Below are positions 1-43,978 of a stretch of 43,978 nucleotides of DNA, one piece after another. Positions within the stretch are counted from its first letter, which is position 1, and every line of letters begins with the position of its first letter. The notes beneath the pieces were generated by a model that was given only the letters and a program-made list of their open reading frames with translations, did no database searches and was not told the origin of the DNA. Location: contig PMTR01000089.1 of NCBI GenBank assembly GCA_003167255.1, positions 18,370 to 62,347 of the forward strand. Reading direction: 5' to 3'. The translations under genes were made by a program, and so were the position numbers. Source of the DNA: Bryobacterales bacterium. Its GTDB lineage: Bacteria; Acidobacteriota; Terriglobia; Bryobacterales; Bryobacteraceae.

Positions 1-19
1 GGGCCGAAGGCCCTCTGCA

Positions 20-45
20 ACAGGCCACGAAACGCGATGGCCTGT
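20..45. repeat. Short hairpin, possible terminator of an upstream gene
   Basis: Arms ACAGGCCA (20-27) and TGGCCTGT (38-45) pair perfectly over 8 bases with a 10-base loop. A smaller GGGCC/GGCCC hairpin lies at 1-13. No T-tract follows, so it could be a terminator of a gene left of the window or one of the short palindromes common in this genome. Confidence 0.4.
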
Positions 46-91
46 CCCACTCAAATGCACAATATTGCGGCTAGACGGGTAAGATACATTC

Positions 92-1147
92 ATGATGCGG
101 GCGATTGTGGCGGGACTGATTTTGTGCGGAGGCCTGATGGGAGCTTCGGATTTCGATGAGGCGCAGGCGGCGCGGTTCGCGCGGCTGGCGCTAGATTGCG
201 TGCACAAGGAGTATCCGAATAAGATTGCGCACTCCATGAATTCGGACGCCGACGTGAAGCCGCCGCGGGAGCTGACACCGGCTTTTTACGGGTGCTACGA
301 CTGGCACTCGTCGGTGCACGGACACTGGCTGCTGGTGCGGCTGGCGCGGCTTTTCCCGCAAGCGCCATTCGCAGCGGAAGCGCGGCGGGCGGTGGGTCAG
401 AGCCTGACCGCGGCCAACATCGCGCAGGAAGTGAGATACCTGAACGCGGAGGGCCGCGCCGCCTTCGAACGGCCGTATGGTCTGGCGTGGCTGCTGCAAT
501 TGGCGGCGGAGCTGCAGGAATGGGACGATCCGGAGTCGCGCCAGTGGGCGGCGGCGCTCCGCCCGCTGGTAGAGGCCATCACCGCGCGAATCGGTGGGTG
601 GTTGGGGAAACTCGAAAACCCCATCCGCATCGGGGAGCATAACAGCACGGCGTTCGCCATGGGGCTGATGCTGGACTATGCGCGCATTGCGGGAGACGCG
701 CCGTTCGGCAAACTGGTGGAAGGGCGTGTGCGGGATTACTACGTGAAGGACCGCAATTGCCCGCTGGCGTATGAGCCGTCGGGCGAGGATTTCCTTTCGC
801 CGTGCCTCGCGGAGGCGGATGTGGTGCGGCGCATTCTGCCGCAGGCGGAGTTCGCGCAGTGGTTCACGGCCTTCCTGCCGCGCGTGGACCTGGAGCCGAC
901 GCATGTTCCCGATGTCACGGATCCGAAGCTCTACCACCTGGCCGGGCTGAACCTGACCCGCGCCTGGATGTTGGAAGGCATCGCGTCGAAGCTGCCGGCC
1001 GCCGACGCCCGCCGCAAGACCTTGACGGCGCTGGCGGGCCGGCTGCGTCAGACCGGGCTCGACAGCATCAAGAGCGAACATTACGAAGGCGGCCACTGGC
1101 TGGGCAGCTTTGCGGTTTATCTGGTGAGCGGCCGGGGGCTGAAATGA
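92..1147 (+). CDS. DUF2891 family protein, probably exported
   Basis: This 351-residue protein has a hydrophobic N-terminus (about residues 1-18, ending near MGAS) that looks like a signal peptide. Its first third carries YPNKIAHSM and FYGCYDWHSSVHGHW, which I recognise as the hallmark of DUF2891. Members of that family are all-helical, in the manner of an alpha/alpha toroid, and have no established activity. The start at 92 follows a run without a clear Shine-Dalgarno sequence. The stop codon overlaps the start of the amidohydrolase lipoprotein gene by four bases (ATGA), so the two are probably translated together and may both act in the periplasm. The biochemical role is unknown. Confidence 0.8.
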   Translation: MMRAIVAGLILCGGLMGASDFDEAQAARFARLALDCVHKEYPNKIAHSMNSDADVKPPRELTPAFYGCYDWHSSVHGHWLLVRLARLFPQAPFAAEARRAVGQSLTAANIAQEVRYLNAEGRAAFERPYGLAWLLQLAAELQEWDDPESRQWAAALRPLVEAITARIGGWLGKLENPIRIGEHNSTAFAMGLMLDYARIAGDAPFGKLVEGRVRDYYVKDRNCPLAYEPSGEDFLSPCLAEADVVRRILPQAEFAQWFTAFLPRVDLEPTHVPDVTDPKLYHLAGLNLTRAWMLEGIASKLPAADARRKTLTALAGRLRQTGLDSIKSEHYEGGHWLGSFAVYLVSGRGLK

Positions 1148-2442
1148 GAATGCGCGCCCGTAAATGCGGCGCGCTGGCGATGCTGGCGCTATTGGCGGCG
1201 TGCCAGCGGCCGCAGCCGGCGGCGGATGCGGATCTGGTTGCGGAGATCGACGGCATTCGTGCGATTGACAATCACGCGCATCCGGTGCGGATGGTGGCGA
1301 GCGGCGAAAAGCCGGATCGCGATTTCGATGCGCTGCCGGTGGACAGCATGGAACCGCAGTCCGATCCGGTAAACCTGCGGCCGGGAGCCCCCGCGATGGT
1401 GGAGGCGGCCAAGGCGCTTTCGGGCAAGCGGCAGGCGATGCGCGAAAAAGGCGAGCAGTATCCGGCGTGGGTGCTGGACCAGATGGGAGTCGACGTGATG
1501 CTCGCCAACCGCGTGGAAATGGGCCCGGGCATTCAGCCGCCCCGCTTTCTCTGGGTGCCGTATGCGGACGCGCTGATCTTCCCGCTGGACAATTCGAAAC
1601 TGGCGGCGGGCAATCCCGATCGGAAGGCCTTCTTTGCGCTGGAAGACGTGCTGCGCGGGCGGTATCTGACGGCGCTGGGAATGAAGGCGGCGCCGGCAAC
1701 ATTGGGAGAATACCTGGCGCGTGTAGTCACCCCGACGCTGGAGCGCCAGCGCTCGGGCGGCGCGGTGGCGGAAAAGTTCGAGGCGGCGTACTTGCGGTCG
1801 CTCGCATTCGACAAGGTGGAGCGCAGCGCGGCCGGCGCCATCTACGCGCGGTTTGCCGCCAAGGGCGTCGCGGCCGAGGCGGAATACAAACCGCTTCAGG
1901 ACTTTCTCTTCCGCTATATCGCCGCGGAATGCGGGCGGCTGGGCATGGCGGTGCACATCCACACCAACGCCGGTGCGGGCGGATATTTCCACGTGGGCGG
2001 CGCCAATCCGCTGCTGCTCGAAAGCGTGTTGAACGATCCGGATCTGCGCAAGACCAGGTTCGTGATGCTACACGGCGGGTGGCCGTTTACGCGGGAGATT
2101 ACGGCGCTTCTCAGCAAGCCCAACGCGTGGCTGGATTTTTCGGCGCAAGACCTGGCGCTGACGCCGGCCACGCTGGCGGGCATTCTGCGCGAGTGGCTGG
2201 AATACGTGCCGGAGAAGGTGCTGTTCGCCACCGACGCTTACCCGTACATCCCGGAAATGGGATGGGAGGAATCGGGCTGGATGGCGGCACGCGCAGGGCG
2301 GCGGGCGCTCGCCATGGCGCTCACCGGAATGCTGCGCTCGGGCCAGATCACACGCGCGCGCGCTTCGGAGCTGGCGCGCATGGTGCTGTGCGGCAACGCG
2401 CGCGCGCTTTACGGTTTGGCCGGCGGACGCGCCGCGAAATAG
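1144..2442 (+). CDS. Amidohydrolase family 2 (TIM-barrel metal hydrolase), lipoprotein
   Basis: This 432-residue protein begins inside the stop region of the DUF2891 gene (ATGA overlap). The same frame is open further upstream, but this start places a signal peptide and lipobox LLAAC with Cys20 at the N-terminus, so the protein is probably membrane anchored outside the cytoplasm. DNHAHP (HxH at 44-46) is the usual first metal-binding motif of amidohydrolases. HIHTNAG, FVMLHGGWPF and FATDAYPY are consistent with later barrel strands and the terminal aspartate. The substrate is unknown; decarboxylase-like or uronate isomerase-like chemistry would be compatible. Its 3' end overlaps the convergent rmlD gene by 34 bases. 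Confidence 0.8.
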   Translation: MRMRARKCGALAMLALLAACQRPQPAADADLVAEIDGIRAIDNHAHPVRMVASGEKPDRDFDALPVDSMEPQSDPVNLRPGAPAMVEAAKALSGKRQAMREKGEQYPAWVLDQMGVDVMLANRVEMGPGIQPPRFLWVPYADALIFPLDNSKLAAGNPDRKAFFALEDVLRGRYLTALGMKAAPATLGEYLARVVTPTLERQRSGGAVAEKFEAAYLRSLAFDKVERSAAGAIYARFAAKGVAAEAEYKPLQDFLFRYIAAECGRLGMAVHIHTNAGAGGYFHVGGANPLLLESVLNDPDLRKTRFVMLHGGWPFTREITALLSKPNAWLDFSAQDLALTPATLAGILREWLEYVPEKVLFATDAYPYIPEMGWEESGWMAARAGRRALAMALTGMLRSGQITRARASELARMVLCGNARALYGLAGGRAAK

Positions 2443-3284
2443 AGCTCGACGGCCTGCAGCAGCGGCGGCATGGGGTCGATGCCCGCGCGCTCGATCTTGC
2501 CGTTGGAGAGCGCGGAATACTTGGGGCGCTGCGCGGTCGTGCGGTATTCGCGCTCATTGGTGGCCAGCAACAGCGGGTCCAGGTGGGCCACCTGGAAAAT
2601 GGTGCGCGCGAACTGGAACCAGGAGATGGGCGTGCCGCCGCCGATGTGGAAGACGCCGCTGAGATCGCGATCCACCAGATCGATGGTACGGGCGGCCAAC
2701 AGCGGCGCATAGGTGGGCGACGCCACATGATCTTCCACCACGCGGATGGGCTGGCCGGCGCCCGCCAGACGCAACATGAGTTCGACGAAGTTGCCGCGCG
2801 CGGTGTTGAGTCCGCCGGGTCCGAAGACACCGGAAGTGCGGACCACCGTGGCGCGATCCAGATAAGCCTGGGCATACAGTTCGCCGGCCAGCTTTGAGAC
2901 GGCGTACGCGCCCAGGGGATGGGTGGGGTCCTCTTCGGTATAGGGGTGGTGGGCGCGGCCGTCAAAAACGTAGTCGGTGGAGAAGTGGACCAGGCGGGCG
3001 TCCATCTGCCGGCAGGCCAGCGCCAGGTTGCGCACGGCCAGGCCATTCACCAGGAAGGCGGCTTGCGGCTCCTTTTCGGCCACATCCACATGGTTATAGG
3101 CGGCGGAGTTGAATACCACGTCGGCGTCGGACCGGGCGAGCGCTCGCTCGACGGCGGCGCCATCGGTGATATCGACCTGTGCGCGCTCCCAGCCGGTGAC
3201 GGCATAGCGGCGGACTTTGAGTTCGCGGACGAGTTCGACACCCAACTGGCCCGACGCTCCAAACACGACTGCTCGACGGCTCAT
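2409..3284 (-). CDS. rfbD: dTDP-4-dehydrorhamnose reductase (RmlD/RfbD family)
   Basis: This 291-residue extended SDR protein has GASGQLG (9-15) for NAD(P)H binding, STDYVFDG (102-109), and the catalytic Tyr127-x3-Lys131 pair in GAYAVSK. The length matches RmlD, which performs the last NADPH-dependent reduction to dTDP-L-rhamnose for surface polysaccharide. The context is odd because rfbA, rfbB and rfbC are not beside it, so it may work with partners encoded elsewhere or on a related dTDP-sugar. The last 34 bases overlap the end of the convergent amidohydrolase gene. Family assignment is firm, exact substrate less so. Confidence 0.82.
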   Translation of the reverse strand: MSRRAVVFGASGQLGVELVRELKVRRYAVTGWERAQVDITDGAAVERALARSDADVVFNSAAYNHVDVAEKEPQAAFLVNGLAVRNLALACRQMDARLVHFSTDYVFDGRAHHPYTEEDPTHPLGAYAVSKLAGELYAQAYLDRATVVRTSGVFGPGGLNTARGNFVELMLRLAGAGQPIRVVEDHVASPTYAPLLAARTIDLVDRDLSGVFHIGGGTPISWFQFARTIFQVAHLDPLLLATNEREYRTTAQRPKYSALSNGKIERAGIDPMPPLLQAVELYFAARPPAKP

Positions 3285-3316
3285 AGGAAGACTTCAGGAT
3301 AACGTTTTTCGGCGGG

Positions 3317-3751
3317 CTACTTCCAACGAATCAGGAAGGCAGCCGCGGCCACGGCCAGGGCGACGAGGAAGACCAAAGCGCCGATCCATCTGCGGCGCCC
3401 GCGCGTGAGCCAGGCCAGGGCATCGGGCGACTCCTTCCCGGCCACCAGGACATGCAGCTTCCGGTTGGGTCCGGGGAGCTTGCCGAGAGCCTTGTCGATC
3501 ATGCGGCGGCCTTTGCGGTCGGTGATCAGGATGGTGCGCGCATTTCTCCCGTTGGTGGATTTCAGAAGGCGATGGCGAAGCGCCGTGGGAACATCGTCGA
3601 CCGAGCGGTACACCCGGTCGGAGCCGCCGGCCGAAATCAGCACGGACGAAGTTTGGAACAGGCCCGCCGCCGCGGGGCTCCGCTCGCCGCAACCGGGGCA
3701 GCGTGGCGCGGACTCTTTGTACTCCCGCCCGCAACGCGCACAGGCCGTCAT
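3317..3751 (-). CDS. Zinc-ribbon protein with one C-terminal membrane helix
   Basis: The 144-residue protein starts with an N-terminal zinc ribbon, CARC (4-7) and CPGC (18-21). A central polar region follows with no family I recognise, and a single hydrophobic helix (about 122-140, WIGALVFLVALAVAAAAFLI) lies close to the C-terminus. The predicted topology is a cytoplasmic domain with a tail anchor. The start codon overlaps the stop of the LysR gene by four bases, so the two genes form a translationally coupled unit, which suggests joint expression. No function can be assigned. Confidence 0.75.
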   Translation of the reverse strand: MTACARCGREYKESAPRCPGCGERSPAAAGLFQTSSVLISAGGSDRVYRSVDDVPTALRHRLLKSTNGRNARTILITDRKGRRMIDKALGKLPGPNRKLHVLVAGKESPDALAWLTRGRRRWIGALVFLVALAVAAAAFLIRWK

Positions 3752-4677
3752 GCCACTACCCGCGGAGCGCGCGGCTTTGCGACCAGAGCGTCATCGTTGC
3801 CGAGGTGCTCCTGCACTACCTGGATAAAACCCAGAGCGGCCTTGGAGAGCGCTTTGTCTTTGCGGTAGATCAAGCCAAGGCAACGCACCAGCGGCTCCGG
3901 CGCGAGCGGGAGCGCGTGGAGCTTGCCGGCGGCGATCTCTTCGCGGCAATTGGTCACGGCCAGGAAACTCACGCCCAGCCCAGCCATCACGAAGCGCTTC
4001 ATCATCTCCGTGGAGTCCAGTTCCATGGAGATACGGATTTCGTCTTCCACGGGCTCCAGCCACTCGTTCAGGCGCGCCCGCGTTTTGCCTTCTCTGGAAA
4101 GCAGGAGGAAGTTGCCGGCGACGTCTTGCGGCGTGACGGATTTCTTTCCGGCCAGGGCGTGCCCGGCGGGAACGATCAGGCGGATCTCGTCGTGGTAAAT
4201 GCTCACCACCTGCAGCCGCTTCTCGTCGGCGGGAAGCTGCGTGAGACCGAAATCGGCGGAGTTATCGAGCACGGCAGCCACCACATGCGAGCCGTATGAG
4301 CGATCCACCTGCAGTTGAATGGCGGGAAAGAGCTGGCGGTACACCGAGAAGACTTTGGGCAGGATGTAAATGCAGGTGGCCTCATTGGCCGCGATTACCA
4401 ACTCCCCCCGCGGATTGGTTTCGAGCTCGGCGATCGTGTCCTGCACGCGGCGGCGGAGGTCGAGAATCTGCTCGGCGTAGTCGGCGAAGATGCGTCCGGC
4501 GGTGGTGAGGGAGATGCGGCTGCCGAAACGTTCGAACAGCTCGGCGCGCAACTCCTGTTCGATCTGGCGCACTTGCGCGCTGATGGCGGGCTGTGTGCGA
4601 TAGCAGGTCTGGGCGGCCTTGGAAAAACTCTTCAGCCGGACGATTTCGAGAAACGTATGGAGCTGATCGAAGTCCAT
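3748..4677 (-). CDS. LysR family transcriptional regulator
   Basis: The N-terminal winged helix is typical of LysR proteins (MDFDQLHTFLEIVRLKSF, then KAAQTCYRTQPAISAQVRQI), followed by the periplasmic-binding-protein-like effector domain from about residue 90. I take the ATG at 4677 as the start because the family usually begins a few residues before the first helix. An in-frame ATG at 4713 would add 12 residues, and neither has a good ribosome binding site. The 264-base gap to the divergent DUF433 gene contains two ATGAAT direct repeats near 4722-4747 that could belong to the control region. Effector and targets are unknown. Confidence 0.88.
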   Translation of the reverse strand: MDFDQLHTFLEIVRLKSFSKAAQTCYRTQPAISAQVRQIEQELRAELFERFGSRISLTTAGRIFADYAEQILDLRRRVQDTIAELETNPRGELVIAANEATCIYILPKVFSVYRQLFPAIQLQVDRSYGSHVVAAVLDNSADFGLTQLPADEKRLQVVSIYHDEIRLIVPAGHALAGKKSVTPQDVAGNFLLLSREGKTRARLNEWLEPVEDEIRISMELDSTEMMKRFVMAGLGVSFLAVTNCREEIAAGKLHALPLAPEPLVRCLGLIYRKDKALSKAALGFIQVVQEHLGNDDALVAKPRAPRVVA

Positions 4678-4977
4678 AAACGGCTGGCCGGTCAATTGAA
4701 ACCGGCGGTCCATTCAAAATTATGAATCGGCGGGATAGAAATAATGAATTTCCCACGCGCCGGGCGTGAATGGTAAGTATTGTACCAAAGGCCCCGGGTG
4801 GTGCGGTTAAGGAATGGGATTGTCGCAGATCGCAGCGCCGCACCTTTCACCCGGGCCGGACGCCTGGAACAGTGCCTGCCGAGGTTTTCGCTTGGATTGC
4901 CAAACCCAATCAAATAAATCGCGAAGGCCGCACTCAACGGACCCCTGAACCGCGCGCTGACACGGTAAACTGTGGTT

Positions 4978-5208
4978 ATGCCGCTTTCCGAGCGCATCGT
5001 CGTGGATCCCCAGGTCCTGGCCGGCAAACCAGTGATCCGAGGGACGCGTTTGGCCGTCGAGTTCGTTCTCGAACTCCTCGCGGCTGGCCAGTCCGAGAGC
5101 GAGCTCCTGACGAACTATCCCGGCCTGAAGCGAGACGACATTCTCGCCTGCTTATCATACGCCAGCTACTTGGCCCATGAATACAAGGCCTATCCGATTC
5201 CAGCGTAG
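4978..5208 (+). CDS. DUF433 family antitoxin
   Basis: This 76-residue protein (an upstream in-frame GTG at 4972 would give 78) matches DUF433, a small winged-helix-like family. It shows SERIVVDPQVLAGKPVIRGT near the start and YPGLKRDDILACLSYASYL toward the end. DUF433 proteins are usually found just before a DUF5615 PIN-like gene and are annotated as antitoxins of type II modules, where they bind DNA and repress their own operon. The downstream DUF5615 gene starts on the next base after this stop codon. A similar pair occurs at 25533-26093. Confidence 0.85.
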   Translation: MPLSERIVVDPQVLAGKPVIRGTRLAVEFVLELLAAGQSESELLTNYPGLKRDDILACLSYASYLAHEYKAYPIPA

Positions 5209-5571
5209 ATGCGCCTCCTCGCTGACGAAAACTCTCCGAAGCCGATTGTCGAGGTACTTCGCGCCGATGGCAACGATGTCCTTTGGGCTCGAACCGATTG
5301 CTCCGGTTGGAAGGATGCCGCCCTACTGGACTTCGCCGAATCCGAAGCGCGCATCGTACTGACGCTGGATAAGGACTTCTGGCAGATTGCCGTTCAACGC
5401 CGGATTCCTATCGAACAATCGGGCGTCGTCTTGTTTCGAGTTCATCCCTCGACTTCCGGGAATATCGAGCCTCTCGCGCGTGTCTTTGTGGAGACGGATA
5501 GGCCATGGGCCGGACACATCAGCATCATCGCCGCCGACGGAATTCAGATGCTGGCTGCTCGAAGGCTCTGA
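5209..5571 (+). CDS. DUF5615 PIN-like toxin
   Basis: The 120-residue protein begins MRLLADENSP, with acidic residues Asp6 and Glu7, and has LTLDKDFW (Asp54, Asp56). These are the conserved acidic positions of the DUF5615 PIN-like nuclease family. Such proteins are thought to be RNases held inactive by the DUF433 partner, although direct proof is limited. No bases separate it from the antitoxin gene, which implies translational coupling. The base composition of the pair is visibly less GC-rich than its neighbours, consistent with mobile gene cargo. Confidence 0.82.
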   Translation: MRLLADENSPKPIVEVLRADGNDVLWARTDCSGWKDAALLDFAESEARIVLTLDKDFWQIAVQRRIPIEQSGVVLFRVHPSTSGNIEPLARVFVETDRPWAGHISIIAADGIQMLAARRL

Positions 5572-5631
5572 CGGCGCACTCTCTGCTTACCCGTTTCACG
5601 CCGGGCCGCCAAACGGGCTCATAGCTGCACG

Positions 5632-5949
5632 CTACGACGGCTCTTCGGAGGCCCTTTCGGCCTCGGCCGCGGCTTCCGGACCGGCGGCCTTGGCTTCCTC
5701 AATCAAACGCTCGGCTTCTTCCACCCTGGCCCGCGGCACCTTCACTTCGAAGCCCAAGGACGGGAGTATCGAGTTGCGCACCAGGATGGACGGGATGCCG
5801 TTCGACTCCAGAACGCCTTGAATCATGTCAGCCTCCATTTCGGCGTCCACGATGGGTGCGTCATAGAGCGTGACCATGTCTAAATCGGAGGAAGGGTCGA
5901 GTTGATCTTCGCCCACGGAATCTTCGTCGTGCCCGGGATCTTGCGCCAT
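5632..5949 (-). CDS. DUF2007 domain protein (putative signal-transducing protein)
   Basis: This is a 105-residue protein. The frame stays open upstream to 6282, but that part overlaps the divergent YtxH gene and does not resemble a protein, so the ATG at 5949 (MAQDPGHDED) is chosen. An acidic leader of about 25 residues precedes the DUF2007 core, VTLYDAPIVDAEMEADMI followed by LESNGIPSILV, and a charged alanine/glutamate-rich tail. DUF2007 folds like a small ferredoxin or ACT-type domain; its role is unknown. The start codon lies 43 bases from the divergent YtxH start, so the promoters must share that space or lie inside the genes. Confidence 0.75.
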   Translation of the reverse strand: MAQDPGHDEDSVGEDQLDPSSDLDMVTLYDAPIVDAEMEADMIQGVLESNGIPSILVRNSILPSLGFEVKVPRARVEEAERLIEEAKAAGPEAAAEAERASEEPS

Positions 5950-5992
5950 GCCTCCAGGATATCGCAGAATATCCATAGAGGCCCCCATTCCT

Positions 5993-6289
5993 ATGACTGA
6001 CGAAATAGAAGAGCGCACCGAGGACACGCCATCGACCTTCACCGGCAACGTCGCGTGGTTTCTGGCGGGGGCGTTTATCGGAGCGGCCGTCGCCGTTTTG
6101 TATACGCCCAAGACCGGCAAGCAAACCCGGCGGTACCTCGCCGGCAAGGTGCAGCAGAGCAAAGATGCCGTGGCCGACACCAGCAGCAACATCGTGGAAG
6201 CCAGCCGTGACATGTTCGAGCGCGGCAAGCAACTGGTGGACGACGCCGCCGATCTGTTCGAGCGCGGCCGCAAACTGGTCAAAGGTTAA
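5993..6289 (+). CDS. YtxH domain membrane-anchored small protein
   Basis: The 98-residue protein starts at the ATG at 5993 (MTDEIEER); an upstream ATG at 5948 would extend into the DUF2007 start and is not favoured. One membrane helix (about 19-38, NVAWFLAGAFIGAAVAVLYTP) is followed by GKQTRRYL and a long amphipathic helix with repeated FERGK/FERGR. This is the layout of YtxH-like proteins, linked in Firmicutes to general stress. It ends 9 bases before the metallo-beta-lactamase gene, so it probably leads a short operon with it and the GNAT gene. Confidence 0.75.
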   Translation: MTDEIEERTEDTPSTFTGNVAWFLAGAFIGAAVAVLYTPKTGKQTRRYLAGKVQQSKDAVADTSSNIVEASRDMFERGKQLVDDAADLFERGRKLVKG

Positions 6290-6298
6290 GCCGCCGGC

Positions 6299-7135
6299 AT
6301 GCCCGTTCTGGGCGATTTCGAAATCCTGCGGGTGAACGAGACCGCCTACTGGTGGGACGGCGGGGCGCTGTTCGGCGTGGTGCCGAGGACCCTGTGGAGC
6401 CGCAGGATTCCACCCGATGAACTCAATCGGATTCCCCTGGCGTTCAACTGTTACCTGATTCGCACGGGGAGCCACACCATCCTGATCGAAACCGGGCTCG
6501 GCGACAAGCGCGATGCGCGCGAGCGGGAACGGATGCGAATCCCGGCGGTGACCGAATCGCTGCCGGCGATGATCGCGGCGCAGGGCATCGACCCCGAAAC
6601 CATCGACATCGTCGTCAACAGCCACCTGCATTGGGACCATTGCAGCGGGAATACGATTCTGCGCGGGGACGCAGTGGAACCGGCGTTTCCGCGCGCCCGC
6701 TACTACGCTCCGCGCGGCGAGTGGGAGCATGCGCACGAACGCAACGTGCGTGACGCCGTCGCCTATATCGACGCCAACTACGACCCGCTGGTGGAATCCG
6801 GCCGGATGACGCTGGTGGAGGGCGATTACGAAGTGCTGCCGGGCATCCGGATGCGGACCGTGCCGGGGCACACCCGCGACATGATGGTGGTGACCGCCGA
6901 GAGCGCCGGTGAGACGTTCTGCTTCCTTTCCGACTTGGTTCCGACGATCGCCCACCTGCCGCCCACCTGGATGCCGGCGTTCGATCTGTATCCGCTGGAG
7001 ACCATCGCGAATAAGACGAAGTGGCTGGGTGCAGCGGCGGAAGGCAACTGGCTGTGCGGCTTCGGGCACGACAGCGCGGCCTTCGCCCGGATCGCGGCGG
7101 ATCCGAAGAAGCATTTCACCGCGGTGGCGGCGTGA
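6299..7135 (+). CDS. Metallo-beta-lactamase fold hydrolase (quorum-lactonase-like)
   Basis: The 278-residue protein has HLHWDH (HxHxDH at 109-114), His191 in VPGHT, Asp212 in FLSD and His257 in GFGHD. This is the full di-zinc ligand set of the metallo-beta-lactamase superfamily. The overall layout resembles N-acyl homoserine lactonases and related lactone or ester hydrolases, but this group also contains enzymes with other substrates. There is no signal peptide, so it is cytoplasmic. It sits 9 bases after the YtxH gene and one base before the GNAT gene, which supports an operon. Confidence 0.82.
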   Translation: MPVLGDFEILRVNETAYWWDGGALFGVVPRTLWSRRIPPDELNRIPLAFNCYLIRTGSHTILIETGLGDKRDARERERMRIPAVTESLPAMIAAQGIDPETIDIVVNSHLHWDHCSGNTILRGDAVEPAFPRARYYAPRGEWEHAHERNVRDAVAYIDANYDPLVESGRMTLVEGDYEVLPGIRMRTVPGHTRDMMVVTAESAGETFCFLSDLVPTIAHLPPTWMPAFDLYPLETIANKTKWLGAAAEGNWLCGFGHDSAAFARIAADPKKHFTAVAA

Positions 7136-7136
7136 G

Positions 7137-7598
7137 ATGCAGATTGTCCGCGTAGAGAGCGCTTCGCAGCTCGCGCAGGTGCGCGAGCTATTCGAAGAGT
7201 ATTGGGCGTCGTTTGGTTTCACGCCGTGCTTTCAGAACTTCGGCGCGGAAGTGGCAGGACTGCCGGGCGACTATGCGCCGCCGGGCGGGCGTCTGGCGCT
7301 GGCGATGATCGAAGGGCAATCCGCCGGCTGCGTGGCGCTGCGGCAGTTTGACGCGGGGCGATGCGAAGCCAAGCGGCTCTTCGTTCGGCCGCAGTTCCGC
7401 AATCAGGGCGGGGGCGGGCAACTGCTCGACTGGGTAATCGCGGAGGCGCGCGCCGCGGGTTACCGCGAAATGGTGGGCGACACCATGCCGGCGATGGAGA
7501 AGGCGCTCGAGATGTACGACCGGCTGGGCTTTGAGCGGACGGAGCCGTACTCCGATCATCCGACGCCTGGAGCGATCTATTTGAGGCTGAAGCTGTAG
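7137..7598 (+). CDS. GNAT family N-acetyltransferase
   Basis: A 153-residue protein starting one base after the stop of the metallo-hydrolase gene. The acetyl-CoA binding motif A is seen as RLFVRPQFRNQGGGGQLL (about 80-97), followed by YREMVGDTMPAMEKALEMYD and a terminal LGFER. These fit small GNAT enzymes that acetylate an amine on a small molecule or protein. The frame is open upstream, but the earlier part lies inside the preceding gene and is not used. The substrate is unknown. Confidence 0.85.
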   Translation: MQIVRVESASQLAQVRELFEEYWASFGFTPCFQNFGAEVAGLPGDYAPPGGRLALAMIEGQSAGCVALRQFDAGRCEAKRLFVRPQFRNQGGGGQLLDWVIAEARAAGYREMVGDTMPAMEKALEMYDRLGFERTEPYSDHPTPGAIYLRLKL

Positions 7599-7714
7599 GG
7601 AGGCGGGAACCGGAACGCGGCGTGTGATAACTTGTGTCTAATCCCTAAGGCAGATGGAGATGCGACCTGCGACGAAGGAAGCGGACTTGGACAGAACAGG
7701 CGGGAACAACTGCT

Positions 7715-8161
7715 GTGGCTGATATCAACCTGACCCAACCAGAGGCCGATGCCCTGATCGCCATGGGAAAAATTCGCGTGGATGATAAACAGTGGAGTTT
7801 TCCATCTCCGGGTGAGAGGATGGCCATCCCCCTAACCTCATCCGACAAGAGAGAGAACTTCACTCTTGATGTGACTCGCGCCCAGATCAAGCTCACCAAG
7901 GCGACTTACCAGAACAGAGCGCGCCAGGCGATTATACTCATGAGGCTGGATCTCGACGGCCCGGCGCATCGAAACCCGGACGGCGCCGACATCCCTTGCC
8001 CGCACTTGCATGTGTACTGCGAGGGTTTCGGCGACAGGTGGGCGATTCCCGCGCCGCCCGACAAATACCCAAACACGCAGGACCTTTTCTCGACTTTCGA
8101 GGGGTTCATGAAACACTGCAACATCACTGATCCGCCTCAAGTCCAAATGGGGCTCTTCTAA
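7715..8161 (+). CDS. DUF6978-like protein, first gene of a coupled pair
   Basis: This 148-residue protein starts at a GTG. The N-terminus reads [12 protein letters not shown] and [13 protein letters not shown], the centre [12 protein letters not shown], and the C-terminal half holds [19 protein letters not shown] recognise this as the DUF6978 type, a small family with no known function. The HxH within CPHLHV is a candidate metal or catalytic site, but this is inference. The stop codon shares one base with the ATG of the DUF1828/DUF1829 gene (TAATG), a strong sign of translational coupling. The pair is visibly less GC-rich than its neighbours and looks acquired. Confidence 0.7.
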
Positions 8162-8928
8162 TGGTCAGCGAGATCGAAAAGCTTTTGAATAATTATCGCG
8201 CTTGGCTCAAGGACAAGACAACGCTTCGCCAAGTAAACAGCACGTGGGTGGAGATCACGACGCCCTACCTTGACCGGCATAACGATGCGCTCCAGATTTA
8301 CGCGCGCCGGGAAAATGGTGGATTCGTCCTCACAGACGACAGTTACACCATCCACGATCTGGAAGCATCCGGCTGCAATCTCCACACTGAGAAACGCCAG
8401 GACCTTCTCAAGATGGCCCTCAGCGGATTCGGCGTGCGGCTGAACAACGAAGCACTCGAAGTGGTCGCTTCCCCTGTGACCTTCCCGCTGCGTAAGCACT
8501 CCCTCATTCAGGCCATGCTTGCCGTGAACGATCTTTTCTACCTCGCAAAGCCCATGGTAGAAAGCCTGTTTTATGAAGACGTGATTGCATGGCTGGACGC
8601 CAACGAGATCCGCTATACGCCGAAGGCGAAGTTCAACGGCACCAGCGGCTACGACCACCTGTTCGATTTCGTGATTCCGAAATCTCGAAGGCAGCCGGAA
8701 CGCATTCTGCAGGCGATCACTCGCCCGACGCGTGATGCCGCCCAGTCGCTTATTCACGCCTGGACCGACACTCGGCAAGTTCGGACGCCAGAGTCAAGAG
8801 CATACGCGGTTCTGAACGACACCGAAAGCGCAATTCCGGGCGGAGTAATGGACGCCTTCCGAAATTACGCCATTCAGCCCGTACCGTGGGGCGACCGTGC
8901 CCAAGTTGTCACGGAACTCGCGGCTTGA
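8161..8928 (+). CDS. DUF1828/DUF1829 domain protein, partner of the DUF6978-like gene
   Basis: The 255-residue protein has an N-terminal DUF1828 domain (about 25-115) with [15 protein letters not shown] and [19 protein letters not shown]-terminal DUF1829 region (about 150-245) contains [21 protein letters not shown]. Both are uncharacterised domains that are often found together in phage-like or accessory regions. No catalytic motif is evident, but the conserved acidic and histidine residues around RHND and TDDSYTIHD suggest an enzyme or nuclease-like fold. Coupling through TAATG to the upstream gene argues that the two products act together. A toxin-antitoxin or defence role is possible but not shown. 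Confidence 0.78.
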
Positions 8929-8938
8929 CCACGCAGGC

Positions 8939-9337
8939 CTACCGCGGCTTGAAGCGCTCGTCGATTTCCACCTGGTAGCCGCTGGAGAGGCGGTTGGTTT
9001 CGTTCGCCATTCCCACCACCGCCATCGTTTCCGCGAACATCGGGTCGGTCATGCCGGCCTTGCGCGAAGAGACCGTGTGCGAGGCGATGCAGTAGCCGCA
9101 CTGGTTGGTGGCGCTCACGGCGAGATAAATGAGCTCCTTGGTGAGCGCGTCGAGCGCGCCCGGCGCCATGATCTCCTTGACGCTCTGCCAGGTGCGGCGC
9201 AGCGTGACTGGGTCGTTCGCGATGGCTTTCCAGAAATTATTGATGTAGTCCGTCTGGCGCAGCGTCATGATGTCGTCATAGACTGCGCGGACTTCCGGGG
9301 TAGCGTCGGCGTATTCGATGAACGGAAGAGTGGCCAT
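8939..9337 (-). CDS. Carboxymuconolactone decarboxylase / AhpD-like protein
   Basis: A 132-residue helical protein with CGYCIASH (Cys80, Cys83, His87), the redox-active motif of AhpD-like members of the carboxymuconolactone decarboxylase superfamily. Proteins with this motif act as alkylhydroperoxidase or peroxidase-reducing partners in oxidative stress defence. The gene lies downstream of the DAHP synthase gene on the same strand, separated by a strong hairpin, and converges on the DUF1828 gene with only 10 bases between them. The exact partner is unknown. Confidence 0.85.
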   Translation of the reverse strand: MATLPFIEYADATPEVRAVYDDIMTLRQTDYINNFWKAIANDPVTLRRTWQSVKEIMAPGALDALTKELIYLAVSATNQCGYCIASHTVSSRKAGMTDPMFAETMAVVGMANETNRLSSGYQVEIDERFKPR

Positions 9338-9379
9338 GCACCGATTATCGCGCTTTGGCAGGCCGGTTACTGACCGTCG

Positions 9380-9406
9380 GGTGGTGTCCTAAAGTAGGAC
9401 ACTACC
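9380..9406 (-). terminator. Strong stem-loop overlapping the DAHP synthase stop codon
   Basis: Bases 9380-9391 pair with 9395-9406 in a 12-base-pair stem (core GTGTCCTA/TAGGACAC, one G-T pair) around the loop AAG. The stem contains the TAG stop of the class II DAHP synthase gene. No clear T-run follows on the minus strand, so it may act as an attenuating or mRNA-protecting hairpin rather than a classic intrinsic terminator. Confidence 0.55.
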
Positions 9407-10769
9407 GGCCGTCGCTCTTCATTTTGCGGGCGATCAGGAAGGCCAGCTCGAGCGATTGCTCGTAATTAAGGCGCGGATCCACCTCGGATTCGTAGGCGCG
9501 GGCCAGGTCGGTTTCGCTGGGCCCGCGCGAACCGCCAATGCACTCGGTAACGTTTTCGCCGGTCAGTTCGATGTGGACCCCCCCCAGCGTCTGGCCCATG
9601 GCGCGGTGGATGTCGAAGGCCTGTTGCACCTCGGAAATGATATCGGCGAAGTTGCGGGTTTTCCAGCCTCCGGCGGTCATCTGCGTGTTGCCGTGCATGG
9701 GGTCGCAGACCCACAGCACGCGCCCCCCTTCGGCGCGTGCGGCTTCGATCAGGCACGGCAGCGCGTCCGCAATGCGGCCGGCGCCGAAGCGATGGATCAG
9801 CGTCAGCCTGCCGGGCTGGCGCTTCGGATCGAGCGCCTCCAGCCAGCGCGCTACCCGCTCGCGGGTAAAGTCCGTCCCCACCTTGACGGCGACGGGGTTT
9901 TCGATGCCGCGCAGGTATTCCACGTGCGCGCCGCCCGGATCGTTGGTGCGCAGCCCCACCCAGGGGAAATGCGTGGTGAGGTTGAAATAGCCCGGGCGCC
10001 GGGGCACGGTGCGCGTCTGCGCCGATTCGTAGCCCAGGTGCAGCGCTTCGTGGGTGGTGAAGAAATCGATGCGGTCGGTTTCGCCCGCCCGCACACCCAG
10101 CACGTTCTCCATGAAGCGCAACGCATCGCCGATGGTTCCGACCATGTGGTGGTATTCGTCCGCCAGCGGCGAGTGTTCCACCCAATCGAGATCGAAGTAT
10201 TCGGGATGGTGCAGGTCGGCGAATCCGCTTTTGACCAGGGAGCGAATGAAATTCAGGGTGAGTGAGGCGCGCTCGTAGCCGCGCAGCAGAAGCTGCGGAT
10301 CGGGTGTGCGGGCTTCGGCCGTGAATTCCGGACGGTTGATATTGTCGCCGCGGAAGCTGGGAAGAGTAACGCCGTCGCGCGTTTCCTGGTTGGCGGAGCG
10401 CGGCTTGGCGTATTGCCCGGCGAAACGGCCGATGCGAATAACGGGTTTCTGCGCGCCCACCACCAGCACCAGGCTCATCTGCAACAGCACCTTGAGCATG
10501 TTGGTGATGCGGTTGGGCGTACAGGCGGCGAACCGTTCGGCGCAATCGCCGGCTTGCAGCACGAAGCGCGTTCCGGCGGCAGCCTCAGCCAGTTGCTGGC
10601 GTAACTGCACGATCTCCCAACTGGTGACCAGCGGCGGAAGGACGCGCAATTCGGCCAGCACGCGGTCGAGCGCCGTCGGGTCGGGATAATTGGGCTGTTG
10701 CAGGGCCGGCCACCGGCGCCAGGAATCCGGCTTCCAGGGCAAAGCCTCCGCGGGGATCTCGGGGGACAT
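9402..10769 (-). CDS. aroG: 3-deoxy-7-phosphoheptulonate synthase, class II
   Basis: This 455-residue protein matches the class II (plant and mycobacterial type) DAHP synthase. It opens with WKPDSWRRWPALQQPNYPD, has LQAGDCAERF and KPVIRIGRFAGQYAKPRS, and later GLRTNDPGGAHVEYLRGI, WVCDPMHGNT and GSRGPSETDL, all in the usual order and at usual length. It condenses phosphoenolpyruvate with erythrose 4-phosphate in the first step of the shikimate pathway, in the cytoplasm. The start at 10769 gives the expected N-terminus. No other shikimate gene is adjacent. Some annotations use aroH or aroA for this enzyme. Confidence 0.95.
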   Translation of the reverse strand: MSPEIPAEALPWKPDSWRRWPALQQPNYPDPTALDRVLAELRVLPPLVTSWEIVQLRQQLAEAAAGTRFVLQAGDCAERFAACTPNRITNMLKVLLQMSLVLVVGAQKPVIRIGRFAGQYAKPRSANQETRDGVTLPSFRGDNINRPEFTAEARTPDPQLLLRGYERASLTLNFIRSLVKSGFADLHHPEYFDLDWVEHSPLADEYHHMVGTIGDALRFMENVLGVRAGETDRIDFFTTHEALHLGYESAQTRTVPRRPGYFNLTTHFPWVGLRTNDPGGAHVEYLRGIENPVAVKVGTDFTRERVARWLEALDPKRQPGRLTLIHRFGAGRIADALPCLIEAARAEGGRVLWVCDPMHGNTQMTAGGWKTRNFADIISEVQQAFDIHRAMGQTLGGVHIELTGENVTECIGGSRGPSETDLARAYESEVDPRLNYEQSLELAFLIARKMKSDGR

Positions 10770-10830
10770 GAAGTTTCAAGTTAGCACAGGGGGCGGGAGA
10801 GGGCTGGAATACGTCCGACGTGAATTCAAA

Positions 10831-11406
10831 TCATGCCCGACCCGCGAATGTCCGGCTCTCCGTCGACACCTTTACCTTTTCACCTTCCTTGATAAAGAGA
10901 GGAACACGGATCTCAAGACCGGTCTCCAGCGTGGCTGGCTTGGTCACGCTGCCGCTCGAAGTGTCGCCCCGCACACCCGGTTCCGTAGCGGTAACTTCCA
11001 ACTCAACGAACGCCGGCAGCTCTAAACCGATGGGATTGCCGTTGTACTTGCGCAACTCGACCAGGGTGCCCTCGATCAGGAAGTCCATCGCGTTCCCGAT
11101 CACCTCATCGGCAAGGGTGTGGGTCTCATAGGTTTCCTGGTCCAGGAAGTGAGAACCACTGCTGTCGCTATACAGATAGGAGGCCGGGACCAAATGGAGA
11201 TCCGGCTCCCTGAACTTCTCACCCGCCTTGAATGTCTTCTCAAAGACCGCGTTTGTGAGAAGGTTGCGAATCTTCAGGCGCACCAGAGTCTGGCCACCCC
11301 GAGCGGTGGGCGTGTTCACCTCCACTTCCAGGCAGGCGAAGGGGGTGTTATCAATCTCAAACAAAGTCTTTCGCTTGACGTCAATCGCATCAATCAATAC
11401 GGCCAT
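10831..11406 (-). CDS. efpL: EF-P-like translation factor of the YeiP/EfpL type
   Basis: The 191-residue three-domain protein has the EF-P fold (KOW-like domain, then two OB folds). Its tip loop reads TPTARGGQT with Arg36 at the apex, instead of the PGKG loop of canonical EF-P. The SPTARG-type loop, KPATLETGL and the C-terminal GRA are features I associate with E. coli YeiP, now called EfpL. EF-P proteins bind the ribosome next to the P-site tRNA and relieve stalling at proline-rich sequences; EfpL uses an unmodified arginine. GAGGAG lies four bases before the ATG. No modification enzyme is nearby. Confidence 0.85.
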   Translation of the reverse strand: MAVLIDAIDVKRKTLFEIDNTPFACLEVEVNTPTARGGQTLVRLKIRNLLTNAVFEKTFKAGEKFREPDLHLVPASYLYSDSSGSHFLDQETYETHTLADEVIGNAMDFLIEGTLVELRKYNGNPIGLELPAFVELEVTATEPGVRGDTSSGSVTKPATLETGLEIRVPLFIKEGEKVKVSTESRTFAGRA

Positions 11407-11521
11407 GAACTCCTCAACGGCAGGTCGGCGCCGAAAGCCAACGCAAACCCAGTTCCAAATTCCCTCTCAAGTATAAGGCGGTGACGCATCACCACCCGGA
11501 ACGGGCTTTGTGGGAGCACCG

Positions 11522-12550
11522 TTATTGCAGTTGAACCAGCCGCTCGCCCTGCTGCTCGCCCACGGGCGCCGGCGCCAGATCCTGCTTGCCGCGCCAGAAA
11601 TCCAAGTAGGAGATCTGGTGCACACAGGCCACCGTGCAGTGCGGCGCGCAGCTCTTCTCCGTGCGGTACTCGCGGCGAACGTCTTCCACGGTGTACTCGG
11701 CCAGCGGCTTTCCGGGGTAGCCGCGCTGCTGCGAACAGTAATGCACCAGGCCGTCTTCGCAGATGTAGAGGTAGCGCGCGCCGGCGCGGCAGCGCCAGTG
11801 GTTGGGCTTGCCGTGCGCGATGTTGTCCTGGAAATAATTGATGCGCGCGTAGCTCGATTTTTCCATGGCGCGCATGGCGGTGTAGACTTCGCGCTCTTCG
11901 TCTTGCAAAGGCTGCAACTGGCCGTCACCGTCGTGAATGATGCCGACGGTGGATGTGAACCCCAGCTCGATGGCTCGCTTGCCGATCACCAGGGCGTCTT
12001 TGGGAGTGCGGATGCCGCCTCCCACCACCGAATTGATGTTCACGTGAAAATCGGCGTGTTCGGCCAGGAGTTGCAGTTTCTTATCGAGCACCTTGAGGCT
12101 CTTCTTCGAAACGTCGTCGGGCATGACGTTGTCGATGGAGATCTGCAGGTGGTCCAGTCCGGCGCGGTTGAGGCGCTGGATGCGTTCGGCGGTCAGCAGA
12201 TAGCCGTTGGTGATCATGCCGGAAATCATCCCGTGCTTGCGGACGCGCGCGATGATCAGGTCCAGGTCGGGATGCAGCAACGGTTCGCCGCCGGAAATCG
12301 TGATGATGCTGGTGCCTAGTTTCGCCAGGCGGTCGAGACGTTGGTACATCACGTCGATGGAGACCGGCTTGGAGTGGTCGTCGAATTCGTTGCAGTAGGC
12401 GCAGGCCAGATTGCAGCGGCGCATGGGGATGACGTGCGCCAGAATCGGATGGTCCGTGGACGCCAGACCCTGGCCGATCATGCGGAATTCCCGGGCGCGG
12501 CGGCTGACCGCCTTCCAACCCCTCCGAAGATGTTTGGCCAGATCAGACAT
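11522..12550 (-). CDS. Radical SAM protein with SPASM-like C-terminal cysteines
   Basis: The 342-residue protein has the radical SAM cluster motif CNLACAYC (Cys46, Cys50, Cys53) and a typical GGEPLLHPD motif. The C-terminal third has many cysteines (WRCRAG, YICEDG, HYCSQ, KSCAPHC, ACVHQ), as in SPASM domains that hold additional iron-sulfur clusters. Such enzymes often modify ribosomal peptides, maturate enzymes or act on lipids. No precursor peptide or modification partner is visible next to it. It stands alone between the EfpL gene and the TIGR03435 gene, so the substrate cannot be inferred. Confidence 0.87.
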
Positions 12551-12858
12551 TGCCTAAAAGTCTTTCTATTACAACACAGTCCGAGCCACTCGCCGAGGTT
12601 TTGGAGGTGATTGGGGATTGGCGGGGGTTGAACGGTCGGGATGGGAATTGGTGAGGAAACGAGGTCTGGCCCAGGTGGGTTTTCAGGATCAACGCGCCCA
12701 CCGAGCCACGAGCCTGCTGTCGGTGTGGGAGCGAGAAAATAAGAATAGTCTTGACGTCAATTCGTACCGCGCCTATAATCAGCCAGAATAGCCGGCCCTG
12801 GCTAATCCAGTAAGCCTAGCCTGTCAAAGCTGCCGCCCTTTCTTGCTGGTGGATCACA
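12551..12858. other. Divergent intergenic region
   Basis: About 308 bases lie between the radical SAM gene (leftward) and the TIGR03435 gene (rightward). A good sigma-70 promoter facing right is at 12751-12779. The rest shows no gene, tRNA or recognised repeat. Confidence 0.5.
12751..12779 (+). promoter_or_regulatory. Near-consensus sigma-70 promoter of the TIGR03435 gene
   Basis: TTGACG (12751-12756) and TATAAT (12774-12779) are separated by exactly 17 bases. The start codon is at 12859, giving a leader of roughly 70 bases. This is the best promoter match in the window. Confidence 0.8.
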
Positions 12859-13617
12859 ATGAAACGACTTCTAACGGTCTGTCTCTTTGCGGCTGTCTCA
12901 CAGACGCAGCCGAACACTACGGCCCCGCTGCAATTCGAAGTGGCGGCTTTCAAACATTCAACTGGTTCTGGTGTTGAAGAGGTCCAGTTCCTGCCGAGTC
13001 GAGTTTCGATGCGGAATTACCCACTTGATAGGTTCATCCGCATAGCCTACCATGTTAGAGCTGACCAGATTGTGGGTCCAAAGTGGATGGCGACGGAGAG
13101 GTACGACCTTGAGGCCAAGGCCGATCACCCGACTACCGACGCGGAGTTAAGGGTGATGATTCAGAATCTTCTGAAAGAGCGGTTACGGTTGGACCCCCGC
13201 CATGACATCAGGCAACAATCCGGCTACGAGTTGTGGATAGATCCGAACGGACAGGCTACTACTCGCGTGCCTGGAGCAGACAAGTATCAACCCCCTACGG
13301 TTACGGTTTCCCCTGGTGGGGTACACACTTTCGAGAATGCTCCGATGGAGTACCTCGCCTACTACCTGTCGAGAGAGCTGAATCAGACCGTGATTAACAA
13401 GGTGGGCTATACAGGCACCTATAGTTTTGCCTTGACCTGGACATCGGGGCCGATGCAGGTAGCCCATTTTGGTGTACCGGAGACGGTGTTTGTCGAGAAC
13501 GACGGTCCTACCATATTCGATGCAGTGAAGACAATTTCGCTCAAACTGGTTGCGTCGAAGGTTCCAGTGGACTTCCTGGTGATCGATCAGATCGACAAGA
13601 CCCCGATGGAGAAATGA
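12859..13617 (+). CDS. TIGR03435 (DUF3738) family protein, exported
   Basis: A 252-residue protein with an N-terminal signal peptide (about 1-17). FEVAAFKHS near the start, RIAYHV, VGPKWMATERYDLEAKAD, MIQNLLKERLRL, YELWIDPNGQ, ENAPMEYLAYYLSRELNQTVINKVGYTGTYSFAL and a final PVDFLVIDQIDKTP match TIGR03435. This family of secreted proteins is expanded to dozens of members in Solibacter and related acidobacteria; its function is unknown. It is less GC-rich than the surrounding genes and has its own strong promoter. It is the best taxonomic marker in the window. Confidence 0.9.
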   Translation: MKRLLTVCLFAAVSQTQPNTTAPLQFEVAAFKHSTGSGVEEVQFLPSRVSMRNYPLDRFIRIAYHVRADQIVGPKWMATERYDLEAKADHPTTDAELRVMIQNLLKERLRLDPRHDIRQQSGYELWIDPNGQATTRVPGADKYQPPTVTVSPGGVHTFENAPMEYLAYYLSRELNQTVINKVGYTGTYSFALTWTSGPMQVAHFGVPETVFVENDGPTIFDAVKTISLKLVASKVPVDFLVIDQIDKTPMEK

Positions 13618-13670
13618 CCCTCAAGCATTTCATCTGGGAGCCTGCCGCCCGCTTGGATTTGCGCCCTTGC

Positions 13671-13871
13671 GCAATGGGTGTGCGACATAAAAGTGGATGG
13701 CATTGCGATTTCCCAGAGAAACAAGCGATTCTGAGCGTACCGACTACTCAGCACAGAACCGCGAGCGTCAGCGAGCGGCCTGCTCCAGGCAGCGTGGCGG
13801 CCGCTCGCTAACGCTCACGGTTCTGTGCCGGGGCGCCGCGTTCATCCACTTTTATGCCGTGCGCCCTTTCG
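13671..13871. repeat. Nested inverted-repeat element, MITE-like
   Basis: Outer arms at 13671-13699 and 13843-13871 share a perfect 14-base core (CATAAAAGTGGATG, 13686-13699 against 13843-13856) with weaker pairing outward. Inside them, a second pair of 30-base arms (13751-13780 and 13799-13828) matches at 28 of 30 positions, the two exceptions being G-T pairs. The inner arms carry the AGCGAGCGGCC word, which I associate with abundant palindromes in Solibacter genomes. There is no coding capacity. Confidence 0.75.
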
Positions 13872-13875
13872 CAAT

Positions 13876-13903
13876 TTGACACCCCTCTACCGCCAGTGAT
13901 AAA
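13876..13903 (+). promoter_or_regulatory. Probable promoter of the nuo cluster
   Basis: TTGACA (13876-13881) and GATAAA (13898-13903) are 16 bases apart, with a ribosome binding site AGGAG at 13921-13925 and the nuoC start at 13931. The -35 hexamer starts five bases beyond the outer arm of the inverted-repeat element. Confidence 0.55.
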
Positions 13904-13930
13904 TGTAGGGTTCTTCAACTAGGAGATCCG

Positions 13931-14557
13931 ATGGCTGACGAGCAAAAGCCCGAGGGCTCGCAAGTGCCTCCCCCTGCCGGGGGCGAGGCGGCCAAGCCAG
14001 CGCCTCCCAAGCCCGCTGCGGCGCCAGCGCCTCCCAAGCCGCCAGCCGTCATGGCGGCCACCCCCTGGGACAGCGATCTCGCCCGCGAAATCAAGGAACG
14101 ATTCGGCGACCGGGTCGGCGAAACATCCACCTACCTGGGCCAGAATTTCATCGTCGCCAAGCCGGACGCGGCGGTCTCCCTGCTGGAATATCTGAAGCTC
14201 GAAGCCGACTTCGATTACCTGGTGGACATCACCGCGGTGGATTGGCCCAAACGGCCCGAGCGTTTCGACGTGGTCTACGTGGTCTATAGCTTCGCGCGCA
14301 ACGAGCGCGTGCGGATCAAGACTTATATTCCCGAAGGCTTCAAACTGGAAACCGCGGTGGGCGTGCACCTGACGGCCAACTGGCTGGAGCGCGAGGTCTT
14401 CGACATGTTCGGCATCGAGTTCGAAGGCCACCCCGATCTGCGCCGCATCCTCATGCCCGAGGAGTGGCAGGGGTACCCGTTGCGCAAGGATTACGGTATT
14501 CTTCAGCAGGACGACCGATGGGTTCGGGAAAACCTCGGTATCGAGAGCGGCCAGTGA
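13931..14557 (+). CDS. nuoC: NADH-quinone oxidoreductase subunit C
   Basis: A 208-residue protein whose core (about 50-200) matches the 30 kDa subunit of complex I, including the signature [18 protein letters not shown] and the following [19 protein letters not shown]. It belongs to the peripheral arm and helps bind the quinone-reducing module together with NuoD. The N-terminal 45 residues are a proline/alanine-rich, low-complexity extension ([17 protein letters not shown]) not present in most NuoC proteins, possibly a linker. It is separate from NuoD, unlike the fused NuoCD of E. coli. It is the first gene of the cluster, preceded by AGGAG. Confidence 0.95.
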
Positions 14558-14564
14558 CATCAGT

Positions 14565-15677
14565 ATGCCCGATGCGACATTTCTAGATTCCACCGAACTA
14601 GTGCTCAATATGGGTCCGCAGCACCCGTCTACCCACGGCGTGCTGCGAGTCATCCTCAAGCTGGACGGCGAGAAGGTGCTGGGGACGGATTGCGTCATCG
14701 GATACCTGCATCGCGGCGTCGAGAAGATTGCGGAAAACCGCACCTACGCGCAGTTCAACCCCTACGTGGACCGCATGGACTATGTGGCGGCGATCTCGAA
14801 CGGTCTGGGCTACTGCCTGGCGGTGGAGAAGCTGCTGAACGTGGAAGCGCCGCCGCGCGCGCAAGTGGTGCGGGTGATTCTCACGGAGCTGAACCGCATC
14901 GCCAGCCACCTGCTTTGGCTCGGCACGCACGCGCTGGATATCGGGGCCATCACGCCGGTCTTTTACTGCCTGCGGGAACGCGAAGAAGCCCTCAAAATCT
15001 TCGAGAAGTATTGCGGCGCGCGGCTCACCACGCACGCCTTCCGCATCGGCGGGTTGCTGTATGAGACGTACGAAGGCTTCGAGCGGGAAGTGCGGGACTT
15101 CTGCAAAATGTTCGTGCCGAAGGTGGACGAATACGAAGAACTGCTGACCAACAACCGAATCTGGAAGGCGCGGTTGATCGGCGTCGGAATCCTGAGCGCC
15201 GAGGAATGCAAGGAATACGGCGTCACCGGGCCGGTGTTGCGCGCGGCCGGCGTGAAGTGGGACCTGCGCAAGGCGCAGCCGTACTCGGGTTACGAGAAAT
15301 ACGATTTCGAAATCCCCACGCGGGCGAACGGCGATACCTACGACCGGTATGTTGTCCGCATGCAGGAAATGCGGCAAGCGGTGCGCATCATGGAGCAGGC
15401 CGTCGAAGCCATTCCCGAAGGCCCCATCATGGGAAAAGTCGGCAAGGTGATCAAACCGCCGGTGGGCGAAGCGTACGTTTCCATTGAAGCGCCCAAGGGC
15501 GAGTTGGGGTATTACGTGGTCAGCGACGGATCCACGCAGCCGTACCGGTGCCGCGTGCGGCCGCCGTCGTTCGTGAATCTGCAGGCGCTCGACCGGATGA
15601 TCCGTGGGGGTCTGGTGGCCGACGTCGTGGCGGTGATCGGAACATTGGATATTGTGTTGGGAGAGATCGATCGATGA
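14565..15677 (+). CDS. nuoD: NADH-quinone oxidoreductase subunit D
   Basis: This 370-residue protein is the 49 kDa subunit. It has [18 protein letters not shown] near the N-terminus, [11 protein letters not shown], and [14 protein letters not shown], and ends with the conserved DIVLGEIDR. It forms much of the quinone-binding cavity at the junction of the peripheral and membrane arms. It is somewhat shorter than typical NuoD (about 400), mainly at the N-terminus. It begins seven bases after the nuoC stop. An inverted repeat of about 80 bases separates it from nuoI. Confidence 0.96.
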
Positions 15678-15682
15678 AGAAG

Positions 15683-15759
15683 AGAAGTCAGAAGTCAGGA
15701 GTCAGAAGCCAGAATAACGGAGCCGGCGCGGCTCTTCTGACTTCTGTCTTCTGACTTCT
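15683..15759. repeat. Inverted repeat between nuoD and nuoI
   Basis: Arms at 15683-15708 and 15734-15759 match at 24 of 26 positions, and each is itself built from GAAGTCAG-like words. It forms a long hairpin with a 25-base loop in the only large gap (101 bases) of the nuo cluster. It could slow transcription, protect upstream mRNA or be a mobile repeat. Confidence 0.75.
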
Positions 15760-15778
15760 GTCTTCCTTGAAGGAACTT

Positions 15779-16227
15779 ATGTTCAAGCTGTTAAAGAAAA
15801 TCTTTCTTGTCGACCTGTTCCAGGGACTGCGGGTGACGTTCCGGAATCAAAATCCCAAGTACATCTATACGGAGCAGTATCCGGCGGAGCGGCCTCAGGT
15901 GGCGGAGCGGTACCGGGGCGCGCCGCGGCTGAATAACAACCCGGACAACGGCGAGACCTTGTGCATCGCCTGCAATTTGTGCGCGCTGGCCTGTCCGGAA
16001 AACCTGATTGTGGTCGGGAGCGAACGCAACGAAGCCACGCGCCGCAAGGAACTGACTTACTTTACCTATGACACCTCGCGGTGTATGTTCTGCGGGCTGT
16101 GCGAAGATGCCTGTCCAGTGGACGCGCTGGAACTGACACAGGATTTCGAACTGGCCACTTACACCCGGGAAGGCCAGGTTTGGGACCGGCAGATGCTCGA
16201 AGAAGGGCCGAAGCCGACCCAATACAA

Positions 16228-16234
<7 letters not shown>
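15779..16234 (+). CDS. nuoI: NADH-quinone oxidoreductase subunit I
   Basis: A 151-residue protein with two 4Fe-4S motifs, [12 protein letters not shown] (Cys62, 65, 68, 72) and [12 protein letters not shown] (Cys102, 105, 108, 112). These hold clusters N6a and N6b, which pass electrons toward quinone. I place the start at the ATG at 15779 because AAGGA lies four bases ahead of it; a TTG at 15767 would overlap that site. The N-terminal amphipathic stretch ([17 protein letters not shown]) fits membrane-arm contact. It overlaps nuoJ by seven bases (ATGCTGA). Confidence 0.95.
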
Positions 16235-16758
<524 letters not shown>

Positions 16759-16760
16759 CG

Positions 16761-17069
16761 ATGCATCCGGTAACCACAGTTCATTACCTGGCCTTGAGCG
16801 CGGCGCTGCTGCTCATCGGCACCGTCGGCGTGCTCACGCGCCGCAGCATTGTGATTATTCTGATGTCCATCGAGCTGATTCTGAATGCCGTGAACATCAA
16901 CCTGGTGGCCTTTTCGCGCCAGGCGCACGCCGTCCACGGGCAGATTTTCGCGATCTTCGTGATTGTCGACGCGGTGGCCGAAGCCGCGGTCGGGCTCGGT
17001 ATTCTGATCGCTCTGTTCCGCAATAAAGAAACCGTGCTGGCGGATGAAATCGATTTGCTGAAGTGGTAG
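16761..17069 (+). CDS. nuoK: NADH-quinone oxidoreductase subunit K
   Basis: A 102-residue protein with three membrane helices, homologous to the MrpC antiporter subunit. Glu38 (in [15 protein letters not shown]) and Glu74 (in [16 protein letters not shown]) are the two conserved buried glutamates of the proton path. It starts two bases after nuoJ and ends seven bases before nuoL. Confidence 0.95.
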
Positions 17070-17076
17070 GAGAGCC

Positions 17077-19254
17077 GTGAACTTCCTAGACCAAATCTGG
17101 CTGATTCCTCTGTTCCCGCTGTTCGGGGCGGCGCTCATGTTGCTGTTGGGCAAGATGCTCGACCCGCAGCCGCCCTCCCAAGTAGCCATAGCTCCTGGTG
17201 TGGAGCCGGTCGATGACGGGCACGGGGAACACGGCGCCCACGGGCACTCACACGACCACGATCACGGGCATCATCATTCGTCGCCGCTCAAGACCCTGAT
17301 CAGTTTCATCTGCCCCGGAATGGTGCTACTGTCGTTCCTCTTTTCGGTGGGCGCGGTGTGGCAGCTTTCGCAGAAGGCCGAGCGCGTGCACCAGATCATC
17401 CAGTTCACCTGGATCGCCGGGCTGCCGTTCCACATGGCAAACGGGCACCTGGTCACGTTCTCCGTGGATTGGGGCTTTCTGCTGGACCCGTTGAGCTCGG
17501 TCATGATCCTGGTGGTGACCGGCATCGGATTCCTGATCCACGTGTACTCCATCGGGTACATGGCGCACGACAACGGCTACTACCGCTTCTTCGGCTACAT
17601 GAACCTGTTCGTCTTCTTCATGCTGATGCTGGTGCTGGCCAACAACTACACGCTGCTCTTCGTGGGTTGGGAAGGCGTGGGGTTGTGCAGCTACCTGCTG
17701 ATCGGATTCTACTTCCACAAGAAATCGGCGGCCGACGCGGGCAAGAAGGCCTTCGTGGTGAACCGCGTGGGCGATGCCGGCTTCGTGTTGGGGATGCTGC
17801 TGATGCTCAGCGTGTTGGGCACGGTGCGCTTCACCGACGTGAACTCCATCCTGCATAGCGGCCAGTTCGCGCGCGAAACTACCTTCGGCGTCTTGAGCGC
17901 CATGTCGCTGTTGATGTTTTTCGGCGCCACCGGCAAATCGGCGCAGGTGCCGCTGTATATCTGGCTGCCCGACGCCATGGAAGGCCCCACGCCGGTCTCG
18001 GCTCTGATCCACGCGGCCACCATGGTGACGGCCGGCGTATACATGGTGGCGCGCTCCGCGGCGCTGTTCCAGTTGACGCCGCAAACGTCCATGATTGTGG
18101 CCATCATCGGGGCTTTCACCGCGATTCTGGCTGCCAGCATCGCGCTGGTGCAGAACGATATCAAACGCGTGCTGGCCTACTCCACGGTGAGCCAACTCGG
18201 CTACATGTTCCTGGCGCTGGGCGTGGGCGCGTACTGGGTGGCCATCTTCCACCTGTTCACGCACGCCTTCTTCAAGGCCCTGCTCTTCCTTTGTTCCGGC
18301 TCGGTGATCCACTCGCTGGGCGGCGAGCAGGATATGCGGCGCATGGGCGGGCTCAAGGATAAGATCCCTATTACCCACTGGACCATGTGGGTGGGGTCCA
18401 TTGCGATCGCGGGGATTCCGGGCTTCGCCGGCTTCTTCTCGAAGGACGAGATCCTGTGGCAGGCGTATAGTTCGCCGCTGGGATCCATTGCCCTCTATGC
18501 CGTGGGCCTGACCACCGCCGCCATGACGGCCTTCTACATGTGGCGGCTCATGAACATGACGTTCTACGGCAAGTCGCGCGTGGCGCCGGAAGTGGCCAAA
18601 CACATCCACGAATCGCCTTTTGCGATGACTGGGCCTCTGAGTATTCTGGCATTCGGCAGCGTGGCGGCCGGTTGGCTGGGCACGCCCCAATTGTGGAATC
18701 TGCCGGAGGCTTTCCGCAGCTTCGAATCGTGGCTGGCGCCGGTGTTTGCATCCCCGCTGGTGAAGGCGGCCGGAGAAGCCGGTCACGACACTTCGATGGA
18801 ATGGACCCTGATGGGCGTCTCCGTGCTGGTCGCGGTCATCGGTATTTATGCGGCGCGGGTTTTGTATCACCAGAAGCCGGAGATTCCCGACCGCATCGAG
18901 GCGAGGTTTCAACCCCTGCACACAGTGCTCTACAACAAGTGGTACGTCGACGAGATCTACGACTTTCTGTTCGTCGACGGCCTGTGCAAGGGCGGCGGCC
19001 TGGCGCTGGGCGCGTTCGACCGCAACGTGGTGGATGGCGGCGTCAACGGCGCCGGCTGGTTGACGCGCTTCACCGCCAAACTTTCCATGTGGTGGGACAC
19101 CTGGATTGTCGACGGCGCGGTGCGCTTCACTTCCTTCTGCGTGAAGATGCTCTCCTACCCGGTGTGCATTCTGGAGACCGGGCGCTTGCAGACCTACGCC
19201 TTCTTTGTGGTGGTCGGCGTTCTGGCGATGTTCGGCTACTACGTGGTGCGGTAA
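17077..19254 (+). CDS. nuoL: NADH-quinone oxidoreductase subunit L, with histidine-rich loop
   Basis: This 725-residue protein starts at a GTG preceded by GGAGAG. It is the distal antiporter-like subunit, with LLFVGWEGVGLCSYLLIGFY, AFVVNRVGDAGF and WLPDAMEGPTPVSALIHAAT as landmarks, and the C-terminal long lateral helix region. Between the first and second membrane helices (about residues 45-70) lies an insertion with ten histidines at positions 49-67 (for example HGHSHDHDHGHHH). This is not part of normal NuoL and could bind metal ions on the surface. The length is otherwise slightly above that of E. coli NuoL (613) because of this loop and a longer C-terminal part. Confidence 0.95.
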   Translation: MNFLDQIWLIPLFPLFGAALMLLLGKMLDPQPPSQVAIAPGVEPVDDGHGEHGAHGHSHDHDHGHHHSSPLKTLISFICPGMVLLSFLFSVGAVWQLSQKAERVHQIIQFTWIAGLPFHMANGHLVTFSVDWGFLLDPLSSVMILVVTGIGFLIHVYSIGYMAHDNGYYRFFGYMNLFVFFMLMLVLANNYTLLFVGWEGVGLCSYLLIGFYFHKKSAADAGKKAFVVNRVGDAGFVLGMLLMLSVLGTVRFTDVNSILHSGQFARETTFGVLSAMSLLMFFGATGKSAQVPLYIWLPDAMEGPTPVSALIHAATMVTAGVYMVARSAALFQLTPQTSMIVAIIGAFTAILAASIALVQNDIKRVLAYSTVSQLGYMFLALGVGAYWVAIFHLFTHAFFKALLFLCSGSVIHSLGGEQDMRRMGGLKDKIPITHWTMWVGSIAIAGIPGFAGFFSKDEILWQAYSSPLGSIALYAVGLTTAAMTAFYMWRLMNMTFYGKSRVAPEVAKHIHESPFAMTGPLSILAFGSVAAGWLGTPQLWNLPEAFRSFESWLAPVFASPLVKAAGEAGHDTSMEWTLMGVSVLVAVIGIYAARVLYHQKPEIPDRIEARFQPLHTVLYNKWYVDEIYDFLFVDGLCKGGGLALGAFDRNVVDGGVNGAGWLTRFTAKLSMWWDTWIVDGAVRFTSFCVKMLSYPVCILETGRLQTYAFFVVVGVLAMFGYYVVR

Positions 19255-19258
19255 ACCT

Positions 19259-20815
19259 ATGGACCAGCACTTACTCAGCATTGTTCTCTTGACGCCGCTG
19301 GCCGGTTTGTTGGTTCTGCTCTTCATTCCGTCGAAGAGCAAGGACTTGATCCGGATCTGGGCGAACCTGGCGGCCTTCGCAGGGTTCCTGGTTTCTCTCC
19401 CGCTGGTCTCCCGCTTCCAGGTGGGCTTACGCGGCTTCCAATTCGAAGAACGCGCCAACTGGATCCCCTCGCTGGGTGCGCATTATCACATCGGCATGGA
19501 CGGCATCAGCCTGCTGCTGGTGATGTTGACCACAGTGATGGGCTTCATCGCGATTCTCTGTTCCTGGAGCGCCGTTCAGGATCGCACCAAGGAATACTAC
19601 GCCATGTTCCTGCTGTTGCAGACGGGCATGATCGGCGTGTTTGTGTCGCTCGATTTCTTCCTGTTCTACATTTTCTGGGAACTGGTGCTGGTTCCGATGT
19701 ACTTCATCATCGGAGTGTGGGGCGGGCCGCGCAAGCTGTACGCCGCCATCAAGTTCTTCCTTTACACCCTGGCCGGCTCGGTGCTGATGCTGCTGGGCAT
19801 CCTGACGCTTTACTTCCAGCACTTCCACCAGTTCGGCACCTACACGTTCGAGATTTCCGAATTGATGAAGACCACCATGCCGCTGGGGCTGCAACAGTGG
19901 GTCTTCTGGGCCTTCTTCCTGGGTTTCGCCATCAAGGTTCCGATGTTCCCCTTCCACACCTGGCTGCCGGACGCGCACGTGGAAGCGCCCACCGCCGGTT
20001 CCGTGATTCTGGCGGCGGTGCTATTGAAAATGGGGACGTACGGATTCCTGCGCTTCTCGCTGCCGCTGCTGCCGAAGGCGTCGATGGACCAGACCATCGT
20101 GCAGATCCTGGCCGTGCTCTCCATCATCGGGATTATCTACGGAGCCCTGGTGTGCATGATGCAGAAGGATTGGAAGAAACTGATCGCCTATTCTTCGGTG
20201 AGCCACCTGGGCTTCTGCACGCTGGGCATTTTTTCCATGAACCCGAACGGGATCGCGGGCAGCGTGCTCCAGCAGATCAACCACGGCATTTCGACGGGCA
20301 TGCTCTTCATGGTGATCGGCGTGGTTTACGAGCGCCGCCATACGCGCGAGATTTCCGAATATGGCGGCCTGGCGCACGTGATGCCCAAGTTCGCGGTCAT
20401 CTTCGCGATCGCCATGCTGAGTTCGGCCGGGCTTCCGCTGCTGAACGGCTTCGTGGGCGAGTTCACGATTCTGCTGGGCGCTTTCGAAGCCAACCGGATC
20501 TGGGCGGCCTTCGCCGTCACCGGTGTGATCCTGGGCGCCGCGTACCTGTTGTGGCTGTACCAGCGGACCATGCTGGGGCAGGTCACCAATGGCAAAAACC
20601 TGCTCATCCCGGATATGAGTTTTCGTGAAGTGGCGATGTTCGTGCCGCTGATTGCGTGGGCCATCTGGATCGGCGTCTATCCGAAGCCTTACTTCGATAT
20701 TCTGCGGCAACCGGTGGCTGAGATCGTGGAGCGCGTGAGGCCCGGATATTACTCGGGCGGAGTGCAGAACGCGGCCATACCTCGGCCGGTAGCGCGGGCG
20801 GGGGTGGCGCGATGA
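19259..20815 (+). CDS. nuoM: NADH-quinone oxidoreductase subunit M
   Basis: A 518-residue antiporter-like subunit of the membrane arm. FYIFWELVLVPMYFIIGVWG holds the conserved glutamate of helix 5, and HTWLPDAHVEAPTAGSVILA is the discontinuous helix 7 region with its lysine-rich partner later (KDWKKLIAYSSVSHLG). It starts four bases after nuoL and overlaps nuoN by four bases (ATGA). Confidence 0.96.
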   Translation: MDQHLLSIVLLTPLAGLLVLLFIPSKSKDLIRIWANLAAFAGFLVSLPLVSRFQVGLRGFQFEERANWIPSLGAHYHIGMDGISLLLVMLTTVMGFIAILCSWSAVQDRTKEYYAMFLLLQTGMIGVFVSLDFFLFYIFWELVLVPMYFIIGVWGGPRKLYAAIKFFLYTLAGSVLMLLGILTLYFQHFHQFGTYTFEISELMKTTMPLGLQQWVFWAFFLGFAIKVPMFPFHTWLPDAHVEAPTAGSVILAAVLLKMGTYGFLRFSLPLLPKASMDQTIVQILAVLSIIGIIYGALVCMMQKDWKKLIAYSSVSHLGFCTLGIFSMNPNGIAGSVLQQINHGISTGMLFMVIGVVYERRHTREISEYGGLAHVMPKFAVIFAIAMLSSAGLPLLNGFVGEFTILLGAFEANRIWAAFAVTGVILGAAYLLWLYQRTMLGQVTNGKNLLIPDMSFREVAMFVPLIAWAIWIGVYPKPYFDILRQPVAEIVERVRPGYYSGGVQNAAIPRPVARAGVAR

Positions 20816-22293
20816 TCCAGTCTTTCTATACCACCACGGATCACTTCACCATCATTCCGGCGGTGATGCTGGCGCTTTTCGGTTGCGCCATTCTGCTCTT
20901 TGACTTCCTCATCTTCCCGGATCCCCGGCAGCGTAAATGGCTGCTGATTTTCGTGGCGTTGGCGGAAGGCTTTACCGGCTTTGCGCTCTACCGCCAGACG
21001 GCCTGGCTGGCGGCCAACGGGCAGGCGCAGTTGCAGGGATTCCAGGGATCGGTGACGGTCGACGGGTTTGGCATCTTTTTCAATTGGATCTTCCTGATCG
21101 CCGCCATGGTGGTGGCGCTGGTGTCGTATCACTACCTGGAGATCTCGGGCGAGCACCACGGCGAGTATTACAGCCTGATCCTGTTCGCGCAGTGCGGCAT
21201 GTACTTCCTGGCCACCGGTACGGACCTGATCACGCTGTTCATCGGCCTCGAGCTGATGGCCCTGTGCTTCTACATCATGGTGGGTTTCCTGCGGGCCGAC
21301 AAGCGCTCCAATGAGGCCGCCATGAAATACCTGCTGCTGGGGGCGTTTTCGAGCGGCTTCCTGGTGTATGGCTTCTCGGTGATGTACGGCATCGCGCACT
21401 CAACCAAACTGGAGGATATTGCCGCGGCGATTGCCTCGCGTCCGCCGTCCGATCCGGTGGTTTTTCTGGCGCTGGCCACTACCCTGGTGGGGTTGCTGTT
21501 CAAGATTTCGGCCGCTCCTTTCCACATGTGGGCCCCGGACGCTTACGAAGGCGCGCCCACCACAGTGACGGCCTATCTCTCGGTAGCGTCGGGAGCGGCT
21601 TCATTCGCCTTCCTGCTGCGGCTTTTCCACGGCCCGCTGGCGCCCTTTGCGTCGGCACGCGAAGTATGGGAGCCCATGCTGGCGGTGGTCGCGATCCTCA
21701 CCCTGACGGTGGGGAACCTGGCGGCGGTCAACCAGACCAACATCAAGCGGCTGCTGGCGTACAGCTCGATTTCGCACTCCGGCTACATGTTGCTGGGCCT
21801 GGTGGCCGGCAATGAAACAGGCATCAAAGGCATCGCGGTCTACGTGATGGTCTACACCTTCATGAACCTGGGCGCGTTCCTGGTGCTGGTGGCGCTGCGG
21901 CGGCAGAAGATCATCGGCGAAGACCTGGACGATATCAGCGGCCTCATGCACAAGAGCCCCGGCTACGCCTTACTGATGCTGATCTTCCTGCTATCGCTGG
22001 CCGGCATCCCGCCCACGGCCGGCTTCCTGGGCAAGTATTACATTTTCCTGGCGCTGATTCAGACCGGGCATTACACGCTGGCGGTGGTGGGCACGCTCTA
22101 TGTCGCGGTGGCGATTTATTACTACTTCAAGGTGGTCCGCAGCATGTTCGTGGGCGAGGAGACCGAAAAGGCCCCGCTGGCCACCAGTTTCGGCCTGCGT
22201 GTGGCGCTGGCGGTGACCGGAGTCATGACCCTGGCGATTGGCATCTACCCAGAGCCATTTCTGAAGCTGGCGCAGACTTCGCTGTTGCGATAA
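20812..22293 (+). CDS. nuoN: NADH-quinone oxidoreductase subunit N
   Basis: A 493-residue antiporter-like subunit. LFIGLELMALCFYIMVGF, AAPFHMWAPDAYEGAPTTVT and NIKRLLAYSSISHSGYMLLG mark the conserved glutamate helix, the broken helix and the lysine helix. It follows nuoM with a four-base overlap. It would normally end a nuo operon, but here nuoH follows 21 bases later. Confidence 0.95.
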   Translation: MIQSFYTTTDHFTIIPAVMLALFGCAILLFDFLIFPDPRQRKWLLIFVALAEGFTGFALYRQTAWLAANGQAQLQGFQGSVTVDGFGIFFNWIFLIAAMVVALVSYHYLEISGEHHGEYYSLILFAQCGMYFLATGTDLITLFIGLELMALCFYIMVGFLRADKRSNEAAMKYLLLGAFSSGFLVYGFSVMYGIAHSTKLEDIAAAIASRPPSDPVVFLALATTLVGLLFKISAAPFHMWAPDAYEGAPTTVTAYLSVASGAASFAFLLRLFHGPLAPFASAREVWEPMLAVVAILTLTVGNLAAVNQTNIKRLLAYSSISHSGYMLLGLVAGNETGIKGIAVYVMVYTFMNLGAFLVLVALRRQKIIGEDLDDISGLMHKSPGYALLMLIFLLSLAGIPPTAGFLGKYYIFLALIQTGHYTLAVVGTLYVAVAIYYYFKVVRSMFVGEETEKAPLATSFGLRVALAVTGVMTLAIGIYPEPFLKLAQTSLLR

Positions 22294-22314
22294 GAATGCC
22301 GAGATAGAGACGAT

Positions 22315-23499
22315 ATGTGGCAGACGGTTTATTCGAATCCGTTGTTCGCGCCGATTGTGGTGACGCTGGTCATCATCGCGGCGTTCCCGCTGGTGGCCGG
22401 CTATATCGTGCTCTTGGAGCGGAAAGTTCTGGCGGACTTCCAGGTGCGCCTCGGACCCATGCGGGTAGGGCCGCATGGCCTGCTACAACCCATCGCCGAC
22501 GCTCTGAAGCTGCTGCTCAAGGAAGACATCATCCCCGCGGAATCGGACAAGGCTATTTTTTGGTTTGCTCCCTGCATTTCGACCATCACGGCGTTGACCG
22601 CTTTCTCGGTCCTTCCCTTCACAAGGACGATTTACGTGGCCGACGTCAACGTGGGGCTGCTGGTGATTTCGGCGGTTTCCGCCATGGGAATCCTGGGAAT
22701 CATCCTGGGCGGCTGGGCATCCAACAGCCACTACTCCCTGTTGGGCGCGCTGCGCAGCGCGGCGCAATTGGTAAGTTATGAGGTGGCGCTCTCGTTTGCG
22801 CTGCTCTCCGGCGTGATGGCGGCCGGCACGCTGAGCATGAAATCGATCGTTCTGGCGCAGCAGCAACGCGGCGTCTGGTTCGTGTTCGATAACTGGGGCT
22901 TCATGATCGTGCCGTTCGCGGTCTACATCATCGCCGCGACAGCGGAGACCAACCGCGCGCCCTTCGACCTGCCGGAAGCGGAGTCTGAACTGGTGGGCGG
23001 CTTCCATACCGAGTACAGCGGTTTCCGCTGGTGCCTCTACTTCCTGGCGGAGTACGCCAACATTTTCGTGGTTTCCTCGGTGGCCGTGGCGCTGTTCTGG
23101 GGTGGCTGGCTTCGCCCCTTCCCCAGCGTCGCGTGGCTGGATGTGCCGCTGAATGTGGCGTTCCCGGTGGTGTTGTTCGTCGGCTCCGGCGCCATGACTC
23201 TGACGCTGGTGAAGAAGCTGAAGGACAAGATGCAGCAGGCCGTGCTGGTAGCGGTCGCGCTGGCGCTGGTGCTGGTGGCCAGCGTCTTTATCGTCCCGGT
23301 GGTGAATCACGCGGTGATCGGTCTGTTCTGGTTTCTGCTCAAGGTGTTTACCATCATCTATCTGCTGATCTGGTTCCGCGGCACATTCCCCCGCTTCCGC
23401 TACGACCAGCTCATGAACATCGGCTGGAAGGTCGCCATTCCCGTAGGCATGGCGGCCGTGCTGATCAACGCCGTGCTGGGCATGCTGCGGCACGGGTAG
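22315..23499 (+). CDS. nuoH: NADH-quinone oxidoreductase subunit H
   Basis: A 394-residue membrane protein with ERKVLADFQVRLGPMRVGP, ADALKLLLKEDIIP and ETNRAPFDLPEAESELVGGF, the core signatures of NuoH. NuoH forms the membrane wall of the quinone chamber and carries the charged E-channel. Its position after nuoN is unusual; in most bacteria it lies between nuoG and nuoI. It is slightly longer than E. coli NuoH (325), mostly in the C-terminal helices. After the stop the sequence changes abruptly into repeat-rich DNA. Confidence 0.96.
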   Translation: MWQTVYSNPLFAPIVVTLVIIAAFPLVAGYIVLLERKVLADFQVRLGPMRVGPHGLLQPIADALKLLLKEDIIPAESDKAIFWFAPCISTITALTAFSVLPFTRTIYVADVNVGLLVISAVSAMGILGIILGGWASNSHYSLLGALRSAAQLVSYEVALSFALLSGVMAAGTLSMKSIVLAQQQRGVWFVFDNWGFMIVPFAVYIIAATAETNRAPFDLPEAESELVGGFHTEYSGFRWCLYFLAEYANIFVVSSVAVALFWGGWLRPFPSVAWLDVPLNVAFPVVLFVGSGAMTLTLVKKLKDKMQQAVLVAVALALVLVASVFIVPVVNHAVIGLFWFLLKVFTIIYLLIWFRGTFPRFRYDQLMNIGWKVAIPVGMAAVLINAVLGMLRHG

Positions 23500-23575
23500 G
23501 AATTCGCGCCTTTACGCGCGCCTTTCTCACCGAGCCGCGACCGTCAGGGAGCGGAGGCCTCCTAGCACGCTTGTC

Positions 23576-23818
23576 TCACCAGATTCTGTCGCGAGACGCG
23601 AGCCCAAGTGGGGCAGGCGCTTCCGCCTGCCAACCCTTATCACAGTGTGTACGCGCAACGGCCCAGTGGGACAGGCCTCCTGGCTTGTCATTTCGGCGCG
23701 CCGCGGGTGATCGGCGTCTTAGAATTTCGGCGGTTTGCGCGTCGTCCTGGGCGATATGCCCCACGATCTCGGACAGATCGTCTAGTGCTCTTTGCGTGAA
23801 GAGGAGGCGGTAATCCAC
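23576..23818 (-). pseudogene. Truncated RelE/ParE-type toxin remnant
   Basis: From a GTG at 23818 the frame reads MDYRLLFTQRALDDLSEIVG and then HIAQDDAQTAE, which is the N-terminal third of a RelE/ParE-superfamily toxin. After about residue 32 the frame runs into non-homologous, repeat-derived sequence (GWQAEAPAPLG is the translation of a dispersed hairpin unit) and stops near residue 80. A complete toxin of this kind has about 95-105 residues, so it has lost its C-terminal catalytic part. Its start overlaps the end of the antitoxin remnant. Confidence 0.7.
23608..23689. repeat. Two hairpins of the GTGGG(G/A)CAGGC dispersed family
   Basis: The first has arms GGCAGGCG/CGCCTGCC (23612-23619 and 23624-23631) inside a GTGGGG...CCAAC unit. 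The second has GACAGGCC/GGCTTGTC (23670-23677 and 23682-23689) with one G-T pair. Related units occur at 32661, 39933, 40490 and 42785. Confidence 0.75.
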
Positions 23819-23970
23819 TTGGGCAAGAGCTTTCGGACTTCTTCCATGGGCACGGTGCGGCCAGCCTAGGCGTGGCGGATGCCCTCATCAATGGCGGCAA
23901 GGGTTTCCTCGTCTTCCTCCTCATCGATGGGGGTCGGGTCGTCGAAGTTAATTCCACTGGCTTTAGCCAT
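23782..23970 (-). pseudogene. Antitoxin remnant with in-frame amber stop
   Basis: From the ATG at 23970 the frame reads MAKASGINFDDPTPIDEEED and ends at a TAG (23866-23868) after 34 residues. Reading through it continues AGRTVPMEEVRKLLPKW and ITASSSRKEH to a stop at 23782. The second part is a typical antitoxin C-terminus that meets the toxin start. The TAG probably replaced a GAG by one base change. With the truncated toxin this is a dead module. Confidence 0.72.
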
Positions 23971-24050
23971 AGCTTCGCGGTAGCGCGGATTAACGAGTGC
24001 CCCAAACGAAAGTCTTGCGTGGCGATTCCCATTGAGCATTTCAGGGGCTG

Positions 24051-24093
24051 CGAAACTCCCAAATCGCTCAGCCGCTAGCGTTTGGGAGTTTCG
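24051..24093. repeat. 13-base perfect inverted repeat
   Basis: CGAAACTCCCAAA (24051-24063) and TTTGGGAGTTTCG (24081-24093) pair perfectly across a 17-base loop. Flanking GGGGCTG and TGGGCTGTCCCC extend the match weakly. I recall this type of word as abundant in Solibacter-like genomes. Confidence 0.7.
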
Positions 24094-24167
24094 TGGGCTG
24101 TCCCCGAAATAAATAAACTGTCCGTCTGGGCGAATACCTGAACGACCCTGGCATGACTTAGGACTGC

Positions 24168-24294
24168 CGCAAGAATAACTTCACATTGGCTGACCGGCAG
24201 ATGTGGCGCACGCACTCGTGCGTGCCGCGTCGACACTCGTGTCGACGCCTCGCGGGCGGTGCGACACGACGGCAACTGCGAAGTTATTATTGCG
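24168..24294. repeat. Composite inverted repeat enclosing a 45-base double palindrome
   Basis: Outer arms 24168-24182 and 24280-24294 match at 14 of 15 bases (AATAACTTC/GAAGTTATT core). Inside, 24204-24248 holds two adjacent palindromes (GCACGCAC/GTGCGTGC and GCGTCGACAC/GTGTCGACGC). The same 45 bases recur at 39758-39802 with one difference. Confidence 0.75.
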
Positions 24295-24317
24295 TGAACC
24301 CTTAGCGAACTCCCTAA

Positions 24318-25355
24318 TCACTGCCCGCCCGCCTGGTCCTTTTGTTTCACCAGCCCCTCGGCTTGCTCGGTCGCCAAAAGCGTGCCGCGAAGGGCCACCG
24401 CCCTGGGTCCGATACTCGCAAAGATGCGCGGAATTCCGGTTGTGGTGCGGATCACGGTCACCAGGTCTGTCAGGTCCTGCCGCGTGCCGGCGTGAGCCAG
24501 GTGGAAGACTCTCACCACCTCATCGGGGCGCCCCGGCGTGCGGACGGGAACGCTGTATGTCCCCGTCGTCAGGCCTTCCGACGGAGGTTGATCCAGCTCA
24601 TGAAACAGCCATTCTCCGATGGCCACCGTCTCCGGCGGCCCGCATAGCATCAGGGCCCCTGCCGTGATGTGCGTAAACAACCGCGTCACATCGGCAATTG
24701 TGCGTATCGACGTGACCATGTCGTTCATAGTCTGCTGCGTTTCGGCGTGAGCCGGAAAGAACACCTTCATCACATTACTGGGCAGGCCTGGTCTGGGTCC
24801 GGGCATCGGAACCCCATATTCGTGGACGGCCGGAGCCTGCACGTCTCCGGCGGGCCGATCCACTTCCCTAATCAGCCACTCTGCCGCCGCCATCTTGCCG
24901 GCCGCTCCTCGCGCCACCATGGCTTCCAACGGCAAATAGGCAAATAGCCGAGTTACGTCCGTAACCGTGCGGACCCCGGTTTGAGTGTCGTTCAACGCCT
25001 GCTGCGTCGGGGCGTGGGCGAGATAAAACACCTTGGCCACCTCAGGGCCGGACGACGTCTCGACCTGCAACGAATATTCGTGGGTAACCGTGCTCTGAAC
25101 CGGCCCGGCGGCCTGGTCCAGTTCGTGAAACAGCCAATCGGCCAATGGCATTCTGTCGGCCGGCGCGTTGACCGTCAGGCTGCGCGCGGCGTTGTCAATG
25201 GATGCTTCCTTTACTTCCGCGACACTGCGAAGCGCCGTGACAATGTTCTGGAAATTCTGCGCGTCGGTGTGAGTGAAATAGAACACTCGCTTCAACGTCG
25301 CATCGGACTGGGCGTATGCGCTTGCGGCGCAGACCAGCAGGATTGCAAGTTTCAT
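24318..25355 (-). CDS. Exported protein of four tandem secretin-N-like repeats
   Basis: This 345-residue protein has a signal peptide (about 1-15, cleaved after AYA). It then consists of four related units of about 62 residues, near 22-83, 106-168, 195-257 and 279-341. Each starts with a VF(Y/F/H)xxH motif, has TxQxxxDxxTxIRT in units 2-4, and ends with WLxxELDxP in units 1-3. The strand-helix-strand-strand-helix pattern resembles secretin N-domains or other KH-like ring-building modules, but no secretin barrel follows. Unit 4 has lost the WLxxELD ending. I do not recognise a named family. It probably acts in the periplasm, perhaps in a multimeric assembly. Confidence 0.75.
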   Translation of the reverse strand: MKLAILLVCAASAYAQSDATLKRVFYFTHTDAQNFQNIVTALRSVAEVKEASIDNAARSLTVNAPADRMPLADWLFHELDQAAGPVQSTVTHEYSLQVETSSGPEVAKVFYLAHAPTQQALNDTQTGVRTVTDVTRLFAYLPLEAMVARGAAGKMAAAEWLIREVDRPAGDVQAPAVHEYGVPMPGPRPGLPSNVMKVFFPAHAETQQTMNDMVTSIRTIADVTRLFTHITAGALMLCGPPETVAIGEWLFHELDQPPSEGLTTGTYSVPVRTPGRPDEVVRVFHLAHAGTRQDLTDLVTVIRTTTGIPRIFASIGPRAVALRGTLLATEQAEGLVKQKDQAGGQ

Positions 25356-25532
25356 GCCGCCTCCTCTGGAGTTCTGGACGCTGCAGGCAAGTGAAACGTG
25401 CAGGAAACAATAACGGCGGTGACTGATGGGCTACATTGATAACCCTGAAATACGCGTTTGCATCAGGACCGAGCTAGGTAACTCTGCGGCTAAAACTTCG
25501 GCGGTGCTCGCGCCAGAGAAGCACGGTGGCGC

Positions 25533-25859
25533 TTAATCGAAGGGTATTGCAACTTCGGTATAGCTACCGGGTACGGTTGCGTTCACGGCGGCGGCGATTT
25601 CAGCCAACATCCGCCGCACAAGTCCCCAGCGGCCTTGAGTTAAGACCACGAGCGCAATTTTGCGGCCTTCAAGGTTCTGCTGATGCTTGATACTCTTATC
25701 CGAGGTCACCATTACATCGAAACCGGCTTCCTCGGCAACCCTGAGTAAATCTCCGTTCTTCAACATAGCCCAACCGCGCTCCCTCGCTTCCGTGACGGTG
25801 TGGCCGGTAAGCGCACGGGCAAGGCCGCGCGGGGCGTTGTTTTCGAGCAGAATCAGCAC
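25533..25859 (-). CDS. DUF5615 PIN-like toxin (second pair)
   Basis: A 108-residue protein starting at a GTG. MLILLENNAPRGLARAL and VMVTSDKSIKHQQNL are typical of DUF5615, although the first acidic residue is Glu6 rather than the usual Asp. It continues with LVVLTQGRWG. The start lies three bases after the stop of the DUF433 partner. It belongs to a different branch from the DUF5615 protein at 5209, judging by sequence. Confidence 0.85.
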   Translation of the reverse strand: MLILLENNAPRGLARALTGHTVTEARERGWAMLKNGDLLRVAEEAGFDVMVTSDKSIKHQQNLEGRKIALVVLTQGRWGLVRRMLAEIAAAVNATVPGSYTEVAIPFD

Positions 25860-25862
25860 AGC

Positions 25863-26093
25863 TTAGAAACTGGGCGCTTTGTCGAGACTGTGGGCGGCGA
25901 AGTCGAGTACGGCTTTGATCTCCTCGCGCGAAACGGGGTATTGCTCAATGATCTCATCAATGGTCATGCCATCCTCAAGATTCTCGAAGACGAGTTTAAC
26001 CGGAGTCCGCGAATTGCGGAACGTCCACGCGCCGCTGACCCTGCCGGGGATGCTTTCCACGGCGGGGCATTGTGACCAGTCGAGATTCGCCAT
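25863..26093 (-). CDS. DUF433 family antitoxin (second pair)
   Basis: A 76-residue protein with CPAVESIPGRVSGAW, TPVKLVFENLEDGMTIDEII and QYPVSREEIKAVLDFAAHSL, which fit the DUF433 fold. It precedes a DUF5615 toxin gene on the same strand, the usual antitoxin-first order, with three bases between. An ATG at 26093 is the best start. It lies 37 bases from the end of the ABC transporter gene. Confidence 0.85.
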   Translation of the reverse strand: MANLDWSQCPAVESIPGRVSGAWTFRNSRTPVKLVFENLEDGMTIDEIIEQYPVSREEIKAVLDFAAHSLDKAPSF

Positions 26094-26130
26094 GGTCTAC
26101 ACTCCTTCTCTGAGAATACCCTGTTTACGC

Positions 26131-28014
26131 CTACGCCGTTCCGCCCCCCAGCAGCGATGCCGCCGTGGGAGCCGCCGCGCCTGCCAGACGCGGCCGCGCC
26201 GCATCCTCCGGCACGCTGTCACCTTCTCCCGGCGCCAAAAACAGGTTGGCATCGATACCGTGCTGGCGCGTGTACAAATCGTAATACCGGCCTTGCGCCG
26301 CGTACAGCGTTTCGTGCGTGCCCCGCTCCAGAATCCGGCCGGCCTCCACTACCAGGATCTGGTCCGCGCGCCGGATCGTCGAGAGCCGGTGCGCGATCAC
26401 AAATGTCGTGCGGCCCTTCATCAAATACGAGAGCCCTTCCTGAATGGCTGCTTCCGATTCCGAATCCAGGCTCGAAGTGGCCTCGTCCAGAATCAGGATG
26501 CGCGGGTCCGCCAGGATCGCGCGAGCGATCGAAACGCGCTGCCGCTGCCCGCCCGAAAGCTTTACGCCGCGCTCCCCCACCACGGTTTCGTATTTCTTCT
26601 CGAACTTCTCCGCGAACTCATCCACACGCGCGATGCGGCAGGCTTCCAGAATCTCGGCTTCGGTTGCCCGTGGCCGCGCGAAACCGACGTTTTCGCGAAT
26701 GCTGCCGTCGAACAGGAACGTGTCCTGCAGCACTACGCCTAGCTGCGTGCGGTAGGGGTACAACTGTGCGGTGGAAAGGTCCGTGCCATCCACGCGGATG
26801 ACGCCTTCGGTAGGCTCGTGAAACGCCGCGATCAGGCTGATGATGGTCGATTTGCCCGATCCCGACGGCCCCACCAGCGCCGTGACGGTGCCCGGCTGCG
26901 ACTCAAAGCTGACGTCGTACAACACCGGCTTCCCGGGCTCATAAGAGAAGTTGACGTGCTCGAACGCGATATCGCCGCGGATCGTGCCCACCGGTTGGGT
27001 TCGGTGCGGATCTTCGTTTTCCGGCTTCTCGTGCAGCACTTCCTGGGTGCGGTCCAGGCCCGCCAGCGCCTCGGTCAACTGCGTGCCGATGCCCACCACC
27101 TGGAACATTGGGGCCACCAGCATGGCCAGAAACATGGTGAAAGAAAAGAATTCGCCGGGGCTCAGCGTATGGGCCATCATCTGCCGCGCCCCCACGTACA
27201 TTACCGTTCCGCCCACAATCCCCATTAGCGAAGTGGCCGAGAGGCTCATCAGTGAGATGGCCGTGAGCGACTTCAGCACGTTGTCGAGCAGCCGCTGTAC
27301 GCCACCCGAAAACACCTGCGCCTCTTCATCCTCGGCATGGTATCCCTTCACCACGCGGACGCCGGCGAGAGATTCGGTGAGGCGTCCCTGCACTTCGGCG
27401 TTGATTTTTCCGCGCTCGCGGAAGATGGGCCGGATCTTCTTGAAAGCGGTCTGCAGCGTCATCGAAAAAACCGCGATGAAGAACAACGCCAGTCCCGTCA
27501 TTAAAGCGCTGATGCGCAGCAGGATCACCAAAGACACTAGGGCCTTCAGGATTCCTCCGACGAAATCCACCAGGCCCGTGCCAATCAGGTTCCGGACGCC
27601 TTCCACGTCGCTCATGATGCGCGAAACCAGCGCGCCGCTCTTGTTCGAGTCGTAGTAGGCCACCGGCAGCCGGCCCACGTGCTCCTGCACGGTGCGCCGC
27701 AATTGGGCAATCAGCCGCTGCCCCTCCTTGGAGAGTAACTGCGTGAGCGAGAACGAAGTGACTCCTTGAATGATGGTGGCCCCGAAGACTATGAGCACCA
27801 GGGGCGTCAACAGATAGTGCTGGCCCTTGGCGATGATATTGTCGAGCAGATACCTGGGTGCTCCGGGCAACACCACGCTCATGGCGATGTTGATCAACAT
27901 CAGGCCGAAGCCCAGTGCTAGTTTGGCGCGCCGCGGGCGCACCAGGTCCATCAGCAAGGGCCTTACGCTGCGAAACGTCTCGGCAGCTTTCTTCTTGGGC
28001 TTTGCGGGAGACAC
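26131..28014 (-). CDS. ABC exporter half-transporter (MsbA/lipid or drug type)
   Basis: The protein has about 627 residues from the GTG at 28014. The frame is open to 28470, but the upstream part overlaps the HAD gene, so this start is inferred and no good ribosome site is seen. Six membrane helices lie in residues 30-330. The nucleotide-binding domain has Walker A GPSGSGKST (382-390), signature LSGGQ (486-490), Walker B ILILDE (506-511) and H-loop His542. It should work as a homodimer exporting lipid or drug-like molecules. The C-terminal 40 residues are a low-complexity alanine-rich tail. Confidence 0.88.
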   Translation of the reverse strand: MSPAKPKKKAAETFRSVRPLLMDLVRPRRAKLALGFGLMLINIAMSVVLPGAPRYLLDNIIAKGQHYLLTPLVLIVFGATIIQGVTSFSLTQLLSKEGQRLIAQLRRTVQEHVGRLPVAYYDSNKSGALVSRIMSDVEGVRNLIGTGLVDFVGGILKALVSLVILLRISALMTGLALFFIAVFSMTLQTAFKKIRPIFRERGKINAEVQGRLTESLAGVRVVKGYHAEDEEAQVFSGGVQRLLDNVLKSLTAISLMSLSATSLMGIVGGTVMYVGARQMMAHTLSPGEFFSFTMFLAMLVAPMFQVVGIGTQLTEALAGLDRTQEVLHEKPENEDPHRTQPVGTIRGDIAFEHVNFSYEPGKPVLYDVSFESQPGTVTALVGPSGSGKSTIISLIAAFHEPTEGVIRVDGTDLSTAQLYPYRTQLGVVLQDTFLFDGSIRENVGFARPRATEAEILEACRIARVDEFAEKFEKKYETVVGERGVKLSGGQRQRVSIARAILADPRILILDEATSSLDSESEAAIQEGLSYLMKGRTTFVIAHRLSTIRRADQILVVEAGRILERGTHETLYAAQGRYYDLYTRQHGIDANLFLAPGEGDSVPEDAARPRLAGAAAPTAASLLGGGTA

Positions 28015-28049
28015 TGTTCTTAGGGTACCAGTAACCGGCCGCTCCGCTC

Positions 28050-28670
28050 TCAGCTTGGGCAGGTGGAGAGCCTCCTTCCCACCATCTCGGGCAACTCCGC
28101 CGGATGGTGAATTTGCAGCACTTCGAAGCCGGCCGCCCGCCCGCTCGCTATGCCGGCCGCGGAATCTTCCACTACCAGCGGCGCGCGCGAGCGCAGCCGT
28201 TCCGCTGCCAGCAGATATGGGTCGGGCGCCGGTTTGTAGCGCTTTACGCTCTCCGCGCCCACAGTGGTTTCGAAGTATTGGCGCAAGCCGCCGGCTGCCA
28301 GCATGGGTTCGATCTCCGTCGCGGAGCTGGAGCTCACCACCGCCATTTTGTACCGCCCTTTCAAGCCCTCTAGAAATCCGGCGAGTGCCGGGTCGAACGG
28401 CGGATTGGTGGTCATGCGCGCCATGAACAACCGCTTTTTCGCCGGATAGAGCTTCCACAGGTCGTCCCAATTGTGCGGCGGGTCGGACTGCATGGCCAGC
28501 ATGCGCAGCATGTCACGGTCGTCGATGCCGACGCACTGGCGGCGGTAAAATTCCCAGGTCAGCGTGATTCCCACGGTCGCCAGCACTTCCGCCCAGCAGG
28601 CGCAATGAGCCGGTTCGGTGTCGGCCAGCACGCCGTCAAAATCGAAAAGGATGGAATCGAACGAGGACAT
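28050..28670 (-). CDS. HAD-superfamily phosphatase, beta-phosphoglucomutase-like
   Basis: A 206-residue protein with the HAD motifs: DFDGVLADTEP (Asp10 nucleophile, Asp12 acid/base), VVSSSS (Ser113), Lys146 in KRYKPAPDP, and VVEDSAAG (Glu168, Asp169). The alpha-helical cap between motifs I and II makes it a subfamily I enzyme of the beta-phosphoglucomutase or phosphoglycolate phosphatase type. The exact phosphorylated substrate is unknown. It precedes the ABC exporter on the same strand with 35 bases between, so the two may share a transcript. Confidence 0.85.
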   Translation of the reverse strand: MSSFDSILFDFDGVLADTEPAHCACWAEVLATVGITLTWEFYRRQCVGIDDRDMLRMLAMQSDPPHNWDDLWKLYPAKKRLFMARMTTNPPFDPALAGFLEGLKGRYKMAVVSSSSATEIEPMLAAGGLRQYFETTVGAESVKRYKPAPDPYLLAAERLRSRAPLVVEDSAAGIASGRAAGFEVLQIHHPAELPEMVGRRLSTCPS

Positions 28671-28739
28671 GGCGAAGAAAACGACGAAGAGAATTTCAGC
28701 CTACCACGCCCCGGTGTGGTATCACTGAAATTAACCACC

Positions 28740-28985
28740 ATGTCCTCTGAAGAAGAACTAAAAGCGGAAAACGATCGGCTGCGCGCCGAAAACGAAGCTT
28801 TGAAGCGGCCCGCGCGCGGGCAGATGTCTCTGAAAGTCAGCGAGAAAGGCGGGCTCTCCGTCTATGGCCTCGGCCGTTTTCCCGTCACGCTCTATCGCGA
28901 GCAATGGGAAAAGCTGCTGGGGCTGGCGGACAGCATCCGCCAGTTTATTCAGGAGAACGATCACCTCCTCAAGAAAAAGGAATAG
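28740..28985 (+). CDS. Small conserved coiled-coil protein of unknown function
   Basis: An 81-residue protein (MSSEEELKAENDRLRAENEA at the start). The first 22 residues are a leucine-zipper-like coiled coil. A compact domain follows with LKVSEKGGLSVYGLGRFPVT and LYREQWEKLLGLADSIRQFI. I have seen the KVSEKGxxSVYGLGRFPVTLY core in small proteins of many bacteria, but no function is known to me. The ATG at 28740 fits this N-terminus; the longer upstream frame overlaps the divergent HAD gene. It ends three bases before the SDR gene, so the two are probably co-transcribed. Confidence 0.75.
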   Translation: MSSEEELKAENDRLRAENEALKRPARGQMSLKVSEKGGLSVYGLGRFPVTLYREQWEKLLGLADSIRQFIQENDHLLKKKE

Positions 28986-28988
28986 CCC

Positions 28989-29759
28989 ATGGCCCAACAG
29001 ACGGCCCTCGTCACTGGGGCGTCCGCCGGCATCGGCGCCGAACTGGCCAAACTCTGCGCGGCGGACGGGTGCAACCTCGTCCTGGTGGCCCGTGACGCGG
29101 AACGCCTCGCAGTTCTCGCGGGCGATCTGGCGCGCGCCCACAACATTCAGGCGCGCGTACTGGCGGCCGATCTCGCCGACCCGGTTGCCCCCGCGCAAAT
29201 CTTCGAACAGTTGCAGTCGACTCCCATCGATATCCTCATCAACAACGCAGGCTTCGGACTCCGCGGAGCTTTCGCCGAGACCGATTGGGCCGCCCATGCG
29301 CGCCTCATCGAGGTAAACATGACGGCGCCCGCGCACCTCACCAAACTTTTTCTGCCCGGCATGCTGCAACGCAAGCGGGGCCGCATCCTGAACGTAGCGT
29401 CCACCGCCGCGTTCGTCCCCGGCCCGTTCATGGCCATGTACTACGCCAGCAAGGCCTTTCTGCTCTCGTTTTCGGAATCCATCGCCAATGAGGTCGAAGG
29501 CACCGGCGTTACCGTCACAGTGCTCTGTCCCGGCCCCACACGAACCGAATTCTTCGAGCGCGCCGGGATCACCGGCAGCAAGTTGTCTCAAGGCCCCAGC
29601 ATGACCGCGGCCGATGTGGCGGGCGAAGGCTACCGCGCCATGCTGGCCGGTAAGACCCAGGTCATCGCCGGCGCGCGCAACCGCTGGTTGATGCGCGGTG
29701 CACGCATCGCACCCCGCGGCATGTTGGCCGGCTTCACGCGCCGCCTCAACCTGGAGTAG
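28989..29759 (+). CDS. Short-chain dehydrogenase/reductase
   Basis: A 256-residue classical SDR with TGASAGIG (9-16) for cofactor binding, NNAG (85-88), Ser138, and the Tyr151-x3-Lys155 catalytic pair in MYYASKAF. The layout resembles DltE/YqjQ-like SDRs that use NADP(H). The substrate is unknown. The 3' end contains a 13-base tandem duplication (29747-29771) across the stop codon. It follows the small coiled-coil gene by three bases and precedes the alpha/beta hydrolase gene by 18 bases. Confidence 0.88.
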   Translation: MAQQTALVTGASAGIGAELAKLCAADGCNLVLVARDAERLAVLAGDLARAHNIQARVLAADLADPVAPAQIFEQLQSTPIDILINNAGFGLRGAFAETDWAAHARLIEVNMTAPAHLTKLFLPGMLQRKRGRILNVASTAAFVPGPFMAMYYASKAFLLSFSESIANEVEGTGVTVTVLCPGPTRTEFFERAGITGSKLSQGPSMTAADVAGEGYRAMLAGKTQVIAGARNRWLMRGARIAPRGMLAGFTRRLNLE

Positions 29760-29777
29760 CAACCTGGAGTAACCATC

Positions 29778-30410
29778 GTGGAGAGCGCTTTCGAACAGGA
29801 CCTTATCCGCGGCGTCCTCCATCATCCGGCCCAGCCCACCGGAGAGGCGCTGGCTCTGACCCACGGCGCCGGGTCCAATTGCAATGCCCCGCTGCTGGTC
29901 CTGCTGGCCCGCGCCTTCGCTGAGGCCGGTTTCCTGGTGCTGCGGTACGATCTCCCTTTCCGCCGGCAACGCCCCAAGGGTCCGCCGTTTCCTGCCGCCG
30001 CGGCGCGCGATCGCCAGGGCGTCGCTTGCGCCGTCTCCGCCCTGAAGGAATTGCACGCGGACCGCGTTTGCGCCGGCGGCCACTCCTACGGCGGCCGCCA
30101 GACCGCCATGGCCGCCGCCGAGCATCCGGCGCTCGCCGGCGCCCTGCTGTTGCTCTCCTATCCGCTCCACCCGCCCGCCAAACCCGATCAGCCGCGCACC
30201 GCTTTCTTCCCCGATCTTCACACCCCCGTCCTGTTCGTCCAAGGATCCGCCGACCCGTTTGGCTCACTCGACGAACTTCGCGCCGCCATCGCCCTCATCC
30301 CGTCCCGTACCGATCTGCTCGCCATCCCGGGCGCCGGACACGACCTCAAACGCGCGCCCGCGGCTTTCCCGGACCTGCTTTCACGACTGCGCGCCCTGAT
30401 GTTAGCCTGA
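29778..30410 (+). CDS. Alpha/beta hydrolase, dienelactone hydrolase-like
   Basis: A 210-residue protein starting at a GTG. The nucleophile elbow is GGHSYGGRQ (Ser103), with HGAGSN (29-34) as oxyanion region and PGAGHD near the C-terminus supplying the catalytic His. The size and the early HGAG motif fit the KANL3/Tex30-like group of small alpha/beta hydrolases. The role is unknown. It is directly upstream of the malQ gene, with seven bases between, and may be in the same transcript. Confidence 0.82.
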   Translation: MESAFEQDLIRGVLHHPAQPTGEALALTHGAGSNCNAPLLVLLARAFAEAGFLVLRYDLPFRRQRPKGPPFPAAAARDRQGVACAVSALKELHADRVCAGGHSYGGRQTAMAAAEHPALAGALLLLSYPLHPPAKPDQPRTAFFPDLHTPVLFVQGSADPFGSLDELRAAIALIPSRTDLLAIPGAGHDLKRAPAAFPDLLSRLRALMLA

Positions 30411-30417
30411 ATTGTTC

Positions 30418-32661
30418 ATGGCCGATGAGACCTTCGAGCAGTTACTCGACCGCGCCGCTGCCGTCTGTGGAATCGAGCCCGGCTACTGGGATATCTGGGG
30501 CAAGTATCATGCAACCACCGTTGCGGTCCGCCAGTCCATCCTGGCGACGCTGGGAGTCCCCGCCGCCAATGCCGAAGAGCTCCGTGGTTCACTCGCCGCG
30601 CTGACTCGCCGCGAATGGGAGCGCCTCTTGCCCCCCGCCGTGGTCCTCTCCGAATCGGCTGCCCCGGAACTCCCCATGAACGTTCCGGCCGAATCGCTCG
30701 GAGATCGTGCCCGCCTGCTGATTCACCAGGAGGACGGCCACACCGCCGAGTTCGAACTGAACCTCTGGGAGCTGGCACAGACCGCCCACATCGAAATGGA
30801 TGGCCGCACCTGGGTACGCAAGCAGGCCCGCCTGCCGCTCACCCTGCCGCTTGGCTATCACCAGGTCACCCTGACGCTGGGCCCTGCGACCGCCTCCACC
30901 CGCCTCATCGTCACGCCGGACCGCGCCTTCGTCTCGCCGCACCTGGGCCAGGGCGGACGCGCCGCCGGTCTGGCCGTCAGCCTCTATGGCGTCCGCTCCG
31001 CGCGAAACTGGGGCTGCGGCGATTTTCGCGATCTCCTCGATGTCATCGATTTCGTCGCCGAAGATCTGGAAGCCGGCTTCGTGGCGCTCAACCCCCTTCA
31101 CGCCATCCACAACCGCCGCCCGTTCAACACCAGCCCTTACCTCCCCAACTCCACCTTCTATCAGAACTACCTCTATCTCGATGTCGAAGCCCTGGAAGAT
31201 TTCCCGCGCTGCCGCCGCGCCCGCGAGTTGTGGCAGTCGGCCGCTTTCCAGGACTCGCTCGATTCCCTCCGCGCCGCCCCGTTTGTCGAATATGAACGCG
31301 TGGCCGAGCTCAAGCTGCGCTCGCTCAAGCTGCTGTTCCTCGACTTCCTGCGGCGTGAGTGGCGCACCGGCTCGCCGCGCGCCCGCCACTTCCAGGCCTT
31401 CCTCCACCGTGAAGGCGCGCTGCTTGAGAACTTCGCTGTCCATTGCGCTCTCGGCGAACACATCCATCGCCTGAATCCGCAAACCTGGAGCTGGCCCCAA
31501 TGGCCTGCCGCTTATCGGGACCCCGCGTCCGCCGAAGTGGCCGCGTTCCGAAAGAAACATTGGCGGCGCATCCTGTTCTACCAGTTCCTCCAGTGGCAGA
31601 TCGACATCCAGTTGAGCCGCGCCCAGAGCCGCGCTCTCGACCGCCATCTCTCCATCGGGCTGTACCACGATCTGGCCCTCGCCACCGACAGCTTCGGCTC
31701 GGACCTGTGGGCCCACCGCCCCTTTTACGCCGCCGGCTGCCGCGTCGGCGCGCCCCCCGACGACTTTTCGCCCAAGGGCCAGGACTGGGGCTTTCCTCCG
31801 CCCAACGTCCGCCATCACCGCGAAGATGGATATCGCCTGTTCGCCGAATCCATTCGCAAGAACTGCCGTCACGGCGGCGCCCTGCGCATCGATCACGTGA
31901 TGCGCCTCTTCCGCCTCTACTGGATTCCCGATGGCTCCGACGCCACCCAAGGCGCTTACGTGCGCGAACCGTCCGAAGATTTCGTCCGCATCCTGGCGCT
32001 CGAAAGCGTTCGCAACCAAGTGGTGGTGATCGGCGAGGACCTCGGAACCGTAGAGCCTGCCGTGCGCGAAACTTTGGCGCGCTTCGGCATCCTCAGTTAC
32101 CGCCTGTTCTATTTCGAGAAGAACCAGCGCGGCGAATTCCGCCGCCACGAAGAATACCCCGTGCAGGCCCTGGTTTCCTCCACTACACACGACTTGCCGA
32201 CGCTCGCCGGCTACTGGGCCGCCTCCGATATCGAAGCGCGCCGCGCCGCCTCGACCATCGGCGATGCCGAGTTCCGCCGCCAGTCGGAAACCCGCGCCGC
32301 CGAAAAGCAGAAGATGCTCGACGTGTTATTCGCGCAGGAACTGTTGCCGCCAGGCGCGTCGCGCATCGCCGCGGCGTGGCCCGAATTGAACGGCCCACTG
32401 CACCACGCCATCGTCGGTTTCCTGGCGCTCACCCCTTCGCAACTGCTGGCGATTAACCAGGAAGACCTCACCAAAGAACTGCACCAGCAGAACCTCCCCT
32501 CGACCACTTGGCAATATCCGAACTGGGGAAGAAAGATGCGGTTCACCGTCGAGCAGCTTCGCACCGACCCGGAGGCTCGCGGCTACGCCGCCATGTTCCG
32601 CGACTGGATCGTGAAATCCGGCCGCCGCAACAATGGGTCCCAGAGCACCGGCCTCTCATAG
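30418..32661 (+). CDS. malQ: 4-alpha-glucanotransferase (amylomaltase, GH77)
   Basis: A 747-residue protein from the ATG at 30418 (a TTG at 30412 would add two residues). After a variable N-terminal part, the GH77 barrel shows ARNWGCGDFRDL, NPLHAIHNRRPFNTSPYLPN, ALRIDHVMRLFRLYWIPDG, VVIGEDLGTVEPAVR and SSTTHDLPTLAGYW. The last three hold the catalytic acid and nucleophile regions. The enzyme transfers segments of alpha-1,4-glucan in maltodextrin or glycogen metabolism. The longer N-terminus (about 200 residues before the barrel) resembles the E. coli MalQ type. No other glycogen gene is adjacent. Confidence 0.94.
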   Translation: MADETFEQLLDRAAAVCGIEPGYWDIWGKYHATTVAVRQSILATLGVPAANAEELRGSLAALTRREWERLLPPAVVLSESAAPELPMNVPAESLGDRARLLIHQEDGHTAEFELNLWELAQTAHIEMDGRTWVRKQARLPLTLPLGYHQVTLTLGPATASTRLIVTPDRAFVSPHLGQGGRAAGLAVSLYGVRSARNWGCGDFRDLLDVIDFVAEDLEAGFVALNPLHAIHNRRPFNTSPYLPNSTFYQNYLYLDVEALEDFPRCRRARELWQSAAFQDSLDSLRAAPFVEYERVAELKLRSLKLLFLDFLRREWRTGSPRARHFQAFLHREGALLENFAVHCALGEHIHRLNPQTWSWPQWPAAYRDPASAEVAAFRKKHWRRILFYQFLQWQIDIQLSRAQSRALDRHLSIGLYHDLALATDSFGSDLWAHRPFYAAGCRVGAPPDDFSPKGQDWGFPPPNVRHHREDGYRLFAESIRKNCRHGGALRIDHVMRLFRLYWIPDGSDATQGAYVREPSEDFVRILALESVRNQVVVIGEDLGTVEPAVRETLARFGILSYRLFYFEKNQRGEFRRHEEYPVQALVSSTTHDLPTLAGYWAASDIEARRAASTIGDAEFRRQSETRAAEKQKMLDVLFAQELLPPGASRIAAAWPELNGPLHHAIVGFLALTPSQLLAINQEDLTKELHQQNLPSTTWQYPNWGRKMRFTVEQLRTDPEARGYAAMFRDWIVKSGRRNNGSQSTGLS

Positions 32662-33024
32662 GTGGGGCATGCTTTAGCTTGCCCGGTTTATTCACGGAGT
32701 TGCTCCCCCGAACAAACTTCCGGCCACTTTGGACGCAGACGAAGCGCCGACAGGCACGGCGTTTCTCATTCTGTTGCCGTGGACTTCACGGGAGGGATCC
32801 AGGAACGCCGATCCCGTGCTGTCTCCGAGTGGCCGACCATCCGGGAGCTCTCAGTAAACGTGGTTGGCGTGAATTGACTGCCAGTCAAAAGGCAGGACGG
32901 CGGTGCGCATCGGGGCTCGAAACGAAATGCCGACTGGCCGTCACCTCTGAGGCATCGTGCCGGGGCAGATCGCGCCAATGATTTTGAGGTCTTCACTATT
33001 GCGGTATGAGTTGAAAGGGGACCG
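32662..33024. other. Intergenic region with one hairpin
   Basis: About 360 bases between convergent malQ and the HAAS gene. A hairpin with arms around GGGCA/TGCCC and GCT/AGC lies at 32665-32684, just after the malQ stop, and may terminate malQ. It belongs to the GTGGGGCA repeat family. Nothing else is recognised. Confidence 0.5.
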
Positions 33025-33987
33025 CTAGTCCTGCCGCGCAAGCAGCATCTGGTTACGCACATGCCATAGCGAAAACAGCAGCCAACCGGCTCGCCACGCA
33101 TGAATCGCAATCGCAACGACGATGGACACCCTAAAAGTGAGGTTCGCCCATTCCGTGACGTCCGGATACATCGAACTCACAAAATGCGGACCCTGCAGAT
33201 AAAGCAGCACGCCGATTGACACTCCGATGCCCCTAAGCACGAGATCCAAAATTTGAGCCCGCCGCCGTGGCAGCCATCGGAACAGAGTAAAGAAGCGCAG
33301 CACCAACTCCGCGCAGAGCAGCGTGATGATCGCTCCGTAAAACAGCGGCCACCGCGGCCAGAACTTCAGTGCCAGAGCCGGAAGATACAGAGCGCCCGGG
33401 CCCAACATGAGGTAAGGCCACTGCGGCGTCAGCGCCAGCCAGACCGTTCCCAACGCGACGCAGATGAACTCAAAAATACTCCGTGCATTCGGACCGTAGC
33501 CGTCCGTATTCGGCTTCAACGCGGGTAGCTTGCTTGGATCCCACCTATCTAACACCGCACCTTTGTATCGATCCAGGAGCGCAAAAACCAGCGTGATGAT
33601 GATCACTTGCGCCACCATCGGGAACAGGATTCCCGGGAACGCCGCGCGCCCAACGGTCAAAGACACGATGCCGATGATCACCAGCATAATCGAGAGATTC
33701 AGCGTCAATACGTTCTTGTAAAACGGAAACAGCTCCGGTCCGATCAGCTGCCGCCCGAACGCCAGCCCCAGATTGCCTTCGCGATAGCGCCCAGCGACCA
33801 GCGTGGGATTCCCATGGCGCCGCAGAATCTCCGCCTGCTGATCTTCGGTCAAAGGATGCCCCAGTTCCTCCGCCCGATCCTCCATCTGCGCAAGAATATT
33901 GCTGCGCAGCTCTTCAATGATGTCGTTGCGCCGCGCCTTTGGCAACAGCCACGCCACTGCTTGCAGATATCGATTCAGCAAATTCAC
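33025..33987 (-). CDS. HAAS-type membrane protein, partner of PadR
   Basis: The 320-residue protein starts at a GTG (33987) that overlaps the PadR stop by four bases (GTGA). The first 75 residues (VNLLNRYLQAVAWLLPKARR and IIEELRSNILAQMEDRAEEL) resemble the HAAS helical domain found next to PadR regulators. The rest has several hydrophobic helices. Such proteins are thought to be membrane sensors or anti-regulators working with PadR. The frame is open upstream but inside the PadR gene. Function is inferred from context. Confidence 0.78.
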   Translation of the reverse strand: MNLLNRYLQAVAWLLPKARRNDIIEELRSNILAQMEDRAEELGHPLTEDQQAEILRRHGNPTLVAGRYREGNLGLAFGRQLIGPELFPFYKNVLTLNLSIMLVIIGIVSLTVGRAAFPGILFPMVAQVIIITLVFALLDRYKGAVLDRWDPSKLPALKPNTDGYGPNARSIFEFICVALGTVWLALTPQWPYLMLGPGALYLPALALKFWPRWPLFYGAIITLLCAELVLRFFTLFRWLPRRRAQILDLVLRGIGVSIGVLLYLQGPHFVSSMYPDVTEWANLTFRVSIVVAIAIHAWRAGWLLFSLWHVRNQMLLARQD

Positions 33988-34322
33988 ACTTTCACCTCCC
34001 GCAGGATCCGGTCGAGCGACTCGCCTATTCCGCGCCATTCTTCCAATAATTGTTTGAAGACCACCTTGCCCTCTCTTGACAGCCTGTAAAACCGCTTGTT
34101 GCGCTTGTCTTCCTCGCGCCACTCACTGGTCAAAAGCCCCTGGGTCTCCAACCGCCGCAGCAGCGGATAGAGCGTGCTTTCATCCATCTCCAACCCCTCA
34201 TCCGCCAAAGCCTTGCGTAGCGTGTAGCCATAATGTTCCGCCCGCAACTGCGCCAAAACCGCCAGCACTAGGCAGCCGCGTCGCAGCTCGAGCCGCAAGT
34301 TCTCGAAGGGACTTTCGTTCAT
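33984..34322 (-). CDS. PadR family transcriptional regulator
   Basis: A 112-residue winged-helix protein with RRGCLVLAVLAQLRAEHYGY, STLYPLLRRLETQGLLTSEW and KRFYRLSREGK, the PadR core. The C-terminal helix for dimerisation is short, as in subfamily 2. The ATG at 34322 is chosen over one 12 codons upstream because the usual start lies about ten residues before the first helix. PadR proteins usually repress their own operon, here with the HAAS gene, and a palindromic site lies directly upstream. Confidence 0.9.
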   Translation of the reverse strand: MNESPFENLRLELRRGCLVLAVLAQLRAEHYGYTLRKALADEGLEMDESTLYPLLRRLETQGLLTSEWREEDKRNKRFYRLSREGKVVFKQLLEEWRGIGESLDRILREVKV

Positions 34323-34376
34323 CTGTATACCGTGCGATGCATACTGTATTACACACACTGTATATCACACAGTATG
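34321..34376 (-). promoter_or_regulatory. Probable PadR operator and promoter region
   Basis: The AT-rich stretch contains CATACTGT (34340-34347) and ACAGTATG (34369-34376) as an inverted pair and ACTGTAT repeated at 34343 and 34357. It sits over the start of the PadR gene, consistent with autoregulation. Confidence 0.6.
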
Positions 34377-34849
34377 GGATGTCAAGAGGTATTCTGCGTC
34401 GTACCAAACCCGCGGCACCTCTGGCAGCAGCGGCCCTGCCGGTGACGCGCGAACGTGCGGTGCTGGCCGTCGGCGCCCGGCGACCCGCCGTGTCCGTGCG
34501 TCTTGCGCATACGGGCGAACTGGCGGGTGTGCGGCGAACCTTGTGGGGGGCCACAGAAACCGCCACCCGCGAGTAGTCGCCCAGCGTCGACCGACGATTA
34601 CGAAGCGCCGTCGACTGCTCCGGTCGGAATACGCGGCACTCGGAGAATGCTCGGCTGTGGTCATGCGGAGGACCTGTCTGGAGCACCGGCGGGATTCCTG
34701 TCGCCGCGGTATCCTGGTTTTCCTGGCCCGCCTCGCATCGTATAGACTGGTCGAGCCCCGCTGAGCGCACCCCAGTCCAATCCCCAGAGCCGCCCAGAGA
34801 ATTGCTGCCTCAATACGGTGAGCCATAGCTCCGCGGCGGTATTCTCTTT
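34377..34849. other. Intergenic region without recognised gene
   Basis: About 470 bases. Open frames cross it on both strands, but none has a family-like sequence or ribosome site. It may hold decayed coding sequence. No repeat was identified. Confidence 0.4.
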
Positions 34850-35599
34850 TTATTTCCTCTTTCGCCCGAACCGGAATTCCTCCAGTTCCCGTTTGAGGGG
34901 AGCCCAATATTCCCGATCCTTGCGGCGCTCCTCCCGTTCTTCGGCCTGCAGCGCTTCGCTCACATCATCAAGCCGCGCTGTTCGCGCGGCTTGAACGGCC
35001 GGCCGCAAGACAGCCTCGGCGCGCGCTAACTCCGGATGCCCGGTTGCGACTTCTACCAGTAACTCCGGAGTGCGCAACTCGCGCAGCCAGAACCGCGCCA
35101 GTTCCTGGGGCGCGCTGCCCGAGTGTCCGAAGTAGCTCTGCTCTACCAGGCGCCGGATCATTGGCCAGTCCTTATCGCGTTGGGTCTTTTTCGCGCGTAC
35201 CAGATCTTCCATCGCCAGCAAATCGATGGGCTCACCAGCAACCTCGACGGTCGTGCGGCGGGCCCATAGCTCCTCGAAGCCGGCGACGCCGCGCAAAGAA
35301 GACATTAAATCAACTCGCAGTCCTGCCACATCTTCCCGGCGGCAGCGAAGATGGACGGCGTGCCCGCGCAACAAATGCCGGGGCTCCAACGGGGGGGCGG
35401 CAATTACTTCGGCGTCCAGCTCGTCGAACGCCTGCAACAGGTTCGACAGGTTGGTCGCATCCGCCAGAATGAAGAGGTCCAGGTCGCGGCTAAATTCCGC
35501 TGCGCCGTAGAATACGCACGCCTGGCCCCCCATAAGGAGCGTTCTCGCGCCACTCCTTTGGATCGAAGAAAGGGCTTTGAGTATCGGGCTCTGGCTCAA
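34850..35599 (-). CDS. Nucleotidyltransferase-like protein
   Basis: The 249-residue protein is placed at a TTG start (35599) because GGAGG (35605-35609) lies five bases ahead of it. A longer frame begins upstream at 35647. MGGQACVFYGAAEFSRDLDL has the GG and DxD (Asp39, Asp41) of the minimal nucleotidyltransferase fold, resembling AbiEii/DUF6036-type enzymes. VDLMSSLRGV and LLAMEDLVRAKKTQRDKDWP follow as expected. The C-terminus is highly charged and helical. It overlaps the upstream gene by 110 bases in another frame, so the two are probably coupled. Role unknown; toxin-like or defence roles are known in the wider family. Confidence 0.75.
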   Translation of the reverse strand: MSQSPILKALSSIQRSGARTLLMGGQACVFYGAAEFSRDLDLFILADATNLSNLLQAFDELDAEVIAAPPLEPRHLLRGHAVHLRCRREDVAGLRVDLMSSLRGVAGFEELWARRTTVEVAGEPIDLLAMEDLVRAKKTQRDKDWPMIRRLVEQSYFGHSGSAPQELARFWLRELRTPELLVEVATGHPELARAEAVLRPAVQAARTARLDDVSEALQAEEREERRKDREYWAPLKRELEEFRFGRKRK

Positions 35600-35726
35600 G
35601 TGATCCTCCAAGCGCGAGATACGTTTCCCACAGCCTTGCGGATTCAAGGAAACGCTCGCCGGGGCTCAATGCATACCACGCCGCCCACTCATGCCCCACC
35701 AACTCTTCCGCGCGAAGACGCTTCAC
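35490..35726 (-). CDS. Small conserved protein upstream of the nucleotidyltransferase
   Basis: A 78-residue protein, MKRLRAEELVGHEWAAWYAL at the start, then RLWETYLALGGSLEPEPDTQ and a final VRILRRSGI. The full-length composition and acidic middle look like a real protein and I recall similar small proteins next to nucleotidyltransferase genes. It might be the partner (antitoxin-like) of the downstream gene, which starts inside its last 110 bases. Confidence 0.65.
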   Translation of the reverse strand: MKRLRAEELVGHEWAAWYALSPGERFLESARLWETYLALGGSLEPEPDTQSPFFDPKEWRENAPYGGPGVRILRRSGI

Positions 35727-35896
35727 GATTCCTACTGTAGCTCATTCTCTCTGTCGAGATGTTCGAGCAAGTCCCTGTCGATGACCGTATCCGGTTCGGC
35801 CTTGCGAAAGGCGTACCGTGACCACCGCTCTTGAGGATGGTTGTGGATTCGCGACGCGGCAGGATTCGCGTCATTACCGCCGCTGCGCTCGCCAAA

Positions 35897-38548
35897 CTAC
35901 CGCACCACCTTCGGCCCATCCATCTTCACCGAAGGCTTTCCATTGGTTGCCGCGTGCGCCTTGTCGGGATCGAAAATGCGCCGGTCCACGTCCAGCAGCT
36001 TGTACTGTTCGAAATCCGGCGTCGCTGCGAAGCAATCGCTCAAGTCCGACGCGGCGGCATCGAACAAGTTGAGCGGCGGAAGGTGCAATAGCCGGAAAAT
36101 CGTTTTCAGCAGCCCCGGAAAACTGCTGTTCACGTGCGAGACGTAGCCCTTCTTCATCCACGGCCCCGCGCACAGCAGCACGGTGCGGTGCGCGTCGATG
36201 TGGTCCACTCCGCCTTGCGCGTCGTCCTCGGTGACGAACACCGCCGTTTCCTTCCACCACCTGGTGCCCGATAGATACTCCAGGATTCGCCCCAGCGCGT
36301 AGTCGTTGTCCACCACGTACGATTCTTCGAACGGGTAGCCGTCTTCCGGACGTGCGTCCGTCATGTGGTCGTTGGGCAGATGCATGAAGATGAATTGCGG
36401 CAGGTCCGCTCCGGTCTTCACATACTTCTCTTCGATCTCCTTGATGAACTGCGACGCCCGGTACTGGTCCGGAATGTTCATATTGAATCCCGGATATTCG
36501 CGCGACGTATGGCTGTAGAGCGGCTCCGGCATCGGCACATTGGTGAGGTAGCGCGCGCCGGTCGGCTCCAGGTCCTTGTCTTCGTCCACGCCCGCCAGTT
36601 CGAAGCCTTCGCCGAAGTTGCGAAAGCTCACGCCGTGTCGCACAAAGTGGTGCCAGATGGTGCCGCCTTCCAGTTGATCTTCGGGATGCACGGATGAATC
36701 CGACCCCGCGAACAGCAGCCGCCCGGGCGCATCTCCCAACCGGAAGTCCTTCTTCTGGTCGCTGTAGGCAGCCAGCAGCGAAGTCTCCGTCCAGACGCTG
36801 GGATACGCGCCGGCCAGCCAGTGGTGCCCGTCCACGCTGACGTCCGAATCGGCGTAGAAGTTGTCGCTGAAGCTCCACTGCTCGGCAATCTGGTGGTGGT
36901 TCGGCGTCACGTTGACATCCTTCAAGCTGAGCCGCTTCTTGCGCCCGTCGGCGTAGCCCCGCGTTCCAAACCGCGCCAGCGCGGGCGCGCTCATCGGCAA
37001 TCCGTTGTCGGCTTCCATCTCGTCGCCCAGCACCTCGTCGTAGGTGCGGTTCTCCTTGACGATCAACACCACGTGCTTTATCCCCGCCGGCAGCGGCGGC
37101 GCGGCCGCGCGCGCAACGAATCCGTTGGCCTCCATCACGAAGCTCGTGAGCCCCGCCAGTTCCTCCCGCTGCGGCAGCGGAAAAATGGAGAGCGTGCCCT
37201 GGCGGACCGTGCCGGCCACCACCGCTCCCGGCCTCACGCCGTAACCGTTCGGCCCGGTTCCAATTCCCCGGATATTGGTGACAAACACCGTGTCGCCGTC
37301 CATCTCGACGCGCGCCGGAAACCAGCCCACCGGTATGTGCCCGATCAACCGCCCCTCGCGTGTGTCGATCACCCCTACCGCATTGATGCCCGCTTCCGCC
37401 ACCAGCAGCCAGCCGCTCTTCTCGTGGTATGCCATCCCCACCGGCAGCACGCCGCGCAGCGTCTCCAGGCCCGGAATGCGGATGGGGATCTCCGCCACCA
37501 CCGCATTCGTCCGGGCGTCGATCACTGTAACACTGTCGTTGCCCGCGTTCGAGACGTACACTCGTTCCGCCGTAGCCACCACGCCAGACGGGCTGCTGCC
37601 GCCATTGCTGTCTCCGCCGAACGGCACACCGGTTCGCACGTAGGCTTCTACTTTCGGCGCGGTGGGGCTCGAAACATCCACTACCGCCAGCGAATTCGAT
37701 TCCCGCACGTTGGGATCGCCTAACCCCGGCACGTTAACCGGCCCTTTGGCGGTCTGCCGTTTCGCGCCATTTGCTGCATCCGTGCTGGGAAAGCCGAACG
37801 CCGGAAACGCCAGTCCCGTTCCGCGCGCGTCGGCTGGGTCGGCGCCCGGTATGGCCCGGTATTCGAACATCCCGACGTTCGTGACGTAAAGTTTCTTGCG
37901 GTCCGGCGACAGCGCCACCGCAAACGGCAGGCGGCCCACCTTGACGGAGGCCACTACCTGCCGCGTCTTCGTATCGATCACCGCCACCCGGAAATTCGCC
38001 TGGTCCACCACGTACAGCATGCCGCGGTCGGGGTCGTTCGCCAGGTCGGCCGTGTAGCTGTCGTGAAAGCCACCCTGATTGAGATCCACCACACGCCGCC
38101 GGTCGGCGCCCCAATCGAACTGGCTGACCCTGCCGGAATTCCCCTCGGATGCCCACACGGTGTGATCGTTCACCAGTGCCAACCCCATGAAGACGCCGCG
38201 CCAATCCGTCCCGCCGAACTCATCCACTTTCTCTTTGGAAGAGGCTGCAATCTGCTGCGAGGCCCACCTCCCGCCCGGCTCCCGGTCGAAGATCGTAAAG
38301 GAATTGCGCCCCATGCCGCCATTGGCGGTGACCACCACTCGCGAGGATGGTCCCACCGCTAGCCCGAAAGGGCCAGCGCCAGTGCCGTGTTGTTCCCCAA
38401 GCGGCGCGATGACGCGCCCACCTGGCAAAATTGACGCAGTGGCGTGTCTCTGGGCCTGCCGAATCCCCGCCGGCGCAGTAAAAGACTGCGCTGCCAGCAC
38501 GAAATGGAGCGTCAACAGGGAAAGCAAGGAGCGCCAAACGGCGGGCAC
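35897..38548 (-). CDS. Secreted beta-propeller / phosphoesterase fusion
   Basis: An 883-residue protein with a signal peptide (about 1-20). Residues 40-480 carry YVTN-like beta-propeller repeats (LYVVDQANFRVAVIDTKTRQ and VYVSNAGNDSVTVIDART). From about 490 a phosphoesterase-family domain follows, with KHVVLIVKENRTYDEVLGD, DSDVSVDGHHWLAG, LPNDHMTD and FVTEDDAQGGVDHIDAHRT, as in acid phosphatase or phospholipase C relatives. The protein probably hydrolyses phosphate esters outside the cytoplasm. It is monocistronic as far as visible; the small protein gene upstream is on the same strand but lies after it in the direction of transcription. Confidence 0.88.
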   Translation of the reverse strand: MPAVWRSLLSLLTLHFVLAAQSFTAPAGIRQAQRHATASILPGGRVIAPLGEQHGTGAGPFGLAVGPSSRVVVTANGGMGRNSFTIFDREPGGRWASQQIAASSKEKVDEFGGTDWRGVFMGLALVNDHTVWASEGNSGRVSQFDWGADRRRVVDLNQGGFHDSYTADLANDPDRGMLYVVDQANFRVAVIDTKTRQVVASVKVGRLPFAVALSPDRKKLYVTNVGMFEYRAIPGADPADARGTGLAFPAFGFPSTDAANGAKRQTAKGPVNVPGLGDPNVRESNSLAVVDVSSPTAPKVEAYVRTGVPFGGDSNGGSSPSGVVATAERVYVSNAGNDSVTVIDARTNAVVAEIPIRIPGLETLRGVLPVGMAYHEKSGWLLVAEAGINAVGVIDTREGRLIGHIPVGWFPARVEMDGDTVFVTNIRGIGTGPNGYGVRPGAVVAGTVRQGTLSIFPLPQREELAGLTSFVMEANGFVARAAAPPLPAGIKHVVLIVKENRTYDEVLGDEMEADNGLPMSAPALARFGTRGYADGRKKRLSLKDVNVTPNHHQIAEQWSFSDNFYADSDVSVDGHHWLAGAYPSVWTETSLLAAYSDQKKDFRLGDAPGRLLFAGSDSSVHPEDQLEGGTIWHHFVRHGVSFRNFGEGFELAGVDEDKDLEPTGARYLTNVPMPEPLYSHTSREYPGFNMNIPDQYRASQFIKEIEEKYVKTGADLPQFIFMHLPNDHMTDARPEDGYPFEESYVVDNDYALGRILEYLSGTRWWKETAVFVTEDDAQGGVDHIDAHRTVLLCAGPWMKKGYVSHVNSSFPGLLKTIFRLLHLPPLNLFDAAASDLSDCFAATPDFEQYKLLDVDRRIFDPDKAHAATNGKPSVKMDGPKVVR

Positions 38549-39023
38549 TCATCCATCATATATCGATCCATTGGGCAAACTTTGCCTTTTGCTGTTCCCG
38601 AATGGCACTTCCACGCGTTCCCGCGCGTGCTGCTCACTGCGGGCTCGCGCCTTTCCAAAACTGCCTATCCCGCACCGGAGCCATGACTTAAGAGAGCTAT
38701 TGCGTCGTTGTACGAAACGTGAGTATTATTTGGCACGTCAAGTGCTCCATAATAAAGTGAAAATAGCGCATCAAGAGACGTAGTACTGAGGTCCCGCACG
38801 GGCGCAAGGGACGCCTGTAACGGGATGCGTCGCAAGTCTGGCGGCGGATGGCTTCTCTAGGGAAGTCTTCGCCCAACAGTTGGGGTAGAGGCTACCGCGC
38901 GGGAGACTTGAATCCCAAACGGGGCCCGGCCCGAGTTAAAGGTTCGCCGGTTCGAGACTAGCAACCATACCGGCGCGCTTCGATAACCCGCACTGAAAGC
39001 AGTGCGCACTTTGGAGGAAACCA
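38549..39023. other. Divergent intergenic region upstream of the Crp/Fnr gene
   Basis: About 475 bases. A weak promoter candidate, TTGGCA (38730-38735) and TAAAGT (38753-38758) spaced by 17, faces the Crp/Fnr gene, which would give a long leader. A perfect hairpin GCACTG/CAGTGC with a four-base loop at 38990-39005 lies seven bases before the GGAGGAAA ribosome site. No gene or known RNA is recognised. Confidence 0.45.
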
Positions 39024-39698
39024 ATGGCATCCAGCACAATGGCGTACGCGCCAGCACGACCTTTGGAAGATCCGCTCGCGCATTTGCCGTGCTCCACCAT
39101 CCTGGAGTACCGCAAAGGCCAAATTGTTTACGGCCAGGACCAGCCGTCCACCAGCCTGTACCTGATCATCGAAGGCAAAGTAAAGGTTTCGCGGCTTTCG
39201 GATGACGGCCACCAGGTTGTGGTCGACATTTATCAGCCCGACGAGTTTTTCGGCGAATCGGCATTTCTGAACCTGCTTCACCGTGCCGAGCAGGTCACCG
39301 CCTTGGAAGACACCAAACTGATGGCTTGGACCGCCGCCGAGATCGAGGATATCGTTCTCAAACGTCCGCGCCTGGCAGTTGCGCTGCTCCAGATTCTGGT
39401 GCAGCGCACCATCAACCTGACGCACCGCATCGAAAGCTTTTCGGCCGACAACATTGCGCGCCGCCTGGCCCGCTCGCTGCTCCGTTTCTCCGAGCGCCTG
39501 GGCACGCCGCAGCCCGACGGCTCCGTCAAAATGGCCGCGTTCACCCATGAACTGCTGTCGCAATACGTCGGGACCTCGCGCGAAATCGTGACCCACTACA
39601 TGAACCAGTTCCGCCGCATGGGCCACTTGCAGTATTCGCGCCGCGGTATTGTCATCTACCGCGCACCTTTCGAGCAGTGGCTGCGTGAGAACGGCTAG
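39024..39698 (+). CDS. Crp/Fnr family transcriptional regulator
   Basis: A 224-residue protein with an N-terminal cyclic-nucleotide-binding-like barrel (about 22-125, for example GQIVYGQDQPSTSLYLIIEG and FFGESAFLN). The C-terminal helix-turn-helix includes FTHELLSQYVGTSREIVTHY. No cysteine cluster for an iron-sulfur centre is present (only one Cys, in LPCSTI), so it is not an oxygen-sensing Fnr. GGAGG precedes the ATG. The ligand and regulon are unknown. Confidence 0.92.
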   Translation: MASSTMAYAPARPLEDPLAHLPCSTILEYRKGQIVYGQDQPSTSLYLIIEGKVKVSRLSDDGHQVVVDIYQPDEFFGESAFLNLLHRAEQVTALEDTKLMAWTAAEIEDIVLKRPRLAVALLQILVQRTINLTHRIESFSADNIARRLARSLLRFSERLGTPQPDGSVKMAAFTHELLSQYVGTSREIVTHYMNQFRRMGHLQYSRRGIVIYRAPFEQWLRENG

Positions 39699-39757
39699 CA
39701 GTAAAGTATTACACCTCTTTGAATTCTTCTCCCGCTGAGAAGATTTCGTTGCTTCCG

Positions 39758-39954
39758 TGGCGCACGCACTCGTGCGTGCCGCGTCGACACTTGTGTCGAC
39801 GCTTGGCGTTATCTCACTTTGGTTGCGGCTCTGCCGCTCTGTGGGGCGGGCAATTTTGCCCGCAGCCGGCTTTCAGCCGGCCTCCCGGAGTTCCGGCATT
39901 CCACCCGATCCGCGCCAGTTGGGCCCGGCAAAGTGGGGCAGGCTTCAGCCTGCC
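39758..39954. repeat. Cluster of hairpins and palindromes
   Basis: It begins with the 45-base double palindrome (39758-39802) also found at 24204-24248. It continues with GCGGC/GCCGC (39825-39837), GCGGGCAA/TTGCCCGC (39846-39863), GCCGGCT/AGCCGGC (39865-39881) and GGCAGGCT/AGCCTGCC (39937-39954). There is no coding capacity. The array lies between the Crp/Fnr gene and the end of a convergent membrane protein gene. Confidence 0.8.
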
Positions 39955-39974
39955 AACATTCGCTCTTTAAGCCG

Positions 39975-41393
39975 TCACTTCACCCGGACCAGTTTGCCGT
40001 TCTGAAAGTCGAACAACGCATCCATCTTCGCCAGTTCTTCCGGCGGCAGCGGGTTTTGCCGCTGCAGATGAATCTCGACGGTGCGGTCGCGAAACCAGAG
40101 TTCGGCGATCGATGCCGTCTCCAGGTCGGTTGACGGATCGTGCAGGAACACCACCTGGCTGCCCGGCCGCACGTGGGGATCGAGCGCGCGGAACTGGCCG
40201 ATCGTGTCCCAGCCCGTTTGGCCCAGTCGCGCCATCGCCGACGACACCAGCCAGCCTTTCAAGTAATGAATCCGGTGCGCCCACAGGCATACCGCTGCCA
40301 CCACAACCGCTGCCGTCACCTCCCGCCGCCGGCCCGCCAGCTTCGCAGCCTCCGTGATAGCCACCGCCGCAAACACCGCCAGACCCACCGCCGGAATTGC
40401 CAGGCACGCCGCGCTCCGCCCCTTCAGAAACTCGATGGGCAGCGGCGCGATCACGATAGAGAAAACCCAGCAGAATCGCAGCGCCAATTGTGGGGCAGGC
40501 GCTTTCGCCTGCCAACCCAGCCACCAAACACTCGTCAACGCCGTCACCCCCAGCCCTACCCAGATGGGCCAAACCGGGTAATGCCAGTTCACGAACACGT
40601 CGCTCAGCATCACGTGCTGAAAGTCGATCAGCCGCCCCACCGAAAGCACCGGTCCATAACCGGGCTGGCTGATGAGCGCCCCGGCGCCGAATAGCTTTCC
40701 GCAGACCGATGCCACATCGAGCGCCGCCGCAAGCCCCAGCACCCACCGGGCATCGCGGACCCTGTGCTGGTAAAGCCATTCATAAGCCAGCAGTGCCACC
40801 GGCAGCGTGCCTGCCATTTCCTTGGATTGGAGCGCGCAGAGGAACAAGACCAGAAACACCGCCGTCTCGCCTGGCCGCAACGCCCTGCCGGATTTCCGAA
40901 CCCGCGCATAGTAAACGAACGCAGCCAGGTAGAAGAACAGGCAGAGCACGTCATAGACGAAGCCGGAATTGTAGTATAGGTTGCTCAACCCGGGGTGGTA
41001 GGCCATCACCAACGCCACCAGTCCCGCCGCCAGTTCTCCGCAACCCAGCAGCCTGGCAAACCGGTACGTCAGCCACACGCTGGCCGCCAGCAGCATGAGG
41101 ACGGCGGCGTGGTACGGCGCGGGGTTCAAGCCGGCCCCGGCAAACAGCGTCATGTAAAACAGGCCGCCCATCGGCCGATAGAAGCCTGTCCAGGGAGTCA
41201 TCAGCGCCCCCGCCAGTCTCCACGGACCGGCCCGAAAATAATAGGCCAGGTTCATCATGTCGTCCGGCGCGAAATGCACCCTAAGGCTGCTCCAGTTGAA
41301 GTAGAGAAACCACGCCAGCAGGAAAGCTGCGAAGCACGCCTTTCGCCAATTCGCCACGAACTCCAGCCTATCTGGAACGGCGGGCCGGCTCAA
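39975..41393 (-). CDS. Multi-pass membrane protein, GT-C glycosyltransferase-like
   Basis: A 472-residue protein with about ten hydrophobic helices. The first loop has FAPDDMMNLAYYF (Asp44, Asp45), the acidic motif seen after the first membrane helix in GT-C type glycosyltransferases, which use lipid-linked sugars. A soluble C-terminal part of about 90 residues follows. The identity is moderate, as no close family is recognised. The frame contains an in-frame copy of a dispersed hairpin unit (residues about 293-301, GWQAKAPAP). No glycosylation genes are adjacent. Confidence 0.7.
   Translation of the reverse strand: MSRPAVPDRLEFVANWRKACFAAFLLAWFLYFNWSSLRVHFAPDDMMNLAYYFRAGPWRLAGALMTPWTGFYRPMGGLFYMTLFAGAGLNPAPYHAAVLMLLAASVWLTYRFARLLGCGELAAGLVALVMAYHPGLSNLYYNSGFVYDVLCLFFYLAAFVYYARVRKSGRALRPGETAVFLVLFLCALQSKEMAGTLPVALLAYEWLYQHRVRDARWVLGLAAALDVASVCGKLFGAGALISQPGYGPVLSVGRLIDFQHVMLSDVFVNWHYPVWPIWVGLGVTALTSVWWLGWQAKAPAPQLALRFCWVFSIVIAPLPIEFLKGRSAACLAIPAVGLAVFAAVAITEAAKLAGRRREVTAAVVVAAVCLWAHRIHYLKGWLVSSAMARLGQTGWDTIGQFRALDPHVRPGSQVVFLHDPSTDLETASIAELWFRDRTVEIHLQRQNPLPPEELAKMDALFDFQNGKLVRVK
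40490..40517. repeat. Dispersed hairpin unit inside a coding sequence
   Basis: GGCAGGCG (40494-40501) and CGCCTGCC (40506-40513) pair perfectly around a four-base loop within a GTGGGG...CCAACC unit. It is nearly identical to the unit at 23608-23634. It adds residues without breaking the frame of the membrane protein. Confidence 0.8.
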
Positions 41394-41450
41394 GAGCTCC
41401 TGCTCAAAGCTATCGGGTTTGTGACTCTGAAATTCATTTCTATTGTTTCT

Positions 41451-41477
41451 CCTCTGCGTCTCCGCGCCTCCGCGGTG
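41451..41477. repeat. CTCTGCGTCTCCGCG-type repeat word
   Basis: The stretch starts CCTCTGCGTCTCCGCG and continues CCTCCGCGGTG. I recall near-identical words dispersed in many cyanobacterial and acidobacterial genomes. It sits in the short gap between the divergent GT-C-like and dipeptidase genes. Confidence 0.5.
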
Positions 41478-41512
41478 AATTCCTCTTCCTCGTCAGTTAT
41501 AATCCTCGCAGC

Positions 41513-42712
41513 ATGAACAAGCCATTTCTTCTTCTCCTCCTGGCCTCCTCGGCGTTCGCCCAGACCAAGGTCGATCCGGCCCGCGTCGCGCGCCTGCTCG
41601 AACGGGCCACCATTCTCGACCTGCATGACGACACCACCCAAATGATCGTCGACGAAGGTTACAACCTGGCCGAGAAGCATGACTTCGGACAAGTCGATAT
41701 CCCCCGCATGCGCACCAGCCACGTCTCCGGCCTGTTCCTTTCCATTTGGACGGACACCGACCGCTTCACTCCCATCCAGACCATCCGCCGCACTCTGGAG
41801 CAGATCGACGCCGTGCGCCGCGAAACCGCGCGCCATCCCGCCGAGCTTGCCCTGGCCAAGACCGCCGATGAAATCCTCACAGCAAAGAAGCGCGGCCGCA
41901 TCGCCATCCTGATGGGTCTCGAAGGCGGCGCCGCCATCGATTCGGACCTAGCCATGCTGCGTACCTATTTTGACCTCGGCGTACGCTACATGACGCTCAC
42001 TCACACCAACCACACGCCCTGGGCCGACACCTCCAGCAAACCGCCCGAACACAACGGCCTCACCGATTTCGGCAAGCAGGTGGTCCGCGAGATGAGCCGT
42101 CTGGGCATGATGGTCGATATCTCGCACGTCTCCGACAAGACCTTCTACGACGCTCTCGAAACCTCCTCCGCGCCAATCATCGCGTCGCATTCTTCCTGCC
42201 GCTCCATCGCCAACGTGCCTCGCAACATGACCGACGACATGCTGCGCTCGATCGCCGCCAAGGGCGGTGTCGTGCACATCAACTTCTACGAAGGTTTTCT
42301 CGAACCCGGCTTCAATGACCGGGAAAACGCCTTGAAAGACGAGCAGGCGCGCCAGGATTCGATCGACAGCCAGACCCCGAATTTCGGTGACCGCAGCCGG
42401 AATGGCCCCGCCGTCCGCAAGATCAACGCCGAGCGCATCGCCAAGCTTGGCCGCATCCCCCTGGCTCGTCTCCTGGACCACTTCGAGCACGCCGTGAAGA
42501 TCGCCGGCATCGACCACGTCGGCCTCGGTTCCGATTTCGATGGCGCCGACGACATGTTCCCGCAGGACATGGAAGACATCTCCAAAATCCCCAACCTGGT
42601 CCGCGGTCTGATGGAGCGCGGCTTCTCCGACCCCGACATCCTCAAAATTCTAGGTGGCAACACCCTCCGCGTGATGCGCGCCGTAGAGCAGGCGGCACAG
42701 CGGGCGAAGTAA
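41513..42712 (+). CDS. Membrane dipeptidase, M19 family, exported
   Basis: A 399-residue protein with a signal peptide (about 1-16, cleaved near AFA). The metal ligands of renal dipeptidase relatives are visible: LDLHDD (His-x-Asp), GLEGG (bridging Glu), DISHVSD and ASHSSCR (two His), and GLGSDFDG near the end. The enzyme hydrolyses dipeptides in the periplasm or on the surface. An upstream ribosome site is not obvious. A long hairpin follows the stop by four bases and may terminate transcription. Confidence 0.93.
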   Translation: MNKPFLLLLLASSAFAQTKVDPARVARLLERATILDLHDDTTQMIVDEGYNLAEKHDFGQVDIPRMRTSHVSGLFLSIWTDTDRFTPIQTIRRTLEQIDAVRRETARHPAELALAKTADEILTAKKRGRIAILMGLEGGAAIDSDLAMLRTYFDLGVRYMTLTHTNHTPWADTSSKPPEHNGLTDFGKQVVREMSRLGMMVDISHVSDKTFYDALETSSAPIIASHSSCRSIANVPRNMTDDMLRSIAAKGGVVHINFYEGFLEPGFNDRENALKDEQARQDSIDSQTPNFGDRSRNGPAVRKINAERIAKLGRIPLARLLDHFEHAVKIAGIDHVGLGSDFDGADDMFPQDMEDISKIPNLVRGLMERGFSDPDILKILGGNTLRVMRAVEQAAQRAK

Positions 42713-42716
42713 GCCG

Positions 42717-42774
42717 CAAAACGGGGACTGCTACCAATTCCCGCATTTGGAATTGGATAGCTGTCCCCGCTTTG
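42717..42774. terminator. Long imperfect hairpin after the dipeptidase gene
   Basis: Left arm 42717-42741 (GGGGAC, CCAATTCC) pairs with 42749-42774 (GGAATTGG, GTCCCC) with a few mismatches and a seven-base loop. It may stop dipeptidase transcripts or belong to a dispersed repeat family. Confidence 0.65.
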
Positions 42775-42784
42775 CCCCGCGCAC

Positions 42785-42961
42785 GTGGGGCAGGATGGTA
42801 TCCTGCGCACCGATTGGTCAATCGGTGCAGCCGGGCGCAGCCCGGCCCTGGAGTTGCTGCCTTTCATGCTGGCCCATTACCAAACCGTGGAGCAGGCCTC
42901 CTGGCCTGCAACGTCGGCTTTCCAGCCGACGCCCGGCCGCATGGCACAGGCATTCGTGCCA
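42785..42961. repeat. Array of six hairpins
   Basis: In order: CAGGAT/ATCCTG (42791-42805), GCACCGATTG/CAATCGGTGC (42807-42828, perfect 10-base stem), CCGGGC/GCCCGG (42831-42845), GCAGGCC/GGCCTGC (42892-42909), GTCGGCT/AGCCGAC (42913-42930) and TGGCAC/GTGCCA (42942-42961). Together with the preceding hairpin they fill most of the 411-base gap between the dipeptidase and the last gene. The first begins with GTGGGG as in other units of the family. Confidence 0.8.
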
Positions 42962-43123
42962 GTCTCGGTTCTTATCTCCGCAACGACACTGCCCCGCATC
43001 CTGCGCCCGTTACCATTCACAAGTTTTTTCCACTTTCTTCCGCTGATTCCAAACCACTTCCCGCTTCCACCCGCCATGTCCCTCCAGTCGCCATGCTACC
43101 TCTGAATTGAAAGGTAGCTCCGC

Positions 43124-43930
43124 ATGGCCACCAATAAACAAAACGCCGCCAACCGCATCAACGCTCAGAAATCCACCGGGCCCCGTTCCGCCGCCGGTAA
43201 GATGAAATCCGCCCTCAACGCCCGCAAACACGGCTTCGCCGGCAACGCCCTCACCGTCGTCCGCCTCGAAGACCTCGACGAAATCTACCAACTCCGCCAG
43301 GACGCCCTGGATCTCTACCGCCCCGTCAACTCCCAGGAACTCTTCGCCGTTGAGCGCATCGCCGCCTGCCAACTGTCCCTCATCCGCGCCACCCGCCTCG
43401 AAGCCGGCCTCTTCACCACCTGCCTCGACAAAGCCCTCGACCCCGAAGGCGAACCCATGCACCTGATGTCCCCTGAACTCGCCGGCAATGGCGACATCGA
43501 AATCACCCGCGTCCAGAATCGCAATTTCATCCTCGGCGAAGGCTTCCACCGCGCCACCCAAAAGCCCCACACCTGGGCCCTCTTCCTGCGCTACCAGGCC
43601 CAGGCCGAGCGCCAATACCGCCGCGCCATCCAGGAATTCGATCGTCTCCGCGCCCTGCGCCCCGACTTCGAAAAAGAAGAAACAGAAGAAATCCCGAACG
43701 AACCCATTTCCTCCAGTCAACCCGAATCCCCTCAATCAGATCCCGTCCCCGAAACCAACCCAATTGGAGGGCGGACGCCCCCGTCCGCGCTGCCCGATGA
43801 CACCGTAACTCCCGCCCCCCCGTTAACCCCAATTCCGCCCGCCAGCCGCTTCAATCCCGACGCCTTCCGCTCCATCATGGGCCGCCCGGTCATGCCTGAC
43901 GACCCTCAACTCGTGTACCCATCCGAATGA
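43124..43930 (+). CDS. KSTGPRS-type conserved protein of unknown function
   Basis: A 268-residue protein beginning MATNKQNAANRINAQKSTGP, followed by RSAAGKMKSALNARKHGF. This NxxNAxKSTGPRT(S)-(x)GK-xxxxNAxKHG start is shared by a large family of uncharacterised proteins in acidobacteria and planctomycetes. The middle part is helical (LFAVERIAACQLSLIRATRL and LRYQAQAERQYRRAIQEFDR). The last 80 residues are proline/serine-rich and probably disordered. The coding strand is strikingly C-rich. The gene ends within the window; nothing recognisable follows in the last 48 bases. Confidence 0.8.
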   Translation: MATNKQNAANRINAQKSTGPRSAAGKMKSALNARKHGFAGNALTVVRLEDLDEIYQLRQDALDLYRPVNSQELFAVERIAACQLSLIRATRLEAGLFTTCLDKALDPEGEPMHLMSPELAGNGDIEITRVQNRNFILGEGFHRATQKPHTWALFLRYQAQAERQYRRAIQEFDRLRALRPDFEKEETEEIPNEPISSSQPESPQSDPVPETNPIGGRTPPSALPDDTVTPAPPLTPIPPASRFNPDAFRSIMGRPVMPDDPQLVYPSE

Positions 43931-43978
43931 CCAGAGCGAAGAAGCAGGGCGCGTCCGGAGTGGGGCGGCCAATTATGG

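Follow-up and report, generated by a model that had tools for sequence, protein, structure and literature searches.

A mobile DUF6978 and DUF1828/DUF1829 gene pair of the candidate defence system PDC-M24 as a possible toxin-antitoxin-like module

What might two small, tightly joined genes of no assigned function be doing among otherwise ordinary neighbours on a bacterial contig? In the window, the whole 43,978-nucleotide stretch of a Bryobacterales genome analysed here, gene A (148 aa, positions 7715 to 8161, GTG start) is followed by gene B (255 aa, 8161 to 8928, ATG start). Both are uninterrupted and lie on the plus strand, as do all the features within them described below; A is the proposed toxin and B the proposed antitoxin or neutraliser. 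The stop codon of A and the start codon of B are joined in TAATG (8159 to 8163), with base 8161 in common, an arrangement that suggests translational coupling. These coordinates and the one-base overlap had been put forward in an earlier note on this DNA and are borne out, as is its view that both products consist of domains without known function: Pfam finds DUF6978 in A (1.6e-43) and DUF1828 followed by DUF1829 in B (1.5e-26 and 7.2e-30).

The pair also differs from its surroundings in composition, as had been claimed: G+C is 0.564 in both A and B, against 0.655, 0.652, 0.617 and 0.654 in the four nearest genes. Because the nearby EF-P gene (10831 to 11406) is similar to the pair, at 0.566, composition is by itself weak evidence of transfer. 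The flanking genes are ordinary by Pfam: upstream of the pair lie genes for a metallo-beta-lactamase-fold protein and for a GNAT acetyltransferase, downstream of it genes for a protein of the carboxymuconolactone decarboxylase family and for a class II DAHP synthase. For acquisition as judged from an empty site, one same-genus genome was examined, and its contig ends just after the GNAT gene. Elsewhere in the window, a DUF5615 (PIN-like) gene at 5209 to 5568 (Pfam 1.7e-17), a small ORF without Pfam match before it and a dip in G+C mark a second possible toxin-antitoxin pair at 4770 to 5571. On the minus strand, a radical SAM protein (11522 to 12550) resembles the PADLOC pVip model at 2.6e-18 over about 100 residues, which is probably generic radical SAM similarity.

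The system had been taken for undescribed, and here the earlier note needs correction. The PADLOC models PDC-M24A and PDC-M24B match A at 3.6e-57 and B at 4.3e-101, nearly full length and in adjacent genes. The pair is a real member of the catalogued candidate defence system PDC-M24; no difference was seen between the window pair and PDC-M24, which is itself a catalogue entry. A full-text search for PDC-M24 or its DUFs found no literature on its function. The terms PDC and M24 are absent from the accessible part of the PADLOC web-server paper (PMC9252829), and the available text of a further paper counts DUF1829 as one of the domains newly linked to defence (PMC13092281). Other resources added little: NCBIfam matched B once, without significance, and A not at all; PHROGs returned families of unknown function plus one non-significant homing-endonuclease match; sequence searches against solved structures yielded nothing usable for A or B; and a viral scan with A as query returned no relative.

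How faithfully the two genes travel together can be judged from either partner. Among species genomes, a scan confirmed 209 B relatives, of which the best 80, at 59 to 81% identity, were used; these best 80 of 209 come from Acidobacteria, Planctomycetes, Proteobacteria, Nitrospirae, Chloroflexi, other groups and methanogenic archaea, and the pair is also carried in phages, Gram-positive prophages and plasmids. A and B are both intact in 64 of these 80 loci, with A partial in 11 and absent in 5 (best 80 of 209). Both genes exceed simple length limits in 63 of the 80 (best 80 of 209), and within those 63 the overlap is exactly 4 bases in 49 and 1 base in 7, counted with start codons picked by script. 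From the side of A, DUF6978 is present in 20 of 299 class genomes at 21 distinct places, and the genes, whose co-occurrence the earlier note had proposed to check, are not mostly separate there: a DUF1828/1829 relative adjoins DUF6978 at 19 of the 21, in one case (L129) on the opposite strand and in several with weak A similarity only. The two exceptions are a contig that ends within A (L116) and a partial A with about 0.5 kb of contig left and no B (L128). DUF1829 itself occurs in 16 of the 299 class genomes. Across the phylum, DUF6978 was found in 10 and DUF1828 in 22 of 391 genomes, with 9 common to both; in one genome (G508) the two domains lie on two different contig ends, and the tenth DUF6978 match, without DUF1828, is below cut-off and full of stops. 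A and B rarely occur apart, and they form the coupled two-gene operon that is a criterion of type II toxin-antitoxin systems.

Pairing becomes looser on a more divergent branch, surveyed through the regions before 22 DUF1828 genes from the phylum search, for the most part genes with no clear DUF6978 neighbour. Ten of these 22 are preceded by a small, usually overlapping gene or by a broken gene in which the pattern R-x-[D/N/C]...H...HxH can be read (L226, L228, L231, L233, L238, L240, L241, L244, L245 and L246), three by a fragment or by part of the pattern (L224, L242 and L247) and one by a contig end (L225); no A-like gene was recognised before DUF1828 in the other eight (L229, L232, L234, L235, L236, L237, L239 and L248). 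When Pfam was run on the upstream genes of L231, L238, L241, L244 and L245, two of the five matched DUF6978, one above and one below cut-off, and three matched nothing. The A family is thus wider than Pfam's DUF6978, since ten divergent upstream genes carry the H...HxH pattern; DUF1828 also occurs without a recognisable A. The source genome of the window holds three more of these divergent DUF1828 loci, on contigs C155 (L224, both genes truncated), C49 (L247) and C176 (L248). Directly upstream of DUF1828 in C176 lies a small DUF2283-like ORF, and L247 has an ORF of this kind downstream. DUF1828 was also found above cut-off in the E. coli control genome.

In gene A, the conserved residues R77, D79, H85, N87, D89, H97, H99 and Y101 resemble an active site; among 68 aligned sequences, drawn like the 72 of B from the window plus related genomic loci only, N87 is present in 68, R77 and H85 in 67 each, H97 and H99 in 66 each and D79 in 62. 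The two last histidines form the HxH motif (H97-L98-H99, positions 8003 to 8011). An AlphaFold2 model of A built on the alignment of 68 sequences has a mean pLDDT of 88.8, and comparison of this model with solved structures gave no convincing relative (best Z 3.6).

A possible relative of A is TumE. According to the accessible sections of PMC10584680, TumE has been validated as a translation-targeting toxin that reduces the incorporation of methionine; its predicted fold sets two helices on a sheet of seven strands, and it occurs with several unrelated partners, most of them described as proteins of unknown function and one as RelB-like, the TumE gene predominantly following that of its partner (PMC10584680). 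Pfam's TumE model (DUF6516, PF20126) does not match A, for which DUF6978 alone is reported at E<=1, and profiles of narrow, window-like A sequences did not match TumE (E 0.28 to 0.32, or 0.12 with a 12-sequence profile). A widened profile of 28 A sequences scored 21.8 (E 0.0044) against 11 TumE sequences picked by eye for a PHHKH-type motif from 16 (themselves taken from 21 matches), with none of 120 shuffles as high (best 15.6). When all 16 were used the score was 19.2 (E 0.013), again unequalled by any of 80 column shuffles (best 13.9); R-x-D and HxH are in register in the alignment. As controls, the reversed profile reached 11.7, four other real profiles 10.8 to 13.3 and a single XisI sequence 16.3. 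Single TumE sequences searched with the A profile did not beat 137 neighbour proteins (p 0.14), with 1 of 16 above all of them. A has, by these comparisons, weak profile similarity to TumE. The likeness to TumE-TumA (DUF6516) would then lie in a small alpha+beta proposed toxin, a two-gene operon and an R-x-D...H...HxH pattern in register at profile level, whereas in the window pair the proposed toxin gene comes first and the partner is DUF1828-DUF1829; some TumE partners might nevertheless be DUF1828 proteins.

Gene B is composite. Its AlphaFold2 model, from 72 sequences, has a mean pLDDT of 91.8 and a pTM of 0.54, the latter suggesting that the halves are not fixed against each other. The model of the DUF1828 half (residues 13 to 131, positions 8197 to 8553) matches 3cxj (Z 9.0, 105 aligned, 2.8 A), the SpcU chaperone (Z 7.9, 93 aligned), ExsC (Z 7.5) and YbjN (Z 6.8), and the label chaperone-like is tentative, because a Z near 8 can reflect a common arrangement. 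This half holds six of the nine positions that never vary among 72 B sequences; D38 and D59 are present in 72 of 72, and D42 and D60 in 70. The DUF1829 half (residues 130 to 255, positions 8548 to 8925) is predicted to have a PD-(D/E)XK core fold: its model matches AF1548 (Z 11.5, 110 residues, 3.0 A), Can2 (Z 11.1, 117 residues), NucS (Z 10.5) and XisH (Z 8.4 and 8.2). The third core strand, residues 181 to 186, reads RILQAI and so lacks (D/E)xK, and no conserved D/E-x-K was found in this half. Acids are well conserved there (E139 in 67, D165 in 65, D169 in 60 and E180 in 68 of 72), so a non-canonical site is possible. The earlier note had quoted the HxH of A and the RHND and TDDSYTIHD of B as candidate catalytic residues. 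All are present and conserved, but an active-site-like cluster is found in the HxH protein only; nothing marks the motifs of B as catalytic, because both sit in the half whose predicted fold is like that of secretion-chaperone and YbjN domains.

A functional hint for the second half of B may come from DUF3037 proteins. A profile of 16 diverse DUF1829 sequences aligned with the C-terminal half of 10 DUF3037 proteins, a hand-picked few from those in 123 genomes, at a score of 25.4 over 86 columns, with none of 80 shuffles as good (best 17.4); a narrow DUF1829 profile of close relatives scored 11.6, with 38 of 80 shuffles as good, and Pfam DUF1829 was found in none of 7 DUF3037 proteins. The profile match agrees with the architecture published for the defence protein DS-6B, described in the available part of PMC13092281 as DUF3037+DUF1829. 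At a HipA-DUF3037 locus, according to the accessible text of PMC12548924, deleting the DUF3037 gene caused toxicity, and defence was lost when HipA was deleted. The present pair would resemble HipA-DUF3037 (PDC-M66; DS-6/HipAD) in that the C-terminal half of the neutralising protein there is similar to DUF1829 at broad-profile level; it differs in that the toxin of that system is a HipA-like kinase and the N-terminal half of its neutraliser is DUF3037, whereas the partner of B in the window is DUF6978. DUF3037 proteins are very common in the class, being found in 123 of 200 genomes, and such abundance suggests roles beyond restraining HipA for many of them.

We place a probability of about 0.55 on the reading that the pair is a mobile toxin-antitoxin-like abortive-infection module, with A as the toxin and B as its neutraliser. 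The earlier suggestion of a toxin-antitoxin or defence module is to that extent partly supported, the evidence favouring a coupled, mobile module. Were A a toxin that B counteracts, A would not be expected to persist without B. Among 39 loci selected through DUF6978, A is intact in 24; the contig ends within or before B in three of these (L116, L119 and L214), and B is intact in 21 of the remaining 21 (for L113, over the part that its contig covers). Among loci selected through B, A is broken or missing in 16 of 80 (best 80 of 209), with L011 and L045 at contig edges, and B is intact with A broken or absent in 14 of 78 (within the best 80 of 209), or in 13, since L022 lies just under the 85% threshold for an intact A. 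The damage to A takes the form of frameshifts, internal deletions and 5'-truncations; both genes are broken in L126, L131 and L210. Comparison of 0 of 21 with 14 of 78 (within the best 80 of 209) gives a naive Fisher p of 0.037, with 8 of the 21 loci in both sets; without these 8 common loci it becomes 0 of 13 and p 0.21, which is not significant (B set within the best 80 of 209). The direction of the asymmetry fits a toxin A, and the statistics do not settle the matter.

Genomic context links many relatives of the pair to type I restriction. In Pfam scans, which covered 64 of 72 genes upstream and 68 of 76 genes downstream, eight short ORFs being omitted on each side, the nearest downstream gene is HsdR in 14 of 68 and the nearest upstream gene HsdS in 13 of 64 (16 of 64 with PADLOC specificity models). 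BLAST with seeds taken from the loci places Hsd homologs in the fetched stretch of 34 of 80 loci, a same-strand arrangement with HsdS before and HsdR after the pair in 25 of 80, with some HsdS links weak (for example L022, L051 and L075), and HsdS directly before A or HsdR directly after B in 24 of 80 (all within the best 80 of 209); the seeds are taken as HsdR and HsdS from Pfam and PADLOC tallies that are not per protein, and the HsdM seed is presumptive. Three loci (L022, L024 and L064) have both HsdS abutting A and HsdR abutting B. Among the 8 neighbours scanned with Pfam in the window there are no hsd genes, and no Hsd homologs were found in the window's 18 closest relatives (L003 to L020, within the best 80 of 209). 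L015 and L068 have a common upstream neighbour that looks like a DNA methyltransferase, and Pfam gave two N6_N4_Mtase matches. Lysogeny modules often carry defence cargo; in five of the eight phage records viewed, the pair is flanked by an annotated repressor or regulator on one side and the integrase on the other, in two of the eight, one of them a satellite phage, the integrase is downstream with no annotated repressor just upstream, and one, a partial genome, has neither. The slot of PrrC also lies between hsdS and hsdR. In the available sections of PMC3874165, PrrC is described as a suicide effector that blocks translation and is encoded within the EcoprrI type I R-M operon; it is a single-protein anticodon nuclease that the R-M complex keeps sequestered. 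The present pair is like PrrC/EcoprrI in that it is embedded among hsd genes in other loci, and unlike it in consisting of two unrelated genes and in having no hsd genes found beside it in the window.

Roles might be reversed, with B an effector nuclease whose site is non-canonical and with A acting on it as activator, specificity factor or immunity protein in a two-protein nuclease defence. The PD-(D/E)XK fold is common to many defence effectors, and both the matches of the DUF1829 model to nucleases and effectors (AF1548, Can2 and NucS, at the Z scores given above) and its four conserved acids would suit such a role. It is made doubtful, to the point of being unlikely, by a third strand without (D/E)xK, by the concentration of invariant residues in the DUF1828 half and by the loci in which B is intact without A, an odd outcome if A restrained B. 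Kinship with XisI-XisH, controllers of mobile-element excision, is very improbable. XisH is coded with a small partner, XisI, and like the C-terminal half of B it matches a PD-(D/E)XK fold in the model comparison; Foldseek aligned B with XisH 2inb (TMt 0.61, E 0.05) and listed XisI among weak matches of A (E 0.3 to 1). XisH may, however, match merely as a small PD-(D/E)XK fold; its chains of just 128 to 129 residues differ from B, as they leave no place for a DUF1828 half, and the score of 16.3 for XisI against the A profile is not significant, comes from a single XisI sequence and was equalled by 4 of 137 neighbour proteins. XisI was found in 1 of 48 locus genomes; none turned up in 101 class genomes, in a scan whose controls also gave no signal and which therefore does not demonstrate absence.

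The restriction context could also mean that the pair kills nothing and instead acts as a counter-restriction or restriction-control accessory of type I R-M systems and phages, modulating the assembly of HsdR. Its position beside hsdS and hsdR, often with overlapping genes, and its carriage by prophages would be explained in this way, but 46 of 80 loci (best 80 of 209, some with short stretches) have no Hsd homolog, the closest kin of the window among them, and A has a conserved catalytic-looking cluster, so that we regard an accessory role as quite improbable, more so than an effector B.

To return to the toxin-antitoxin-like module with A as toxin, we infer from the pairing, conservation, contexts and predicted folds reported here how toxicity, neutralisation, target and trigger might be arranged. 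A would be a small alpha+beta toxin with an R-x-D...H...HxH cluster, probably hitting RNA or translation by analogy with TumE. The chaperone-like DUF1828 half of B probably holds A, and the DUF1829 half, judged by its modelled PD-(D/E)XK fold without a canonical catalytic motif, probably serves to bind DNA or to sense infection. The two proteins would be made in matched amounts by coupled translation until a phage disturbs B, or the restriction complex often encoded with the pair; A would then be freed and the infected cell stopped.

A bolder and decidedly speculative extension would make PDC-M24 systems restriction guards, in which a translation-stopping toxin and a chaperone/dead-nuclease antitoxin occupy the PrrC-like slot between hsdS and hsdR; a phage that inhibits type I restriction would thereby release the toxin, and the infected cell would be killed. 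B would on this proposal represent a new and widespread antitoxin architecture, a chaperone-like domain joined to a degenerate PD-(D/E)XK domain, whose C-terminal domain is common to HipA-neutralising DUF3037 proteins and which is paired with fast-diverging TumE-like toxins; free-standing and prophage copies, that of the window included, would guard other targets. If this is true, three domains of unknown function would be recognised as a toxin, a domain that holds it and a degenerate domain of nuclease fold, a catalogued defence candidate of bacteria, archaea and phages would be explained, and the idea embodied in PrrC, a suicide switch within a restriction operon, would be extended to a common two-gene cassette.
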